Shown piece by piece: positions 1 to 46,649 of a stretch of 46,649 nt of DNA. Position numbers and translations under genes: made by a program. Each line of letters starts with the position of its first letter. Position 1 is the stretch's first letter. This stretch comes from Anaerolineales bacterium (GTDB taxonomy: Bacteria > Chloroflexota > Anaerolineae > Anaerolineales > UBA11858): assembly GCA_021108255.1 (NCBI GenBank), contig JAIORG010000125.1, positions 1-46,649 on the forward strand. The letters are read 5' to 3'. The notes beneath the pieces were generated by a model. It saw only the letters and a program-made list of their open reading frames with translations, did no database searches and was not told the origin of the DNA.

Positions 1-77
1 GTTATTTATATAACTCTTTATATATTATACTCACCTTTTAGCCCTTGTCAACCCAATAGGAAAACGGGAAACAAAGT

Positions 78-263
78 ATGAGTACGAACAATTACTTATA
101 CAATCAAGGCATTATACGGATTGAACAATTCAGAAAAATGTCCGCTGTTTTTATGGCACTCGGTGATACGACGAACCCCTGGGCCACACAGGTGGTGGAC
201 TTTATTCCCAAAGCCAGAGAGGAAATTCCACTCCCCTGGTATCTCACCAAGTCATACCTATAA
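78..263 (+). pseudogene. Truncated ArsR-family regulator remnant (N-terminus only)
   Basis: IRIEQFRKMSAVFMALGDTTN aligns with ITKVRKMAEVFKALGDPTR of the intact ArsR at 3537; homology stops after GDTTN and the winged-helix core is absent. Confidence 0.55.
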
Positions 264-361
264 AAATCCAAAAAGCTGAACCCGGATCATGGCAGCACGC
301 TGACACTAATCTCCCCTCTCTGTTGTCAGCACCCTCCCAGCACAGACTAAACTCGTTTTGC

Positions 362-766
362 TTACGGCATTTCCCCGTTCGACTCTTTTCTGGCCCTGTA
401 ACTGAACACAATTATCGGGATCTGGATGACAGACCAGATAAGGGGACCAAACAACAGCGACTCATAGCCGGACGGTGTCATAATCAGCATATAAAAGGCA
501 TGGGTCAGTGGCAGTACAAATGCAATTATTCCCAGGCCCATTGCTGCGGTAAAACCCCATCTGTACTCCCGGGAGCAGATCGGAATTAGAATTAGGGCCG
601 CAATTGGTATGATCGTGTGGCGGAAACCTCCCAATGTCAACAGATAACTTAATAAATCAAATCCGGATCCAAAATTAAATCCAAAATCTAGCGCCATAAA
701 AATCCACAAAACGCTGATCACCAATCCAATGATTACGCCTAGTGTGTTGGTCGAAATCTTTTTCAT
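362..766 (-). CDS. Small multi-pass membrane protein, paralogue of next gene
   Basis: Hydrophobic segments; shares the LGG-RH motif and terminal SYRARKE with the 788-1195 ORF. Confidence 0.6.
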   Translation of the reverse strand: MKKISTNTLGVIIGLVISVLWIFMALDFGFNFGSGFDLLSYLLTLGGFRHTIIPIAALILIPICSREYRWGFTAAMGLGIIAFVLPLTHAFYMLIMTPSGYESLLFGPLIWSVIQIPIIVFSYRARKESNGEMP

Positions 767-787
767 AAAATTATCTCCTTGTATTGT

Positions 788-1195
788 TTATCCATGCACA
801 TTAGATTCAATCATTTCCTTTCTGGCCCTGTAGCTGGAGATCAGCACCAACACTTGAACAACCAGCATAACAAGAGATATAAAGAGTCCTGTTATCTCAG
901 ATCCGGGGTTGACAAAGGACAAATCGACAATGGTGATTATTGTCAAAATTCCTGTAATTGAAACGACAATCATGAGCGCCAGGAACCCTCCTTTTACTTG
1001 TTTGGCGAGTAACGGTATGAATATCAAAGGAGCTATAATTGCTACAAGATGGCGGTTTCCCCCCAGTGTAGCAAGAGCATTTAAAGTACTTTGCGGCTCA
1101 AATGAAAACCCTTTTTCAAGCCCTACAAAAATACCCAGCATAAGTCCTTCTAATGCCATGATGACCAGCAAAGTCTTGTTGGTGATTTTGTTCAT
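788..1195 (-). CDS. Small multi-pass membrane protein
   Basis: Start MNKITN preferred (SD aggaaagg upstream); hydrophobic; similar to the adjacent 362-766 protein. Confidence 0.6.
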   Translation of the reverse strand: MNKITNKTLLVIMALEGLMLGIFVGLEKGFSFEPQSTLNALATLGGNRHLVAIIAPLIFIPLLAKQVKGGFLALMIVVSITGILTIITIVDLSFVNPGSEITGLFISLVMLVVQVLVLISSYRARKEMIESNVHG

Positions 1196-1251
1196 TTCTT
1201 TATTCCTTTCCTGTTTGTTTATTAACTCAAACACCTTTTATTACAGCATGA

Positions 1252-1797
1252 TCATTTTCTAAATATCAAAATCCCGCTTTTCTTCTCCTTAAACACAAAT
1301 CCCTGATTTTCTGTTTCCGCAATTAATTTATTCTCTGATCTTCGCGACTTCTCAATAGAAAAGATGCCCCCTGGTTTTAAAACTCTGTAGTCCTCAGAAA
1401 GAACGTTTTTTAATCCCCCCGCTACATGAGGCATACCGAACATGAATACAAGGTCAATTTCCTCATCCACCAGCCCTGTATTGGAAGCGTCTGCTAAAAC
1501 AGGTTTGATATTTTCCATTCCACTTTCAGCAATTTTTTCCTTTACTCTTTTTATTGCAAGCGGATGAATATCTACTGCATAAATAAAACCATCTTTACCA
1601 GCAATCCCAGCGGCCGGAATAGTAAAGGCTCCCGGGCCGCACCCGACCTCTAAAACTTTCAGGCCTGGTTTTAGCCCCGCCATTTTTAGCAGCTTGCCAG
1701 GATTCCTGATAATAGCCATCAGCTTACTACCATGAATAAAATCCGTCACTCTATAAACAAAATCTGGCGAAGCCTTGCCAATATTTTTTCTGTTCAT
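1252..1797 (-). CDS. Class I SAM-dependent methyltransferase
   Basis: VLEVGCGPGAFT motif I, YAVDIHP motif II, RVLKPGGIFSIEK. Confidence 0.8.
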   Translation of the reverse strand: MNRKNIGKASPDFVYRVTDFIHGSKLMAIIRNPGKLLKMAGLKPGLKVLEVGCGPGAFTIPAAGIAGKDGFIYAVDIHPLAIKRVKEKIAESGMENIKPVLADASNTGLVDEEIDLVFMFGMPHVAGGLKNVLSEDYRVLKPGGIFSIEKSRRSENKLIAETENQGFVFKEKKSGILIFRK

Positions 1798-1836
1798 CTA
1801 ATTTCTCTCTTGTTCTTATCTATTCGTTGTTGGCTT

Positions 1837-2550
1837 TTACCCATTTTCAACAATAACTTTCTCGAAAATTCCTTTATCAGTTAAAGATGAGCTCAATCTT
1901 ATGATTAAGAAAAGAGCGCAAACTATTAATATGACATCAACATACGCCCCTAAGCGGAAGATACCGAAAAACCCAAAATAAAGGGTGATTAAAGCGGTAA
2001 CGAACTCCAGGGTCACAGATCTTGGTTTGACGGTCAGAGTAAGAAAAGCGCATATTGTTACTAGAGTGGGACAGTTTATCGCGCCCAAGGGTGAATAAAG
2101 CAGCGCATTCAACCAGATCGGTGTTTCAACCCAATGCAGATACCAAAAACCAAATATCAATCCCAGAATTCCAAAATATTTACTAATGGGTTCGATTTCC
2201 TCCAGTTCAAAATTGAGTTCTTTGTTCAAATACGCTGATATTATCAAAACAAGAATAGTCCCAAAAATCAGAATATTGGGAAGTATCACATATATCGTTG
2301 AGATTATCGCTGCCGAAAGAGCTAGAAAGGCAATAAACAGAAAAAACGATATATTTCTGATTTTTTTGAACAATAGCCCGATTGCCACGACAACAAGAAA
2401 GAGTAGGTGGACAAAAGCGGAAAATAGTGTCAGCTCACTGGTAACCCTTGTCAATAATGTTGTTATTTCTTCCGGGGTTTTCATCATTGTCATGGCAAAA
2501 ATAGCCATTAGTACTATTCCAAGAACCCACCATTTAATTTTGTTTTTCAT
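1837..2550 (-). CDS. Multi-pass membrane protein of unknown function
   Basis: Many hydrophobic helices; SD aaggagag upstream of MKNKIKWW. Confidence 0.6.
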   Translation of the reverse strand: MKNKIKWWVLGIVLMAIFAMTMMKTPEEITTLLTRVTSELTLFSAFVHLLFLVVVAIGLLFKKIRNISFFLFIAFLALSAAIISTIYVILPNILIFGTILVLIISAYLNKELNFELEEIEPISKYFGILGLIFGFWYLHWVETPIWLNALLYSPLGAINCPTLVTICAFLTLTVKPRSVTLEFVTALITLYFGFFGIFRLGAYVDVILIVCALFLIIRLSSSLTDKGIFEKVIVENG

Positions 2551-2704
2551 TAGTATCTCTCCTTTTTTCAATGCGACCCCGTGAAATAAAGTACAAGTAA
2601 TTGCCCTCTAAAACGCAAGATCTGAAAACTGTTTAGGTAAAATAATATTCAATTTACTAGAGCTAAGAAATCTATCTATCTCTACCCATGAGTGAACATT
2701 GCCT

Positions 2705-3259
2705 TTAATCAGACGGCAGATGGGGCAAGTCTTCAAGCGCTTTTTCAACCCATTGCAATTCCCACTCCAGGTGGGCAATGCCATAATCCAGAGTGAACTG
2801 CCACAAGCGGCGAGATCTATTGGAACCCACTTCCGCGAAGCGCCGCTCGACAACTTCCTGTACTCCATCGCGGAATAGCTCCAGCTTCTGGCGAAGCTTT
2901 TCGGCGTGCGCCTCGAATAAAGCGAAAATCTCGTCATCTGAAAGTGGGTGAGCAAAGAAAACCTGAACCAGCCACAAGTTTCGGACTTTTGGCATATCAA
3001 GCGGTGTGGTCAACCAGTGGAGCAGCTCGTTTTCCCCTTCTTTTGTAATATGGTAAACCTTTCGATCAGGGCGGTCATCCTGTTCGACGGATTCCATCTT
3101 TACCCAGCCTGTCTCTGCCATGCGTGCCAGCGAGCGGTAGATCTGGCTCTGCGTGGCTGACCAAAAATGGCGCACTGACTCATCGAAAAATTTTTTCAAG
3201 TCATAGCCTGAAAGCGGCTGATAGGTAAGAAATCCCAGGATCCCGTGTTCCAGCGACAT
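2705..3259 (-). CDS. PadR-family transcriptional regulator
   Basis: MSLEHGILGFLTYQPLSGYDLKKFFDESVRHFWSATQSQIYRSLARMAETGWV is a typical PadR winged helix; SD aggagg. Confidence 0.9.
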   Translation of the reverse strand: MSLEHGILGFLTYQPLSGYDLKKFFDESVRHFWSATQSQIYRSLARMAETGWVKMESVEQDDRPDRKVYHITKEGENELLHWLTTPLDMPKVRNLWLVQVFFAHPLSDDEIFALFEAHAEKLRQKLELFRDGVQEVVERRFAEVGSNRSRRLWQFTLDYGIAHLEWELQWVEKALEDLPHLPSD

Positions 3260-3506
3260 ATTTGTCCTCCTGTACATTATAACTAATATGGTATATATGC
3301 TTTGTGTTATATTCCTCTTCCCACATAATAGCGCGTTTCAACTTTGATGTCAAGATCCAGATCAGATGAATAATTAACTCCCTTTAAAAATAATTTTGGC
3401 TCCGCTTATCTTCAAAACATCCTGGGCCATTTTGCACATCAAATCAGAACACATAGTTCAGTATTCTTGATTGAGCCTTGACATTGAGTGAAATCAATGT
3501 ATAATC

Positions 3507-3522
3507 ATAAGTAATTGCTTAT
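3507..3522. promoter_or_regulatory. Candidate ArsR operator ATAAG-N6-CTTAT
   Basis: Inverted repeat ATAAGTAATTGCTTAT immediately upstream of the arsR-like ORF. Confidence 0.55.
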
Positions 3523-3536
3523 ATTCTTAGGGTGTT

Positions 3537-3875
3537 GTGATGATTACAAAAGTTAGAAAAATGGCTGAGGTTTTCAAAGCGCTGGGTGATCCCACCAGGC
3601 TCAGGATCATCCGGATGCTGGCCTCCAATCCTGCAGACACACTCTGCGTGGCTGATCTGGCTGATCGGTTGGGCAGCACTCAACCAGCTGCCTCTCAACA
3701 CATCAAGGTATTGAAGAACGTCGGCATCCTTGAAGCTAACAAAGTTGGATTCCGGGTCTTCTACCGCATCAACACGGATGTCATGCTGGCCTATAAAACC
3801 GAACTGGATGAATTGCTTGAATTGGCCTTTACAGAATGTTCTCAAATCGACACCTGCGAGGAAGTTTCAGATTAG
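3537..3875 (+). CDS. ArsR-family winged-helix regulator
   Basis: MAEVFKALGDPTRLRIIRML...GSTQPAASQHIKVLKNVGILEANKVGFRVFYRI, canonical ArsR HTH. Confidence 0.9.
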   Translation: MMITKVRKMAEVFKALGDPTRLRIIRMLASNPADTLCVADLADRLGSTQPAASQHIKVLKNVGILEANKVGFRVFYRINTDVMLAYKTELDELLELAFTECSQIDTCEEVSD

Positions 3876-3924
3876 CTGTCTGGGGCTCTGGGAATTCCCC
3901 CAACCCCTTTTTTTAGCAGCAACT

Positions 3925-3940
3925 ATAAGTTTCTGCTTAT
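3925..3940. promoter_or_regulatory. Second candidate ArsR operator ATAAG-N6-CTTAT
   Basis: ATAAGTTTCTGCTTAT, same half-sites and spacing as 3507-3522, upstream of the 3966 membrane gene. Confidence 0.5.
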
Positions 3941-3965
3941 TCACTTATTTAGAAGGAGAAGAAAA

Positions 3966-5156
3966 ATGAACATATCCAACAAAAACCTATTGATGGTTTC
4001 AACAGCCGCGCTGCTGATTGTAACGCCAGTGTTATTCCTGACAGGAATCCTGCGCGCAGGATTCCCGGTTGCAATGGCCTGTTATGCCCTGGTCCTTGCC
4101 AGCCTCGCGATTATGCTGCGGTCTGATAATGCCAGGCTGAAAAAATATAGCCTGGAAGGGCTGATACTCATCCCGGTTGTCTATCTTATTTTGACACCCA
4201 ACATTGTGCTGGCGGAGGCAATCGCCATTGGTGGATATGAGTATTTCTTGAATGAAATGCTCTTCACTTATATTTACCTGATTGCCGCTGCTTTGCTCAT
4301 CCTGATTATTTCATCCACAGTCTATGCTAAAGAGAAGGGGCTGGACACAGGTAAATTGAAATCCAATCTCTTTTCCATTCTCTCAATTGCCCTTTACGTC
4401 AGGCTGTATTGGCTGATAATGATCGAAACCGAGCATCTGGCAGAGTTCTCAGCGCAGTTGCCGCACCTCAAAGTAGAATACGTTGTACTGGGTGGAATTC
4501 CGCTCTTTGCGGCTATTCTAGTTCTTACACTGCGCAAGAATATTTTGGGGTACGTGCTTGGAGCCGTCGCTGGCTTCCCCCACATGGTGCTCACTGCCTT
4601 CCAGTATCTTACCCGTGTCAGCCGTACAGCCGCGCTTGGAGGTCCAACGCCGCAAGGCTTCACTTTTCCCATTAACGCGATCGCCGTATTCTTTTCGAGT
4701 TTGGTTATCTTTGTTCTTTGTCTGAAAGGAATTAAAGACAACAGCCCCAAATTACCTGAAAGCGAACGAGGTAAGAGGGGCTTGAAATCAATCTACATCC
4801 AGGCAGCCATAGCGATGATGTTGATTCAAACAATGCCAATCATCAAAGATTTCTCCGAAATTTTAACGTTATCCAAAGCTACTGGCAGCTCCGTAGGAAT
4901 GATCACATTTGTCGTTAGCGGGCTACTCGTCGTGGCAATGGTGATGGCAATTTTGAAAATCAAGTGGGGTTTGGTTTTGGGGATTATTGCCGGAGCGTGG
5001 ATGTTCATTCTGCCTGTATTGTTGATCGCAATTGGGGTGCAGCTCGGTCAAAGTACCGCCTGGCAGTATCTATTGGCGGCAATGATTCCAGCGTTATCAC
5101 TTATCTACTTCTGTGTTCTGGCATGGATAAAGGTTTTCCCCCAGGAAGTAAATTAA
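3966..5156 (+). CDS. Large multi-pass membrane protein
   Basis: About 10 hydrophobic segments; SD aaggagaag; C-terminal third resembles the next ORF. Confidence 0.7.
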   Translation: MNISNKNLLMVSTAALLIVTPVLFLTGILRAGFPVAMACYALVLASLAIMLRSDNARLKKYSLEGLILIPVVYLILTPNIVLAEAIAIGGYEYFLNEMLFTYIYLIAAALLILIISSTVYAKEKGLDTGKLKSNLFSILSIALYVRLYWLIMIETEHLAEFSAQLPHLKVEYVVLGGIPLFAAILVLTLRKNILGYVLGAVAGFPHMVLTAFQYLTRVSRTAALGGPTPQGFTFPINAIAVFFSSLVIFVLCLKGIKDNSPKLPESERGKRGLKSIYIQAAIAMMLIQTMPIIKDFSEILTLSKATGSSVGMITFVVSGLLVVAMVMAILKIKWGLVLGIIAGAWMFILPVLLIAIGVQLGQSTAWQYLLAAMIPALSLIYFCVLAWIKVFPQEVN

Positions 5157-5187
5157 CCTTGCCATTTTTTTCAAGGAGATAATTAAA

Positions 5188-5580
5188 ATGAAAAGAAATA
5201 AAAACCCGTCCCGGGGATTGTCCGTTCCCGTTCAGGCGGCCATGGCAATGATGTTCATCCTCTTTGTTCACAAGCTGGTGCGCGAAATACCAGGTTCATT
5301 AAAATTGGAAGGGTCAATTGGGGGCATCGCTACAATTACCGCTGCCGTGATGCTTGCCCTCGCTATCGTATTTTTGTATTTCAAGAATCGATGGGGGTTG
5401 ATCCTCGGTGCCATACCTGCCGTTTGGGCCACCCTTCAGTGGATTTTGGTCCATGTAATCCAGGGAAATCCCGATCAAAATGGTGTCTGGTGGTACCCGA
5501 TCTTTCCCATCGTCCAGGGAGCGTTGATAATATACTTCTCCATTCTCGCCTGGCGGGACGATGAGAGTTTCAGCCACTAG
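5188..5580 (+). CDS. Small membrane protein, paralogue of C-terminal domain of upstream gene
   Basis: Shared pattern QAAMAMM...KNRWGLILGAIPAVW...IYFSILAW versus QAAIAMM...KIKWGLVLGIIAGAW...IYFCVLAW; SD aaggagat. Confidence 0.65.
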   Translation: MKRNKNPSRGLSVPVQAAMAMMFILFVHKLVREIPGSLKLEGSIGGIATITAAVMLALAIVFLYFKNRWGLILGAIPAVWATLQWILVHVIQGNPDQNGVWWYPIFPIVQGALIIYFSILAWRDDESFSH

Positions 5581-5619
5581 AGCAACTGCTGAGTCGATTT
5601 GCCAAAGTGATATCCAAAA

Positions 5620-6747
5620 TCAAGGACCCGTGCGCTCGAATTCGTCGAGTATTTCCCCCTGATTTGATATCACTTTCGCCTCCAGGTTATTGCCGTCAAT
5701 TTCCAGCAGCACAAAATGGTACATCACCGCAAAGGCTTCCCTCGTCAGTTCCGGCTCCTCTGTCTTGTACAGAGCTGGCGCGCCACCCCCACCGGTAACT
5801 ATATAAGTAACCCCATTGACTTCGTTGCGCTCGTAGTTGTGATTATGACCAGTGAACACCACATCTACTCCGTATTGCTCGAAGAGCGGGGTTAAAGCCT
5901 CCCGCACCTCGTGTTCAATATCAGATTCATCTCGTCGTATTGAAGTGTAAGGCGGGATGTGAAAATTAACAAAGAGCCAGGGCTGCGTATTGGCTACCAA
6001 CTCCCTCTCCATCCAGGTATACTGTTCACTCCCCGGGCCATAGTCCACGATGCCATCCACCTGCAAGAAGATGAAACGGGCATTGCCATAATCGAAGGTA
6101 TACCAGTGCTCGTTGCCTGGCAGGTAGAAGAGATCAAAATAATGCTGATGATTTTCTTCATGATTTCCTAATGCAGGGAAGAGAGGCACGTAGGACATCA
6201 ATTCCTTCTCGATCTCGAAAAAAACCTCCCAATTAGGGAACTCATTTCCCTTATACACCAGGTCGCCAGTATGCAGCGCAAAATCGGGTTCTAGCTCCAC
6301 TATTCTGTCCACTATTTCCTGGTGGATTTGATGCTGCGTGCGGGTATCTCCAAAGGCAACGAAAGTAAATTTGGTTTGATCGGGACCGGCGGCAGTACGA
6401 AAGGCCGCATCTGGGCTCAGAGGAAGGCCATCTTCCTCAACCCGGTAGTGATAAGTGGTGTAGGGTGCCAGGTTTGTGAGGGTGATAGCGTGGCTTGTGC
6501 CCATCACCGGGTCAGTCACGCTCGAACCGTACTCATCCGTCTCCCCGTAGACAATCTCCCCACTGGTGGAACCCTCAGTTTCCCAAACGATGATGATCGA
6601 GTCTGGCATCACTAATTGGAGGTACGGCCCGCGGATGATAGTGTCATCAGAAATAGGAGTGGGTTCCGCGGTGGGCGCAGGGGCAGCGCAACTGGCAATC
6701 AGCAGCACAATCAACCAGACCCAACGGGGGAATCCTTGCTTTTTCAT
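5620..6747 (-). CDS. Lipoprotein metallophosphoesterase, purple-acid-phosphatase-like with N-terminal FN3-like domain
   Basis: Lipobox LLIASC; metal motifs GDTR, HTGDLVY, GNHE, FTGHNHNYER; start set at MKKQGFP with SD aggag. Confidence 0.85.
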   Translation of the reverse strand: MKKQGFPRWVWLIVLLIASCAAPAPTAEPTPISDDTIIRGPYLQLVMPDSIIIVWETEGSTSGEIVYGETDEYGSSVTDPVMGTSHAITLTNLAPYTTYHYRVEEDGLPLSPDAAFRTAAGPDQTKFTFVAFGDTRTQHQIHQEIVDRIVELEPDFALHTGDLVYKGNEFPNWEVFFEIEKELMSYVPLFPALGNHEENHQHYFDLFYLPGNEHWYTFDYGNARFIFLQVDGIVDYGPGSEQYTWMERELVANTQPWLFVNFHIPPYTSIRRDESDIEHEVREALTPLFEQYGVDVVFTGHNHNYERNEVNGVTYIVTGGGGAPALYKTEEPELTREAFAVMYHFVLLEIDGNNLEAKVISNQGEILDEFERTGP

Positions 6748-6845
6748 AGTCAAATCTCCTCGCCGATGATTATTAGTCACTCGCGTTTTCCCTGGCGCAT
6801 AGGATTTTCTAGCATTTACCCAGTCAGTCAAATGGGCATTCAAAA

Positions 6846-8018
6846 TCAAGGACCCATACGCTCGAATTCGTCAAGTATTTTCCCCTGGCTTGAATAAACT
6901 GTCGCCCGCAGGTGATTGCCGTCAATTTCCAGCAGCACAAAATGATAGGCCACCGCGAAGGCTTCCCGCGTCATTTCCGGCTCTTCCATCACGCACAGCG
7001 GCGCACCTCCCCCACCGGTGACAATGTAGGTAACACCGTTGACTTCGTTGCGCTCGTAGTTGTGATGGTGACCGGTGAAAACTACGTCTACCCCATATTG
7101 TTCGAAAAGCGGGGCCAGCGCCTCCCTCACGTCTTGCTCAATGTCAGGCTCCTCCCGAGATGAAGTATAGGGTGGAATATGAAAGTAAACAAAGAGCCAG
7201 GGCTGTGTATTGGCCGCCAATTCCCTCTCCAGCCAGTCATACTGTTCGCTGCCCGGGCCAAAATCCACGATACCGTCCACCTGTAAGCAGATGAAACGGG
7301 CGTTACCGTAATCGAAGGCATACCAGCGCTCATTGCCGGGCAGGTAGAAAAAATCAAAATAATATTGATGATTGACCTCGTGATTACCCAGCGCGGGGAA
7401 CAGAGGTGCGCGGGCCATCAATTCTCTCTCAATCTCGAAAAAAGTCTCCCAATCAGGAAACATATATCCCGAATTCACCAGGTCGCCAGTGTGCAGCACA
7501 AAATCTGGTTCTATCGCCACCATACTGTCCACCACCTCCTGATGGATTTGGTGCTGCGTGCGAGTATCCCCAAAGGCGGCAAAAGTGAATTTGGTTTGAT
7601 CGGGACCAGCGGCAGTACGAAAGGCCGCATCTACGCTCAGGGGAACACCATCTTCCTCAACCCGGTAGTGATAAGTGGTGTAGGGTGCCAGGTTTGTGAG
7701 GGTTACAACATGATTTGTTCCCACTTCCGGGTCAGTCACGCTCAAACCGTACTCATCAGTCTCCCCATAAACGATTTCTCCCCGGCTGGAATCTTCAGTC
7801 TCCCAGACAACGATGATCGAGTCTGGGGTTACCGATTGCAGGTACGGCCCGCGGACAAGAGTGTCGCTGAAAACAGAGGTAGAGGTGGGGATGGGCACTA
7901 TTACGGATGTGGAGGTGGGTTCCGCGGTGGGAGGCGAGGCAGTGCAACCAGACACCCAGAGCAAACTGGCTGTCATTATAATTATGCTAACGAAAAAAGC
8001 AATTAGGTTTCTTTTCAT
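6846..8018 (-). CDS. Lipoprotein metallophosphoesterase, tandem paralogue
   Basis: Same domain layout; GDTR, HTGDLVN, GNHE, FTGHHHNYER; lipobox WVSGC. Confidence 0.85.
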   Translation of the reverse strand: MKRNLIAFFVSIIIMTASLLWVSGCTASPPTAEPTSTSVIVPIPTSTSVFSDTLVRGPYLQSVTPDSIIVVWETEDSSRGEIVYGETDEYGLSVTDPEVGTNHVVTLTNLAPYTTYHYRVEEDGVPLSVDAAFRTAAGPDQTKFTFAAFGDTRTQHQIHQEVVDSMVAIEPDFVLHTGDLVNSGYMFPDWETFFEIERELMARAPLFPALGNHEVNHQYYFDFFYLPGNERWYAFDYGNARFICLQVDGIVDFGPGSEQYDWLERELAANTQPWLFVYFHIPPYTSSREEPDIEQDVREALAPLFEQYGVDVVFTGHHHNYERNEVNGVTYIVTGGGGAPLCVMEEPEMTREAFAVAYHFVLLEIDGNHLRATVYSSQGKILDEFERMGP

Positions 8019-8207
8019 CTATTAGTGTTTTTTCAGCAACCAGACACAAACCAAGCATTGGTACCATCTATTATGGTACACCAGCCAGCTGAAGTTGTGA
8101 AGTAAGCGGGGTGAAAATTGTCCCTGTTAAAGGGGATTGTCTAATTCCCCTAATGCAGGAGTGACACATTTCTTGTGAGCTAACTGCCCAAAAACTCAAA
8201 GAGTCTA

Positions 8208-8280
8208 TTTTTCAAAGAGATAATTAAAATAAAAAAACGAAAACCCATCCCAAGGCATGTCCACTCACATTCAGGTGGCC
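8208..8280 (+). pseudogene. Decayed copy of the 5' end of the 5188 membrane gene
   Basis: tttttcaaagagataattaaaataaaaaaacgaaaacccatccc...ttcaggtggcc aligns with tttttcaaggagataattaaaatgaaaag...ttcaggcggcc at 5166-5241; ATG became ATA. Confidence 0.6.
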
Positions 8281-8720
8281 TTTCCGCGGTTTCTCATCCA
8301 GAGCCCAAGCCAAGATCCCCACAAGGGGGACAGACGCAAGTACATGTGCAGCAACAATGATTTTTTCGCAGCAGGATGTATGCGGTTCTTCAGTTGCTGA
8401 TACTAAGCTTTCCAGCGTGGGCCTAAGCGAACTGCAACCATTCTCAAACCTTTAGCAGAATATGCATTTCTTCAAACACCCAGCTGACTTCTATCTTTTT
8501 TAGCTTCAATTTGACAATCCTCTGTTTTTCAGAGAACACCATATTGTGAATATAAGTTCAGATTGGTTACCAATACTCTTGTATCTTTTCTCGACATCCA
8601 ATATAATTATTGCTATCGTTTGCATTTGCGACTATACGCTTTAGCAATTACTGCTATTAGCGAGCATTAGGAGTTTTTTCGTTGTGCCCTATCAGTCCGC
8701 TAATTTCTAAATTGAATGCA

Positions 8721-8730
8721 GATAATTATC
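8721..8730. promoter_or_regulatory. Possible Fur-type operator (GATAATTATC)
   Basis: Perfect 10-bp palindrome resembling the core of the Fur box, about 31 bp upstream of the fur-like start codon. Confidence 0.3.
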
Positions 8731-8760
8731 TAGTCTGTTTATCATAAACGGAGAAAAACT

Positions 8761-9240
8761 ATGTCCTGCGAGTCGTTTTTCATAGAACAGCTGCAGAAAA
8801 AAGGATTTCGCCTGACACCACAACGCGAAATTGTGCTGTCCATCCTGCATCAAATGGATTCGCCAGCCTCCGTAGAAGAGCTCTTTGCGAAGGTTCAGGA
8901 GGTTAGTAATGCGGTTGATATTTCTACTGTCTACCGCACCCTGGATTTGCTCCAGGATTTCAATCTGGTGATATCCATAGACCTTGGTGAGAATCACCGG
9001 GTTTTTAAACTAGTAGGTGCCGAAGAACCTCACCTGCACCTGGTTTGCGTGCGCTGCGACACCGTGATTGGTGTGGATATCCATCCCGCGGAATCTTTCG
9101 CCGCCACTCTGATGGAAAAGAACGGCTTCCAGGCCGATCTCACCCGTTTAAATATTCCAGGTCTGTGCAAAAACTGCCGCGGCCAAAAGACGCGATCTAT
9201 CACTGTCAACACCCTCAACCAGCCAGCCCCTCTGGGCTGA
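8761..9240 (+). CDS. Fur-family metal-dependent regulator
   Basis: RLTPQREIVLSIL, DISTVYRTLDLL, EPHLHLVCVRCDTV and C-terminal LCKNC. Confidence 0.9.
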   Translation: MSCESFFIEQLQKKGFRLTPQREIVLSILHQMDSPASVEELFAKVQEVSNAVDISTVYRTLDLLQDFNLVISIDLGENHRVFKLVGAEEPHLHLVCVRCDTVIGVDIHPAESFAATLMEKNGFQADLTRLNIPGLCKNCRGQKTRSITVNTLNQPAPLG

Positions 9241-9309
9241 AGAACCCATGGCAACCAGAATCAACACCGCATTTCTCTCCTTAAAAGAACAAATCCTCCG
9301 GGTAGCGAT

Positions 9310-10161
9310 TTGGCGATAATGACAGCTCTAGAAGCCTGGAAGCAGCGTATCATCGCCTGCCGACGGCAGCGATCTCAGACCGACAGCGAACAATGGGATC
9401 GAACTGCTAGCTGGTATGGCAGCTGGGTCCAGGAAAATGACTATGTCGACAAGGTTTTCCCTTACCTGCAGGAAGCCCTTCCAGCAGACGCCCGGGTGCT
9501 TGAAATCGGATCGGGCACAGGGGCTTTTACCCTCCCACTGGCTTGCGCTGCCGGGGAAGTGCTGGCAATCGAACCTTCCCGGACCATGAGAGAACATCTG
9601 GATGACAATCTCCAGGCAGCAGGTTTATCCAACGTCAACCTGCTGTCCGAACGGATTGAAGAATCCCTGCCCTATATCCAGAGTCGCGGACCCTTTCAGT
9701 TAGTCTTTGCCTCCTTCTCTCTCTACAACATACCGGATATTGACCTGGTGATTGGCAATCTTCTACCGCTGACTCAGCATTTGATGATTCTACTTGGCAC
9801 CGGTGCGCGGTCGATCTGGAGCCAGGACCTCTACCGCCAGTTTTCTGGAGAGGAGAGGGTAATCCCACCCCAGCTGGACCTGCTGTATCCGGTGCTGCTG
9901 GAGATGGGTTTATTTGCTGATGTGCGCATCATCAACGCCAGTCAAAATTACCCCTATGATAACGAAAAAGCCCTGATCGACTGGTGGATGGAACGCCTGA
10001 AGCTGCCATCATCACGCCGCAGGGAACTGCAGGACGCTCTGCGCCCGCTGATTTTGAAACGGGACGGACAGGTGGGTATCTTTCAGAAAAGAAAAATGGC
10101 GTTGGTAGACATTGACCGGGAAAAACAAAATCGGAAAGATTTACACAATACCAATCCATAA
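9310..10161 (+). CDS. Class I SAM-dependent methyltransferase
   Basis: VLEIGSGTGAFTLPLA motif I; located between the Fur-like gene and the ABC transporter. Confidence 0.75.
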   Translation: MAIMTALEAWKQRIIACRRQRSQTDSEQWDRTASWYGSWVQENDYVDKVFPYLQEALPADARVLEIGSGTGAFTLPLACAAGEVLAIEPSRTMREHLDDNLQAAGLSNVNLLSERIEESLPYIQSRGPFQLVFASFSLYNIPDIDLVIGNLLPLTQHLMILLGTGARSIWSQDLYRQFSGEERVIPPQLDLLYPVLLEMGLFADVRIINASQNYPYDNEKALIDWWMERLKLPSSRRRELQDALRPLILKRDGQVGIFQKRKMALVDIDREKQNRKDLHNTNP

Positions 10162-10196
10162 ATAGGTTCATAATCATCTATCGCGAGGAGAACACT

Positions 10197-11831
10197 ATGA
10201 AACACCCCCGCTTTCAAATATTAATACTTGCACTGATCGGCCTGCTGCTGCTTACCGGCTGCAGCACATCGGTGGAAGAATCCACCCAGGCTGTTATAGC
10301 GGAAGGTCCAGTTGTCGAAAAGACAGCCGAGGAGCCCACAAAAGCACCGATTGATGAACCGACAGTGGATCCAGCGGTGAACAGCGAGCCGTCTTATGCT
10401 GAAGAAATAATCATCGGCATCGGACGAAATCTGTATTACGGTCAATCCCAGTGGCACATGATCCATGGGTCCCTGCATGTCTGGGAGCCGCTGCTCTATC
10501 CAGATGAAAATCTCAATCCACAGCCCTACCTGGCCGAGTCCTGGGAATCCAACGAAGATCTCACCGCCTGGACCTTCAAGCTGAAAAAAGGCATCTCCTT
10601 CCATGATGGATCACCGCTTACCGCAGAGGTGGCCGTGAATAACCTGATGGAGATCCACGAGAATTACACCCCACTGCCAACTCTGGACCGTATGGAGGTC
10701 GTGGACGAAAGCACCTTTACTATTTATCTGACCGAATCCACCCCGGCGCTTCCGGACTTGCTGGTTTACTTCCAATCAGCCATGCTCTCCCCCGGAACAC
10801 GCGATCAGGAAGGCACGGACCAACCAGTTCCTTACGGCACTGGCCCCTTCCAATTTGTTGAGTACGTGGACGGCGAGCGCATTGTACTGGAACGCAATGA
10901 AAACTACTGGGGAGAGCCACCTAAAGTCGAACGCATCATCTACCGCTACATCCCCGACGCCATCACCCGGTTGCAAGCGTTGCAGTCCGGGGAAATCGAT
11001 GCCATCGCCGATGTGGGATCTATCATACCCAGTCAGAGCGAGATCGTTGAAAGCGATGAAAACCTCAATCTTTTCACCGTCGACGTGCTCACCACTCATT
11101 ATCTGTTCTTCAATAACGACAAACCTCCCTTTGATAATCAAATCCTGCGGCAGGCCGTCTCCCTGGCTATTGACCGGGAGTTGATTGTTAATGAGACAGT
11201 TTATGGCTATGGGGTTCCCGGTACGAGCCTGATCACCCAACTTGCCGAGAAGTGGGTCAACCCGGCAGCTTCACCTGCTTACGATCTGGCCGAAGCGAAA
11301 GCGCTAGCGCAGTCCGTACTGGGAGACGAGCGTATCCAGGTGACCTTTGTGCTCCACAGCGGTCTGGCAAACCGTTGGCCTTATGGTGAGATCGCCCAAA
11401 TTATCCAGTTTGCGCTGGTAGACCTGGGAATAGATATTGAAATCCAGACGGTTGAGGGCGGTACCTGGAACGAGATGCTGGCAAACGATGAGTATGATAT
11501 CAGCATGCGCCCATACACCATGTCCTCCGGCGACCCGGACGATTTCATGACCTATTGGGCGCGGCCGGAAGGTATCTTCAACAGCAAGTACAGTATCAGC
11601 TATGATGATGACCAAATCGAGGTCTTGATCAATCAAGCAGTTTCTGAAGTGGATCTAGCAACCCGGAAGGCGTACTATGATGATATCCAGGCGATTTTAA
11701 TTGAACAAACGCCTTTTACACCGATTTATCATGAGGTCACCCTCTATGCTGCAAAGGATACTGTCTTTAATCTGACGTTGGATGCTGTTTTCCGCCCTTC
11801 ACTGAATACAGTGTACAAACTTGCAGAATAA
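10197..11831 (+). CDS. ABC transporter substrate-binding lipoprotein, SBP_bac_5 (peptide/nickel-type)
   Basis: Lipobox LLTGC; LAESWESNEDLTAWTFKLKKGISFHDGSPLTAE is the family signature. Confidence 0.9.
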   Translation: MKHPRFQILILALIGLLLLTGCSTSVEESTQAVIAEGPVVEKTAEEPTKAPIDEPTVDPAVNSEPSYAEEIIIGIGRNLYYGQSQWHMIHGSLHVWEPLLYPDENLNPQPYLAESWESNEDLTAWTFKLKKGISFHDGSPLTAEVAVNNLMEIHENYTPLPTLDRMEVVDESTFTIYLTESTPALPDLLVYFQSAMLSPGTRDQEGTDQPVPYGTGPFQFVEYVDGERIVLERNENYWGEPPKVERIIYRYIPDAITRLQALQSGEIDAIADVGSIIPSQSEIVESDENLNLFTVDVLTTHYLFFNNDKPPFDNQILRQAVSLAIDRELIVNETVYGYGVPGTSLITQLAEKWVNPAASPAYDLAEAKALAQSVLGDERIQVTFVLHSGLANRWPYGEIAQIIQFALVDLGIDIEIQTVEGGTWNEMLANDEYDISMRPYTMSSGDPDDFMTYWARPEGIFNSKYSISYDDDQIEVLINQAVSEVDLATRKAYYDDIQAILIEQTPFTPIYHEVTLYAAKDTVFNLTLDAVFRPSLNTVYKLAE

Positions 11832-11853
11832 ATAGTCTAGTAATACGGAGCGA

Positions 11854-11888
11854 AGATGCTCCCCTGAATCACCTTCAGGGGAGCATCT
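11854..11888 (+). promoter_or_regulatory. 15-bp intercistronic hairpin between SBP and permease genes
   Basis: agatgctcccctgaa-tcacc-ttcaggggagcatct is a perfect 15-bp stem with no U-tract; its 3' arm contains the SD-like ggggag. Confidence 0.8.
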
Positions 11889-11896
11889 GATACTAT

Positions 11897-12853
11897 ATGC
11901 TGCAAATCATCATTCGCAAGGTCATATTAGGACTCTTCTACCTGTTCGTCATCTCCGTGGTGGCGTTTGTGATGGTGCGCCAGATGCCGGGCGACCCAGC
12001 GGTCTTGATTGCCAACCAGGATCGTGAGACGGAAGCGCCGCCAGAATTGGTTGAACGCATCCGACACGAGTATGGATTCGACAGAGGGATGGTAGAGCAA
12101 TACCGATGCTGGCTGCAAAGGGTCATATTTGATGGGGATTTGGGCTACTCCACACGCACAAAACGTCCGGTCCTGGCAGAAATCCAGAGCAGTCTGCCAG
12201 CATCCCTGCGCCTGGGCTTGATCACATTCGGTTTGACCCTGATCATCTCCTTCCCTCTTGGCCTTTTGGCCGGAGTCACAAATAATAAGATCCTTGATCT
12301 ATGGATCCAGAGTATGGCCTGGATTAACTATTCTGTCCCCGTATTCCTCCTGGCTGTCCTCCTGATCTGGTTTTTCGCAGTTGATCTGCGGTTATTGCCT
12401 GCAATTGGTCATGAAACAGGAAGGCACTATGTACTGCCAGTCGCTGCCCTCAGTGTGCACCTTTCTGGCTGGACAACTCAAGTCATCCGCACAAGCATCC
12501 GGGAGATCTCGGAAAAGCCCTACATTCAATTCGCTCATGCGAAAGGGCTGAAACAGATTCGTGTCATCCTGATCCACACACTCAAACCGGCGTTATTCCC
12601 TATCAGCACCGCACTCTTGATTCAATTGGGCAATTTGGTCAGCGGCTCTTTTATTATTGAGACAATTTTTGCCTGGAACGGGATCGGTCGCTTGTTAGTT
12701 GATTCCATCATGGCACGCGACTTTCCAATCATTCAGGGTATCCTGCTTTATACAGGGGGAATCTTCGCACTGATCAATATATTGATCGATAGCCTGTACC
12801 TTTTCCTTGATCCGACAACCGTTGAAAAAATGGGAAGGGGGCGAACATCATGA
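11897..12853 (+). CDS. ABC transporter permease (DppB/NikB family)
   Basis: MLQIIIRKVILGLFYLFVISVVAFVMVRQMPGDPA and typical BPD_transp_1 features. Confidence 0.9.
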   Translation: MLQIIIRKVILGLFYLFVISVVAFVMVRQMPGDPAVLIANQDRETEAPPELVERIRHEYGFDRGMVEQYRCWLQRVIFDGDLGYSTRTKRPVLAEIQSSLPASLRLGLITFGLTLIISFPLGLLAGVTNNKILDLWIQSMAWINYSVPVFLLAVLLIWFFAVDLRLLPAIGHETGRHYVLPVAALSVHLSGWTTQVIRTSIREISEKPYIQFAHAKGLKQIRVILIHTLKPALFPISTALLIQLGNLVSGSFIIETIFAWNGIGRLLVDSIMARDFPIIQGILLYTGGIFALINILIDSLYLFLDPTTVEKMGRGRTS

Positions 12854-13638
12854 CGCGCACAATCATTGGAGCTCTCAGCCTGGCCCTGCTTGCCGTTATT
12901 TTATTAGCTTGTGCTTTCCCCGGGCTGTTTACCAATTACGAACCAAACGCAATCAATTTTGCTGAAAAGTTTTCCCAACCCAACCGGATTCATTTAATGG
13001 GAACAGATGAATTAGGGCGAGATTTGTTCACCCGATTGCTTTTTGGAGGACGTGTCACCATTGGGTCTTCCTTGGTGATTGCTGGCGGATCGACATTGAT
13101 CGCCGCAATCTGGGCAGCCGTATCCGCCTACCTGGGTGGAATTTGGGACGAATTAATGACGCGGATTGTAGATATCTTAATGATCATCCCGGCGCTGCTT
13201 TTTGCACTGCTGCTTATCAGTATCCTCGAGCCTGGCATGCGTAGCCTGGTGATCGCGTTGGCCATAGTGCGCTGGCCTGGTTACGCGCGTATTCTGCGAG
13301 GACAGGTTTACTCCCTGCTGAGCGCTGAATACCTGGTGGCTGCCAAGGCACTTGGCGCCAAGCCAGTTCATATCATCCGGCGCCACATCATACCCAACAT
13401 CACTATGCTGATTATCACGCTTTTCGGTTTGAGCTTCGCCAGCGGCATCCTGAGTATTTCCAGCTTGAGCTTCCTGGGATTCGGCGTCCAACTCCCCCAT
13501 CCGGAATGGGGGGCGATGATCAACGCTGCCCGCCCATTCCTGCAAACCCGACCCTATCTGATGATTTTTCCTGGTCTGGCAATCATTGTCACTGTCTTGC
13601 TCGCCAATCTCAGTTTGCGGTTATTAGAACCATCCTGA
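12850..13638 (+). CDS. ABC transporter permease (DppC/NikC family)
   Basis: HLMGTDELGRDLFTRLLFGGRV and EYLVAAKALGAKPVHIIRRHIIPN; ATGA overlap with upstream gene. Confidence 0.9.
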   Translation: MTRTIIGALSLALLAVILLACAFPGLFTNYEPNAINFAEKFSQPNRIHLMGTDELGRDLFTRLLFGGRVTIGSSLVIAGGSTLIAAIWAAVSAYLGGIWDELMTRIVDILMIIPALLFALLLISILEPGMRSLVIALAIVRWPGYARILRGQVYSLLSAEYLVAAKALGAKPVHIIRRHIIPNITMLIITLFGLSFASGILSISSLSFLGFGVQLPHPEWGAMINAARPFLQTRPYLMIFPGLAIIVTVLLANLSLRLLEPS

Positions 13639-14103
13639 GCTCAGAGCTCTGACTCTTTTTATAATTGACATCTTAGCAACACGACGACTGATTATCCATA
13701 CAGCCACGAGGTATATAAGAGGAACAAGAATGACTTGGCTGAAGAGCGTGTCATGAACTAACAAACCAAATCTGCCATCAAATTCCTTGCGCTTGATCTT
13801 TTTTCTGGAAAAGGCTCTACACAATTCCAACTGAATAGGTTATTGATATCTTTCCTTATTAACCCCAGATCGGTGTCAAATAAAGAGCACCGTATACCTG
13901 CCGCACCTCATCATAACTACATTCCATTAACCCCTTGCTTCTCTTCGACAGGCTCCCTTAAGCTACGCTTCCCTCGAAGGAGTTTTACAGAGCCCTTCGA
14001 TTTTTAATGAGTTTGTATTGGATCTCATTTTGATTTACTCATTCCAGTTTATGCTTCAGTTGTCTAGTTTTTTCTATTCAAAAATGCTTTCATTCTCAAC
14101 AGG

Positions 14104-14382
14104 TCAATCAATCTTTTGGGCAGGTATTGAGTACGTTTTGGGCATTTTAGCGACGAAAGGGCAAACCGCCTTGCCTGTACAGGAGCTACCACAACTGGGT
14201 GGAGAACACGCGTTCATCACCGCGGCTAACTCCGCATCATCATCCCTCAATCTTCCTTTACGTACCCAAAACTGGATCATGCCATCCAATGCGCTGTGCT
14301 CAATGCCTAATTTGTGGCTAAGATCGCTCAAATTTAGAACACTCTGTGCGAATTTGATTTCTTGCAGTACTTGATTGAGCAT
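14104..14382 (-). CDS. feoC: FeoC-like protein
   Basis: N-terminal HTH (LSDLSHKLGIEHSALDGMIQFWVRKGRL) and Cys-rich CGSSCTGKAVCPF; located at the end of the feo operon. Confidence 0.75.
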   Translation of the reverse strand: MLNQVLQEIKFAQSVLNLSDLSHKLGIEHSALDGMIQFWVRKGRLRDDDAELAAVMNACSPPSCGSSCTGKAVCPFVAKMPKTYSIPAQKID

Positions 14383-14467
14383 CTTTCTTATTCCCTTACT
14401 CTGTTTCCAGTGAATAGTGATCGATTATCATTTACTCATCTGATTACTGATCACTGTTATCTAAGAA

Positions 14468-16207
14468 CTATCCTAACCCTAACAGGATGCCGCCTTGAAA
14501 GACGACAAATGCCATCAGCCAGGCCAGCGCAAGCTGTCCTATGATGCTGAACCACATCCATTTTGCGCCCAATTCCTGTTTCTCTGCAGCAATAGCAACC
14601 ATACAAGGGGTGTAGATCAAGACAAAGACCATAAAAGCCATTGAAGCCAAAGCGCCATGACCGCCGCTTGATTCTTCAAAGCCGCTGCGCACAGCCAACA
14701 TCAGATCTGTCAACTCATCTTCCTCTCCTTCTTCAAAAAGGTTGACCCCAAAGATAAGCGGCAGGGACTTGATGGTATCACCTGTTGCTCCGATAAATGA
14801 GGTGATAATCTCACCAACATCTTCAAAGAAGGTGGTAGCTTCCGCTTCTTCTTCAACTTCTTCCACTGTGTAGACTTGCGCCATTGTGCTGACGACAACC
14901 TCTTTAGCCACAAAGCCTGTAACCAGCGCGCTGCTGGCTTCCCAACTGTCAAAGCCCAGAGGCGCCAAAACTGGGGCGATTGCCTCGTTTGCAGTTGCAA
15001 AAGCGCTGTTTCTGACATCTGTATCTGCAAAACTGCCGTTCCCGTTGACGGGGAGCGCCATTAAAATCCACAAGACAATACTGGTCGCCATGATAATCGT
15101 CCACGCTTTGCGGACAAAGGAGCTGGTGCGCTCCCACATGTGGAACCAGATGCCGCGCAATGTTGGCAGGCGATAAGGCGGTAATTCCATCACAAAGGTA
15201 GATTGTTCTTTGTTTTTAAAGAGCGTCTTATTAAGAACGATTCCCAAAATAATCGCTGTGATAATACCAAGCAGGTATAAACCAAAGACGACCCCGCTCG
15301 CATTTTCAGGGAAGAAGATTGTTCCGAAGAGGATATAAACCGGAAGCCGAGCACCGCAGCTCATAAACGGGACCAGAAGTCCAGTCAGGATGCGATCCTT
15401 TTCATTTTCCAGGGTACGGGTGGCGTAAAGTGCTGGGACAGTGCATCCAAAACCGATCAACATCGGCAGGAAGCTCTTCCCATGCAGTCCCAACATGTGC
15501 ATCAGGCGATCCATCACAAAAGCCGCGCGCGCCATGTAGCCAGAGTCTTCCAAAATGGCGAGGGCAAGATAGAGGAACATCATCACTGGAACAAAGACCA
15601 ACACACCTCCCACACCTGCGATAATGCCATCCACAAAGAGACTTTCCACCCAGCTACCGTCCAAACCAAGTACGCCTAAGATGCTCACAATCCAGTTGGT
15701 GATGGGACCGCTGATCACGCCATCCACCCAATCTAGATAAGGGGCAGAAATATCTGTGGTCATTTTAAAAACCACCCACATCGCGATCAGGAAAATCGGG
15801 ATGCCCAATAGACGATGGGTTACAATGCGGTCTACTTTATCGGATTTGGTCAGGCGGTCGGGGCTGTTATGTTTGACTGCTTCGCGCACCAGACCGTTTA
15901 TCCAGCCGTAGCGGTGATCGGCAATGATCACGTCCACATCATCGCCGTAAATTTTCTCAAGATGGGCAATGCTCTTCTCTACGGCAGCGAGTAACTCGGA
16001 GCCACCTTTAAGTTCCTTCAAACTTGTTTGAATGTCGTGATCCCCTTCCAGTAACTTGATTGCCAGCCAACGCGAGGGAAATTGGCTCTCAATATTCGTC
16101 TGGCGGGTGATCTCTTCCTGCAAGCGGACTATTTCTTCCTCGGCTTCGCGGCCATAGTCAATCGAAAAACCATCTCGTTGTGTATAAGCGCGCTCATGTG
16201 ACTTCAT
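14468..16207 (-). CDS. feoB: FeoB C-terminal membrane half (Gate domains)
   Basis: DRIVTHRLLGIPIFLIAMWVVFKMT, GFGCTVPALYATRTLENEKDR, MSCGARLPVYILF, FVAKEVVVSTM. Confidence 0.93.
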   Translation of the reverse strand: MKSHERAYTQRDGFSIDYGREAEEEIVRLQEEITRQTNIESQFPSRWLAIKLLEGDHDIQTSLKELKGGSELLAAVEKSIAHLEKIYGDDVDVIIADHRYGWINGLVREAVKHNSPDRLTKSDKVDRIVTHRLLGIPIFLIAMWVVFKMTTDISAPYLDWVDGVISGPITNWIVSILGVLGLDGSWVESLFVDGIIAGVGGVLVFVPVMMFLYLALAILEDSGYMARAAFVMDRLMHMLGLHGKSFLPMLIGFGCTVPALYATRTLENEKDRILTGLLVPFMSCGARLPVYILFGTIFFPENASGVVFGLYLLGIITAIILGIVLNKTLFKNKEQSTFVMELPPYRLPTLRGIWFHMWERTSSFVRKAWTIIMATSIVLWILMALPVNGNGSFADTDVRNSAFATANEAIAPVLAPLGFDSWEASSALVTGFVAKEVVVSTMAQVYTVEEVEEEAEATTFFEDVGEIITSFIGATGDTIKSLPLIFGVNLFEEGEEDELTDLMLAVRSGFEESSGGHGALASMAFMVFVLIYTPCMVAIAAEKQELGAKWMWFSIIGQLALAWLMAFVVFQGGILLGLG

Positions 16208-16710
16208 GCTATTTTCTCCTCCGCAAGTTTGATGATTGTTCTTACCAATTGGTCAATCCCTTCACTTTTACTTGCGGTTGTTTTGATTACAGGAGACTGC
16301 AATCCATCGCTGAGCATATTTTGATTGATCTTTAAACCGCGTGAATCGGCGACATCAGACATGTTAAGCACAACAATCACAGGGACACCCAATTCTAAAA
16401 CCTGCACTGTCAGGTAGAGGTTGCGCTCCAAATTTGCGGCATCCACCACCGTTACGACCATATCGGGATTTTCGTTGATGATATAGTCCCGGGCAATCAC
16501 TTCTTCGGGTGAGAATGCGGTCAGGCTGTAAGTTCCGGGTAAATCAACAATTTCGATTTCATACTCACCATGTTTGAATTTGCCTTCCTTTTTCTCGACC
16601 GTTTTGCCCGGCCAGTTTCCCACATGCTGACGGGAACCGGTCAACGCGTTGAAAATTGTGCTTTTACCAGCATTCGGGTTACCGGCAAGAGCTATGCGTA
16701 ACTCTTTCAC
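16204..16710 (-). CDS. feoB: FeoB N-terminal GTPase half
   Basis: GNPNAGKSTIFNALTG, GNWPGKTVEKKEG, DLPGTYSLT, NMSD; ends in an ATGA overlap with the membrane half. Confidence 0.93.
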   Translation of the reverse strand: MKELRIALAGNPNAGKSTIFNALTGSRQHVGNWPGKTVEKKEGKFKHGEYEIEIVDLPGTYSLTAFSPEEVIARDYIINENPDMVVTVVDAANLERNLYLTVQVLELGVPVIVVLNMSDVADSRGLKINQNMLSDGLQSPVIKTTASKSEGIDQLVRTIIKLAEEKIA

Positions 16711-16982
16711 TTTTCTTCTCCTTCGATATTTGTTTGATCGCCGTTATTGCCAGTCAAACTAACCATCATCTTCCGCGCCATACCACGCCCCAAAGCAATA
16801 CGAGAACCACGCACAGAAAGCAGCAGAACCCCACCAGTATTTTGAACGACGCTCAGTTCAACACCCGGCGTCAGTCCCAGTGCGGTTAGACGGTGCAACA
16901 TCTTTTTGCCGCCTTTTATGTTTTCCAGAAAAACTTGCTCGCCAATGGCAGCCATCACAAGGGGGAACACTTTTGACATCAT
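16707..16982 (-). CDS. feoA: FeoA-domain protein
   Basis: RLTALGLTPGVELSVVQNTGGVLLLSVRGSRIALGRGMARKMMV; ATGA overlap with the feoB GTPase ORF. Confidence 0.85.
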   Translation of the reverse strand: MMSKVFPLVMAAIGEQVFLENIKGGKKMLHRLTALGLTPGVELSVVQNTGGVLLLSVRGSRIALGRGMARKMMVSLTGNNGDQTNIEGEEK

Positions 16983-16987
16983 TTCTC

Positions 16988-17272
16988 CTATCCCTGCGGC
17001 TCAACCAATATCTCACTGGCTTCCGTTTTGCGTAACGAAAGATGATAACCCTTGATCACAAAATCAATCGGGTCCCCCAAAGGAGCTACCCTTTTCACTA
17101 AAATCGTCTCTCCCTTCACCAGGCCCATCGCCAATAATCGCTGACGGGCAGCCCCTTTAAAGTTCATTTTGGCAATCACCCCTGTTTCGCCAACTTTTAA
17201 ATCACTTAATGGTACTGACATAAAACACTCCTTTTTTCTGTGAATGCGACCCGATGTTTTCGGGCTGGACAA
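16988..17272 (-). CDS. feoA: FeoA-domain protein
   Basis: VPLSDLKVGETGVIAKMNFKGAARQRLLAMGLVKGETILVKRVAPLGDPIDFVIKGYHLSLRKTEASEILV. Confidence 0.88.
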   Translation of the reverse strand: MSSPKTSGRIHRKKECFMSVPLSDLKVGETGVIAKMNFKGAARQRLLAMGLVKGETILVKRVAPLGDPIDFVIKGYHLSLRKTEASEILVEPQG

Positions 17273-17319
17273 TGACCTTAAATTCCAGGTTATTGTTTTC
17301 CAGGTGAACAGTTCAATTT

Positions 17320-18006
17320 TTAGTTATTTTTTGGCCATCCCACACTGATTGCGGATGTCATCTCTGCGGATAAGTGCACGCTCCGCTTTTGAGATTCCAG
17401 CAGCATATCGCCACTGTTACCAATTGCCAGCACTCGCACGCGTATACCCGGACCGATTCCTTCATTTGATAGAAAATTGGTCACCACCGCATCCGCATTT
17501 ACCTGCATCACCTGAGCGGACTCTCCAATCTTTAAATCGCTCAACATCATCCCCTCAAAAAGCGTCATCCCATCCTCCTCAACCTGAGGGATTGGATTTC
17601 CGTGATAACAAACCGCTGGATGCCCTAAAAATTCCGAAAGACGATCTGCCACATCGTCAGAGGTAATATGCTCCAAATTACAGGCGAGAGCATCGGCCCC
17701 CTCCAGGGACATGCTCAAATCCTTGACCAGAAAAACCTCCCATAAACGTCGGTAGCGCAAAATGCGCATAACGAGCTGCCGCCCGGAAGATGTAAACTCA
17801 ACCCCCTTATAGGGATAGTATTTCACTAACCCACTCTTTTCCATTTTATGAATCATCTGATTGACGGAAACCGGTAGAACAGAAAGCGCATTAGCCAATT
17901 CAGAGAGAGCCACCGGGCTTTCATAACCTTGCTCTTCCAATTTGGCAATCGTTACCAGATACATCTGTTCGTTCTCGCTCATTTCTTTTTTTATTTGGCT
18001 AGACAT
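17320..18006 (-). CDS. DtxR/MntR-family iron/manganese-dependent regulator with C-terminal FeoA-like domain
   Basis: YLVTIAKLEEQGYESPVALSELANALSVLPVSVNQMIHKMEKSGLV; EHITSDDVADRLSEFLGHP; FeoA/SH3-like C-terminus. Confidence 0.9.
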   Translation of the reverse strand: MSSQIKKEMSENEQMYLVTIAKLEEQGYESPVALSELANALSVLPVSVNQMIHKMEKSGLVKYYPYKGVEFTSSGRQLVMRILRYRRLWEVFLVKDLSMSLEGADALACNLEHITSDDVADRLSEFLGHPAVCYHGNPIPQVEEDGMTLFEGMMLSDLKIGESAQVMQVNADAVVTNFLSNEGIGPGIRVRVLAIGNSGDMLLESQKRSVHLSAEMTSAISVGWPKNN

Positions 18007-18039
18007 ATTATTTTTGCCTTTTTTTTATGTTTGACCATA

Positions 18040-18067
18040 ATTCTACACGTTTTACTAAAAGTGTCAA
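18040..18067 (-). promoter_or_regulatory. Sigma70-type promoter of the dtxR-feo operon with embedded imperfect palindrome
   Basis: On the minus strand TTGACA-N16-TAGAAT; the 18045-18064 palindrome ACACGTTTTACTAAAAGTGT overlaps the spacer. Confidence 0.55.
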
Positions 18068-18232
18068 GAATAAATGACATGACGAAAAGCATATAAACCA
18101 GAGGATAGGTGATATTTATGTGTTAGTGTAAATAGAAGTATGTCCACACACACAAAACAAACTCGCCTTAACCCTGTTTGCCCGCAAATAGTGTTTGATG
18201 ATCAAATACATATTCATTAATGGAGTGCTGAG

Positions 18233-19042
18233 ATGAAAGCAAAAGTTCTAGGGGTCATTGAAGTTAGTGCTGTCTTCATCCTGATGAGTTACATTTTTAA
18301 TTACGTTCAGTCCATTCCCCTGTCCGCAGAGATATCGGACCCTTTGGGCGGCTTTCTTTTCCCGGGTTATGCTGTTTTATTGGTTATTTCATTCTTGATT
18401 TACATTATCAGAGATCAGCATAAGCAAAAATTCCCGATTTCCGAGAAGCTCCGCTATCAAGTCGAAATAATTGCTCAAGGGTTCTTTCCCGTTTTCACTC
18501 TTAGCGTTCTGCTCAGCTGGATTGATTGGACCCAATGGACAGGGGCAATCCTGATTTCAATCATCGAGATCGGGTTGTTATTCTGGTTTGCCTGGATGGT
18601 CAAAGAAAAACAACCCCCAGGGCAAAAAATGGGGGTCGTTGGTGGATTAGCCCTCATTCCAATTGCATCACAAATTTCAAACAAGCTTGGGAACGTTATT
18701 GTTGCGGTTATATATTTCTACTTGTTTGTTGCGTTAAGTGAAGAAATCTTATTTCGGGGATATATCCAATCACGCCTGAATTCAGTATTTGGGCGCCCTA
18801 AGCAAATCTTTGGCATTCGATGGGGGTGGGGGTTAATTATCTCTTCTGTTCTTTTTGGTCTTTGGCACTGGGGCTGGAATCCAGAAACCCTGGCTTGGCC
18901 GCATGTTCTATGGACAATGTTGGCTGGATTGATCTTTGGACTCGTGCGTGAAAAAAGTGAAAGTGTAATCGCCCCGGCAATTTTGCATGGCATAATGAAT
19001 TATGGTCCGCAGGCAATCCTGTTTTATCTATTTTTGAACTGA
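18233..19042 (+). CDS. CPBP-family intramembrane glutamic endopeptidase
   Basis: EEILFRGYIQSRL, SSVLFGLWHWG and HGIMNY motifs within a multi-pass membrane protein. Confidence 0.88.
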   Translation: MKAKVLGVIEVSAVFILMSYIFNYVQSIPLSAEISDPLGGFLFPGYAVLLVISFLIYIIRDQHKQKFPISEKLRYQVEIIAQGFFPVFTLSVLLSWIDWTQWTGAILISIIEIGLLFWFAWMVKEKQPPGQKMGVVGGLALIPIASQISNKLGNVIVAVIYFYLFVALSEEILFRGYIQSRLNSVFGRPKQIFGIRWGWGLIISSVLFGLWHWGWNPETLAWPHVLWTMLAGLIFGLVREKSESVIAPAILHGIMNYGPQAILFYLFLN

Positions 19043-19153
19043 TGACCCTGTCTAACTCCTCACAAAGATTGACTTTTCTTCTTCCGCCCAGGCTGAGGAC
19101 CAAACAACTCTTGCGAAAATATATCTAAATTATTGTCTTTATCCAGGAAATCT

Positions 19154-19915
19154 ATGTACAAGAGAGCCATCGTCAGAACCCCGGGGGAAAGCTTGATCCA
19201 TGGATTGACCACTGCGGATCTTGGTATTCCGGATTACAAAAAGGCCCTGGCTCAACACGCGAATTATATCGAAGCACTGGAAGAGTGCGGATTAGAAGTA
19301 TTGGTATTGGGACCAGATGAACAATTCCCTGATTCCACGTTTGTTGAAGATATTGCCCTGTTAACAAAGAACTGTGCAATCATAACCAATCCTGGAGCGC
19401 CATCACGTAAAGGAGAGACCGCGGCAATCAAAGACATTCTGAAAGAATTTTACGGGGAGGTTGAAGAAGTCCAGGCTCCGGGAACAGTCGAAGGGGGAGA
19501 TATCATGATGGTGGGATCCCATTTTTATATTGGACTATCAGAAAGAACAAACGTGGATGGAGCGGCACAAGTCATCCGCTTCCTGGAAAACAATGGACTG
19601 AGTGGGTCTCTGGTTGAGCTGGAAGAAACTCTCCATTTGAAGACTGGAGTTGCCTATTTAGAACAAAACAATCTGATTGCATGTGGTGAGTTTCTATTAA
19701 AAGAAGAATTTAAGGAATTTAATCTCCTGGAAATAGCTGAAGATGAAAGCTATGCAGCCAATTGCATTTGGGTTAACGACAGAGTGTTAATACCCAGTGG
19801 TTATCCCAAAGCACGGGAAACTATACTTGGGGCTGGTTATTCAGTAATTGAAGTTGGGGTATCCGAGTTTCAAAAACTTGATGGTGGTCTCAGCTGTCTG
19901 TCATTAAGATTTTAA
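19154..19915 (+). CDS. DDAH-like dimethylarginine dimethylaminohydrolase
   Basis: DSTFVEDIALL, GTVEGGDIM, LHLKTGVAYL and terminal EFQKLDGGLSCLSLRF match the amidinotransferase/DDAH family. Confidence 0.82.
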   Translation: MYKRAIVRTPGESLIHGLTTADLGIPDYKKALAQHANYIEALEECGLEVLVLGPDEQFPDSTFVEDIALLTKNCAIITNPGAPSRKGETAAIKDILKEFYGEVEEVQAPGTVEGGDIMMVGSHFYIGLSERTNVDGAAQVIRFLENNGLSGSLVELEETLHLKTGVAYLEQNNLIACGEFLLKEEFKEFNLLEIAEDESYAANCIWVNDRVLIPSGYPKARETILGAGYSVIEVGVSEFQKLDGGLSCLSLRF

Positions 19916-20067
19916 GGAATCAATTAATTGACGCGTTTAAATCTCGCAGGTCACTACGCCTCTTCTGGCCTAACCATCAGATTGTGAACAGAGATCGCAG
20001 GGATCTACCAACTATCTCCAGGGAAAGAATAATCAAATAGATACTGCAGAAAAAAAGGGAAACATAT

Positions 20068-20472
20068 ATGCCGGAATCAAAATTAAAAAGTAGAACTAGA
20101 ACTATTGGGCTCAATTTATTCATAATCGCAGCTTTGTTCGGTTTAGTCTCATTAAATAAAGAAACATTGAGACCAATGTCAATCCATTCAGAGTTCGCTA
20201 GTACTATAACGGGGTGTTTTCCAAATTTCATAGCTGCCTATTTAATCAGTCTGGCATATGTAAATGCAGCTTTGAGCAAACAGTCCAAAAATAGCCGCTT
20301 AATAGCAATTCTCAGTTCTACAGTGATTTTTATAATTTTGACCATTGAAGAGCTCAAACCGATGTGGGGGGCCAGTACACATTATGATCCCTGGGATATT
20401 GCTGCCAGTGGAGTCGGATCATTGCTGGCAATTTTAACTTTTGAACTAATTACTATGATTCGAAACAAATAA
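20068..20472 (+). CDS. VanZ-like small membrane protein
   Basis: Hydrophobic helices; EELKPMWGASTHYDPWDIAASGVGSLLA motif. Confidence 0.55.
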   Translation: MPESKLKSRTRTIGLNLFIIAALFGLVSLNKETLRPMSIHSEFASTITGCFPNFIAAYLISLAYVNAALSKQSKNSRLIAILSSTVIFIILTIEELKPMWGASTHYDPWDIAASGVGSLLAILTFELITMIRNK

Positions 20473-20553
20473 AAAAAAAGCCCCTCATTGTGGTGGTGTG
20501 CACCCCGTATGCCGGACAAATAAATAAAGGCCTCTTGTAGCTAATTATTCAAG

Positions 20554-20589
20554 CTGACGTCTGAATTCCAAGGGCGTCAGTTTTGTTTT
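20554..20589 (+). terminator. Possible intrinsic terminator
   Basis: CTGACG...CGTCAG followed by TTTTGTTTT. Confidence 0.4.
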
Positions 20590-20654
20590 ATGTGCCAACT
20601 GTCCTTTACCCAAAGGGTAGATGCTTCGCGAAAGTCGTAGCAGGAGCTACGCTG

Positions 20655-20685
20655 AGCATCCCTCTTCAGGGATGCTTAGATTTTT
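20655..20685 (+). terminator. Hairpin with T-rich tail
   Basis: AGCATCCCT-cttc-AGGGATGCT followed by tagattttt. Confidence 0.4.
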
Positions 20686-20906
20686 CTATGGATTACTGGA
20701 TCAGTGGAAAGCTTAAGCATCGACGGAGGTTGATGCTCGGTCTGAGCGTAGCCGAAGACCCAAAGCTGGGACTTTTGCGTAGCCCTTCAATAAATTCAGG
20801 GCCAACCCTGGCGGGGCAGTCCCCTGGCAAATATCATGATAAACAGAAGATCGCTTTGTCTCTGAGATTCTCATGATTTCAGTTTATGGAAAACCCTATT
20901 CTTATA

Positions 20907-20950
20907 TCAAAAACACCTCCCGTATTTATATTGTACGAGAGGTGTCTTTA
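20907..20950. terminator. Terminator-like hairpin near the end of the ccm operon
   Basis: aacacctcccgta...tacgagaggtgtc stem flanked by A/T-rich tracts on both sides, so possibly bidirectional. Confidence 0.5.
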
Positions 20951-20999
20951 TTTTTGTGTCTTGTTTTAGGGGGTCAGTTCCCTCACGGGGCTTTTTTAG

Positions 21000-21155
21000 T
21001 TAATCCTGATCCTTTCGGAGGTATACATATTCCCGGTGAGCTTTTCTCCAGCGCAAAATTAAACTCATGACATATCCTGAAATCATCACCCCAAACACAA
21101 GGTAACCAGCAATCATGTAATTTACAGTATCAGGTACAAAAAATCTGGACAGCAT
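21000..21155 (-). CDS. ccmD: CcmD-like small membrane protein (51 aa), absent from the ORF track
   Basis: Hand translation MLSRFFVPDTVNYMIAGYLVFGVMISGYVMSLILRWRKAHREYVYLRKDQD*; single TM then basic tail; starts 3 nt after the ccmC stop. Confidence 0.75.
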   Translation of the reverse strand: MLSRFFVPDTVNYMIAGYLVFGVMISGYVMSLILRWRKAHREYVYLRKDQD

Positions 21156-21158
21156 GGG

Positions 21159-21866
21159 TCACTCTCCCTTTGAATAAGAGTCTATCCGCAGTACATCAAC
21201 CTCAGCTCGTAATTGCCCCAATCGAATCCGATGCCAGAGCAAATCAGCAAAAAAGACCGTAAAGGCTGCCAGGCTGAAGAAAAAGGTTAATTTCATCGGT
21301 GAATCCATATTAAATCCGCCCTGGCTGGCAGCTTCAGCGCTGCCAATAACCACCGGGTGAATAGTCCGCAGCATCCGGATGGAAATAAACGTCAGAGGTA
21401 CGCTGAAAAAACCAAAGATGGCATAAATCGCCGAAAATCTTGCTCGACGTTCTGGATCATCCACTCCCTGCCTCAACAGCAAGTAGGCTGCATAAATCAG
21501 CTCAACAATTGCTGCTGTTGTTAACCGTGGTTCCCAGGTCCACCAGGTATTCCAGATTGGTCTGGCCCAAATAGAACCCAGGACAATTGCTGTCAGAAAA
21601 AATATCAAGCTGATTTCCACCGCGCCATTCCCTGCAATATCCCACAATAAATTCCCTTTGCGCAGATAAACAACTCCAGCTATCGCGGCTACCAGGAATC
21701 CCAGCATGCCTACCCAGGCGGTGGCTACATGGAAATAAAATACTTTCTGCACCGATCCCATCATCACTTCTACCGGGACATAAAAGAACACCAGGCCGGC
21801 AGCTACCAGGATCATCAAACCGGCGACGACATCAAGAATGGTAAGTAAATTTGGTTTTTCATTCAT
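21159..21866 (-). CDS. ccmC: Heme exporter CcmC
   Basis: QKVFYFHVATAWVGML, WARPIWNTWWTWEPRLTTAAIVELIYAAYLLLR, FGFFSVPLTFISIRMLRTIHP. Confidence 0.93.
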   Translation of the reverse strand: MNEKPNLLTILDVVAGLMILVAAGLVFFYVPVEVMMGSVQKVFYFHVATAWVGMLGFLVAAIAGVVYLRKGNLLWDIAGNGAVEISLIFFLTAIVLGSIWARPIWNTWWTWEPRLTTAAIVELIYAAYLLLRQGVDDPERRARFSAIYAIFGFFSVPLTFISIRMLRTIHPVVIGSAEAASQGGFNMDSPMKLTFFFSLAAFTVFFADLLWHRIRLGQLRAEVDVLRIDSYSKGE

Positions 21867-21869
21867 ACT

Positions 21870-22544
21870 TCATTCCTCCACTACAAAATCAAATACCATA
21901 AAGGCCGCTGCGGTAAATATCAAATCATAAACGATTAACAAATTCAGCCAGGCTGAGATTTCCGTCAGCGGAACCATTAACAAAAATCCCTGGCTGGCTT
22001 TCACAGCCGCAATAATAACCGGCAAAGACAGCGGAAACAGCAGGATTGGAAGCAGGATATCACGCGTTCTGGCTTGAATTACCATTGTCGCCAGCAGCGT
22101 TCCCACTGCAACATATCCAATGGAACCCAATACTACCACTAATAAAAATCCGGGTTGAAAGACCGGAACCTGGTACAGGAAACTGTACACTGGCAAGACT
22201 ATTATTTCTACCAGCAGCATAAAGATTAAATTGCCGATTGCCTTCCCAAAATAAATCACACTTCGATCAACCGGGGCCAGCAGCAAGCCATCCAGGCATC
22301 CTCGGTCTTTTTCAACCGCCAGAGACCGATTAAGCCCAATAGTTCCCGCAAAAATAAATGTTGCCCACAGCACTCCCGCGGAGAGGGATTCCTGAGCCTG
22401 AATGTCCAGCTCAAGGGCAAAGTTAAAGATCAGGATCACCAGCAAGGCAAATACCAGCATAGCGGACAAGTTCTCTCGTGTCCTCCATTCCGCGGTGAGG
22501 TCCTTCCAGATCACAGCCCGGATCGCGTTCAGGTAAGATTTCAT
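21870..22544 (-). CDS. ccmB: Heme exporter CcmB
   Basis: IWKDLTAEWRTRENLSAMLVFALLV, GLNRSLAVEKDRGCLDGLLLAPVDRSVIYFGKA. Confidence 0.92.
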   Translation of the reverse strand: MKSYLNAIRAVIWKDLTAEWRTRENLSAMLVFALLVILIFNFALELDIQAQESLSAGVLWATFIFAGTIGLNRSLAVEKDRGCLDGLLLAPVDRSVIYFGKAIGNLIFMLLVEIIVLPVYSFLYQVPVFQPGFLLVVVLGSIGYVAVGTLLATMVIQARTRDILLPILLFPLSLPVIIAAVKASQGFLLMVPLTEISAWLNLLIVYDLIFTAAAFMVFDFVVEE

Positions 22545-23248
22545 GCTGATCCCCCATTTCCCTGCAGCGCCTTGCGGTAAAAAGTCACAAAATCAGCCGA
22601 ATTAAGATCTTTTGTTGCTACAGAAGCTTTTATCTTTCCTTTGGACAGGATATCCAGCCGGGATGCCAATTCAGCAGCCCGGACTAAATCGTGAGAAGTC
22701 ATTACAACTGTCCGCCCCGCAAGGGCAATCTCCCGCAGCACACTATCCAGAATTTCACCCGCTTCCTGGTCCAAACCGGTGTGAGGTTCATCCATTAACA
22801 ATATCCGGGGGTTGTGTAAAATTGAGCGGCCGATTGCCAAACGCTGCTGCATCCCCCGGGAAAAAACCCGCACCAGGTCTGATTTACGGCTGGAGAGCCC
22901 CACCAGGTCAAGCACTTCCCCTATTCGAAGTCGCTCTACATCGTATAACCTGGCATAAAAGGACAAATTTTCTTCGGCCGTGAGATCACCATAAAGCAGC
23001 GGCTGATGAGAAACTACACCCAGATGAGCTCTAACTGCAACCGCTTCTTCCGGCAAACGGCAAGAAGCCACCTGGACCAAACCGGAGGTCGGTTTGGAAA
23101 GCGACGCCAGGATTCTTAATAAGGTAGTCTTCCCGGCCCCGTTTGGTCCCAACAACGCCACGAATTCCCCAGAGCGGACTTCAAAATCCAGCTCTCGTAA
23201 TACTGTTATTGGACCAAATCGCTTAACTAGTTTTTTTACCTGGATCAT
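22541..23248 (-). CDS. ccmA: Heme exporter ATP-binding protein CcmA
   Basis: Walker A LLGPNGAGKTTLLR, SRGMQQRLAIGRS, LLMDEPHTGLD; ATGA overlap with ccmB. Confidence 0.92.
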   Translation of the reverse strand: MIQVKKLVKRFGPITVLRELDFEVRSGEFVALLGPNGAGKTTLLRILASLSKPTSGLVQVASCRLPEEAVAVRAHLGVVSHQPLLYGDLTAEENLSFYARLYDVERLRIGEVLDLVGLSSRKSDLVRVFSRGMQQRLAIGRSILHNPRILLMDEPHTGLDQEAGEILDSVLREIALAGRTVVMTSHDLVRAAELASRLDILSKGKIKASVATKDLNSADFVTFYRKALQGNGGSA

Positions 23249-23309
23249 AAAGTTGAGTTTGAATTCCTGACCAGTTAGCCCAATTTATTTTTCAATTCCT
23301 GTCTTTTTT

Positions 23310-24551
23310 TCAAGAAAGATTTTTCGCTGATTTCTCCTGAATCGAATAAACTCTCCAGCGCAATAATTTGATCTCTTCTACCTCTTGATGATCTTCCTCT
23401 AACTCGTGCTCTTCTCCACTCAATCGTCTATTCCGGAAGAAAAGCCAGCTCCCTGCCAGGATCATCACCACGCCCAGGGCTGTCAATCCAATCAAATATC
23501 CCTGGATCTCTAGTGGAGAAGATTCATCTTGAACAAGAGCAGTTTCAGAATTCTCAGAGATCTGGAACTGCAGTTCCTCCCCCCGGTTGAGTCCTCCGCC
23601 GGCATAAACCTGGAATGCGCCGCTGGTTATATCTTGAACACCAACATCTTCCAGGTAACTTCCTTTCACTTCTATTTGATTTACCGGGGTCATTACTACT
23701 ACTGCGCCAACAGGGTAATTAATTGTCTGAGCAAAATCCAGTGTATTTCCCTGATAGGGCAGCGTGTAATACACCAGTACCTGGTACACCCCGGCCCCGG
23801 GTGAAATGCTCACAGTGTCGCCAAAACCATCCTGGGTTTCCAGATAGCGCTGACCCAGGAGTCCATCCTCGAATTCAATGGCAGCTGCGCCTTCAGGAAG
23901 AGGGAAAAAAACTGTCGGTTGATCAGGAGATCCAGCGACCACAGTCGCTTCTCCATTATTAGAAAATATAAATATCTCTACGATTTGAAGCAGACCAGGC
24001 TCTGAAAATTCAACCAGAACATGGATTCGGTCAATGTGCAATCCGGAATCATCTGCTGTAGTGTCAAATAACTGCACATGCAGCCCTAATTCAGCTGCCT
24101 CAGGCGCAAATTCAGTGATTTCTGAGCGGTAAACTGCACCGCCGTAGGTAATCGAAGCAAAGTACACTCTTCCTTCCAGGAAGGGAACATCGTTAAAATC
24201 AATTATTCCAGTTGAGGGGAGTGTCAGGGTTTCCTGGAAAACCTGGGCAAAATTGTCATACGCTTCCAGTCTAACATCCAGGTCTAGATCCAGCAGCGTT
24301 CCTCCAGTATGATCACTTACCTCAACATAAACTACTTTCAATTCAGTTTCTTCCGGTGTAGTTTCATTGGGCAGGGGTTGTTCCTGAGTCGGCACTGCAG
24401 TTGGAAGAATGGGTGTATTTACCACCGGATTGGTCTTAACGGCCTCTGGAGGCGGGGTCACATCATCTGACAGGTTCAAACAGCCGGAAAGTAACAAACT
24501 GATGCCCAGGATACAAAGGACAGGGATTGAAGTATATATTCGCCGATTCAC
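23310..24551 (-). CDS. Lipoprotein/membrane-anchored extracytoplasmic protein of unknown function inside the ccm operon
   Basis: Start taken as GTG at 24551 (GTGA overlap with upstream stop); lipobox LLLSGC; C-terminal TM LIGLTALGVVMILAGSWLFF. Confidence 0.65.
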   Translation of the reverse strand: MNRRIYTSIPVLCILGISLLLSGCLNLSDDVTPPPEAVKTNPVVNTPILPTAVPTQEQPLPNETTPEETELKVVYVEVSDHTGGTLLDLDLDVRLEAYDNFAQVFQETLTLPSTGIIDFNDVPFLEGRVYFASITYGGAVYRSEITEFAPEAAELGLHVQLFDTTADDSGLHIDRIHVLVEFSEPGLLQIVEIFIFSNNGEATVVAGSPDQPTVFFPLPEGAAAIEFEDGLLGQRYLETQDGFGDTVSISPGAGVYQVLVYYTLPYQGNTLDFAQTINYPVGAVVVMTPVNQIEVKGSYLEDVGVQDITSGAFQVYAGGGLNRGEELQFQISENSETALVQDESSPLEIQGYLIGLTALGVVMILAGSWLFFRNRRLSGEEHELEEDHQEVEEIKLLRWRVYSIQEKSAKNLS

Positions 24552-25012
24552 AATTTTTCTCCACACTGTCCACAGAATTGATCCCCCGTTTTCACAGCCT
24601 TTCCACAATGCGAACAAAAATTGGTTTTTTCCTTCTTCAACTCACGGCGGCGGGCTTCTATCATCTCTTCCAGGTCATCCTCACTTGCTGGAACTGAGGA
24701 AATACGCTTATCGGCCGGGATATTTTTTTCCAGCTTATCCACCTGCTTAATTATCTCAGCAGCCTGGGAAAGCAAAATATCCCTGTTCCGAGTATGTTCC
24801 ACGGAGGATATCTTTTCCAGATCAAATTCCAGATCCAAATCTTCAATAGAGGATAATAATCTTTCCCTTTCGGCGGTGAGAGAATCATACTTTCTAGGCA
24901 CCTGTGCCCCACGAGTATCCGTCTCTACCAGAAAAGGGCGAATAATTATGACCCCTGTCAGAATAAATATACCCAATACGATTAAAAAAGAACTCACAGC
25001 CATGAACACCAC
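24548..25012 (-). CDS. CcmI-like N-terminal TM/coiled-coil protein with C-terminal zinc ribbon
   Basis: N-terminal TM, coiled-coil YDSLTAERERLLSSIEDLDLEFDLEKIS, then FCSHCGKAVKTGDQFCGQCGEKL. Confidence 0.6.
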   Translation of the reverse strand: MVFMAVSSFLIVLGIFILTGVIIIRPFLVETDTRGAQVPRKYDSLTAERERLLSSIEDLDLEFDLEKISSVEHTRNRDILLSQAAEIIKQVDKLEKNIPADKRISSVPASEDDLEEMIEARRRELKKEKTNFCSHCGKAVKTGDQFCGQCGEKL

Positions 25013-25023
25013 CCGTCTATAGT

Positions 25024-25536
25024 TCAGAGATCCAATAAAGGATCAATGTATGATTTAATTTCCTCCAGGGACATAAAGGGACCGATCCGGACATGGACAA
25101 TGACACCATCCTGATCAATGATATATGTTTCTGGAACACCAGTAATTCGGAATGCCTGGGAAATTTTTGTTCGCAAATCCGGCCCATTGGGATAGGTGAC
25201 CTGAAACTCTTCCAGGTAAGCTAACGCTTCAGGTTCGGTATCCACATAGTCTACTCCCAGGAATAATACATCTCCCCGGGGTTGGTAAAACTTGTAGGCA
25301 GCCTCCAGATCTAATGCCTCAGGTTTACAGGATTGACACCATGAGGCCCAAAAATTCACCACAATTACACTGCCACGGTAATCAGAAAGCTGATATGTTT
25401 CACCTGAAAACGATATTAACTCAAAATCCGGAGCTATCTCTCCCCGGCCGACCTGTCCCTGCTGGGATTGAATTAAACCCACTCCCAAAATCATTAGAAG
25501 TAATACTAATCCTCCCCAGATTAATAATTTTTTCAT
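25024..25536 (-). CDS. ccmG: Thioredoxin-like CcmG/ResA family protein
   Basis: N-terminal signal/TM, FWASWCQSCKPEALDLE, GVPETYIIDQDGVIVHVRIGP. Confidence 0.88.
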   Translation of the reverse strand: MKKLLIWGGLVLLLMILGVGLIQSQQGQVGRGEIAPDFELISFSGETYQLSDYRGSVIVVNFWASWCQSCKPEALDLEAAYKFYQPRGDVLFLGVDYVDTEPEALAYLEEFQVTYPNGPDLRTKISQAFRITGVPETYIIDQDGVIVHVRIGPFMSLEEIKSYIDPLLDL

Positions 25537-25538
25537 AA

Positions 25539-26051
25539 TTATCCTTTGGATCTTTTATTTAATTCTTCTTCCACCCGGCTGATGTACTCGTCTGGCGCTT
25601 TCTTGAGTTTAGCCGCTTGCTTGGCATTCTTCCGGGAACTCACCTCCGGTTCTGCTTTTCGCCAGCGTTGAAATGCTCCTATTAGAAGGACAAAGCCTCC
25701 CACAAAAATCAACAAGGGCACAATGTAAACCAACCAATTAAACCCGCTCCTGGGGGGTTCCGCAAGAACTCGATCGCCGTACTGGTCCACAAAATATGTC
25801 TTAATCTGGTCCTCTGTCCAACCCTCACTGAGCCTATCCCGGATAATACCCCTCCACTGTTCACAGGCTGTAGTGCCGCAGGCATCCAGGGGTATATTTT
25901 CACAGACCGGACAGTAAAGCTGTTTGGCGACTGCATTTACATCATCGTCTGTTGGATATGAACCCTGCGCCATTGCAGATCCTGGAATTAAGGCAGCCAG
26001 GATTAGTATGGATGTTAATAACAATAGATAACGTTTTGTATAATTTATCAT
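25539..26051 (-). CDS. ccmH: Cytochrome c biogenesis protein CcmH
   Basis: LYCPVCENIP, IIRDRLSEGWTEDQIKTYFVDQYGDRVLAEPP, C-terminal TM; start ATG overlaps the ccmF stop (ATGA). Confidence 0.9.
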   Translation of the reverse strand: MINYTKRYLLLLTSILILAALIPGSAMAQGSYPTDDDVNAVAKQLYCPVCENIPLDACGTTACEQWRGIIRDRLSEGWTEDQIKTYFVDQYGDRVLAEPPRSGFNWLVYIVPLLIFVGGFVLLIGAFQRWRKAEPEVSSRKNAKQAAKLKKAPDEYISRVEEELNKRSKG

Positions 26052-28075
26052 CGAGCCCTCACTGGAAGCGGTTTGGATTTCTTGTCGGGCCAGGTTGTCG
26101 CCACAACCCCAATAATGAATACCCAGGCTCCTATCCAGAGCCATTTTACCAGCGGATTGTGATAAACCTTAAACGTCGCACCTTCTGATGAGACCACTTT
26201 CCAATCCACCAGGATTACATAAAAATCATCTACCAATGTGCTGCGTACACCAGGAATAGTCGCAGGTTGGTTTGAATCATAATAAAAATCTCGCCGGGGA
26301 TACAAGGTGTCTATGGTTTGACCATCCTTGTTTACACTTACAATAGCCCGGGCTACATTTCTTCCATCAGTGGTATCAAAGATATCAAGCTTCTCGTACA
26401 CCATTGTATAGGAACCCAGACTCAGTTCTCCTCCCACTGGAATTGTTCCCTGGGTTTCTATTTGGAAAAACTCAATCCCGATGATCCCCATTGCCATCAT
26501 GACAACGGCGATGTGGATGATCATCGCGCTGAAAGCCCGTTGGTTCCTTTTAAGGACATGCACTATCGAACCCCACAGGGAATCTTGTCCCTTCTTTCTC
26601 CGCACTCTTGTACGCCGGAAGAATTCAAAAGCATTCACGGCCAGCACAAATGCCACCAACCAGAAAGCCACTACTGCAGGCCAGCGTGTTAGCCCTCCAT
26701 AAAGCGGCAAGGCAATTCCAATTAATGACACGATAAATGGCTTCCAAAGCAAGCGCCCCAGGTGTTTAAATGAAGCATAACTCCAGACGGCCAGGGGACA
26801 GATCACCATAATCATTAACATGCCGCCCAGGATTGGGCCAGCAACCCGTTCATAAAATGGCGGCCCTACTGTAACCTTTTGCCCTGTCACCAGTTCAGAA
26901 ATTTTTGGGAACATCACTCCCCAGAAGGAGGTAACCAGGATCCCTAAAAGGAGCACGACACTGATGATGATCAATGATTCCTTGGAAAAGAATGAAGTCA
27001 GCACCTGCCGGGATTTGAGGTAACTCCATCGCTTGTTCAGCAGCCACAATGAACCAATCAGGTTCAGTGCGATAAAGCCCAAGAATATTGGGCCGATCGA
27101 GCTTTTCGAAAAAGCATGCACCGAGGATAGTAATCCAGAGCGAGTCAGGAAAGTTCCAAAGATAACCAGGTTATAGGTCAGGATTATTAAAACCATGGTT
27201 AACTGTTTAAACATGCCCCGCTTTTCCTGGATTAGTACGGTATGTAAAAAAGCCGTTCCCGCCAGCCAGGGCATCAAAGCAGAGATCTCTACTGGATCCC
27301 AGCCCCAATATCCTCCCCATCCCAGGACATCATACGCCCAGCGGGCTCCTAAAACCAATCCCAGGGAAAGAAAGAGCCAAGCCCATAATGTCCAGCGCCG
27401 GGAGAGCTGAATCCAGCGGTCATCTGCACGTCTGGTAATTAAACTAGCCATGGCAAACGCATAGGGAATAATAAAAGCAACAAATCCCAGATACTGCATG
27501 GGAGGATGAATGATCATCCCCGGGTGCCGCAGCAGCGGATTTAATCCAGATCCATCCCTGGGAAAGAGCTGAATACCACCAGGAGGGCGGGAAAATGCTG
27601 TTGTGATTCCCTCTGAAGTCTGCCAATAACTGACAAATGGATTTTCAAAAAAAGTATTTAACAATACAAAAAATGCCAGGGTTGCTAAACTGATCACAAT
27701 TACCCAAGGCAGCAAATCCTGATCCCGGTCCCATTTCCGAAGCGTAACAGCAGAAGTGAAACCCGCCAGCAGCCAGGACCAGAAAAGCAGCGACCCTGCT
27801 TGTCCTCCCCAGAGAGCGGTGATCTTGAGATAATCCGGCATGCTCAAACTGGAGACTTTAGCGACATACTCAAATTCAAATCGATTCGTCAATAGGAGAT
27901 ATACAAGGGATCCAACAGAGATAGTCAGAAGCGGGAATACAAGGGTCATTGCCCGCTTTGCGCTGAGAACCCAGGCTTTCTGTTTCTTCTGCTCACCATA
28001 GAATGCTGCACCAATTCCGTAAATTGAAACGACCAAAGTTATTAACAAAGATCCAAAACCAATATCAGCTGCCAT
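26048..28075 (-). CDS. ccmF: Heme lyase CcmF
   Basis: WD/WGG domain GWGGYWGWDPVEISALMPWLAGTAFLHT; multi-pass; HPPMQYLGF. Confidence 0.95.
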   Translation of the reverse strand: MAADIGFGSLLITLVVSIYGIGAAFYGEQKKQKAWVLSAKRAMTLVFPLLTISVGSLVYLLLTNRFEFEYVAKVSSLSMPDYLKITALWGGQAGSLLFWSWLLAGFTSAVTLRKWDRDQDLLPWVIVISLATLAFFVLLNTFFENPFVSYWQTSEGITTAFSRPPGGIQLFPRDGSGLNPLLRHPGMIIHPPMQYLGFVAFIIPYAFAMASLITRRADDRWIQLSRRWTLWAWLFLSLGLVLGARWAYDVLGWGGYWGWDPVEISALMPWLAGTAFLHTVLIQEKRGMFKQLTMVLIILTYNLVIFGTFLTRSGLLSSVHAFSKSSIGPIFLGFIALNLIGSLWLLNKRWSYLKSRQVLTSFFSKESLIIISVVLLLGILVTSFWGVMFPKISELVTGQKVTVGPPFYERVAGPILGGMLMIMVICPLAVWSYASFKHLGRLLWKPFIVSLIGIALPLYGGLTRWPAVVAFWLVAFVLAVNAFEFFRRTRVRRKKGQDSLWGSIVHVLKRNQRAFSAMIIHIAVVMMAMGIIGIEFFQIETQGTIPVGGELSLGSYTMVYEKLDIFDTTDGRNVARAIVSVNKDGQTIDTLYPRRDFYYDSNQPATIPGVRSTLVDDFYVILVDWKVVSSEGATFKVYHNPLVKWLWIGAWVFIIGVVATTWPDKKSKPLPVRAR

Positions 28076-28112
28076 TAACTATCTCCCTGCCATTAATATT
28101 TTATGGGTATTA

Positions 28113-28655
28113 TTATTCTGTCTCTATTTGATCCGGAACAGATCCTTCATATTTTGAAGGACATTTTAACAAAATTTCATCAGCTTCAAATACTCCGGAA
28201 GCAAGAACCTCACCGGTAATGATGGCTTGAGCTTCATTTTGAAGAAGGTCTGGTACGGGTCCATAATATATCACGTCCAGTCTGGGCCGACTTGGATCCA
28301 TCACGGCATTGTGTAGGGCTCTGGCTAATCCGCCTTCTTCCTCAAGCAATAGATTATCCCCCGGGACGTGAACAATAGTAAACGACAATTCCAGCGTATC
28401 CATATTATATTGAATTGAGTCCCCCAGGACAGCTCCAGATGCGCGAACATTGCGTCCTGCCAGTTCCCCTGCCGACTGCTTGTTCAGAACTTCCTCAACT
28501 GTTAAAAAGTACTGCACATTGGCAGATAACGAGGAGACAATCAAGTAAACGATTGCCGCAACGATAACCACTCCGCCAATAATAAATTTTAACTGATTTC
28601 CTTTCCTGGGATGCGCTTCTATAGGCTGCAATTCTTCCATAAACATTAACTCCAC
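28113..28655 (-). CDS. ccmE: Heme chaperone CcmE, CXXXY variant
   Basis: TM then OB-like fold; C-terminal EADEILLKCPSKYEG carries CPSKY where canonical CcmE has HXXXY; Cys codon at 28161-28163. Confidence 0.85.
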   Translation of the reverse strand: MELMFMEELQPIEAHPRKGNQLKFIIGGVVIVAAIVYLIVSSLSANVQYFLTVEEVLNKQSAGELAGRNVRASGAVLGDSIQYNMDTLELSFTIVHVPGDNLLLEEEGGLARALHNAVMDPSRPRLDVIYYGPVPDLLQNEAQAIITGEVLASGVFEADEILLKCPSKYEGSVPDQIETE

Positions 28656-28759
28656 TGATTAAATAACCATTAAAACCCGACTGAATAATGTTAACACAAA
28701 ATTTCTCTAGTCGGGATTATTTTCTGTCCTGATCTTGTGACGAAAAACAAGACAAGGAA

Positions 28760-29530
28760 TTACTCAATTGCCTCGCGCAGCTGCTGGGTTAACCCCACAA
28801 ACTCTGGAGTGAATCTGTCTTCTTCGTGACGCGGTCGTTCTAAATCCACTTTTAAGTCCAATCTTAAATTACCGGGCTGGGGGCTGATCGCCAACACCCG
28901 ATCTGCCAAAAAGACAGCTTCAGATATGTCATGGGTAATCATAATAACAGTTTTTTTTCTGGCTCTCCAGATTCGCAGCAGCTCAGCTCCCATTTTTTCA
29001 CGGGTAAGGGCATCCAGCGCTCCAAAGGGTTCATCTAAAAGCAGCAATTCAGGATCCTGTACCAGACTCCTGGCAATCGCCACTCGCTGCAGCATACCAC
29101 CAGATAAATCCTGGGGAAGCCAATCTTCAAAGCCTTTCAAGCCAACCAGTTCAATTAATTCCCTGGCTTTGGATTCTGCCTCTTTAATCGGGACACTTTT
29201 AATCTCCAGCGGGAGGGTAATGTTCCGCAGTACTGAGCGCCAGGGCATTAAATTGGCTTTTTGAAATACGATACCCACTCCCTGGCGGGGTTTTTTTATT
29301 TCTGATCCATCAAGAAATACTGCACCAGTGGTCGGAGCCAACAAACCGGACAGAATGCGGATCAAAGTGCTTTTTCCGCTTCCAGACGGCCCTACAACAC
29401 AGATGAACTGTTCCCGTTCAACGGAAAAACTGATCTCATTAATCGCCTGCAGAGACCCTTTCTCATCGGTATAGGTCACACCCAATTTTTTTACTTCAAG
29501 CAAGGGTTGTTGATTATTGACTGAATTCAT
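28760..29530 (-). CDS. ABC transporter ATP-binding protein (SsuB/ThiZ-like), probably flavin-related
   Basis: [43 protein letters not shown]; third gene after the FMN riboswitch. Confidence 0.85.
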
Positions 29531-30497
29531 TTGTGTAAGCTTCTTCCAAATTAATCTCTTTTTTCATCAAATCCATCTTCATTAACACTTCTTGCATGTT
29601 AGTCCAGGCAGCAGGATGGCTGTAGCCGTAGGGATCAGTCTGGTAAAGATTTATTGAGGCTCTCAATATTCCCATCTGGACCTCCTGATCGGCATCTTCC
29701 AACCCTTCGACATACTTTTTACTGATTTCATAGGCCTCTTCAGGATTTTCCACTGTATACTGGATACCTTTCAAAGCTGCTGAGACCATTCTCCGGACCA
29801 GATCCGGATTTTCTGATATGGTTGTTTCATTGGTCAACAATCCATTCGATACCAGGTCCAAATAGTCAGATACCAGGATCTGGTTTAAATCATACCCCTG
29901 GGCTTCTAATTGAACTGGTTCATTAGCCACGTAAACCACTACTGCGTCGCTAGTGCCGGCAGCCAGGATCTCTACCTGGTTAAATCCAACCGACTCCAGG
30001 GTCAAATCACTTTCCTTGAGGTTTGCTTCTCCTAAGAGAGCTCTAAAACCAACATAATTTGCCCCGAACAATCCCGGCAGCGCAACTCGTTTTCCCGCTA
30101 AATCTTCAGGTTTTTGGATATTCAGTTCTGACCTGGATATAACGGCAATGGGATATTTTTCATACCAGGCCATGACATACACAACAGGCAATCCCTCTGC
30201 CCGGGCAATGGGAACCTGCTCTCCGGATACAATCGAAAACTGGAGTTCGTTTGCCCCGACCAATGCCACACCATCAGTTTCATAAGCATAGTCAAACTCA
30301 AGTTCGATCCCTTCTTCAGCAAAAAATCCTTTTTCCACCGCAGTATAAAAAGCAGCGTACTGGACATTGGGAATATAACCCATTGGCAGACGAATATGGG
30401 TAAGCTCATTGGAGGGTTCTTGAAGCGGTGTTTTCCCACTGCAAGCGGTTAAGAACAAAACCAGGACAGCAAACAATACTCCGATATACCTTCTCAT
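29514..30497 (-). CDS. ribY: NMT1/THI5-like substrate-binding lipoprotein, RibY-like
   Basis: Lipobox [40 protein letters not shown]; downstream of FMN riboswitch. Confidence 0.8.
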
Positions 30498-30529
30498 CTC
30501 ATTTCTCCCAGACATACATTAAGTAACCG

Positions 30530-31300
30530 TTATTCCCTTTTTTTCCAGGAAAGCAAGCGGCTTTCCAGGAATACAACCGATCCATACAGTCCCAAGGCCA
30601 GAATAACCAGGGTAAATACCGACACAAATACCAGGGATGTATCGTACAATCCCCGGCCAACGTTCACTAAAAATCCTAATCCTTTATCAGCTCCCACAAA
30701 TTCTCCCACAACGGCACCGATAACCGCCAGAGTCGCGCCAATTCTTAATCCACCCAGAAAAACCGGCAGGGCAGCTGGAATTTCGAGTTTGATTATCCGC
30801 TGCCAGTGGTTAGCCTGGAGGGACCTCATTAGTTCATATAGCTCCACTGGAACAGAACGAATACCCACAATTGTATTCACCAGCACCGGGAAAAAGACAA
30901 TCAAAGCGCTGGTGAGGATTTTGGAGAAGATGCCTGGTCCAAGCCAGATTACCAACAAGGGTGCAATGGCTACAATAGGAATTGATTGACTGGCAACAAT
31001 ATAGGGAGATAACACTCTTTCTACAGTTCGTGATTTCGCCAGTAAATATCCAGTCAGAGTAGCGGCACCCAAACCCAGGGTAAGCCCGAGCAAAACTTCC
31101 TGGAGGGTCACCAGGGTGTGGAATAACAAAGATCCATCCCGGGCTACGGAAAGGAATTTCTCCCAAACATCAAAGGGTGTAGGAAAAATAAAAGAGGGAA
31201 TATCGCTATACGTTGTAAAAGCCTGCCAGAGAATTAAACCGACTGCTAAAGAAAGTATGATAAATCCGACTTTTTTTAGGAATTTAAGAATAACTTTCAT
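30530..31300 (-). CDS. ribX: ABC transporter permease, RibX-like
   Basis: ASQSIPIVAIAPLLVIWLGPGIFSKI and PAALPVFLGGLRIGATLAVIGAVVGEFVG (SsuC/ThiX fold); first gene after riboswitch. Confidence 0.82.
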   Translation of the reverse strand: MKVILKFLKKVGFIILSLAVGLILWQAFTTYSDIPSFIFPTPFDVWEKFLSVARDGSLLFHTLVTLQEVLLGLTLGLGAATLTGYLLAKSRTVERVLSPYIVASQSIPIVAIAPLLVIWLGPGIFSKILTSALIVFFPVLVNTIVGIRSVPVELYELMRSLQANHWQRIIKLEIPAALPVFLGGLRIGATLAVIGAVVGEFVGADKGLGFLVNVGRGLYDTSLVFVSVFTLVILALGLYGSVVFLESRLLSWKKRE

Positions 31301-31323
31301 AAAGATTTAAAACCCTTAACCAA

Positions 31324-31343
31324 AAAACCGCCGGTGATGGCGG
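31324..31343 (-). terminator. Leader terminator 2, just upstream of ribX
   Basis: Minus strand CCGCC-ATCACC-GGCGG-TTTTTTGG. Confidence 0.65.
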
Positions 31344-31380
31344 GGCGGCATAAGTTAGGATAAAGGTCTTCTGAAATTAA

Positions 31381-31411
31381 AATCCCGAAAGCTAATTAGC
31401 TTTCGGGGCTT
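31381..31411 (-). terminator. Leader terminator 1 (riboswitch expression platform)
   Basis: Minus strand GCCCCGAAAGCTAATTAGCTTTCGGGATTTTAATTT, including a perfect 24-nt palindrome. Confidence 0.8.
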
Positions 31412-31446
31412 TCAGAGTGCCACACAGGTTTAGAACAACCTGGAAT

Positions 31447-31567
31447 ACCTTCTCCTATCCGGACTATACCGTCGGCCCCGGAGTTTCACCGGATCCTGCG
31501 CCATTCCTGACGCTCGCGGGCTTTACCGCCGATTGGGAATTGCTTTCGCTCACCCTGCCCCGAAGGT
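31447..31567 (-). ncRNA. FMN riboswitch (RFN element)
   Basis: Minus strand CCTTCGGGGCAGGGTGAGCGAAAGCAATTCCCAATCGGCGGTAAAGCCCGCGAGCG...GGATCCGGTGAAACTCCGGGGCCGACGGTATAGTCCGGATAGGAGAAGG matches the RFN consensus. Confidence 0.97.
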
Positions 31568-31641
31568 TTTTATTCAATTTTCAAACCAGAGTATACTACC
31601 CTCTCCATAAAGCGTCAACTTAAGAAGATCCCGGAGTTAAG

Positions 31642-31680
31642 AGGATCCCGGAGTTTTAAAAACTCCGGGATCCTTTTTTA
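31642..31680. terminator. Strong hairpin between the riboswitch and DUF4342 gene
   Basis: GGATCCCGGAGTTTTTAAAACTCCGGGATCC-type stem; T-run (ccttttttatt) is on the plus side. Confidence 0.6.
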
Positions 31681-31684
31681 TTAA

Positions 31685-31942
31685 TTAACCCTCTTCCACA
31701 ATCTCAACCACAAGGGTTGCATTGGTAACCAATGCCGCAACAGCGCCGATAGCTGCCAGTTGGGGCGCAAGCAGGGCTCCTATCACTCCAAATGTCAGGG
31801 GAATGTCAACCAGGGTGCGGTCAGATTTATCCTTGATGATGATCCGGCGGATATTGCCTTCATGGGCTAATTCCTTGATTTTATCAACCAGGGCTTCCCC
31901 ACTTACTTTAAATTCCTCTCTTCTCACTTGTTCTTCGCTCAT
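31685..31942 (-). CDS. DUF4342 domain protein
   Basis: 85 aa, EALVDKIKELAHEGNIRRIIIKDKSDRTLVDIPLTFGVIGALLAPQLAAIGAVAAL; SD aggaggg upstream. Confidence 0.8.
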   Translation of the reverse strand: MSEEQVRREEFKVSGEALVDKIKELAHEGNIRRIIIKDKSDRTLVDIPLTFGVIGALLAPQLAAIGAVAALVTNATLVVEIVEEG

Positions 31943-32225
31943 ATATCCCTCCTCCTACTGTAGAAAAAGGTTAAAGATTCAATCACTCTAGAAATAGTCT
32001 AACATAAGAACAGGTCGCACTTAAATTATTCCTCCTGAATATCGACCCGGGATTCCCCTAATCTAGACGAAATCTCTCCCACATGATATACTGCTCTCGA
32101 TCCCGCAATCATGCGGGACAAATTTTGAATCACACACGTTTCCCGACCCAACGGTGCGTGCCAGAGATTAATCTCTGGTGCCGGAAGGAACGACGGAAAC
32201 GGAGGCTAAACGCAAGGAGCTAAAT

Positions 32226-33398
32226 ATGCCTATTGTATCGATGAAAGAACTATTGGAAAGCGGAGTTCATTTCGGTCACCGCACTCAGAAATGGAATCCA
32301 TACATGGAAGAATACATTTTTGCTGCCAGGAATGATATTCACATCATTGACCTCCAGCAAACTGTCCAGGCTTTGGAAGAAGCTTACGAAGTTGTCCGCG
32401 ATACCGTCGCCGGTGGAGGATCGATCCTGTTTGTGGGCACCAAACGCCAGGCGCAGGATATCATCAAAAAGAACGCCGAAAAAGTAGGCATGCCCTACGT
32501 GATCGGGCGCTGGTTGGGTGGCACACTCACCAACTGGCAAACCATCCGGGAACGGATCCACGAGCTGGAACGCTTGGAAGGCATGCGCGATCGTGGTGAA
32601 TTTGAAATCAGAACGAAAAAAGAAGCACTGGGAATGACCAGGGAAATTGAACGTTTGGAAAGCCGCCTGGGTGGCATCCGTGAAATGGATGGAATCCCCA
32701 GTCTGCTATTTGCGGTTGATGTTTCTCGAGAGGAAATTCCTGTTCATGAAGCAAACTTATTAAAGATCCCAGTTGTGGCAATGGTTGACACTAACTGCTC
32801 TCCGAAACAAATTGACTATGTTATTCCTGCCAACGATGATGCGATCCGGGGCATTCAATTAATCGTCTCGATCATCGCCCAGGCTGTCAGCGACGGCATC
32901 AATATGCGGAAAGACCACGAAGCTGATCTGGAAGCAGCTGATGCTGAAGCCCAGATGCCAGAGCAACTCCGGGACGAATTGAGTGACGAGGACCTGCTGG
33001 GTGCATCCACATTAGCTAAGATAAAAGATGATAAAGCGGTCGAATTAGATCAGGAAAAAGAAGTCGAGGAATCTGACGATACGCCAGCTGAAGAAAATGA
33101 AAAAGAAGAATCTGGTGATACGCCAGCTGAAGAAAGTGAAAAAGAAGAACCTGGTGATGTACCAGCTGAAGAAAATGAAAAAGAAGAATCTGGTGATACG
33201 CCAGCTGAAGAAAGTGAAAAAGAAGAACCTGGTGATGTACCAGCTGAAGAAAATGAAAAAGAAGAATCTGGTGATACGCCAGCTGAAGAAAGTGAAAAAG
33301 AAGAACCTGGTGATGCGCCAGCTGAAGAAAGTGAAAAAGAAGAATCTGGTGATGCACCAGCTGAAGAAAACAAAGAAGAAGATACAGAGAAGGCATAA
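32226..33398 (+). CDS. rpsB: 30S ribosomal protein S2 with repetitive acidic C-terminal extension
   Basis: MPIVSMKELLESGVHFGHRTQKWNPYM...; start MPIVS preferred over upstream ATG at 32178. Confidence 0.97.
   Translation: MPIVSMKELLESGVHFGHRTQKWNPYMEEYIFAARNDIHIIDLQQTVQALEEAYEVVRDTVAGGGSILFVGTKRQAQDIIKKNAEKVGMPYVIGRWLGGTLTNWQTIRERIHELERLEGMRDRGEFEIRTKKEALGMTREIERLESRLGGIREMDGIPSLLFAVDVSREEIPVHEANLLKIPVVAMVDTNCSPKQIDYVIPANDDAIRGIQLIVSIIAQAVSDGINMRKDHEADLEAADAEAQMPEQLRDELSDEDLLGASTLAKIKDDKAVELDQEKEVEESDDTPAEENEKEESGDTPAEESEKEEPGDVPAEENEKEESGDTPAEESEKEEPGDVPAEENEKEESGDTPAEESEKEEPGDAPAEESEKEESGDAPAEENKEEDTEKA
33069..33380 (+). repeat. 39-bp (13-aa) minisatellite, 8 units, inside rpsB
   Basis: Units E(S/P)GD(T/V/A)PAEE(N/S)EKE; 33108-33185 and 33186-33263 look identical over 78 bp. 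Confidence 0.95.
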
Positions 33399-33403
33399 AT
33401 CAA

Positions 33404-34006
33404 ATGGAAATTTCTGTAGAGTTAATTAAAAAATTACGTGACGCGACTGGATCCGGTATCCTGGATGTTAGGGAAGCGCTCCAGAACGCTGAAGGCGACT
33501 TTGACAAAGCCGTCGATTACCTAAGGCAAAAAGGATTGGCAAAGGCTGCTAAACGGTCTGACCGAGATGCTTCTGAAGGTGTAGTTGAGCTGTACTCTCA
33601 CGGAGATGGTCGGGTAGGCGTGATGGTGGAAATCAATTGTGAAACTGATTTTGTTGCCCGGTCAGAAGAATTCCGACAATTTGCCCATGAAGTTGCCCTG
33701 CAAATTGCCGCTGCAGCTCCCAGGTGGGTCAAGGAAGACCAGATTCCAGACGAAGTGATAGAGCACGAAAAAGGAATTGCCCGTACTCGATATCAGGAAG
33801 AAGGAAAGCCGGATAACATCATTGATAAAATCCTGGAAGGGATGGTGGAGAAATTCAAAGCGGAAAATTGCCTGCTGCTACAGGCATATATCCGCGATGA
33901 TGAGCTCACTATTCAAGAGCTTCTGCATGATAAGATCGCAACAATCGGTGAAAATATCGTCATCCGCCGTTTTGAGAGATGGGAACGAGGCGAAAGCATA
34001 GAATAA
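33404..34006 (+). CDS. tsf: Elongation factor Ts
   Basis: LIKKLRDATGSGILDVREALQNAEGDFDKAVDYLRQKGLAKAAKR; VEINCETDFVAR. Confidence 0.97.
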   Translation: MEISVELIKKLRDATGSGILDVREALQNAEGDFDKAVDYLRQKGLAKAAKRSDRDASEGVVELYSHGDGRVGVMVEINCETDFVARSEEFRQFAHEVALQIAAAAPRWVKEDQIPDEVIEHEKGIARTRYQEEGKPDNIIDKILEGMVEKFKAENCLLLQAYIRDDELTIQELLHDKIATIGENIVIRRFERWERGESIE

Positions 34007-34013
34007 GAATAAA

Positions 34014-34038
34014 AAGCCAACCAGCAGGTTGGCTTTTT
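34014..34038 (+). terminator. Intrinsic terminator after tsf
   Basis: agccaacc-agc-aggttggcttttttc. Confidence 0.85.
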
Positions 34039-34071
34039 TCTTATATAATAATGACCAGAAGAATTATCTAA

Positions 34072-34803
<732 letters not shown>

Positions 34804-35101
34804 TAACGCTGACTCTCCATCGAGCGGTCCTCCTGCCGGATTTCAATTAATTACAGGCAAATAAATCTTTGAATATTATTGAAGTTTCTCTTTTTCGCGC
34901 CTCAGTGATGGGTTTTTCTACTTGTGTCCTGACTGATTATTATTATAATAAAATCAAGCATGAACCCATTAGGAAAGTCTACCTTTATCAAGAACGGTTA
35001 ATCGAGTATAGTATTAAGCAGCGCTGAAATCTCAGCGTTCCTTGTTCACAGACCGAGAGAAAACGTGTCCAAATAGCGGTATTGGATTTTGGAGGTAAAA
35101 A

Positions 35102-35659
35102 ATGCTTAAGGATGTTTATCAAGAAACTGAAGACCGGATGGAAAAAACGATCAGCGCCTTAATCCAGGAGCTTAATTCAATCCGGACAGGACGCGCAAAT
35201 CCTTCCCTTGTTGAGCTGCTGCCAATTGAATATTATGGTACTTCAACAGCGCTCCAGGAATTAGCCAGCATCAGTGTACCGGAATCCCGCTCTCTTCTTA
35301 TTCGACCGTATGATCCAGCCTCCCTAAAAAATATAGAAAAAGCAATCCTGACCTCAGATCTGGGATTAAATCCCAATAATGACGGAGAAAATATCCGCCT
35401 GGTTCTGCCAACTCCCACAGAGGAAAGAAGACTCGAGCTCGTTAAGGTGGTAGGCGCAAAAGGTGAAGAAGCCCGCATTTCTATTCGTAATATTCGCCGG
35501 GAAAGCATCCGGGACTTGCGTGATTTTGAGGACGAAAAAATTATCGCGGAAGATGACCTGCACCGGGGAGAGGAGAAGGTACAGGAAATCACCGATAATT
35601 TCATTGAAAACATTGACGGTGTTTGTGAAAGAAAAGAAAAGGAAATCATGGAAGTTTAA
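35102..35659 (+). CDS. frr: Ribosome recycling factor
   Basis: LNSIRTGRANPSLVELLPIEYYG, LTSDLGLNPNNDGENIRLVLPTPTEERR. Confidence 0.97.
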   Translation: MLKDVYQETEDRMEKTISALIQELNSIRTGRANPSLVELLPIEYYGTSTALQELASISVPESRSLLIRPYDPASLKNIEKAILTSDLGLNPNNDGENIRLVLPTPTEERRLELVKVVGAKGEEARISIRNIRRESIRDLRDFEDEKIIAEDDLHRGEEKVQEITDNFIENIDGVCERKEKEIMEV

Positions 35660-35759
35660 TCTCCTGTTAAAATATAGTTCAAACATCTTCGTCAAATTTG
35701 TCAATATCAGGACCAGAAAACCAGCTTGAAATATCTGCAGACCGCTGCTGTAATTTTCC

Positions 35760-36491
35760 ATGAGTAAAGAAATTTTTGAAACCCTTCCAAAAATACCCAC
35801 ACACGTCGCAATCATCATGGACGGGAATGGACGCTGGGCACTTGAAAAAGGACTTTCACGGCTTGCAGGTCATAAGGCAGGAACTGAAAATCTGCGCGAA
35901 GTTATCGAAGCCAGCGCTGAATTTGGGATCAAATATCTTACGATCTACGCCTTTTCTACTGAGAATTGGAACCGCCCAAAGGAAGAAATCCAGGGATTGA
36001 TGAGGATTTTCAGAACCATGCTGGACAGGGAACTGAATAATCTGCATAAAAATGGGGTTCAGCTCAGGCATATTGGGCGATTAGACGGGATTGATAAAAA
36101 ATTACAGAAAAAAGTTCATGAATCTATCGAGCTCACAAAAAACAATCAAACTCTAGTTCTGAATGTGGCTTTCAATTATGGCGGGAGAGATGAAATTCTT
36201 CAGGCAGTAAAACATATAGTCGCCAATGGCGTAAATGTTGAGAATCTTGATGATGCTCAATTTGAGAAGTATCTTTACACAGCCGAAAGCCCTGATCCTG
36301 ATTTGGTCATCCGCACTTCCGGAGAATTCCGGTGCAGCAACTTCTTGATCTGGCAAAGCGCCTACGCTGAATGGTATTTCACCCCCACATATTGGCCTGA
36401 TTTTAATAAAAAAGGACTCCATCAGGCGTTGGTGGCTTATAATGAGCGGGACCGACGATACGGAAAAGTAAAACAAGTCAAGGGAAAATAA
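35760..36491 (+). CDS. uppS: Isoprenyl transferase (undecaprenyl diphosphate synthase family)
   Basis: HVAIIMDGNGRWA, LTIYAFSTENWNRP, DLVIRTSGEFRCSNFLIWQSAYAEWYF. Confidence 0.95.
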   Translation: MSKEIFETLPKIPTHVAIIMDGNGRWALEKGLSRLAGHKAGTENLREVIEASAEFGIKYLTIYAFSTENWNRPKEEIQGLMRIFRTMLDRELNNLHKNGVQLRHIGRLDGIDKKLQKKVHESIELTKNNQTLVLNVAFNYGGRDEILQAVKHIVANGVNVENLDDAQFEKYLYTAESPDPDLVIRTSGEFRCSNFLIWQSAYAEWYFTPTYWPDFNKKGLHQALVAYNERDRRYGKVKQVKGK

Positions 36492-36497
36492 CCAATT

Positions 36498-37316
36498 ATG
36501 CGCCAACGAACAATAGTCGCTGCTATCATCACTCCGCTTGCATTAATTTTTATCCACCTAGGCGGATATTATTATTTAGGGCTAATCACTATCCTGCTGG
36601 TCATCACTGCCTGGGAGTATATAAAATTATTAAGGATTATCAACCTTAAACCGGCAGTGCCGCTGGTATTAGGGGGAGTAATTCTGCTGGCTTTAAGCCG
36701 ATTTCTTTTCAATTTTTCCTACAGCTCAGTACTCTTGACACTTTTTTTACTTAGTACAGCAGCCTATTATGTTCTCCAGCATGAACGGAATAACGGAAAT
36801 CCAGCGGCAGATTTTGGTGCTTCCCTCAGCATTCTTTTTTATATCGGATTTTTGGGATCTTACCTGATTTCTCTCAGGATGCTGCCGGACGGCAAGTGGT
36901 GGACTTTCCTTGTCTTGCCAATAGTTTGGTTTGCTGACAGTGGAGCATATTTGATCGGATCCCGTTTCGGAAAACACAAACTTGCTGCCAAAACCAGCCC
37001 CCATAAAACCTGGGAGGGATACTTTGGCGGAATCCTGTTTGGAGTTTTGAGCGGAATTGGCTTAACTTATCTTTACCAACAAGTTTACAGTGCCGGAATA
37101 AATATTACACTCTTTGAAGCAGGGTTTTTAGCATTAATCATCAGCGCTGCCATACCCCTGGGAGATTTAACTGAGAGCATGATAAAAAGGCAGGCTTCCA
37201 GTAAAGATTCTGGCGACATTCTTCCCGGACATGGGGGCATATTTGACAAGCTTGACTCCCAGTTTTGGGCTGCGCCAATTGGCTATTACTTGATTCTTTA
37301 CATATTCCTTCAATGA
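36498..37316 (+). CDS. cdsA: Phosphatidate cytidylyltransferase
   Basis: Multi-pass membrane protein; FADSGAYLIGSRFGKHKL, SPHKTWEGYFGG, DLTESMIKRQASSKDSGDILPGHGGIFDKLDS. Confidence 0.95.
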   Translation: MRQRTIVAAIITPLALIFIHLGGYYYLGLITILLVITAWEYIKLLRIINLKPAVPLVLGGVILLALSRFLFNFSYSSVLLTLFLLSTAAYYVLQHERNNGNPAADFGASLSILFYIGFLGSYLISLRMLPDGKWWTFLVLPIVWFADSGAYLIGSRFGKHKLAAKTSPHKTWEGYFGGILFGVLSGIGLTYLYQQVYSAGINITLFEAGFLALIISAAIPLGDLTESMIKRQASSKDSGDILPGHGGIFDKLDSQFWAAPIGYYLILYIFLQ

Positions 37317-37323
37317 GGTGACC

Positions 37324-38310
37324 ATGAACTCCCAAAAACCAACTAGAAACCTAGCCCTAGAACTTGTCCGAGTAACTGAAGCAGCTGCATTATCAGCAGG
37401 ACGTTTAATGGGCCGCGGAGAAAAAGAAGTTGCTGACAAAGCCGCAGTGGACGCCATGCGCCTGGTGCTTAATTCCATTAATATGGATGCCTTGATTGTG
37501 ATCGGAGAAGGTGAAAAAGATGAGGCACCAATGCTATTTAATGGGGAAAAGGTTGGGACGGGAAAACCGCCCCTGGTAGATCTCGCAGTGGACCCCATTG
37601 ACGGCACCAGACCGCTTGCAAATGGGTTTCTGAATTCAATCGCTACCGTGGCAATTGCTCCCCGGGGAACCATGTTTGACCCCGGTCCTTTTGTCTATAT
37701 GGATAAAATTGCTGTTGGTCCCAAGGCAAAAGGACTCATAAATATTGAGGCGCCCTTGCAGGAAAATTTGGAAAAAATTGCCCTTTCAGAGAATAAATCC
37801 CTCAATGACCTTACTGTGATAATACTTCAGCGGCCAAGGCATGATGAGCTCATCCGGGAAGTTCGAGAGATTGGCGCCCGGATCAGGTTAATCCCTGATG
37901 GAGATGTTGCCGGGGCCCTCATGACCTGCTTGCCAGAATCAGGCATTGACGCCTTGCTTGGTATTGGGGGAACACCGGAAGGCATTCTGGCAGCCTGTGC
38001 TATTAGAGCTATGGGAGGAGAACTGCAGGGAAAACTATTTATCAGAAACGAAGAAGAAAAGAAGCTGGGGCTTAAAATGGGTTATTCCCTCGATAAAGTT
38101 ATCACAATGGATGACATGGTATCCTCAAATGATGTTTTCTTCGCTGCAACCGGGATAACCGATGGAGAATTACTCGGCGGAGTAAGGTATACCGGACATG
38201 GCGCCGAAACCGAGAGCCTGGTCATCCGTGGGAGAACCGGCACAGTCAGATGGATCAACGCAAAACACAACTTTGACAAGCTGAATCCCATCAGTGAGAT
38301 AGAATACTGA
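37324..38310 (+). CDS. glpX: Fructose-1,6-bisphosphatase class II
   Basis: VTEAAALSAGRLMGRGEKEVADKAAVDAMR, VIGEGEKDEAPML, DLAVDPIDGTRPLANG; ATG at 37324 has SD gaggtg. Confidence 0.95.
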   Translation: MNSQKPTRNLALELVRVTEAAALSAGRLMGRGEKEVADKAAVDAMRLVLNSINMDALIVIGEGEKDEAPMLFNGEKVGTGKPPLVDLAVDPIDGTRPLANGFLNSIATVAIAPRGTMFDPGPFVYMDKIAVGPKAKGLINIEAPLQENLEKIALSENKSLNDLTVIILQRPRHDELIREVREIGARIRLIPDGDVAGALMTCLPESGIDALLGIGGTPEGILAACAIRAMGGELQGKLFIRNEEEKKLGLKMGYSLDKVITMDDMVSSNDVFFAATGITDGELLGGVRYTGHGAETESLVIRGRTGTVRWINAKHNFDKLNPISEIEY

Positions 38311-38336
38311 TCACGTAAATATTTTCTGATTACTTT

Positions 38337-40562
38337 CTACTTAAAATTGATTTCGTCTGTGTCTCTTATTTCCTGAACGAGAATCAGGATATCAGTCATC
38401 GAGAACGGCTTTTGAAGCAGCCTGGCATACGGATCCTGATCTATTGCTCCGTCCATGATCTTTGAGGGATGCCCGGTAATAAATATAAATTTTTTCTCCG
38501 GATAGCTTTTCCGGGTCTTCTGATACAGTTCCACTCCCCCCATTATTGGCATTATTACATCCGATATCACCAGGGAAATTCTATCCCCAATCTGCTTGAT
38601 AATATCAAATCCTTGTTCCCCATTTGCTGCCTGGAGTACCTGGAAGTCATGGTCCTCAAATAGATTCCACAAAGCATCTTTCAGGCTTTCATCATCCTCA
38701 ACAATCAAGAGTAATTTTCCCCTGCCATCCAATTTCACTTCCGTCTGTACTTCTGGAATTTCTTCAACCTCTCCCGGGAATAATGGCAAATGAATTTTGA
38801 AAGTTGTTCCACTTCCTGGAAAGCTCTCCAGGTCAATAAAACCCTGGTGCTGTTTTACAATCCCATACACCTGCGCTAACCCCAAGCCTGTTCCGCCTTG
38901 ATCAGACTTGGTGGTGAAAAAGGGTTCAAATATCCTGGTTTGATCTTGAGAGGCAATCCCAATTCCATTATCCTTAACCTGCATTAAAACCCAGCTTCCT
39001 GGTTCCATCCCGGGGAATCTCGCACTATCGTTATCGGAAATTTCAACAGGTTTAACTAGAATTTCTATTAACCCACCTTCGGTCATTGCATCCCGGCTGT
39101 TCAGGGCCAGGTTCATGATCATTTGTTGCAGTCGGGCAGGATCTCCCAGGATGAGCAGAATCTCCGGAACCAGGCTGACCTCCAATCGAATCTGAATATT
39201 TTCAGATATAACCTGGGTCAACAGCTCGCGAGTTTCCTCCAAAAATGGAATTAAATCAAAAGGCTTATGTTCCACCGGCTGATTCCTGCTGAAATCCAGG
39301 ATTCTGCTAATCAAATCTGTCGCTCTTTTTGATTGTTCCTTGATGGCGTTCACTCTTGATCTATTCTGATCTGAGAGTTGAGAATCACGAATAATCACAT
39401 CTGAATAGACCATGATGGCAGATAGAATATTGTTAAAATCATGCGTGATACCGGCGGCAAACTGGCCCAGGGTTGCCAACCTTTCCTGGACCCGAATCCG
39501 GCTTTTTATCCCTCGTTCTTCAGTAACATCGGAAATCATTAAAATCCAATACTGCCCTTCGATTGTTTGCGCATTCCTTAATTGCACCTCAAAGATCTCC
39601 AGAGCGTTTTCATCTTTTCTAAGGTCAACTGGAAGAGGCTCTTTAGAGCAATCAACCAATTCCTTGATCGTTTTTTCACCAAGCCTGGAAATCGAAATCC
39701 GGTCAAAATCGGGTTGAAGAATACTTACAAAATCTAATCCCTGCTGATTTCCCGACAAAATATTAAATTGCTTATCCAATAAAAGCACACCTACAGGTAT
39801 ATGTTCAAACAATTTATCCTGTAATTCCTGTTTTGCCTTCAATGAATTTAATAAGAACGCTACTTCTACAAATCGCTGGGCATTATTTATCGCCAACCCG
39901 ACCTGATGAGCTATTGCCGTCAGTAAATCTTTCTGCTCGCGGGAATAATTATTCCGGTCCGTATGGGTAAGGGAAATCATGCCATCCAGGTCCTGACCGA
40001 TTAATACTGGAACAGTAAGAATGGATGATATCTGATCTTTTGAATTACCATTTTGCTCCCAGAAGGGATCCTTTCCGGTATCTGATATCAGGATGCTTTT
40101 TTTATGCTCCAGCACCCACTTCAAATGAATTTTTGTCTTCCCCCGGGTGAAATCTTGATTTATCCCCTCTATTTCATTTAGTTCACGTCCAATCGATCTG
40201 ACCAGGTTAAGAGAATTATCTTCAGCCTGGTATCGAAAATAATCCGCTTTTTTGCTTTCCGTGATCGAGATTGCCGAGGATAAAGCTTGATCAATGATTG
40301 TGTAAATATCCAACGAGGATCCCAGCGATTTGTTTAAATCATATAGAATTTGCAGACTGGCAGCTGAGATGCTAATTTTCTCATCAAGACTGGTATCGGC
40401 CCTGGAGGCCACACTCAGATTGATTTCGTTATCTGCTTTTTGGGAAATTTTCTTATCCTGTTGAGTTCCCCCATTTGAAACGCTAGAACGTCTCCCGAAA
40501 ATAAACATAACCAGGAGACCAATCATCCCTCCAAACAAAAAGATCAATCCCTTTTCAATCAC
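38337..40562 (-). CDS. Hybrid sensor histidine kinase (TM, GAF, PAS-like, HisKA, HATPase, REC)
   Basis: GITHDFNNILSAIMVYSDVI H-box, QVKDNGIGIASQDQTRIFEPFFTTKSDQGGTGLGLAQV, C-terminal receiver LLIVEDDESLKDAL...LVISDVIMP. Confidence 0.93.
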   Translation of the reverse strand: MIEKGLIFLFGGMIGLLVMFIFGRRSSVSNGGTQQDKKISQKADNEINLSVASRADTSLDEKISISAASLQILYDLNKSLGSSLDIYTIIDQALSSAISITESKKADYFRYQAEDNSLNLVRSIGRELNEIEGINQDFTRGKTKIHLKWVLEHKKSILISDTGKDPFWEQNGNSKDQISSILTVPVLIGQDLDGMISLTHTDRNNYSREQKDLLTAIAHQVGLAINNAQRFVEVAFLLNSLKAKQELQDKLFEHIPVGVLLLDKQFNILSGNQQGLDFVSILQPDFDRISISRLGEKTIKELVDCSKEPLPVDLRKDENALEIFEVQLRNAQTIEGQYWILMISDVTEERGIKSRIRVQERLATLGQFAAGITHDFNNILSAIMVYSDVIIRDSQLSDQNRSRVNAIKEQSKRATDLISRILDFSRNQPVEHKPFDLIPFLEETRELLTQVISENIQIRLEVSLVPEILLILGDPARLQQMIMNLALNSRDAMTEGGLIEILVKPVEISDNDSARFPGMEPGSWVLMQVKDNGIGIASQDQTRIFEPFFTTKSDQGGTGLGLAQVYGIVKQHQGFIDLESFPGSGTTFKIHLPLFPGEVEEIPEVQTEVKLDGRGKLLLIVEDDESLKDALWNLFEDHDFQVLQAANGEQGFDIIKQIGDRISLVISDVIMPIMGGVELYQKTRKSYPEKKFIFITGHPSKIMDGAIDQDPYARLLQKPFSMTDILILVQEIRDTDEINFK

Positions 40563-40571
40563 AAATTTTTC

Positions 40572-42182
40572 CTATGCCTGTAAATACTTTACCAAATAAA
40601 GGTCCCCTCGTTGATACCCACGGTCAAGATAATATCGGCGGGTACCCACTGCCGAAATCACAGCGATATTCTGGAAACCCTTTTCAGCAGCAATTTTTTC
40701 TCCTTCAAGGAGTAATGCTGTTCCTAATCCTGCATGCTGGGCAGCTCCTTTCTTTTCCTGACCAACAGGGAGAGATTCCCCGTATATATGAACTTCCCTG
40801 ATAATCGCCGCTTGCTCGAGGTCCTTTATTCCCGTATTTACTGCAGCTGGTCCTGGCAAGGAAAGCCTTAAAAAACCTGCCAGATGATCATCCGGTGTGT
40901 CGTAGGAAAGGAAATGTTCTTCACACCCATTGCTGAAATAAACCAGGTCATTCAATTCCAGGTTAGTGGTGTCAATTTCCTGTCCGCGGACTTCCCGGCA
41001 GCGAATGCATTGACAGATCTCACCCCGGCGTCTTAACTCAAGCTGGATATCCTGGCGCAAACTGGTTCGTTTGTTTCCTTCCACAACATTCGGGGAAGGA
41101 ATATCCCGGATCACCCGGTTCACTCGACAATAGCGGGGGATAGTAGGTTTAATATCAGTTATAAGCTGAATTAATTCTTCGGTTGAATAGGGTGTATATT
41201 CCCCCTCCTTCCAGATATTATACAATTGAGTGTTTTTTAGCAGCTGAGTGGGATAAATCTTTAATTCATCCGGGGAAAAATCTTGCCACAAACGGGAAAA
41301 ATCTCTCCGGTCAGAATCTATTGTCGCTCCCAGCAAATTGGGCATCCAATGTAAAACGATTTTAAAACCGGCAGCCCGCAGTAAAGCCACACCATCCATT
41401 GCTTCTTCAACGGTATGTCCCCTTTGATTCAATTCCAGGATGTGATTATCAAGGCTTTGTATACCCATCTGGACTTTTGTGACTCCTAATTCCCTCATCC
41501 GGGAGAGTTCCGCCAGTGTAATCAAATCAGGCCGGGTTTCCAATACTAATCCGACATTCTTATGCTGCGCTTTTTCATTTATTTCCTGAGCTTGTTCAAG
41601 GGTCTCAGACTCAACTCCGTTCATAGCATCAAAACAGCGTTTGATAAACCAGGTCTGGTAATCGTCCTGATAGACAGTCCAGGAACCACCCAGAACCAAA
41701 AGTTCAATTTTATCGGTCGGATGACCAATTTCGTAAAGCGCTTCAATTCGAGAGGCAACCTGCGAAAAAGGATCGTATTGATGAAAAAGAGCCCGCATCG
41801 CCCCTGGCTCATCGGGCAGGTAACTCACCGGCATTTCCTCGTAATCCGGGCAAAAGATACACTGTCCCGGACAGGGATAAGGCTTGGTGAGCACTGTTAC
41901 CGTCGTAACGCCGGACATTGTCCGCATGGGTTTAAGCCGGATCTTTTTCAGTAAATCCCGATCTTGCTGACGGGTGCCATCTCTTACTTGATTCCTGTAG
42001 GCAGTGATCAGGGTATGTTTGCTTAAAAATCCAGCCCCACCCGGCAGCGGATGACCCCGGATAGCCTGAAACACTTCTTTCCCTGCTTCAATATCTCTTA
42101 ATGTCAGCTCAGCCAAATAGAGTTCAGCTTCACTATAGGCCGGTAGTTCCGGGGAATTGTCCTCTTTCTTTTTAGTTGTCAT
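40572..42182 (-). CDS. elp3: Elp3-family radical SAM/GNAT tRNA U34 modification enzyme
   Basis: TVTVLTKPYPCPGQCIFCPDYEEMPVSYLPDEPGAMRA, ELLVLGGSWTVY, GLVLETRPD, C-terminal GNAT HIYGESLPVG...QHAGLGTALLLEGEKIA. Confidence 0.93.
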   Translation of the reverse strand: MTTKKKEDNSPELPAYSEAELYLAELTLRDIEAGKEVFQAIRGHPLPGGAGFLSKHTLITAYRNQVRDGTRQQDRDLLKKIRLKPMRTMSGVTTVTVLTKPYPCPGQCIFCPDYEEMPVSYLPDEPGAMRALFHQYDPFSQVASRIEALYEIGHPTDKIELLVLGGSWTVYQDDYQTWFIKRCFDAMNGVESETLEQAQEINEKAQHKNVGLVLETRPDLITLAELSRMRELGVTKVQMGIQSLDNHILELNQRGHTVEEAMDGVALLRAAGFKIVLHWMPNLLGATIDSDRRDFSRLWQDFSPDELKIYPTQLLKNTQLYNIWKEGEYTPYSTEELIQLITDIKPTIPRYCRVNRVIRDIPSPNVVEGNKRTSLRQDIQLELRRRGEICQCIRCREVRGQEIDTTNLELNDLVYFSNGCEEHFLSYDTPDDHLAGFLRLSLPGPAAVNTGIKDLEQAAIIREVHIYGESLPVGQEKKGAAQHAGLGTALLLEGEKIAAEKGFQNIAVISAVGTRRYYLDRGYQRGDLYLVKYLQA

Positions 42183-42262
42183 ATCAATCTTCCCCAGTAA
42201 TGGGGATTAATGAAGCAATTGAGACGGGCTGGACTGCCGCAACCATAACGTATAATAGAAAT

Positions 42263-42985
42263 ATGAAACCTGAGACAGCCAGTAGAATTCTTTCCCTTAA
42301 TCATCAATTTTACCAAAGCTTTGCTGAAGATTTTTCTGAAACCAGGCAACGGCTTCAACCAGGTGTCCTGAGTTTGGTCAACCGCTTTCAATCGGAGAGC
42401 AGCATCCTGGACTTAGGCTGCGGCAATGGTGAACTTGCCCGCGAATTAGCCAGGAAAGATTTTTCCGGCTCTTACCTCGGAACAGATTTCAGTTCCAATT
42501 TACTTCAAAAAGCAGGCCTTGGAATTCCTGCTGAGTTCCCGGCGGAGTTTTTAGAGCTGGACCTTTCAGAGACAGACTGGTCTGGTTTGCTTCCAGGAAC
42601 TCCTTTTGATGTTGTATTGTCGTTTGCCGCCCTCCATCATGTCCCGGGTCATGAGGGGCGAAAAAATGTGTGCAACAATATCCGCCGGCATATTTCTGAT
42701 CAGGGATGCTTCTTTCATTCTAACTGGCAGTTCTTAAGAAGTCCCCGGCTTCTGCGAAGAATCATTCCCTGGAATGAAGCAGGTTTCTCTGAAAAAGACC
42801 TCGATGAGGGAGATTACCTTCTTGATTGGAGACGCGGCGGGATGGGTACCCGGTACGTACATCATTTCACCCCCGAGGAACTATCCCTCCTGGCAGACGA
42901 ATCCGGTTTCAGGATCAAAGAATCATTTTTCTCGGATGGAAAAGAGGGGGATTTAAGTATCTATCAGGTTTGGGAACCTGTCTAA
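42263..42985 (+). CDS. Trm9/ALKBH8-like class I SAM methyltransferase
   Basis: FYQSFAEDFSETRQRLQPGV, SILDLGCGNGELA, FDVVLSFAALHH, EGDYLLDWRRGG, TRYVHHFTPEELSLLADESGF; start at 42263 preferred over 42176, which overlaps elp3. Confidence 0.75.
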   Translation: MKPETASRILSLNHQFYQSFAEDFSETRQRLQPGVLSLVNRFQSESSILDLGCGNGELARELARKDFSGSYLGTDFSSNLLQKAGLGIPAEFPAEFLELDLSETDWSGLLPGTPFDVVLSFAALHHVPGHEGRKNVCNNIRRHISDQGCFFHSNWQFLRSPRLLRRIIPWNEAGFSEKDLDEGDYLLDWRRGGMGTRYVHHFTPEELSLLADESGFRIKESFFSDGKEGDLSIYQVWEPV

Positions 42986-44622
42986 TCCTCAAGCTCCAAA
43001 AAGAATCCCAATTCAACCAGAACCTCTGCAATTTTATCTTCACTGCCTTCCCGGATAATAACTACCGTGGGGCCGAGCTGCTCCAGGATATACCGGCTGG
43101 CCTTTGATTTTTTAAGAGATTTCAGTACAGCAGGGGAACCCAATCTTAAAATGGTTCTTTGGGCAACGGAAGACTGAACTCCCTGTTTTTCCCACCTTTC
43201 CAGGGCCGCAAGGATATTCGGTGGTATAGCTTCAGCATAATTTGTTAACAGAGACAATAAGTGGGCCACCAGCAATCCTTGCTTTTCTGCCCTGTTTAGG
43301 GAAGCCGGCGATATCGTGTATAGATAAGCTTCTGCTTTAACCGGATACCACTCACAAAATCTAGAAACCTGGTAACGGGTCTTGTGGGGAACATTCGTTG
43401 TCATCCTGATTTCCCCTTTGGAGCGGATTTGGATTGCCTCAGGGTTCCTGACGGCTATGCTCGGCAACTGGTTGTTAAACAAATCACCAGCGTAGGCGGA
43501 AAATCGGAAAGACGCTGGTTGACCTTCTTCCTCAACTAATCCCAAATCCAGCAACCCCAGCCAATGCATCGGCCCTGCAAGCAAGTATTTTAACAACTCC
43601 CCTTCTACATCATCCCAGTGATTAAATCCCCTTAAGTATTCTCCAGTTGATTTACTCTTGATGTACCAGGAATCATATTCCCCCCCTGTGCGCTGAAAAT
43701 CCGGGTATTTTTCTTTAACTTGGGAGATAAACGATTCAATGCTCCACCAGGTTTCCGGATCCAGATCCTTTAATAAGCTAATCAACAATTCCCGAACCCG
43801 ACCGGGGTCCAATTCCAGGATGCCCTCAATCTGGAGATCCGGGGTCAAAGAAAGATCCTGATGGGTGTCACTCGTCCGCCAGGATTGCCAGAGCAATAAA
43901 AATCTTTCCTCCAGTGATTTATCAAAGAAATCCCGGATTTTTTCCGGGGCCGGGGTTCCATCACCCGCCAGCAAGCTCATAGTTGAAAATAATGTCTGGT
44001 AAAAATCCACTTCATGTTGAGATACATCAGGCAGATGAACACCCGGATCCATGTTCATCCTCCACCCGGATAAAAGGGTACAAGTATGGTCCAGGCAAAT
44101 ATCAGAAGCGAGTAAATGGTGTTTCTTTTCTCCAGGGACAGCTTTTCGGCATACGAACTCCCTGGACTGAGAAAAATTTTCAGGATTCAAAACAATCATC
44201 ACCAAACCCCTGATATCTTCAGGAATATAGGCAAATTCCAGGGGACCTGAATCTGTTTCAAAGAACCCCCTGGCAACCAGCGCCCGATACCATAATCCTT
44301 CTGCCGGCGAGATTGGGTCCCTATCCGGCCTTTCCCTGTTTACCCTTCCTGCACCCATTTCCCGGATCTCACCAAACCGGCGGGTAAAATGAAGCCAGGG
44401 CTCTTTTCCATCCAGTGAATTCAACCACAGAAGCGCTTCTTTCTCCGGGGAAGTGAGGGTCTCCAGGATCTCCTGCAAAGCCCCAAAATCCAACAAGTGA
44501 TCAATCAGCTGGTTAACTCCTTCCCGGGCATCAGCCGCAGAAAATGGCAATCTCCATTTTTCCGCCACAATTTTGAGCTGGTTAAAATCTAACCTGGAAA
44601 GACTATTTCTCAAATCCGGCAT
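42982..44622 (-). CDS. XPB/Ssl2 N-terminal-like (helicase-associated domain) protein without helicase motifs
   Basis: Winged-helix-like N-terminus LEILTSPEKEALLWL-type region and C-terminal RTILRLGSPAVLKSLKKSKASRYILEQLGPTVVII; no Walker or DEAD motifs. Confidence 0.55.
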   Translation of the reverse strand: MPDLRNSLSRLDFNQLKIVAEKWRLPFSAADAREGVNQLIDHLLDFGALQEILETLTSPEKEALLWLNSLDGKEPWLHFTRRFGEIREMGAGRVNRERPDRDPISPAEGLWYRALVARGFFETDSGPLEFAYIPEDIRGLVMIVLNPENFSQSREFVCRKAVPGEKKHHLLASDICLDHTCTLLSGWRMNMDPGVHLPDVSQHEVDFYQTLFSTMSLLAGDGTPAPEKIRDFFDKSLEERFLLLWQSWRTSDTHQDLSLTPDLQIEGILELDPGRVRELLISLLKDLDPETWWSIESFISQVKEKYPDFQRTGGEYDSWYIKSKSTGEYLRGFNHWDDVEGELLKYLLAGPMHWLGLLDLGLVEEEGQPASFRFSAYAGDLFNNQLPSIAVRNPEAIQIRSKGEIRMTTNVPHKTRYQVSRFCEWYPVKAEAYLYTISPASLNRAEKQGLLVAHLLSLLTNYAEAIPPNILAALERWEKQGVQSSVAQRTILRLGSPAVLKSLKKSKASRYILEQLGPTVVIIREGSEDKIAEVLVELGFFLELED

Positions 44623-44633
44623 GAATAGTTCAC

Positions 44634-45554
44634 TCAGGAAATTATTCGAATCGCTTTAGGGTGAAGTTTCACCTTAACATTTTTTATACTGCTGGAAAAT
44701 CCCGAAAAGACTTCCCCGTCCAAATGGATAAAAAGAGGTTGGTCTGCCTGGATGCTGATCTGATTAAAATCACCATATTTGATTTTGGGATGGGGCAAGT
44801 GAGATCCTTTCATAAATGCTGGCACCAAACCAAGCAATGTCAAACGAGGAACTTCCTGAACCGCAACATAGTGAAAAATACCATCCGTAATATCTGCAGG
44901 GGGATAAATCATGAAACCGCCTCCCTCCCGTCCCCCGTTGCAGAGGACAAACATCATAACCCTATCCTGCCATTCTTCTTGATCATCGACGGTGATATTC
45001 ACCCCGATAGGATGATGATTAAAGAAAATTGTTTTCAACACCGCTGCAATATACATCAAATATCCCCGCAGGAATGGCATTTTATGGGAATGGATCGTCA
45101 CAATCGCATCAAAACCAATACCAACTGCATTATCGAAATATTCCGTCCGGCCAGTTTCGTCCTCAATTTCGCCAATATCAACCCTCTTCTCCTGACCGTT
45201 AAAGATTTGCCTTAAGGCTTTCCAGGGTTCTGGATCCATGCCAACCGAATACGAAAAGTCGTTTCCGGATCCAAGGGGAATAACACCCAATGCAGGCCTG
45301 CGCTCTTCCGGGAAAGACATAAGCGCGTTAACAACCTCATGAACTGTTCCATCTCCGCCGCCGGCGATAATCAGATCATACCCGTCCTCAACTGCTTTAC
45401 GAGTAAGCTCTATCGCATGAGTTGGGTACACAGAACCAGTCCAATCCGCCACTCCAAACTCCTGCATGATCGGTCGTAAATCCGCTGCCTGTCTCCAGGC
45501 CTGGCCCATATTTGCATTGGGATTGATAATGAAAATTACTTTTGGATTATCCAT
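44634..45554 (-). CDS. Diacylglycerol/lipid kinase (YegS/DagK family)
   Basis: FIINPNANMG, DLIIAGGGDGTVHEVVNAL, GVIPLGSGNDFSYS. Confidence 0.92.
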   Translation of the reverse strand: MDNPKVIFIINPNANMGQAWRQAADLRPIMQEFGVADWTGSVYPTHAIELTRKAVEDGYDLIIAGGGDGTVHEVVNALMSFPEERRPALGVIPLGSGNDFSYSVGMDPEPWKALRQIFNGQEKRVDIGEIEDETGRTEYFDNAVGIGFDAIVTIHSHKMPFLRGYLMYIAAVLKTIFFNHHPIGVNITVDDQEEWQDRVMMFVLCNGGREGGGFMIYPPADITDGIFHYVAVQEVPRLTLLGLVPAFMKGSHLPHPKIKYGDFNQISIQADQPLFIHLDGEVFSGFSSSIKNVKVKLHPKAIRIIS

Positions 45555-45632
45555 TTAGACACTCTCTTTTCTAAAGATTACAGGTTAATTAAATAAACAG
45601 ATGAAAAATTATCATCTTCTATATGTTGTTTG

Positions 45633-46403
45633 TCAGTAGTACTTCAGTTTTAGGTCTTTACCGGGTAAAACAATCTCACCTTCTTTTTGATCCCCCACCC
45701 GGGTGATCTCATCCGGTTCAACAGCTGCTTTCCAAGCAGTATAGGCTGCAATTAATGCCTCCAATTCTTCCACAGAGAATAATCCTTCCAAAGGCAGCTG
45801 CCCCTGCAGGATCTTATAGCGGGTAAATTCCTCAAAAATACGCATCGGATCAGGGACATCAACTGACAGGGAATGAAGCAGCAGTTGGCGCTGGAGCCGT
45901 CCTTCCAGCGTCTTTTTCAGGAAGGGAATCTTTTTTAATAAAACGGTAAAAGCGGCATGAGGATACACCTCAAGCATCTGCTGCTTATGGTTTTCCAGTG
46001 GAAAATCTCGATATCCGAATTCTTTTAAATTACGGTAAAGCGTGAACCCATTCCTCATCCAGCCCGGGCAGGAGCCCAGGTCTTCGGGCGTATTCGGGAT
46101 ACGGATATTTTTCTGAAAAAGGGTATATTCAGCCAAACGGAAAGATGTCCAGCGGCCGGGATTGGGTTGGGGAGAAAGAGAATTACGGATCGACTCTTGT
46201 TTCATTAATCCCTGATTCAGTCTTCTGGGAGCGTTAACAGCGACAAAAGCTGTTCTCTGCCCTCCTGCAAACGCAGAGACCACGCTTATATTAGCCCTGG
46301 ACATTGCAATCAGGTTTAAATCCTGATCCAACGCCGCATAAGTAAGTGATTTCTCACCGGAAGGAGGGTCAATGCCGATAAAGACTGTATCTTTAAATAA
46401 CAT
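45633..46403 (-). CDS. DUF429 domain protein
   Basis: FIGIDPPSGEKSLTYAALDQDLN, AVNAPRRLN, RNGFTLYRNLKEFGY, EVYPHAAF. Confidence 0.75.
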   Translation of the reverse strand: MLFKDTVFIGIDPPSGEKSLTYAALDQDLNLIAMSRANISVVSAFAGGQRTAFVAVNAPRRLNQGLMKQESIRNSLSPQPNPGRWTSFRLAEYTLFQKNIRIPNTPEDLGSCPGWMRNGFTLYRNLKEFGYRDFPLENHKQQMLEVYPHAAFTVLLKKIPFLKKTLEGRLQRQLLLHSLSVDVPDPMRIFEEFTRYKILQGQLPLEGLFSVEELEALIAAYTAWKAAVEPDEITRVGDQKEGEIVLPGKDLKLKYY

Positions 46404-46509
46404 GGAGCGTCCTGAATTTAAGTCAAGGTTATCTGGGCTATTATATGAGTGTAGCTCATATTAATCAGAATGACAACATGCCTTAGAGACACCCGGTCAA
46501 TTAAACACA

Positions 46510-46540
46510 CGATCCGTAACCCTTAGTGGATTACGGATCG
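46510..46540. terminator. Hairpin with 10-bp stem
   Basis: cgatccgtaa-N11-ttacggatcg; no clear T-tract. Confidence 0.4.
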
Positions 46541-46649
46541 ATAATTATCTCAAGAGTGATCAACGAGAAAATTCAATATTAAGATTTCTTATCCTTAAAG
46601 ATAAGTTGGCTCTCATCTTCCGGGTCAATATCGACGATTATGACGCCAC

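Follow-up and report, generated by a model that had tools for sequence, protein, structure and literature searches.

Does a CcmE that carries a cysteine in place of the heme-binding histidine, encoded in an operon together with ccmG and ccmH, represent a step between the System I and System I* pathways of cytochrome c maturation? This question arose from a 46,649-nucleotide contig of an Anaerolineales bacterium, the whole of which is called the window below. We consider it highly probable (about 0.92) that the locus is a complete System I (Ccm) operon with a thiol-ligand CcmE (CcmE*). It comprises the following features, with the basis of each assignment in brackets.

28113..28655, minus strand: ccmE, Cys-type heme chaperone with a CPSKY motif (ORF translation, Pfam, alignment, structure model)
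28278..28364, minus strand: insert of about 20-25 residues in CcmE, approximately residues 98-126 (alignments and structure model)
26048..28075, minus strand: ccmF, with the WWD motif and equivalents of E. coli His173, His261, His303 and His491 (alignment)
25539..26144, minus strand: ccmH, LYCPVCENIPLDACGTTACEQW, carrying two cysteines in addition to the usual CxxC (profile, E 1.7e-24)
25024..25536, minus strand: ccmG / ResA-like thiol-disulfide oxidoreductase, with WCQSC and GVPET (thioredoxin-fold match, motifs)
24548..25012, minus strand: transmembrane protein with a C-terminal zinc ribbon, in the CcmI position (profile)
23310..24617, minus strand: lipoprotein with a C-terminal transmembrane segment (conserved operon member)
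22541..23248, minus strand: ccmA, heme exporter ATPase (TIGR01189, above cut-off)
21870..22544, minus strand: ccmB (PF03379)
21159..21866, minus strand: ccmC, with equivalents of E. coli His60 and His184 (alignment)
21000..21155, minus strand: CcmD-like ORF of 51 residues with a single transmembrane segment, directly after ccmC (tentative)

The ccmE ORF (28655-28113) encodes 180 residues and ends in EILLKCPSKYEGSVPDQIETE; the C-terminal stretch of its translation reads EILLKCPSKYEGS. Since GGAG precedes both ATG codons at 28640 and 28646, translation more likely starts at one of these than at GTG 28655. Residue numbers would then shift by 3-5, and the cysteine numbered 165 here may be residue 160-162. 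The protein scores 74.1 bits against PF03100 (E 1.3e-20; gathering cut-off 24.6), and its AlphaFold model (pLDDT 85) predicts an N-terminal transmembrane helix (residues 21-46) followed by an OB fold, as expected of a CcmE. The best PDB match of the model is E. coli CcmE (8CE8/1SR3), and the D. vulgaris Cys-CcmE (2KCT) was also matched. The nearest named relative, in an Anaerolineales metagenome-assembled genome, shares 76% identity in CcmE.

When the protein is aligned with E. coli CcmE, its cysteine (codon TGT, 28163-28161) coincides with His130, and the tyrosine four residues further on with Tyr134. The first-pass annotation was thus right to read CXXXY in place of HXXXY. A cysteine at this position within a CxxxY/F motif defines the Cys-type CcmE* of System I*, and the histidine ligand of canonical System I is replaced. 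Lys164, Cys165, Pro166 and Tyr169 are invariant among 53 Anaerolineae CcmEs, a set retrieved with a pattern that itself contains KCP[TS][KR]Y.

On the minus strand the genes run ccmE-F-H-G, the CcmI-like zinc-ribbon gene, the lipoprotein gene, ccmA-B-C and the CcmD-like ORF. CcmA, B, C, E, F, G and H are therefore present in one locus, as in System I, and alignment to the E. coli proteins recovers the heme ligands and WWD domain of CcmF and the histidine pair of CcmC, residues whose roles as TM-His and P-His have been described (PMC10746174). Operons of both CcmE types, that of the window included, conserve the four CcmF histidines and both CcmC histidines; a loss of these ligands in Cys-type operons was considered and rejected on the same alignment. 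The earlier claim that ccmG and ccmH are both in the operon also holds, as the CcmH profile match and the two CcmG motifs listed above indicate. The ccmH ORF as called overlaps ccmF, and the true ccmH start is probably internal. The CcmD-like ORF matches TIGR04391 weakly (E 0.004, 17.1 bits, under the cut-off of 24).

Compared with ccmABCDEFGH of E. coli, the operon contains a homologue of every component, CcmD possibly included, together with the CcmF and CcmC ligands. It differs in the cysteine at the position of His130, in having ccmE first and ccmABC last, and in possessing a short zinc-ribbon CcmI-like protein, an extra lipoprotein and an insert in CcmE. The CcmI-like protein ends in its zinc ribbon and leaves no room for TPR repeats; its profile also matches the gene that follows ccmH, in the CcmI position, in His-type operons. 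The lipoprotein gene is conserved between the CcmI-like gene and ccmA in Cys-type Chloroflexota ccm operons, and its product has no match in Pfam or NCBIfam.

System I* was first defined by the absence of CcmH and CcmG, and its founding examples from archaea and Desulfovibrio have neither (Allen 2006 and Goddard 2010, via PMC3601427). Here, in contrast, both genes adjoin ccmE and ccmF. The idea that Cys-CcmE systems are devoid of CcmG and CcmH, on which the first-pass annotation relied, goes back to these 2006 and 2010 descriptions, and it is contradicted by our survey and, as regards CcmH, by a 2011 review of System I. The review reports Cys-CcmE in delta-proteobacteria, chloroflexi and firmicutes, with CPSKY as the commonest form (25 of 36), so the window CcmE resembles the known System I* proteins in motif and in carrier (PMC3601427). 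It also reports CcmH in about one third of bacteria with Cys-CcmE, and CcmH absence is hence not characteristic; in its Table 1 the review enters CcmG for System I* as absent or undetected (PMC3601427). A Cys-CcmE beside CcmH was thus already known in 2011, broadly enough to undo a claim of novelty on that point, and it is the usual arrangement in Chloroflexota. For CcmG together with Cys-CcmE, the published description is less explicit. Methanosarcina acetivorans CcmABCEF shares the CXXXY CcmE with the window, and the archaeal cysteine is experimentally required; it differs in having no CcmD, CcmH or CcmI, a CcmF split in two and ccm genes outside a single operon (PMC9084895).

A search of 400 Chloroflexota genomes with a completeness of at least 80% found CcmE in 262. 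Among the sequences examined, 88 were of the Cys type and 22 of the His type after removal of the main duplicates (93 and 22 before), counts that come from loci hand-chosen among the better-scoring matches and are not an unbiased frequency. For 51 Cys-type loci the downstream sequence reached 6 kb or more; among these, CcmH and CcmG were both nearby in 27, CcmH only in 7 (34 of 51 with CcmH), CcmG only in 9 and neither in 8. A second collection, of 60 Anaerolineae loci, had both proteins in 51 and neither in 7; it has some genomes in common with the first and, being drawn from genome contigs retrieved with a Cys-containing pattern, informs the co-occurrence of CcmG and CcmH only, not the frequency of the cysteine. 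No relatives were found in the viral contigs searched. L036, L038, L164, L176 and L188, from the same order or class as the window, carry a reduced ccmE-F-A-B-C arrangement with ccmG and ccmH not nearby.

Cys-CcmE with both CcmH and CcmG is consequently the commonest state in the Chloroflexota surveyed. The combination singled out by the first-pass annotation exists, and what fails is its unusual status. These data correct the association of Cys-CcmE with CcmG and CcmH loss.

Could the operon still be an evolutionary intermediate, a His-type operon whose CcmE changed to cysteine recently and which has not yet lost CcmG and CcmH? The presence of both genes beside Cys-CcmE fits such a history, and the five reduced loci indicate that loss after acquisition of the cysteine does happen. 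However, this loss seems to have occurred sporadically in particular lineages and not as one stage of a series, and the Cys state is old: it is fixed among the sampled representatives of the order and class and occurs in most of the phylum; no His-CcmE in a Cys-type operon order was seen among close relatives in the sampled order or class. The Cys type moreover has its own gene order: among the loci where CcmB was detected, ccmE precedes ccmB in all 40 of the Cys type and ccmB precedes ccmE in all 9 of the His type, which argues against a recent change. We therefore consider this history very improbable. The description as a System I operon with Cys-CcmE, CcmG and CcmH stands; its presentation as something new, midway between System I and System I*, is not supported. 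The tie between CcmE type and operon order may be new.

How would such an operon work? In a complete System I with a thiol-ligand chaperone, CcmABC(D) would load heme onto CcmE, where Cys165, aided by Tyr169, would bind it through a thioether, as reported for D. desulfuricans, or through ligation. We leave both bonds as alternatives because a non-covalent association with heme has been reported for the D. vulgaris Cys-CcmE (PMC3884852). CcmF, in which the transmembrane b-heme and WWD sites are intact, would then take the heme and attach it to apocytochromes at their CXXCH motifs, whose thiols CcmG and CcmH would keep reduced with electrons from a CcdA-type protein. The cysteine would substitute for histidine solely as heme ligand and would not replace the thiol-reduction branch.

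Genome-wide statements come from family and pattern searches of an assembly that is 94% complete. These gave one CcmE, with no second copy, one CcmH, one CcmF/CcmC set and a CcdA-type protein. They also gave two multiheme cytochrome c lipoproteins encoded side by side (L117:2150-4281, contig 11 of the same genome), in which CXXCH is repeated and which give Cytochrome_C7 and MtrC-like matches. The Ccm machinery thus has a source of electrons and substrates. The two lipoproteins are possibly involved in surface electron transfer; NrfA, sought as a substrate, was not found.

It might be argued that this CcmE does not function as a heme chaperone, or that its cysteine is a thiol partner of CcmG and CcmH while heme sits on a histidine elsewhere. 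CcmE does have histidines outside the motif, and the operon encodes several thiol proteins. The alignments, however, hold no invariant or nearly invariant histidine column, so the alternative ligand allowed for by the first-pass annotation did not appear, while Cys165, Pro166 and Tyr169 are invariant. Furthermore, it is the sole CcmE found in a genome with multiheme cytochromes, and the equivalent cysteine is needed for heme attachment in M. acetivorans, as the C120A and C120H mutants indicate (PMC9084895). We regard this explanation as the least probable of those discussed here.

In the CcmF tree, the His-type loci, a group set by CcmE motif prior to tree building, do not form one clade (p-AU 5e-5), and four lie within the Cys-type CcmFs. 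These four (L085, L092, L099 and L100) have a His-type CcmE and a CcmF grouping with the Cys type, and a ligand switch or a CcmE replacement is possible in them. The topology points to exchange of cysteine and histidine, or to replacement of CcmE, on related CcmF backgrounds. A CcmE tree built without the motif columns neither supports nor rejects a single His-type origin (p-AU 0.39). The non-monophyly of the CcmF partners of His-CcmE may be a new observation. In laboratory CcmE mutants the two ligands are not interchangeable (PMC9084895). Since Cys- and His-CcmE occur with related CcmFs in Chloroflexota, this phylum offers a natural setting for asking why.

A broader scenario is tentative, and we would put it well below even odds. 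Chloroflexota may hold two System I lineages that parted long ago and that differ in operon order and in the ligand of CcmE. In one of them, the Cys lineage, a thiol-bound heme chaperone would work together with CcmG and with CcmH, the latter having four cysteines in the class of the window; the helical insert of this chaperone, specific to Anaerolineales, would dock onto CcmF/CcmH. In a few families a Cys-type CcmE would have given way to a His-type one while CcmF stayed of the Cys type.

The CcmH of the window contains CPVC and two further cysteines. This four-cysteine form (CPVCENxPLDxCxTxxC, where a CxxC pair is usual) occurs within the class in the window, L037, L039-L042, L044 and L046, and may be new. 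Other Chloroflexota have CQCGC forms or a CcmH with CxxC missing (L049). A general link between the extra cysteines and Cys-CcmE was rejected, as most Cys-type loci outside this class have a two-cysteine CcmH.

In the structure model the CcmE insert forms, with good confidence, two helices (101-106 and 110-119) and is flanked by two OB strands. It was present in 7 of 7 same-order sequences compared, and nearly all others are without it. Its conserved GGLAxVLHxAVxDP is found in the window, in L036-L042 and in most of L120-L188, most other CcmEs being without it. This Anaerolineales-specific helical insert may also be new. Elsewhere in the window, an ORF at 32178-33398 on the plus strand resembles ribosomal protein S2 and has a long, acidic tail built from nearly identical repeats (EESEKEEPGDVPAEEN...).
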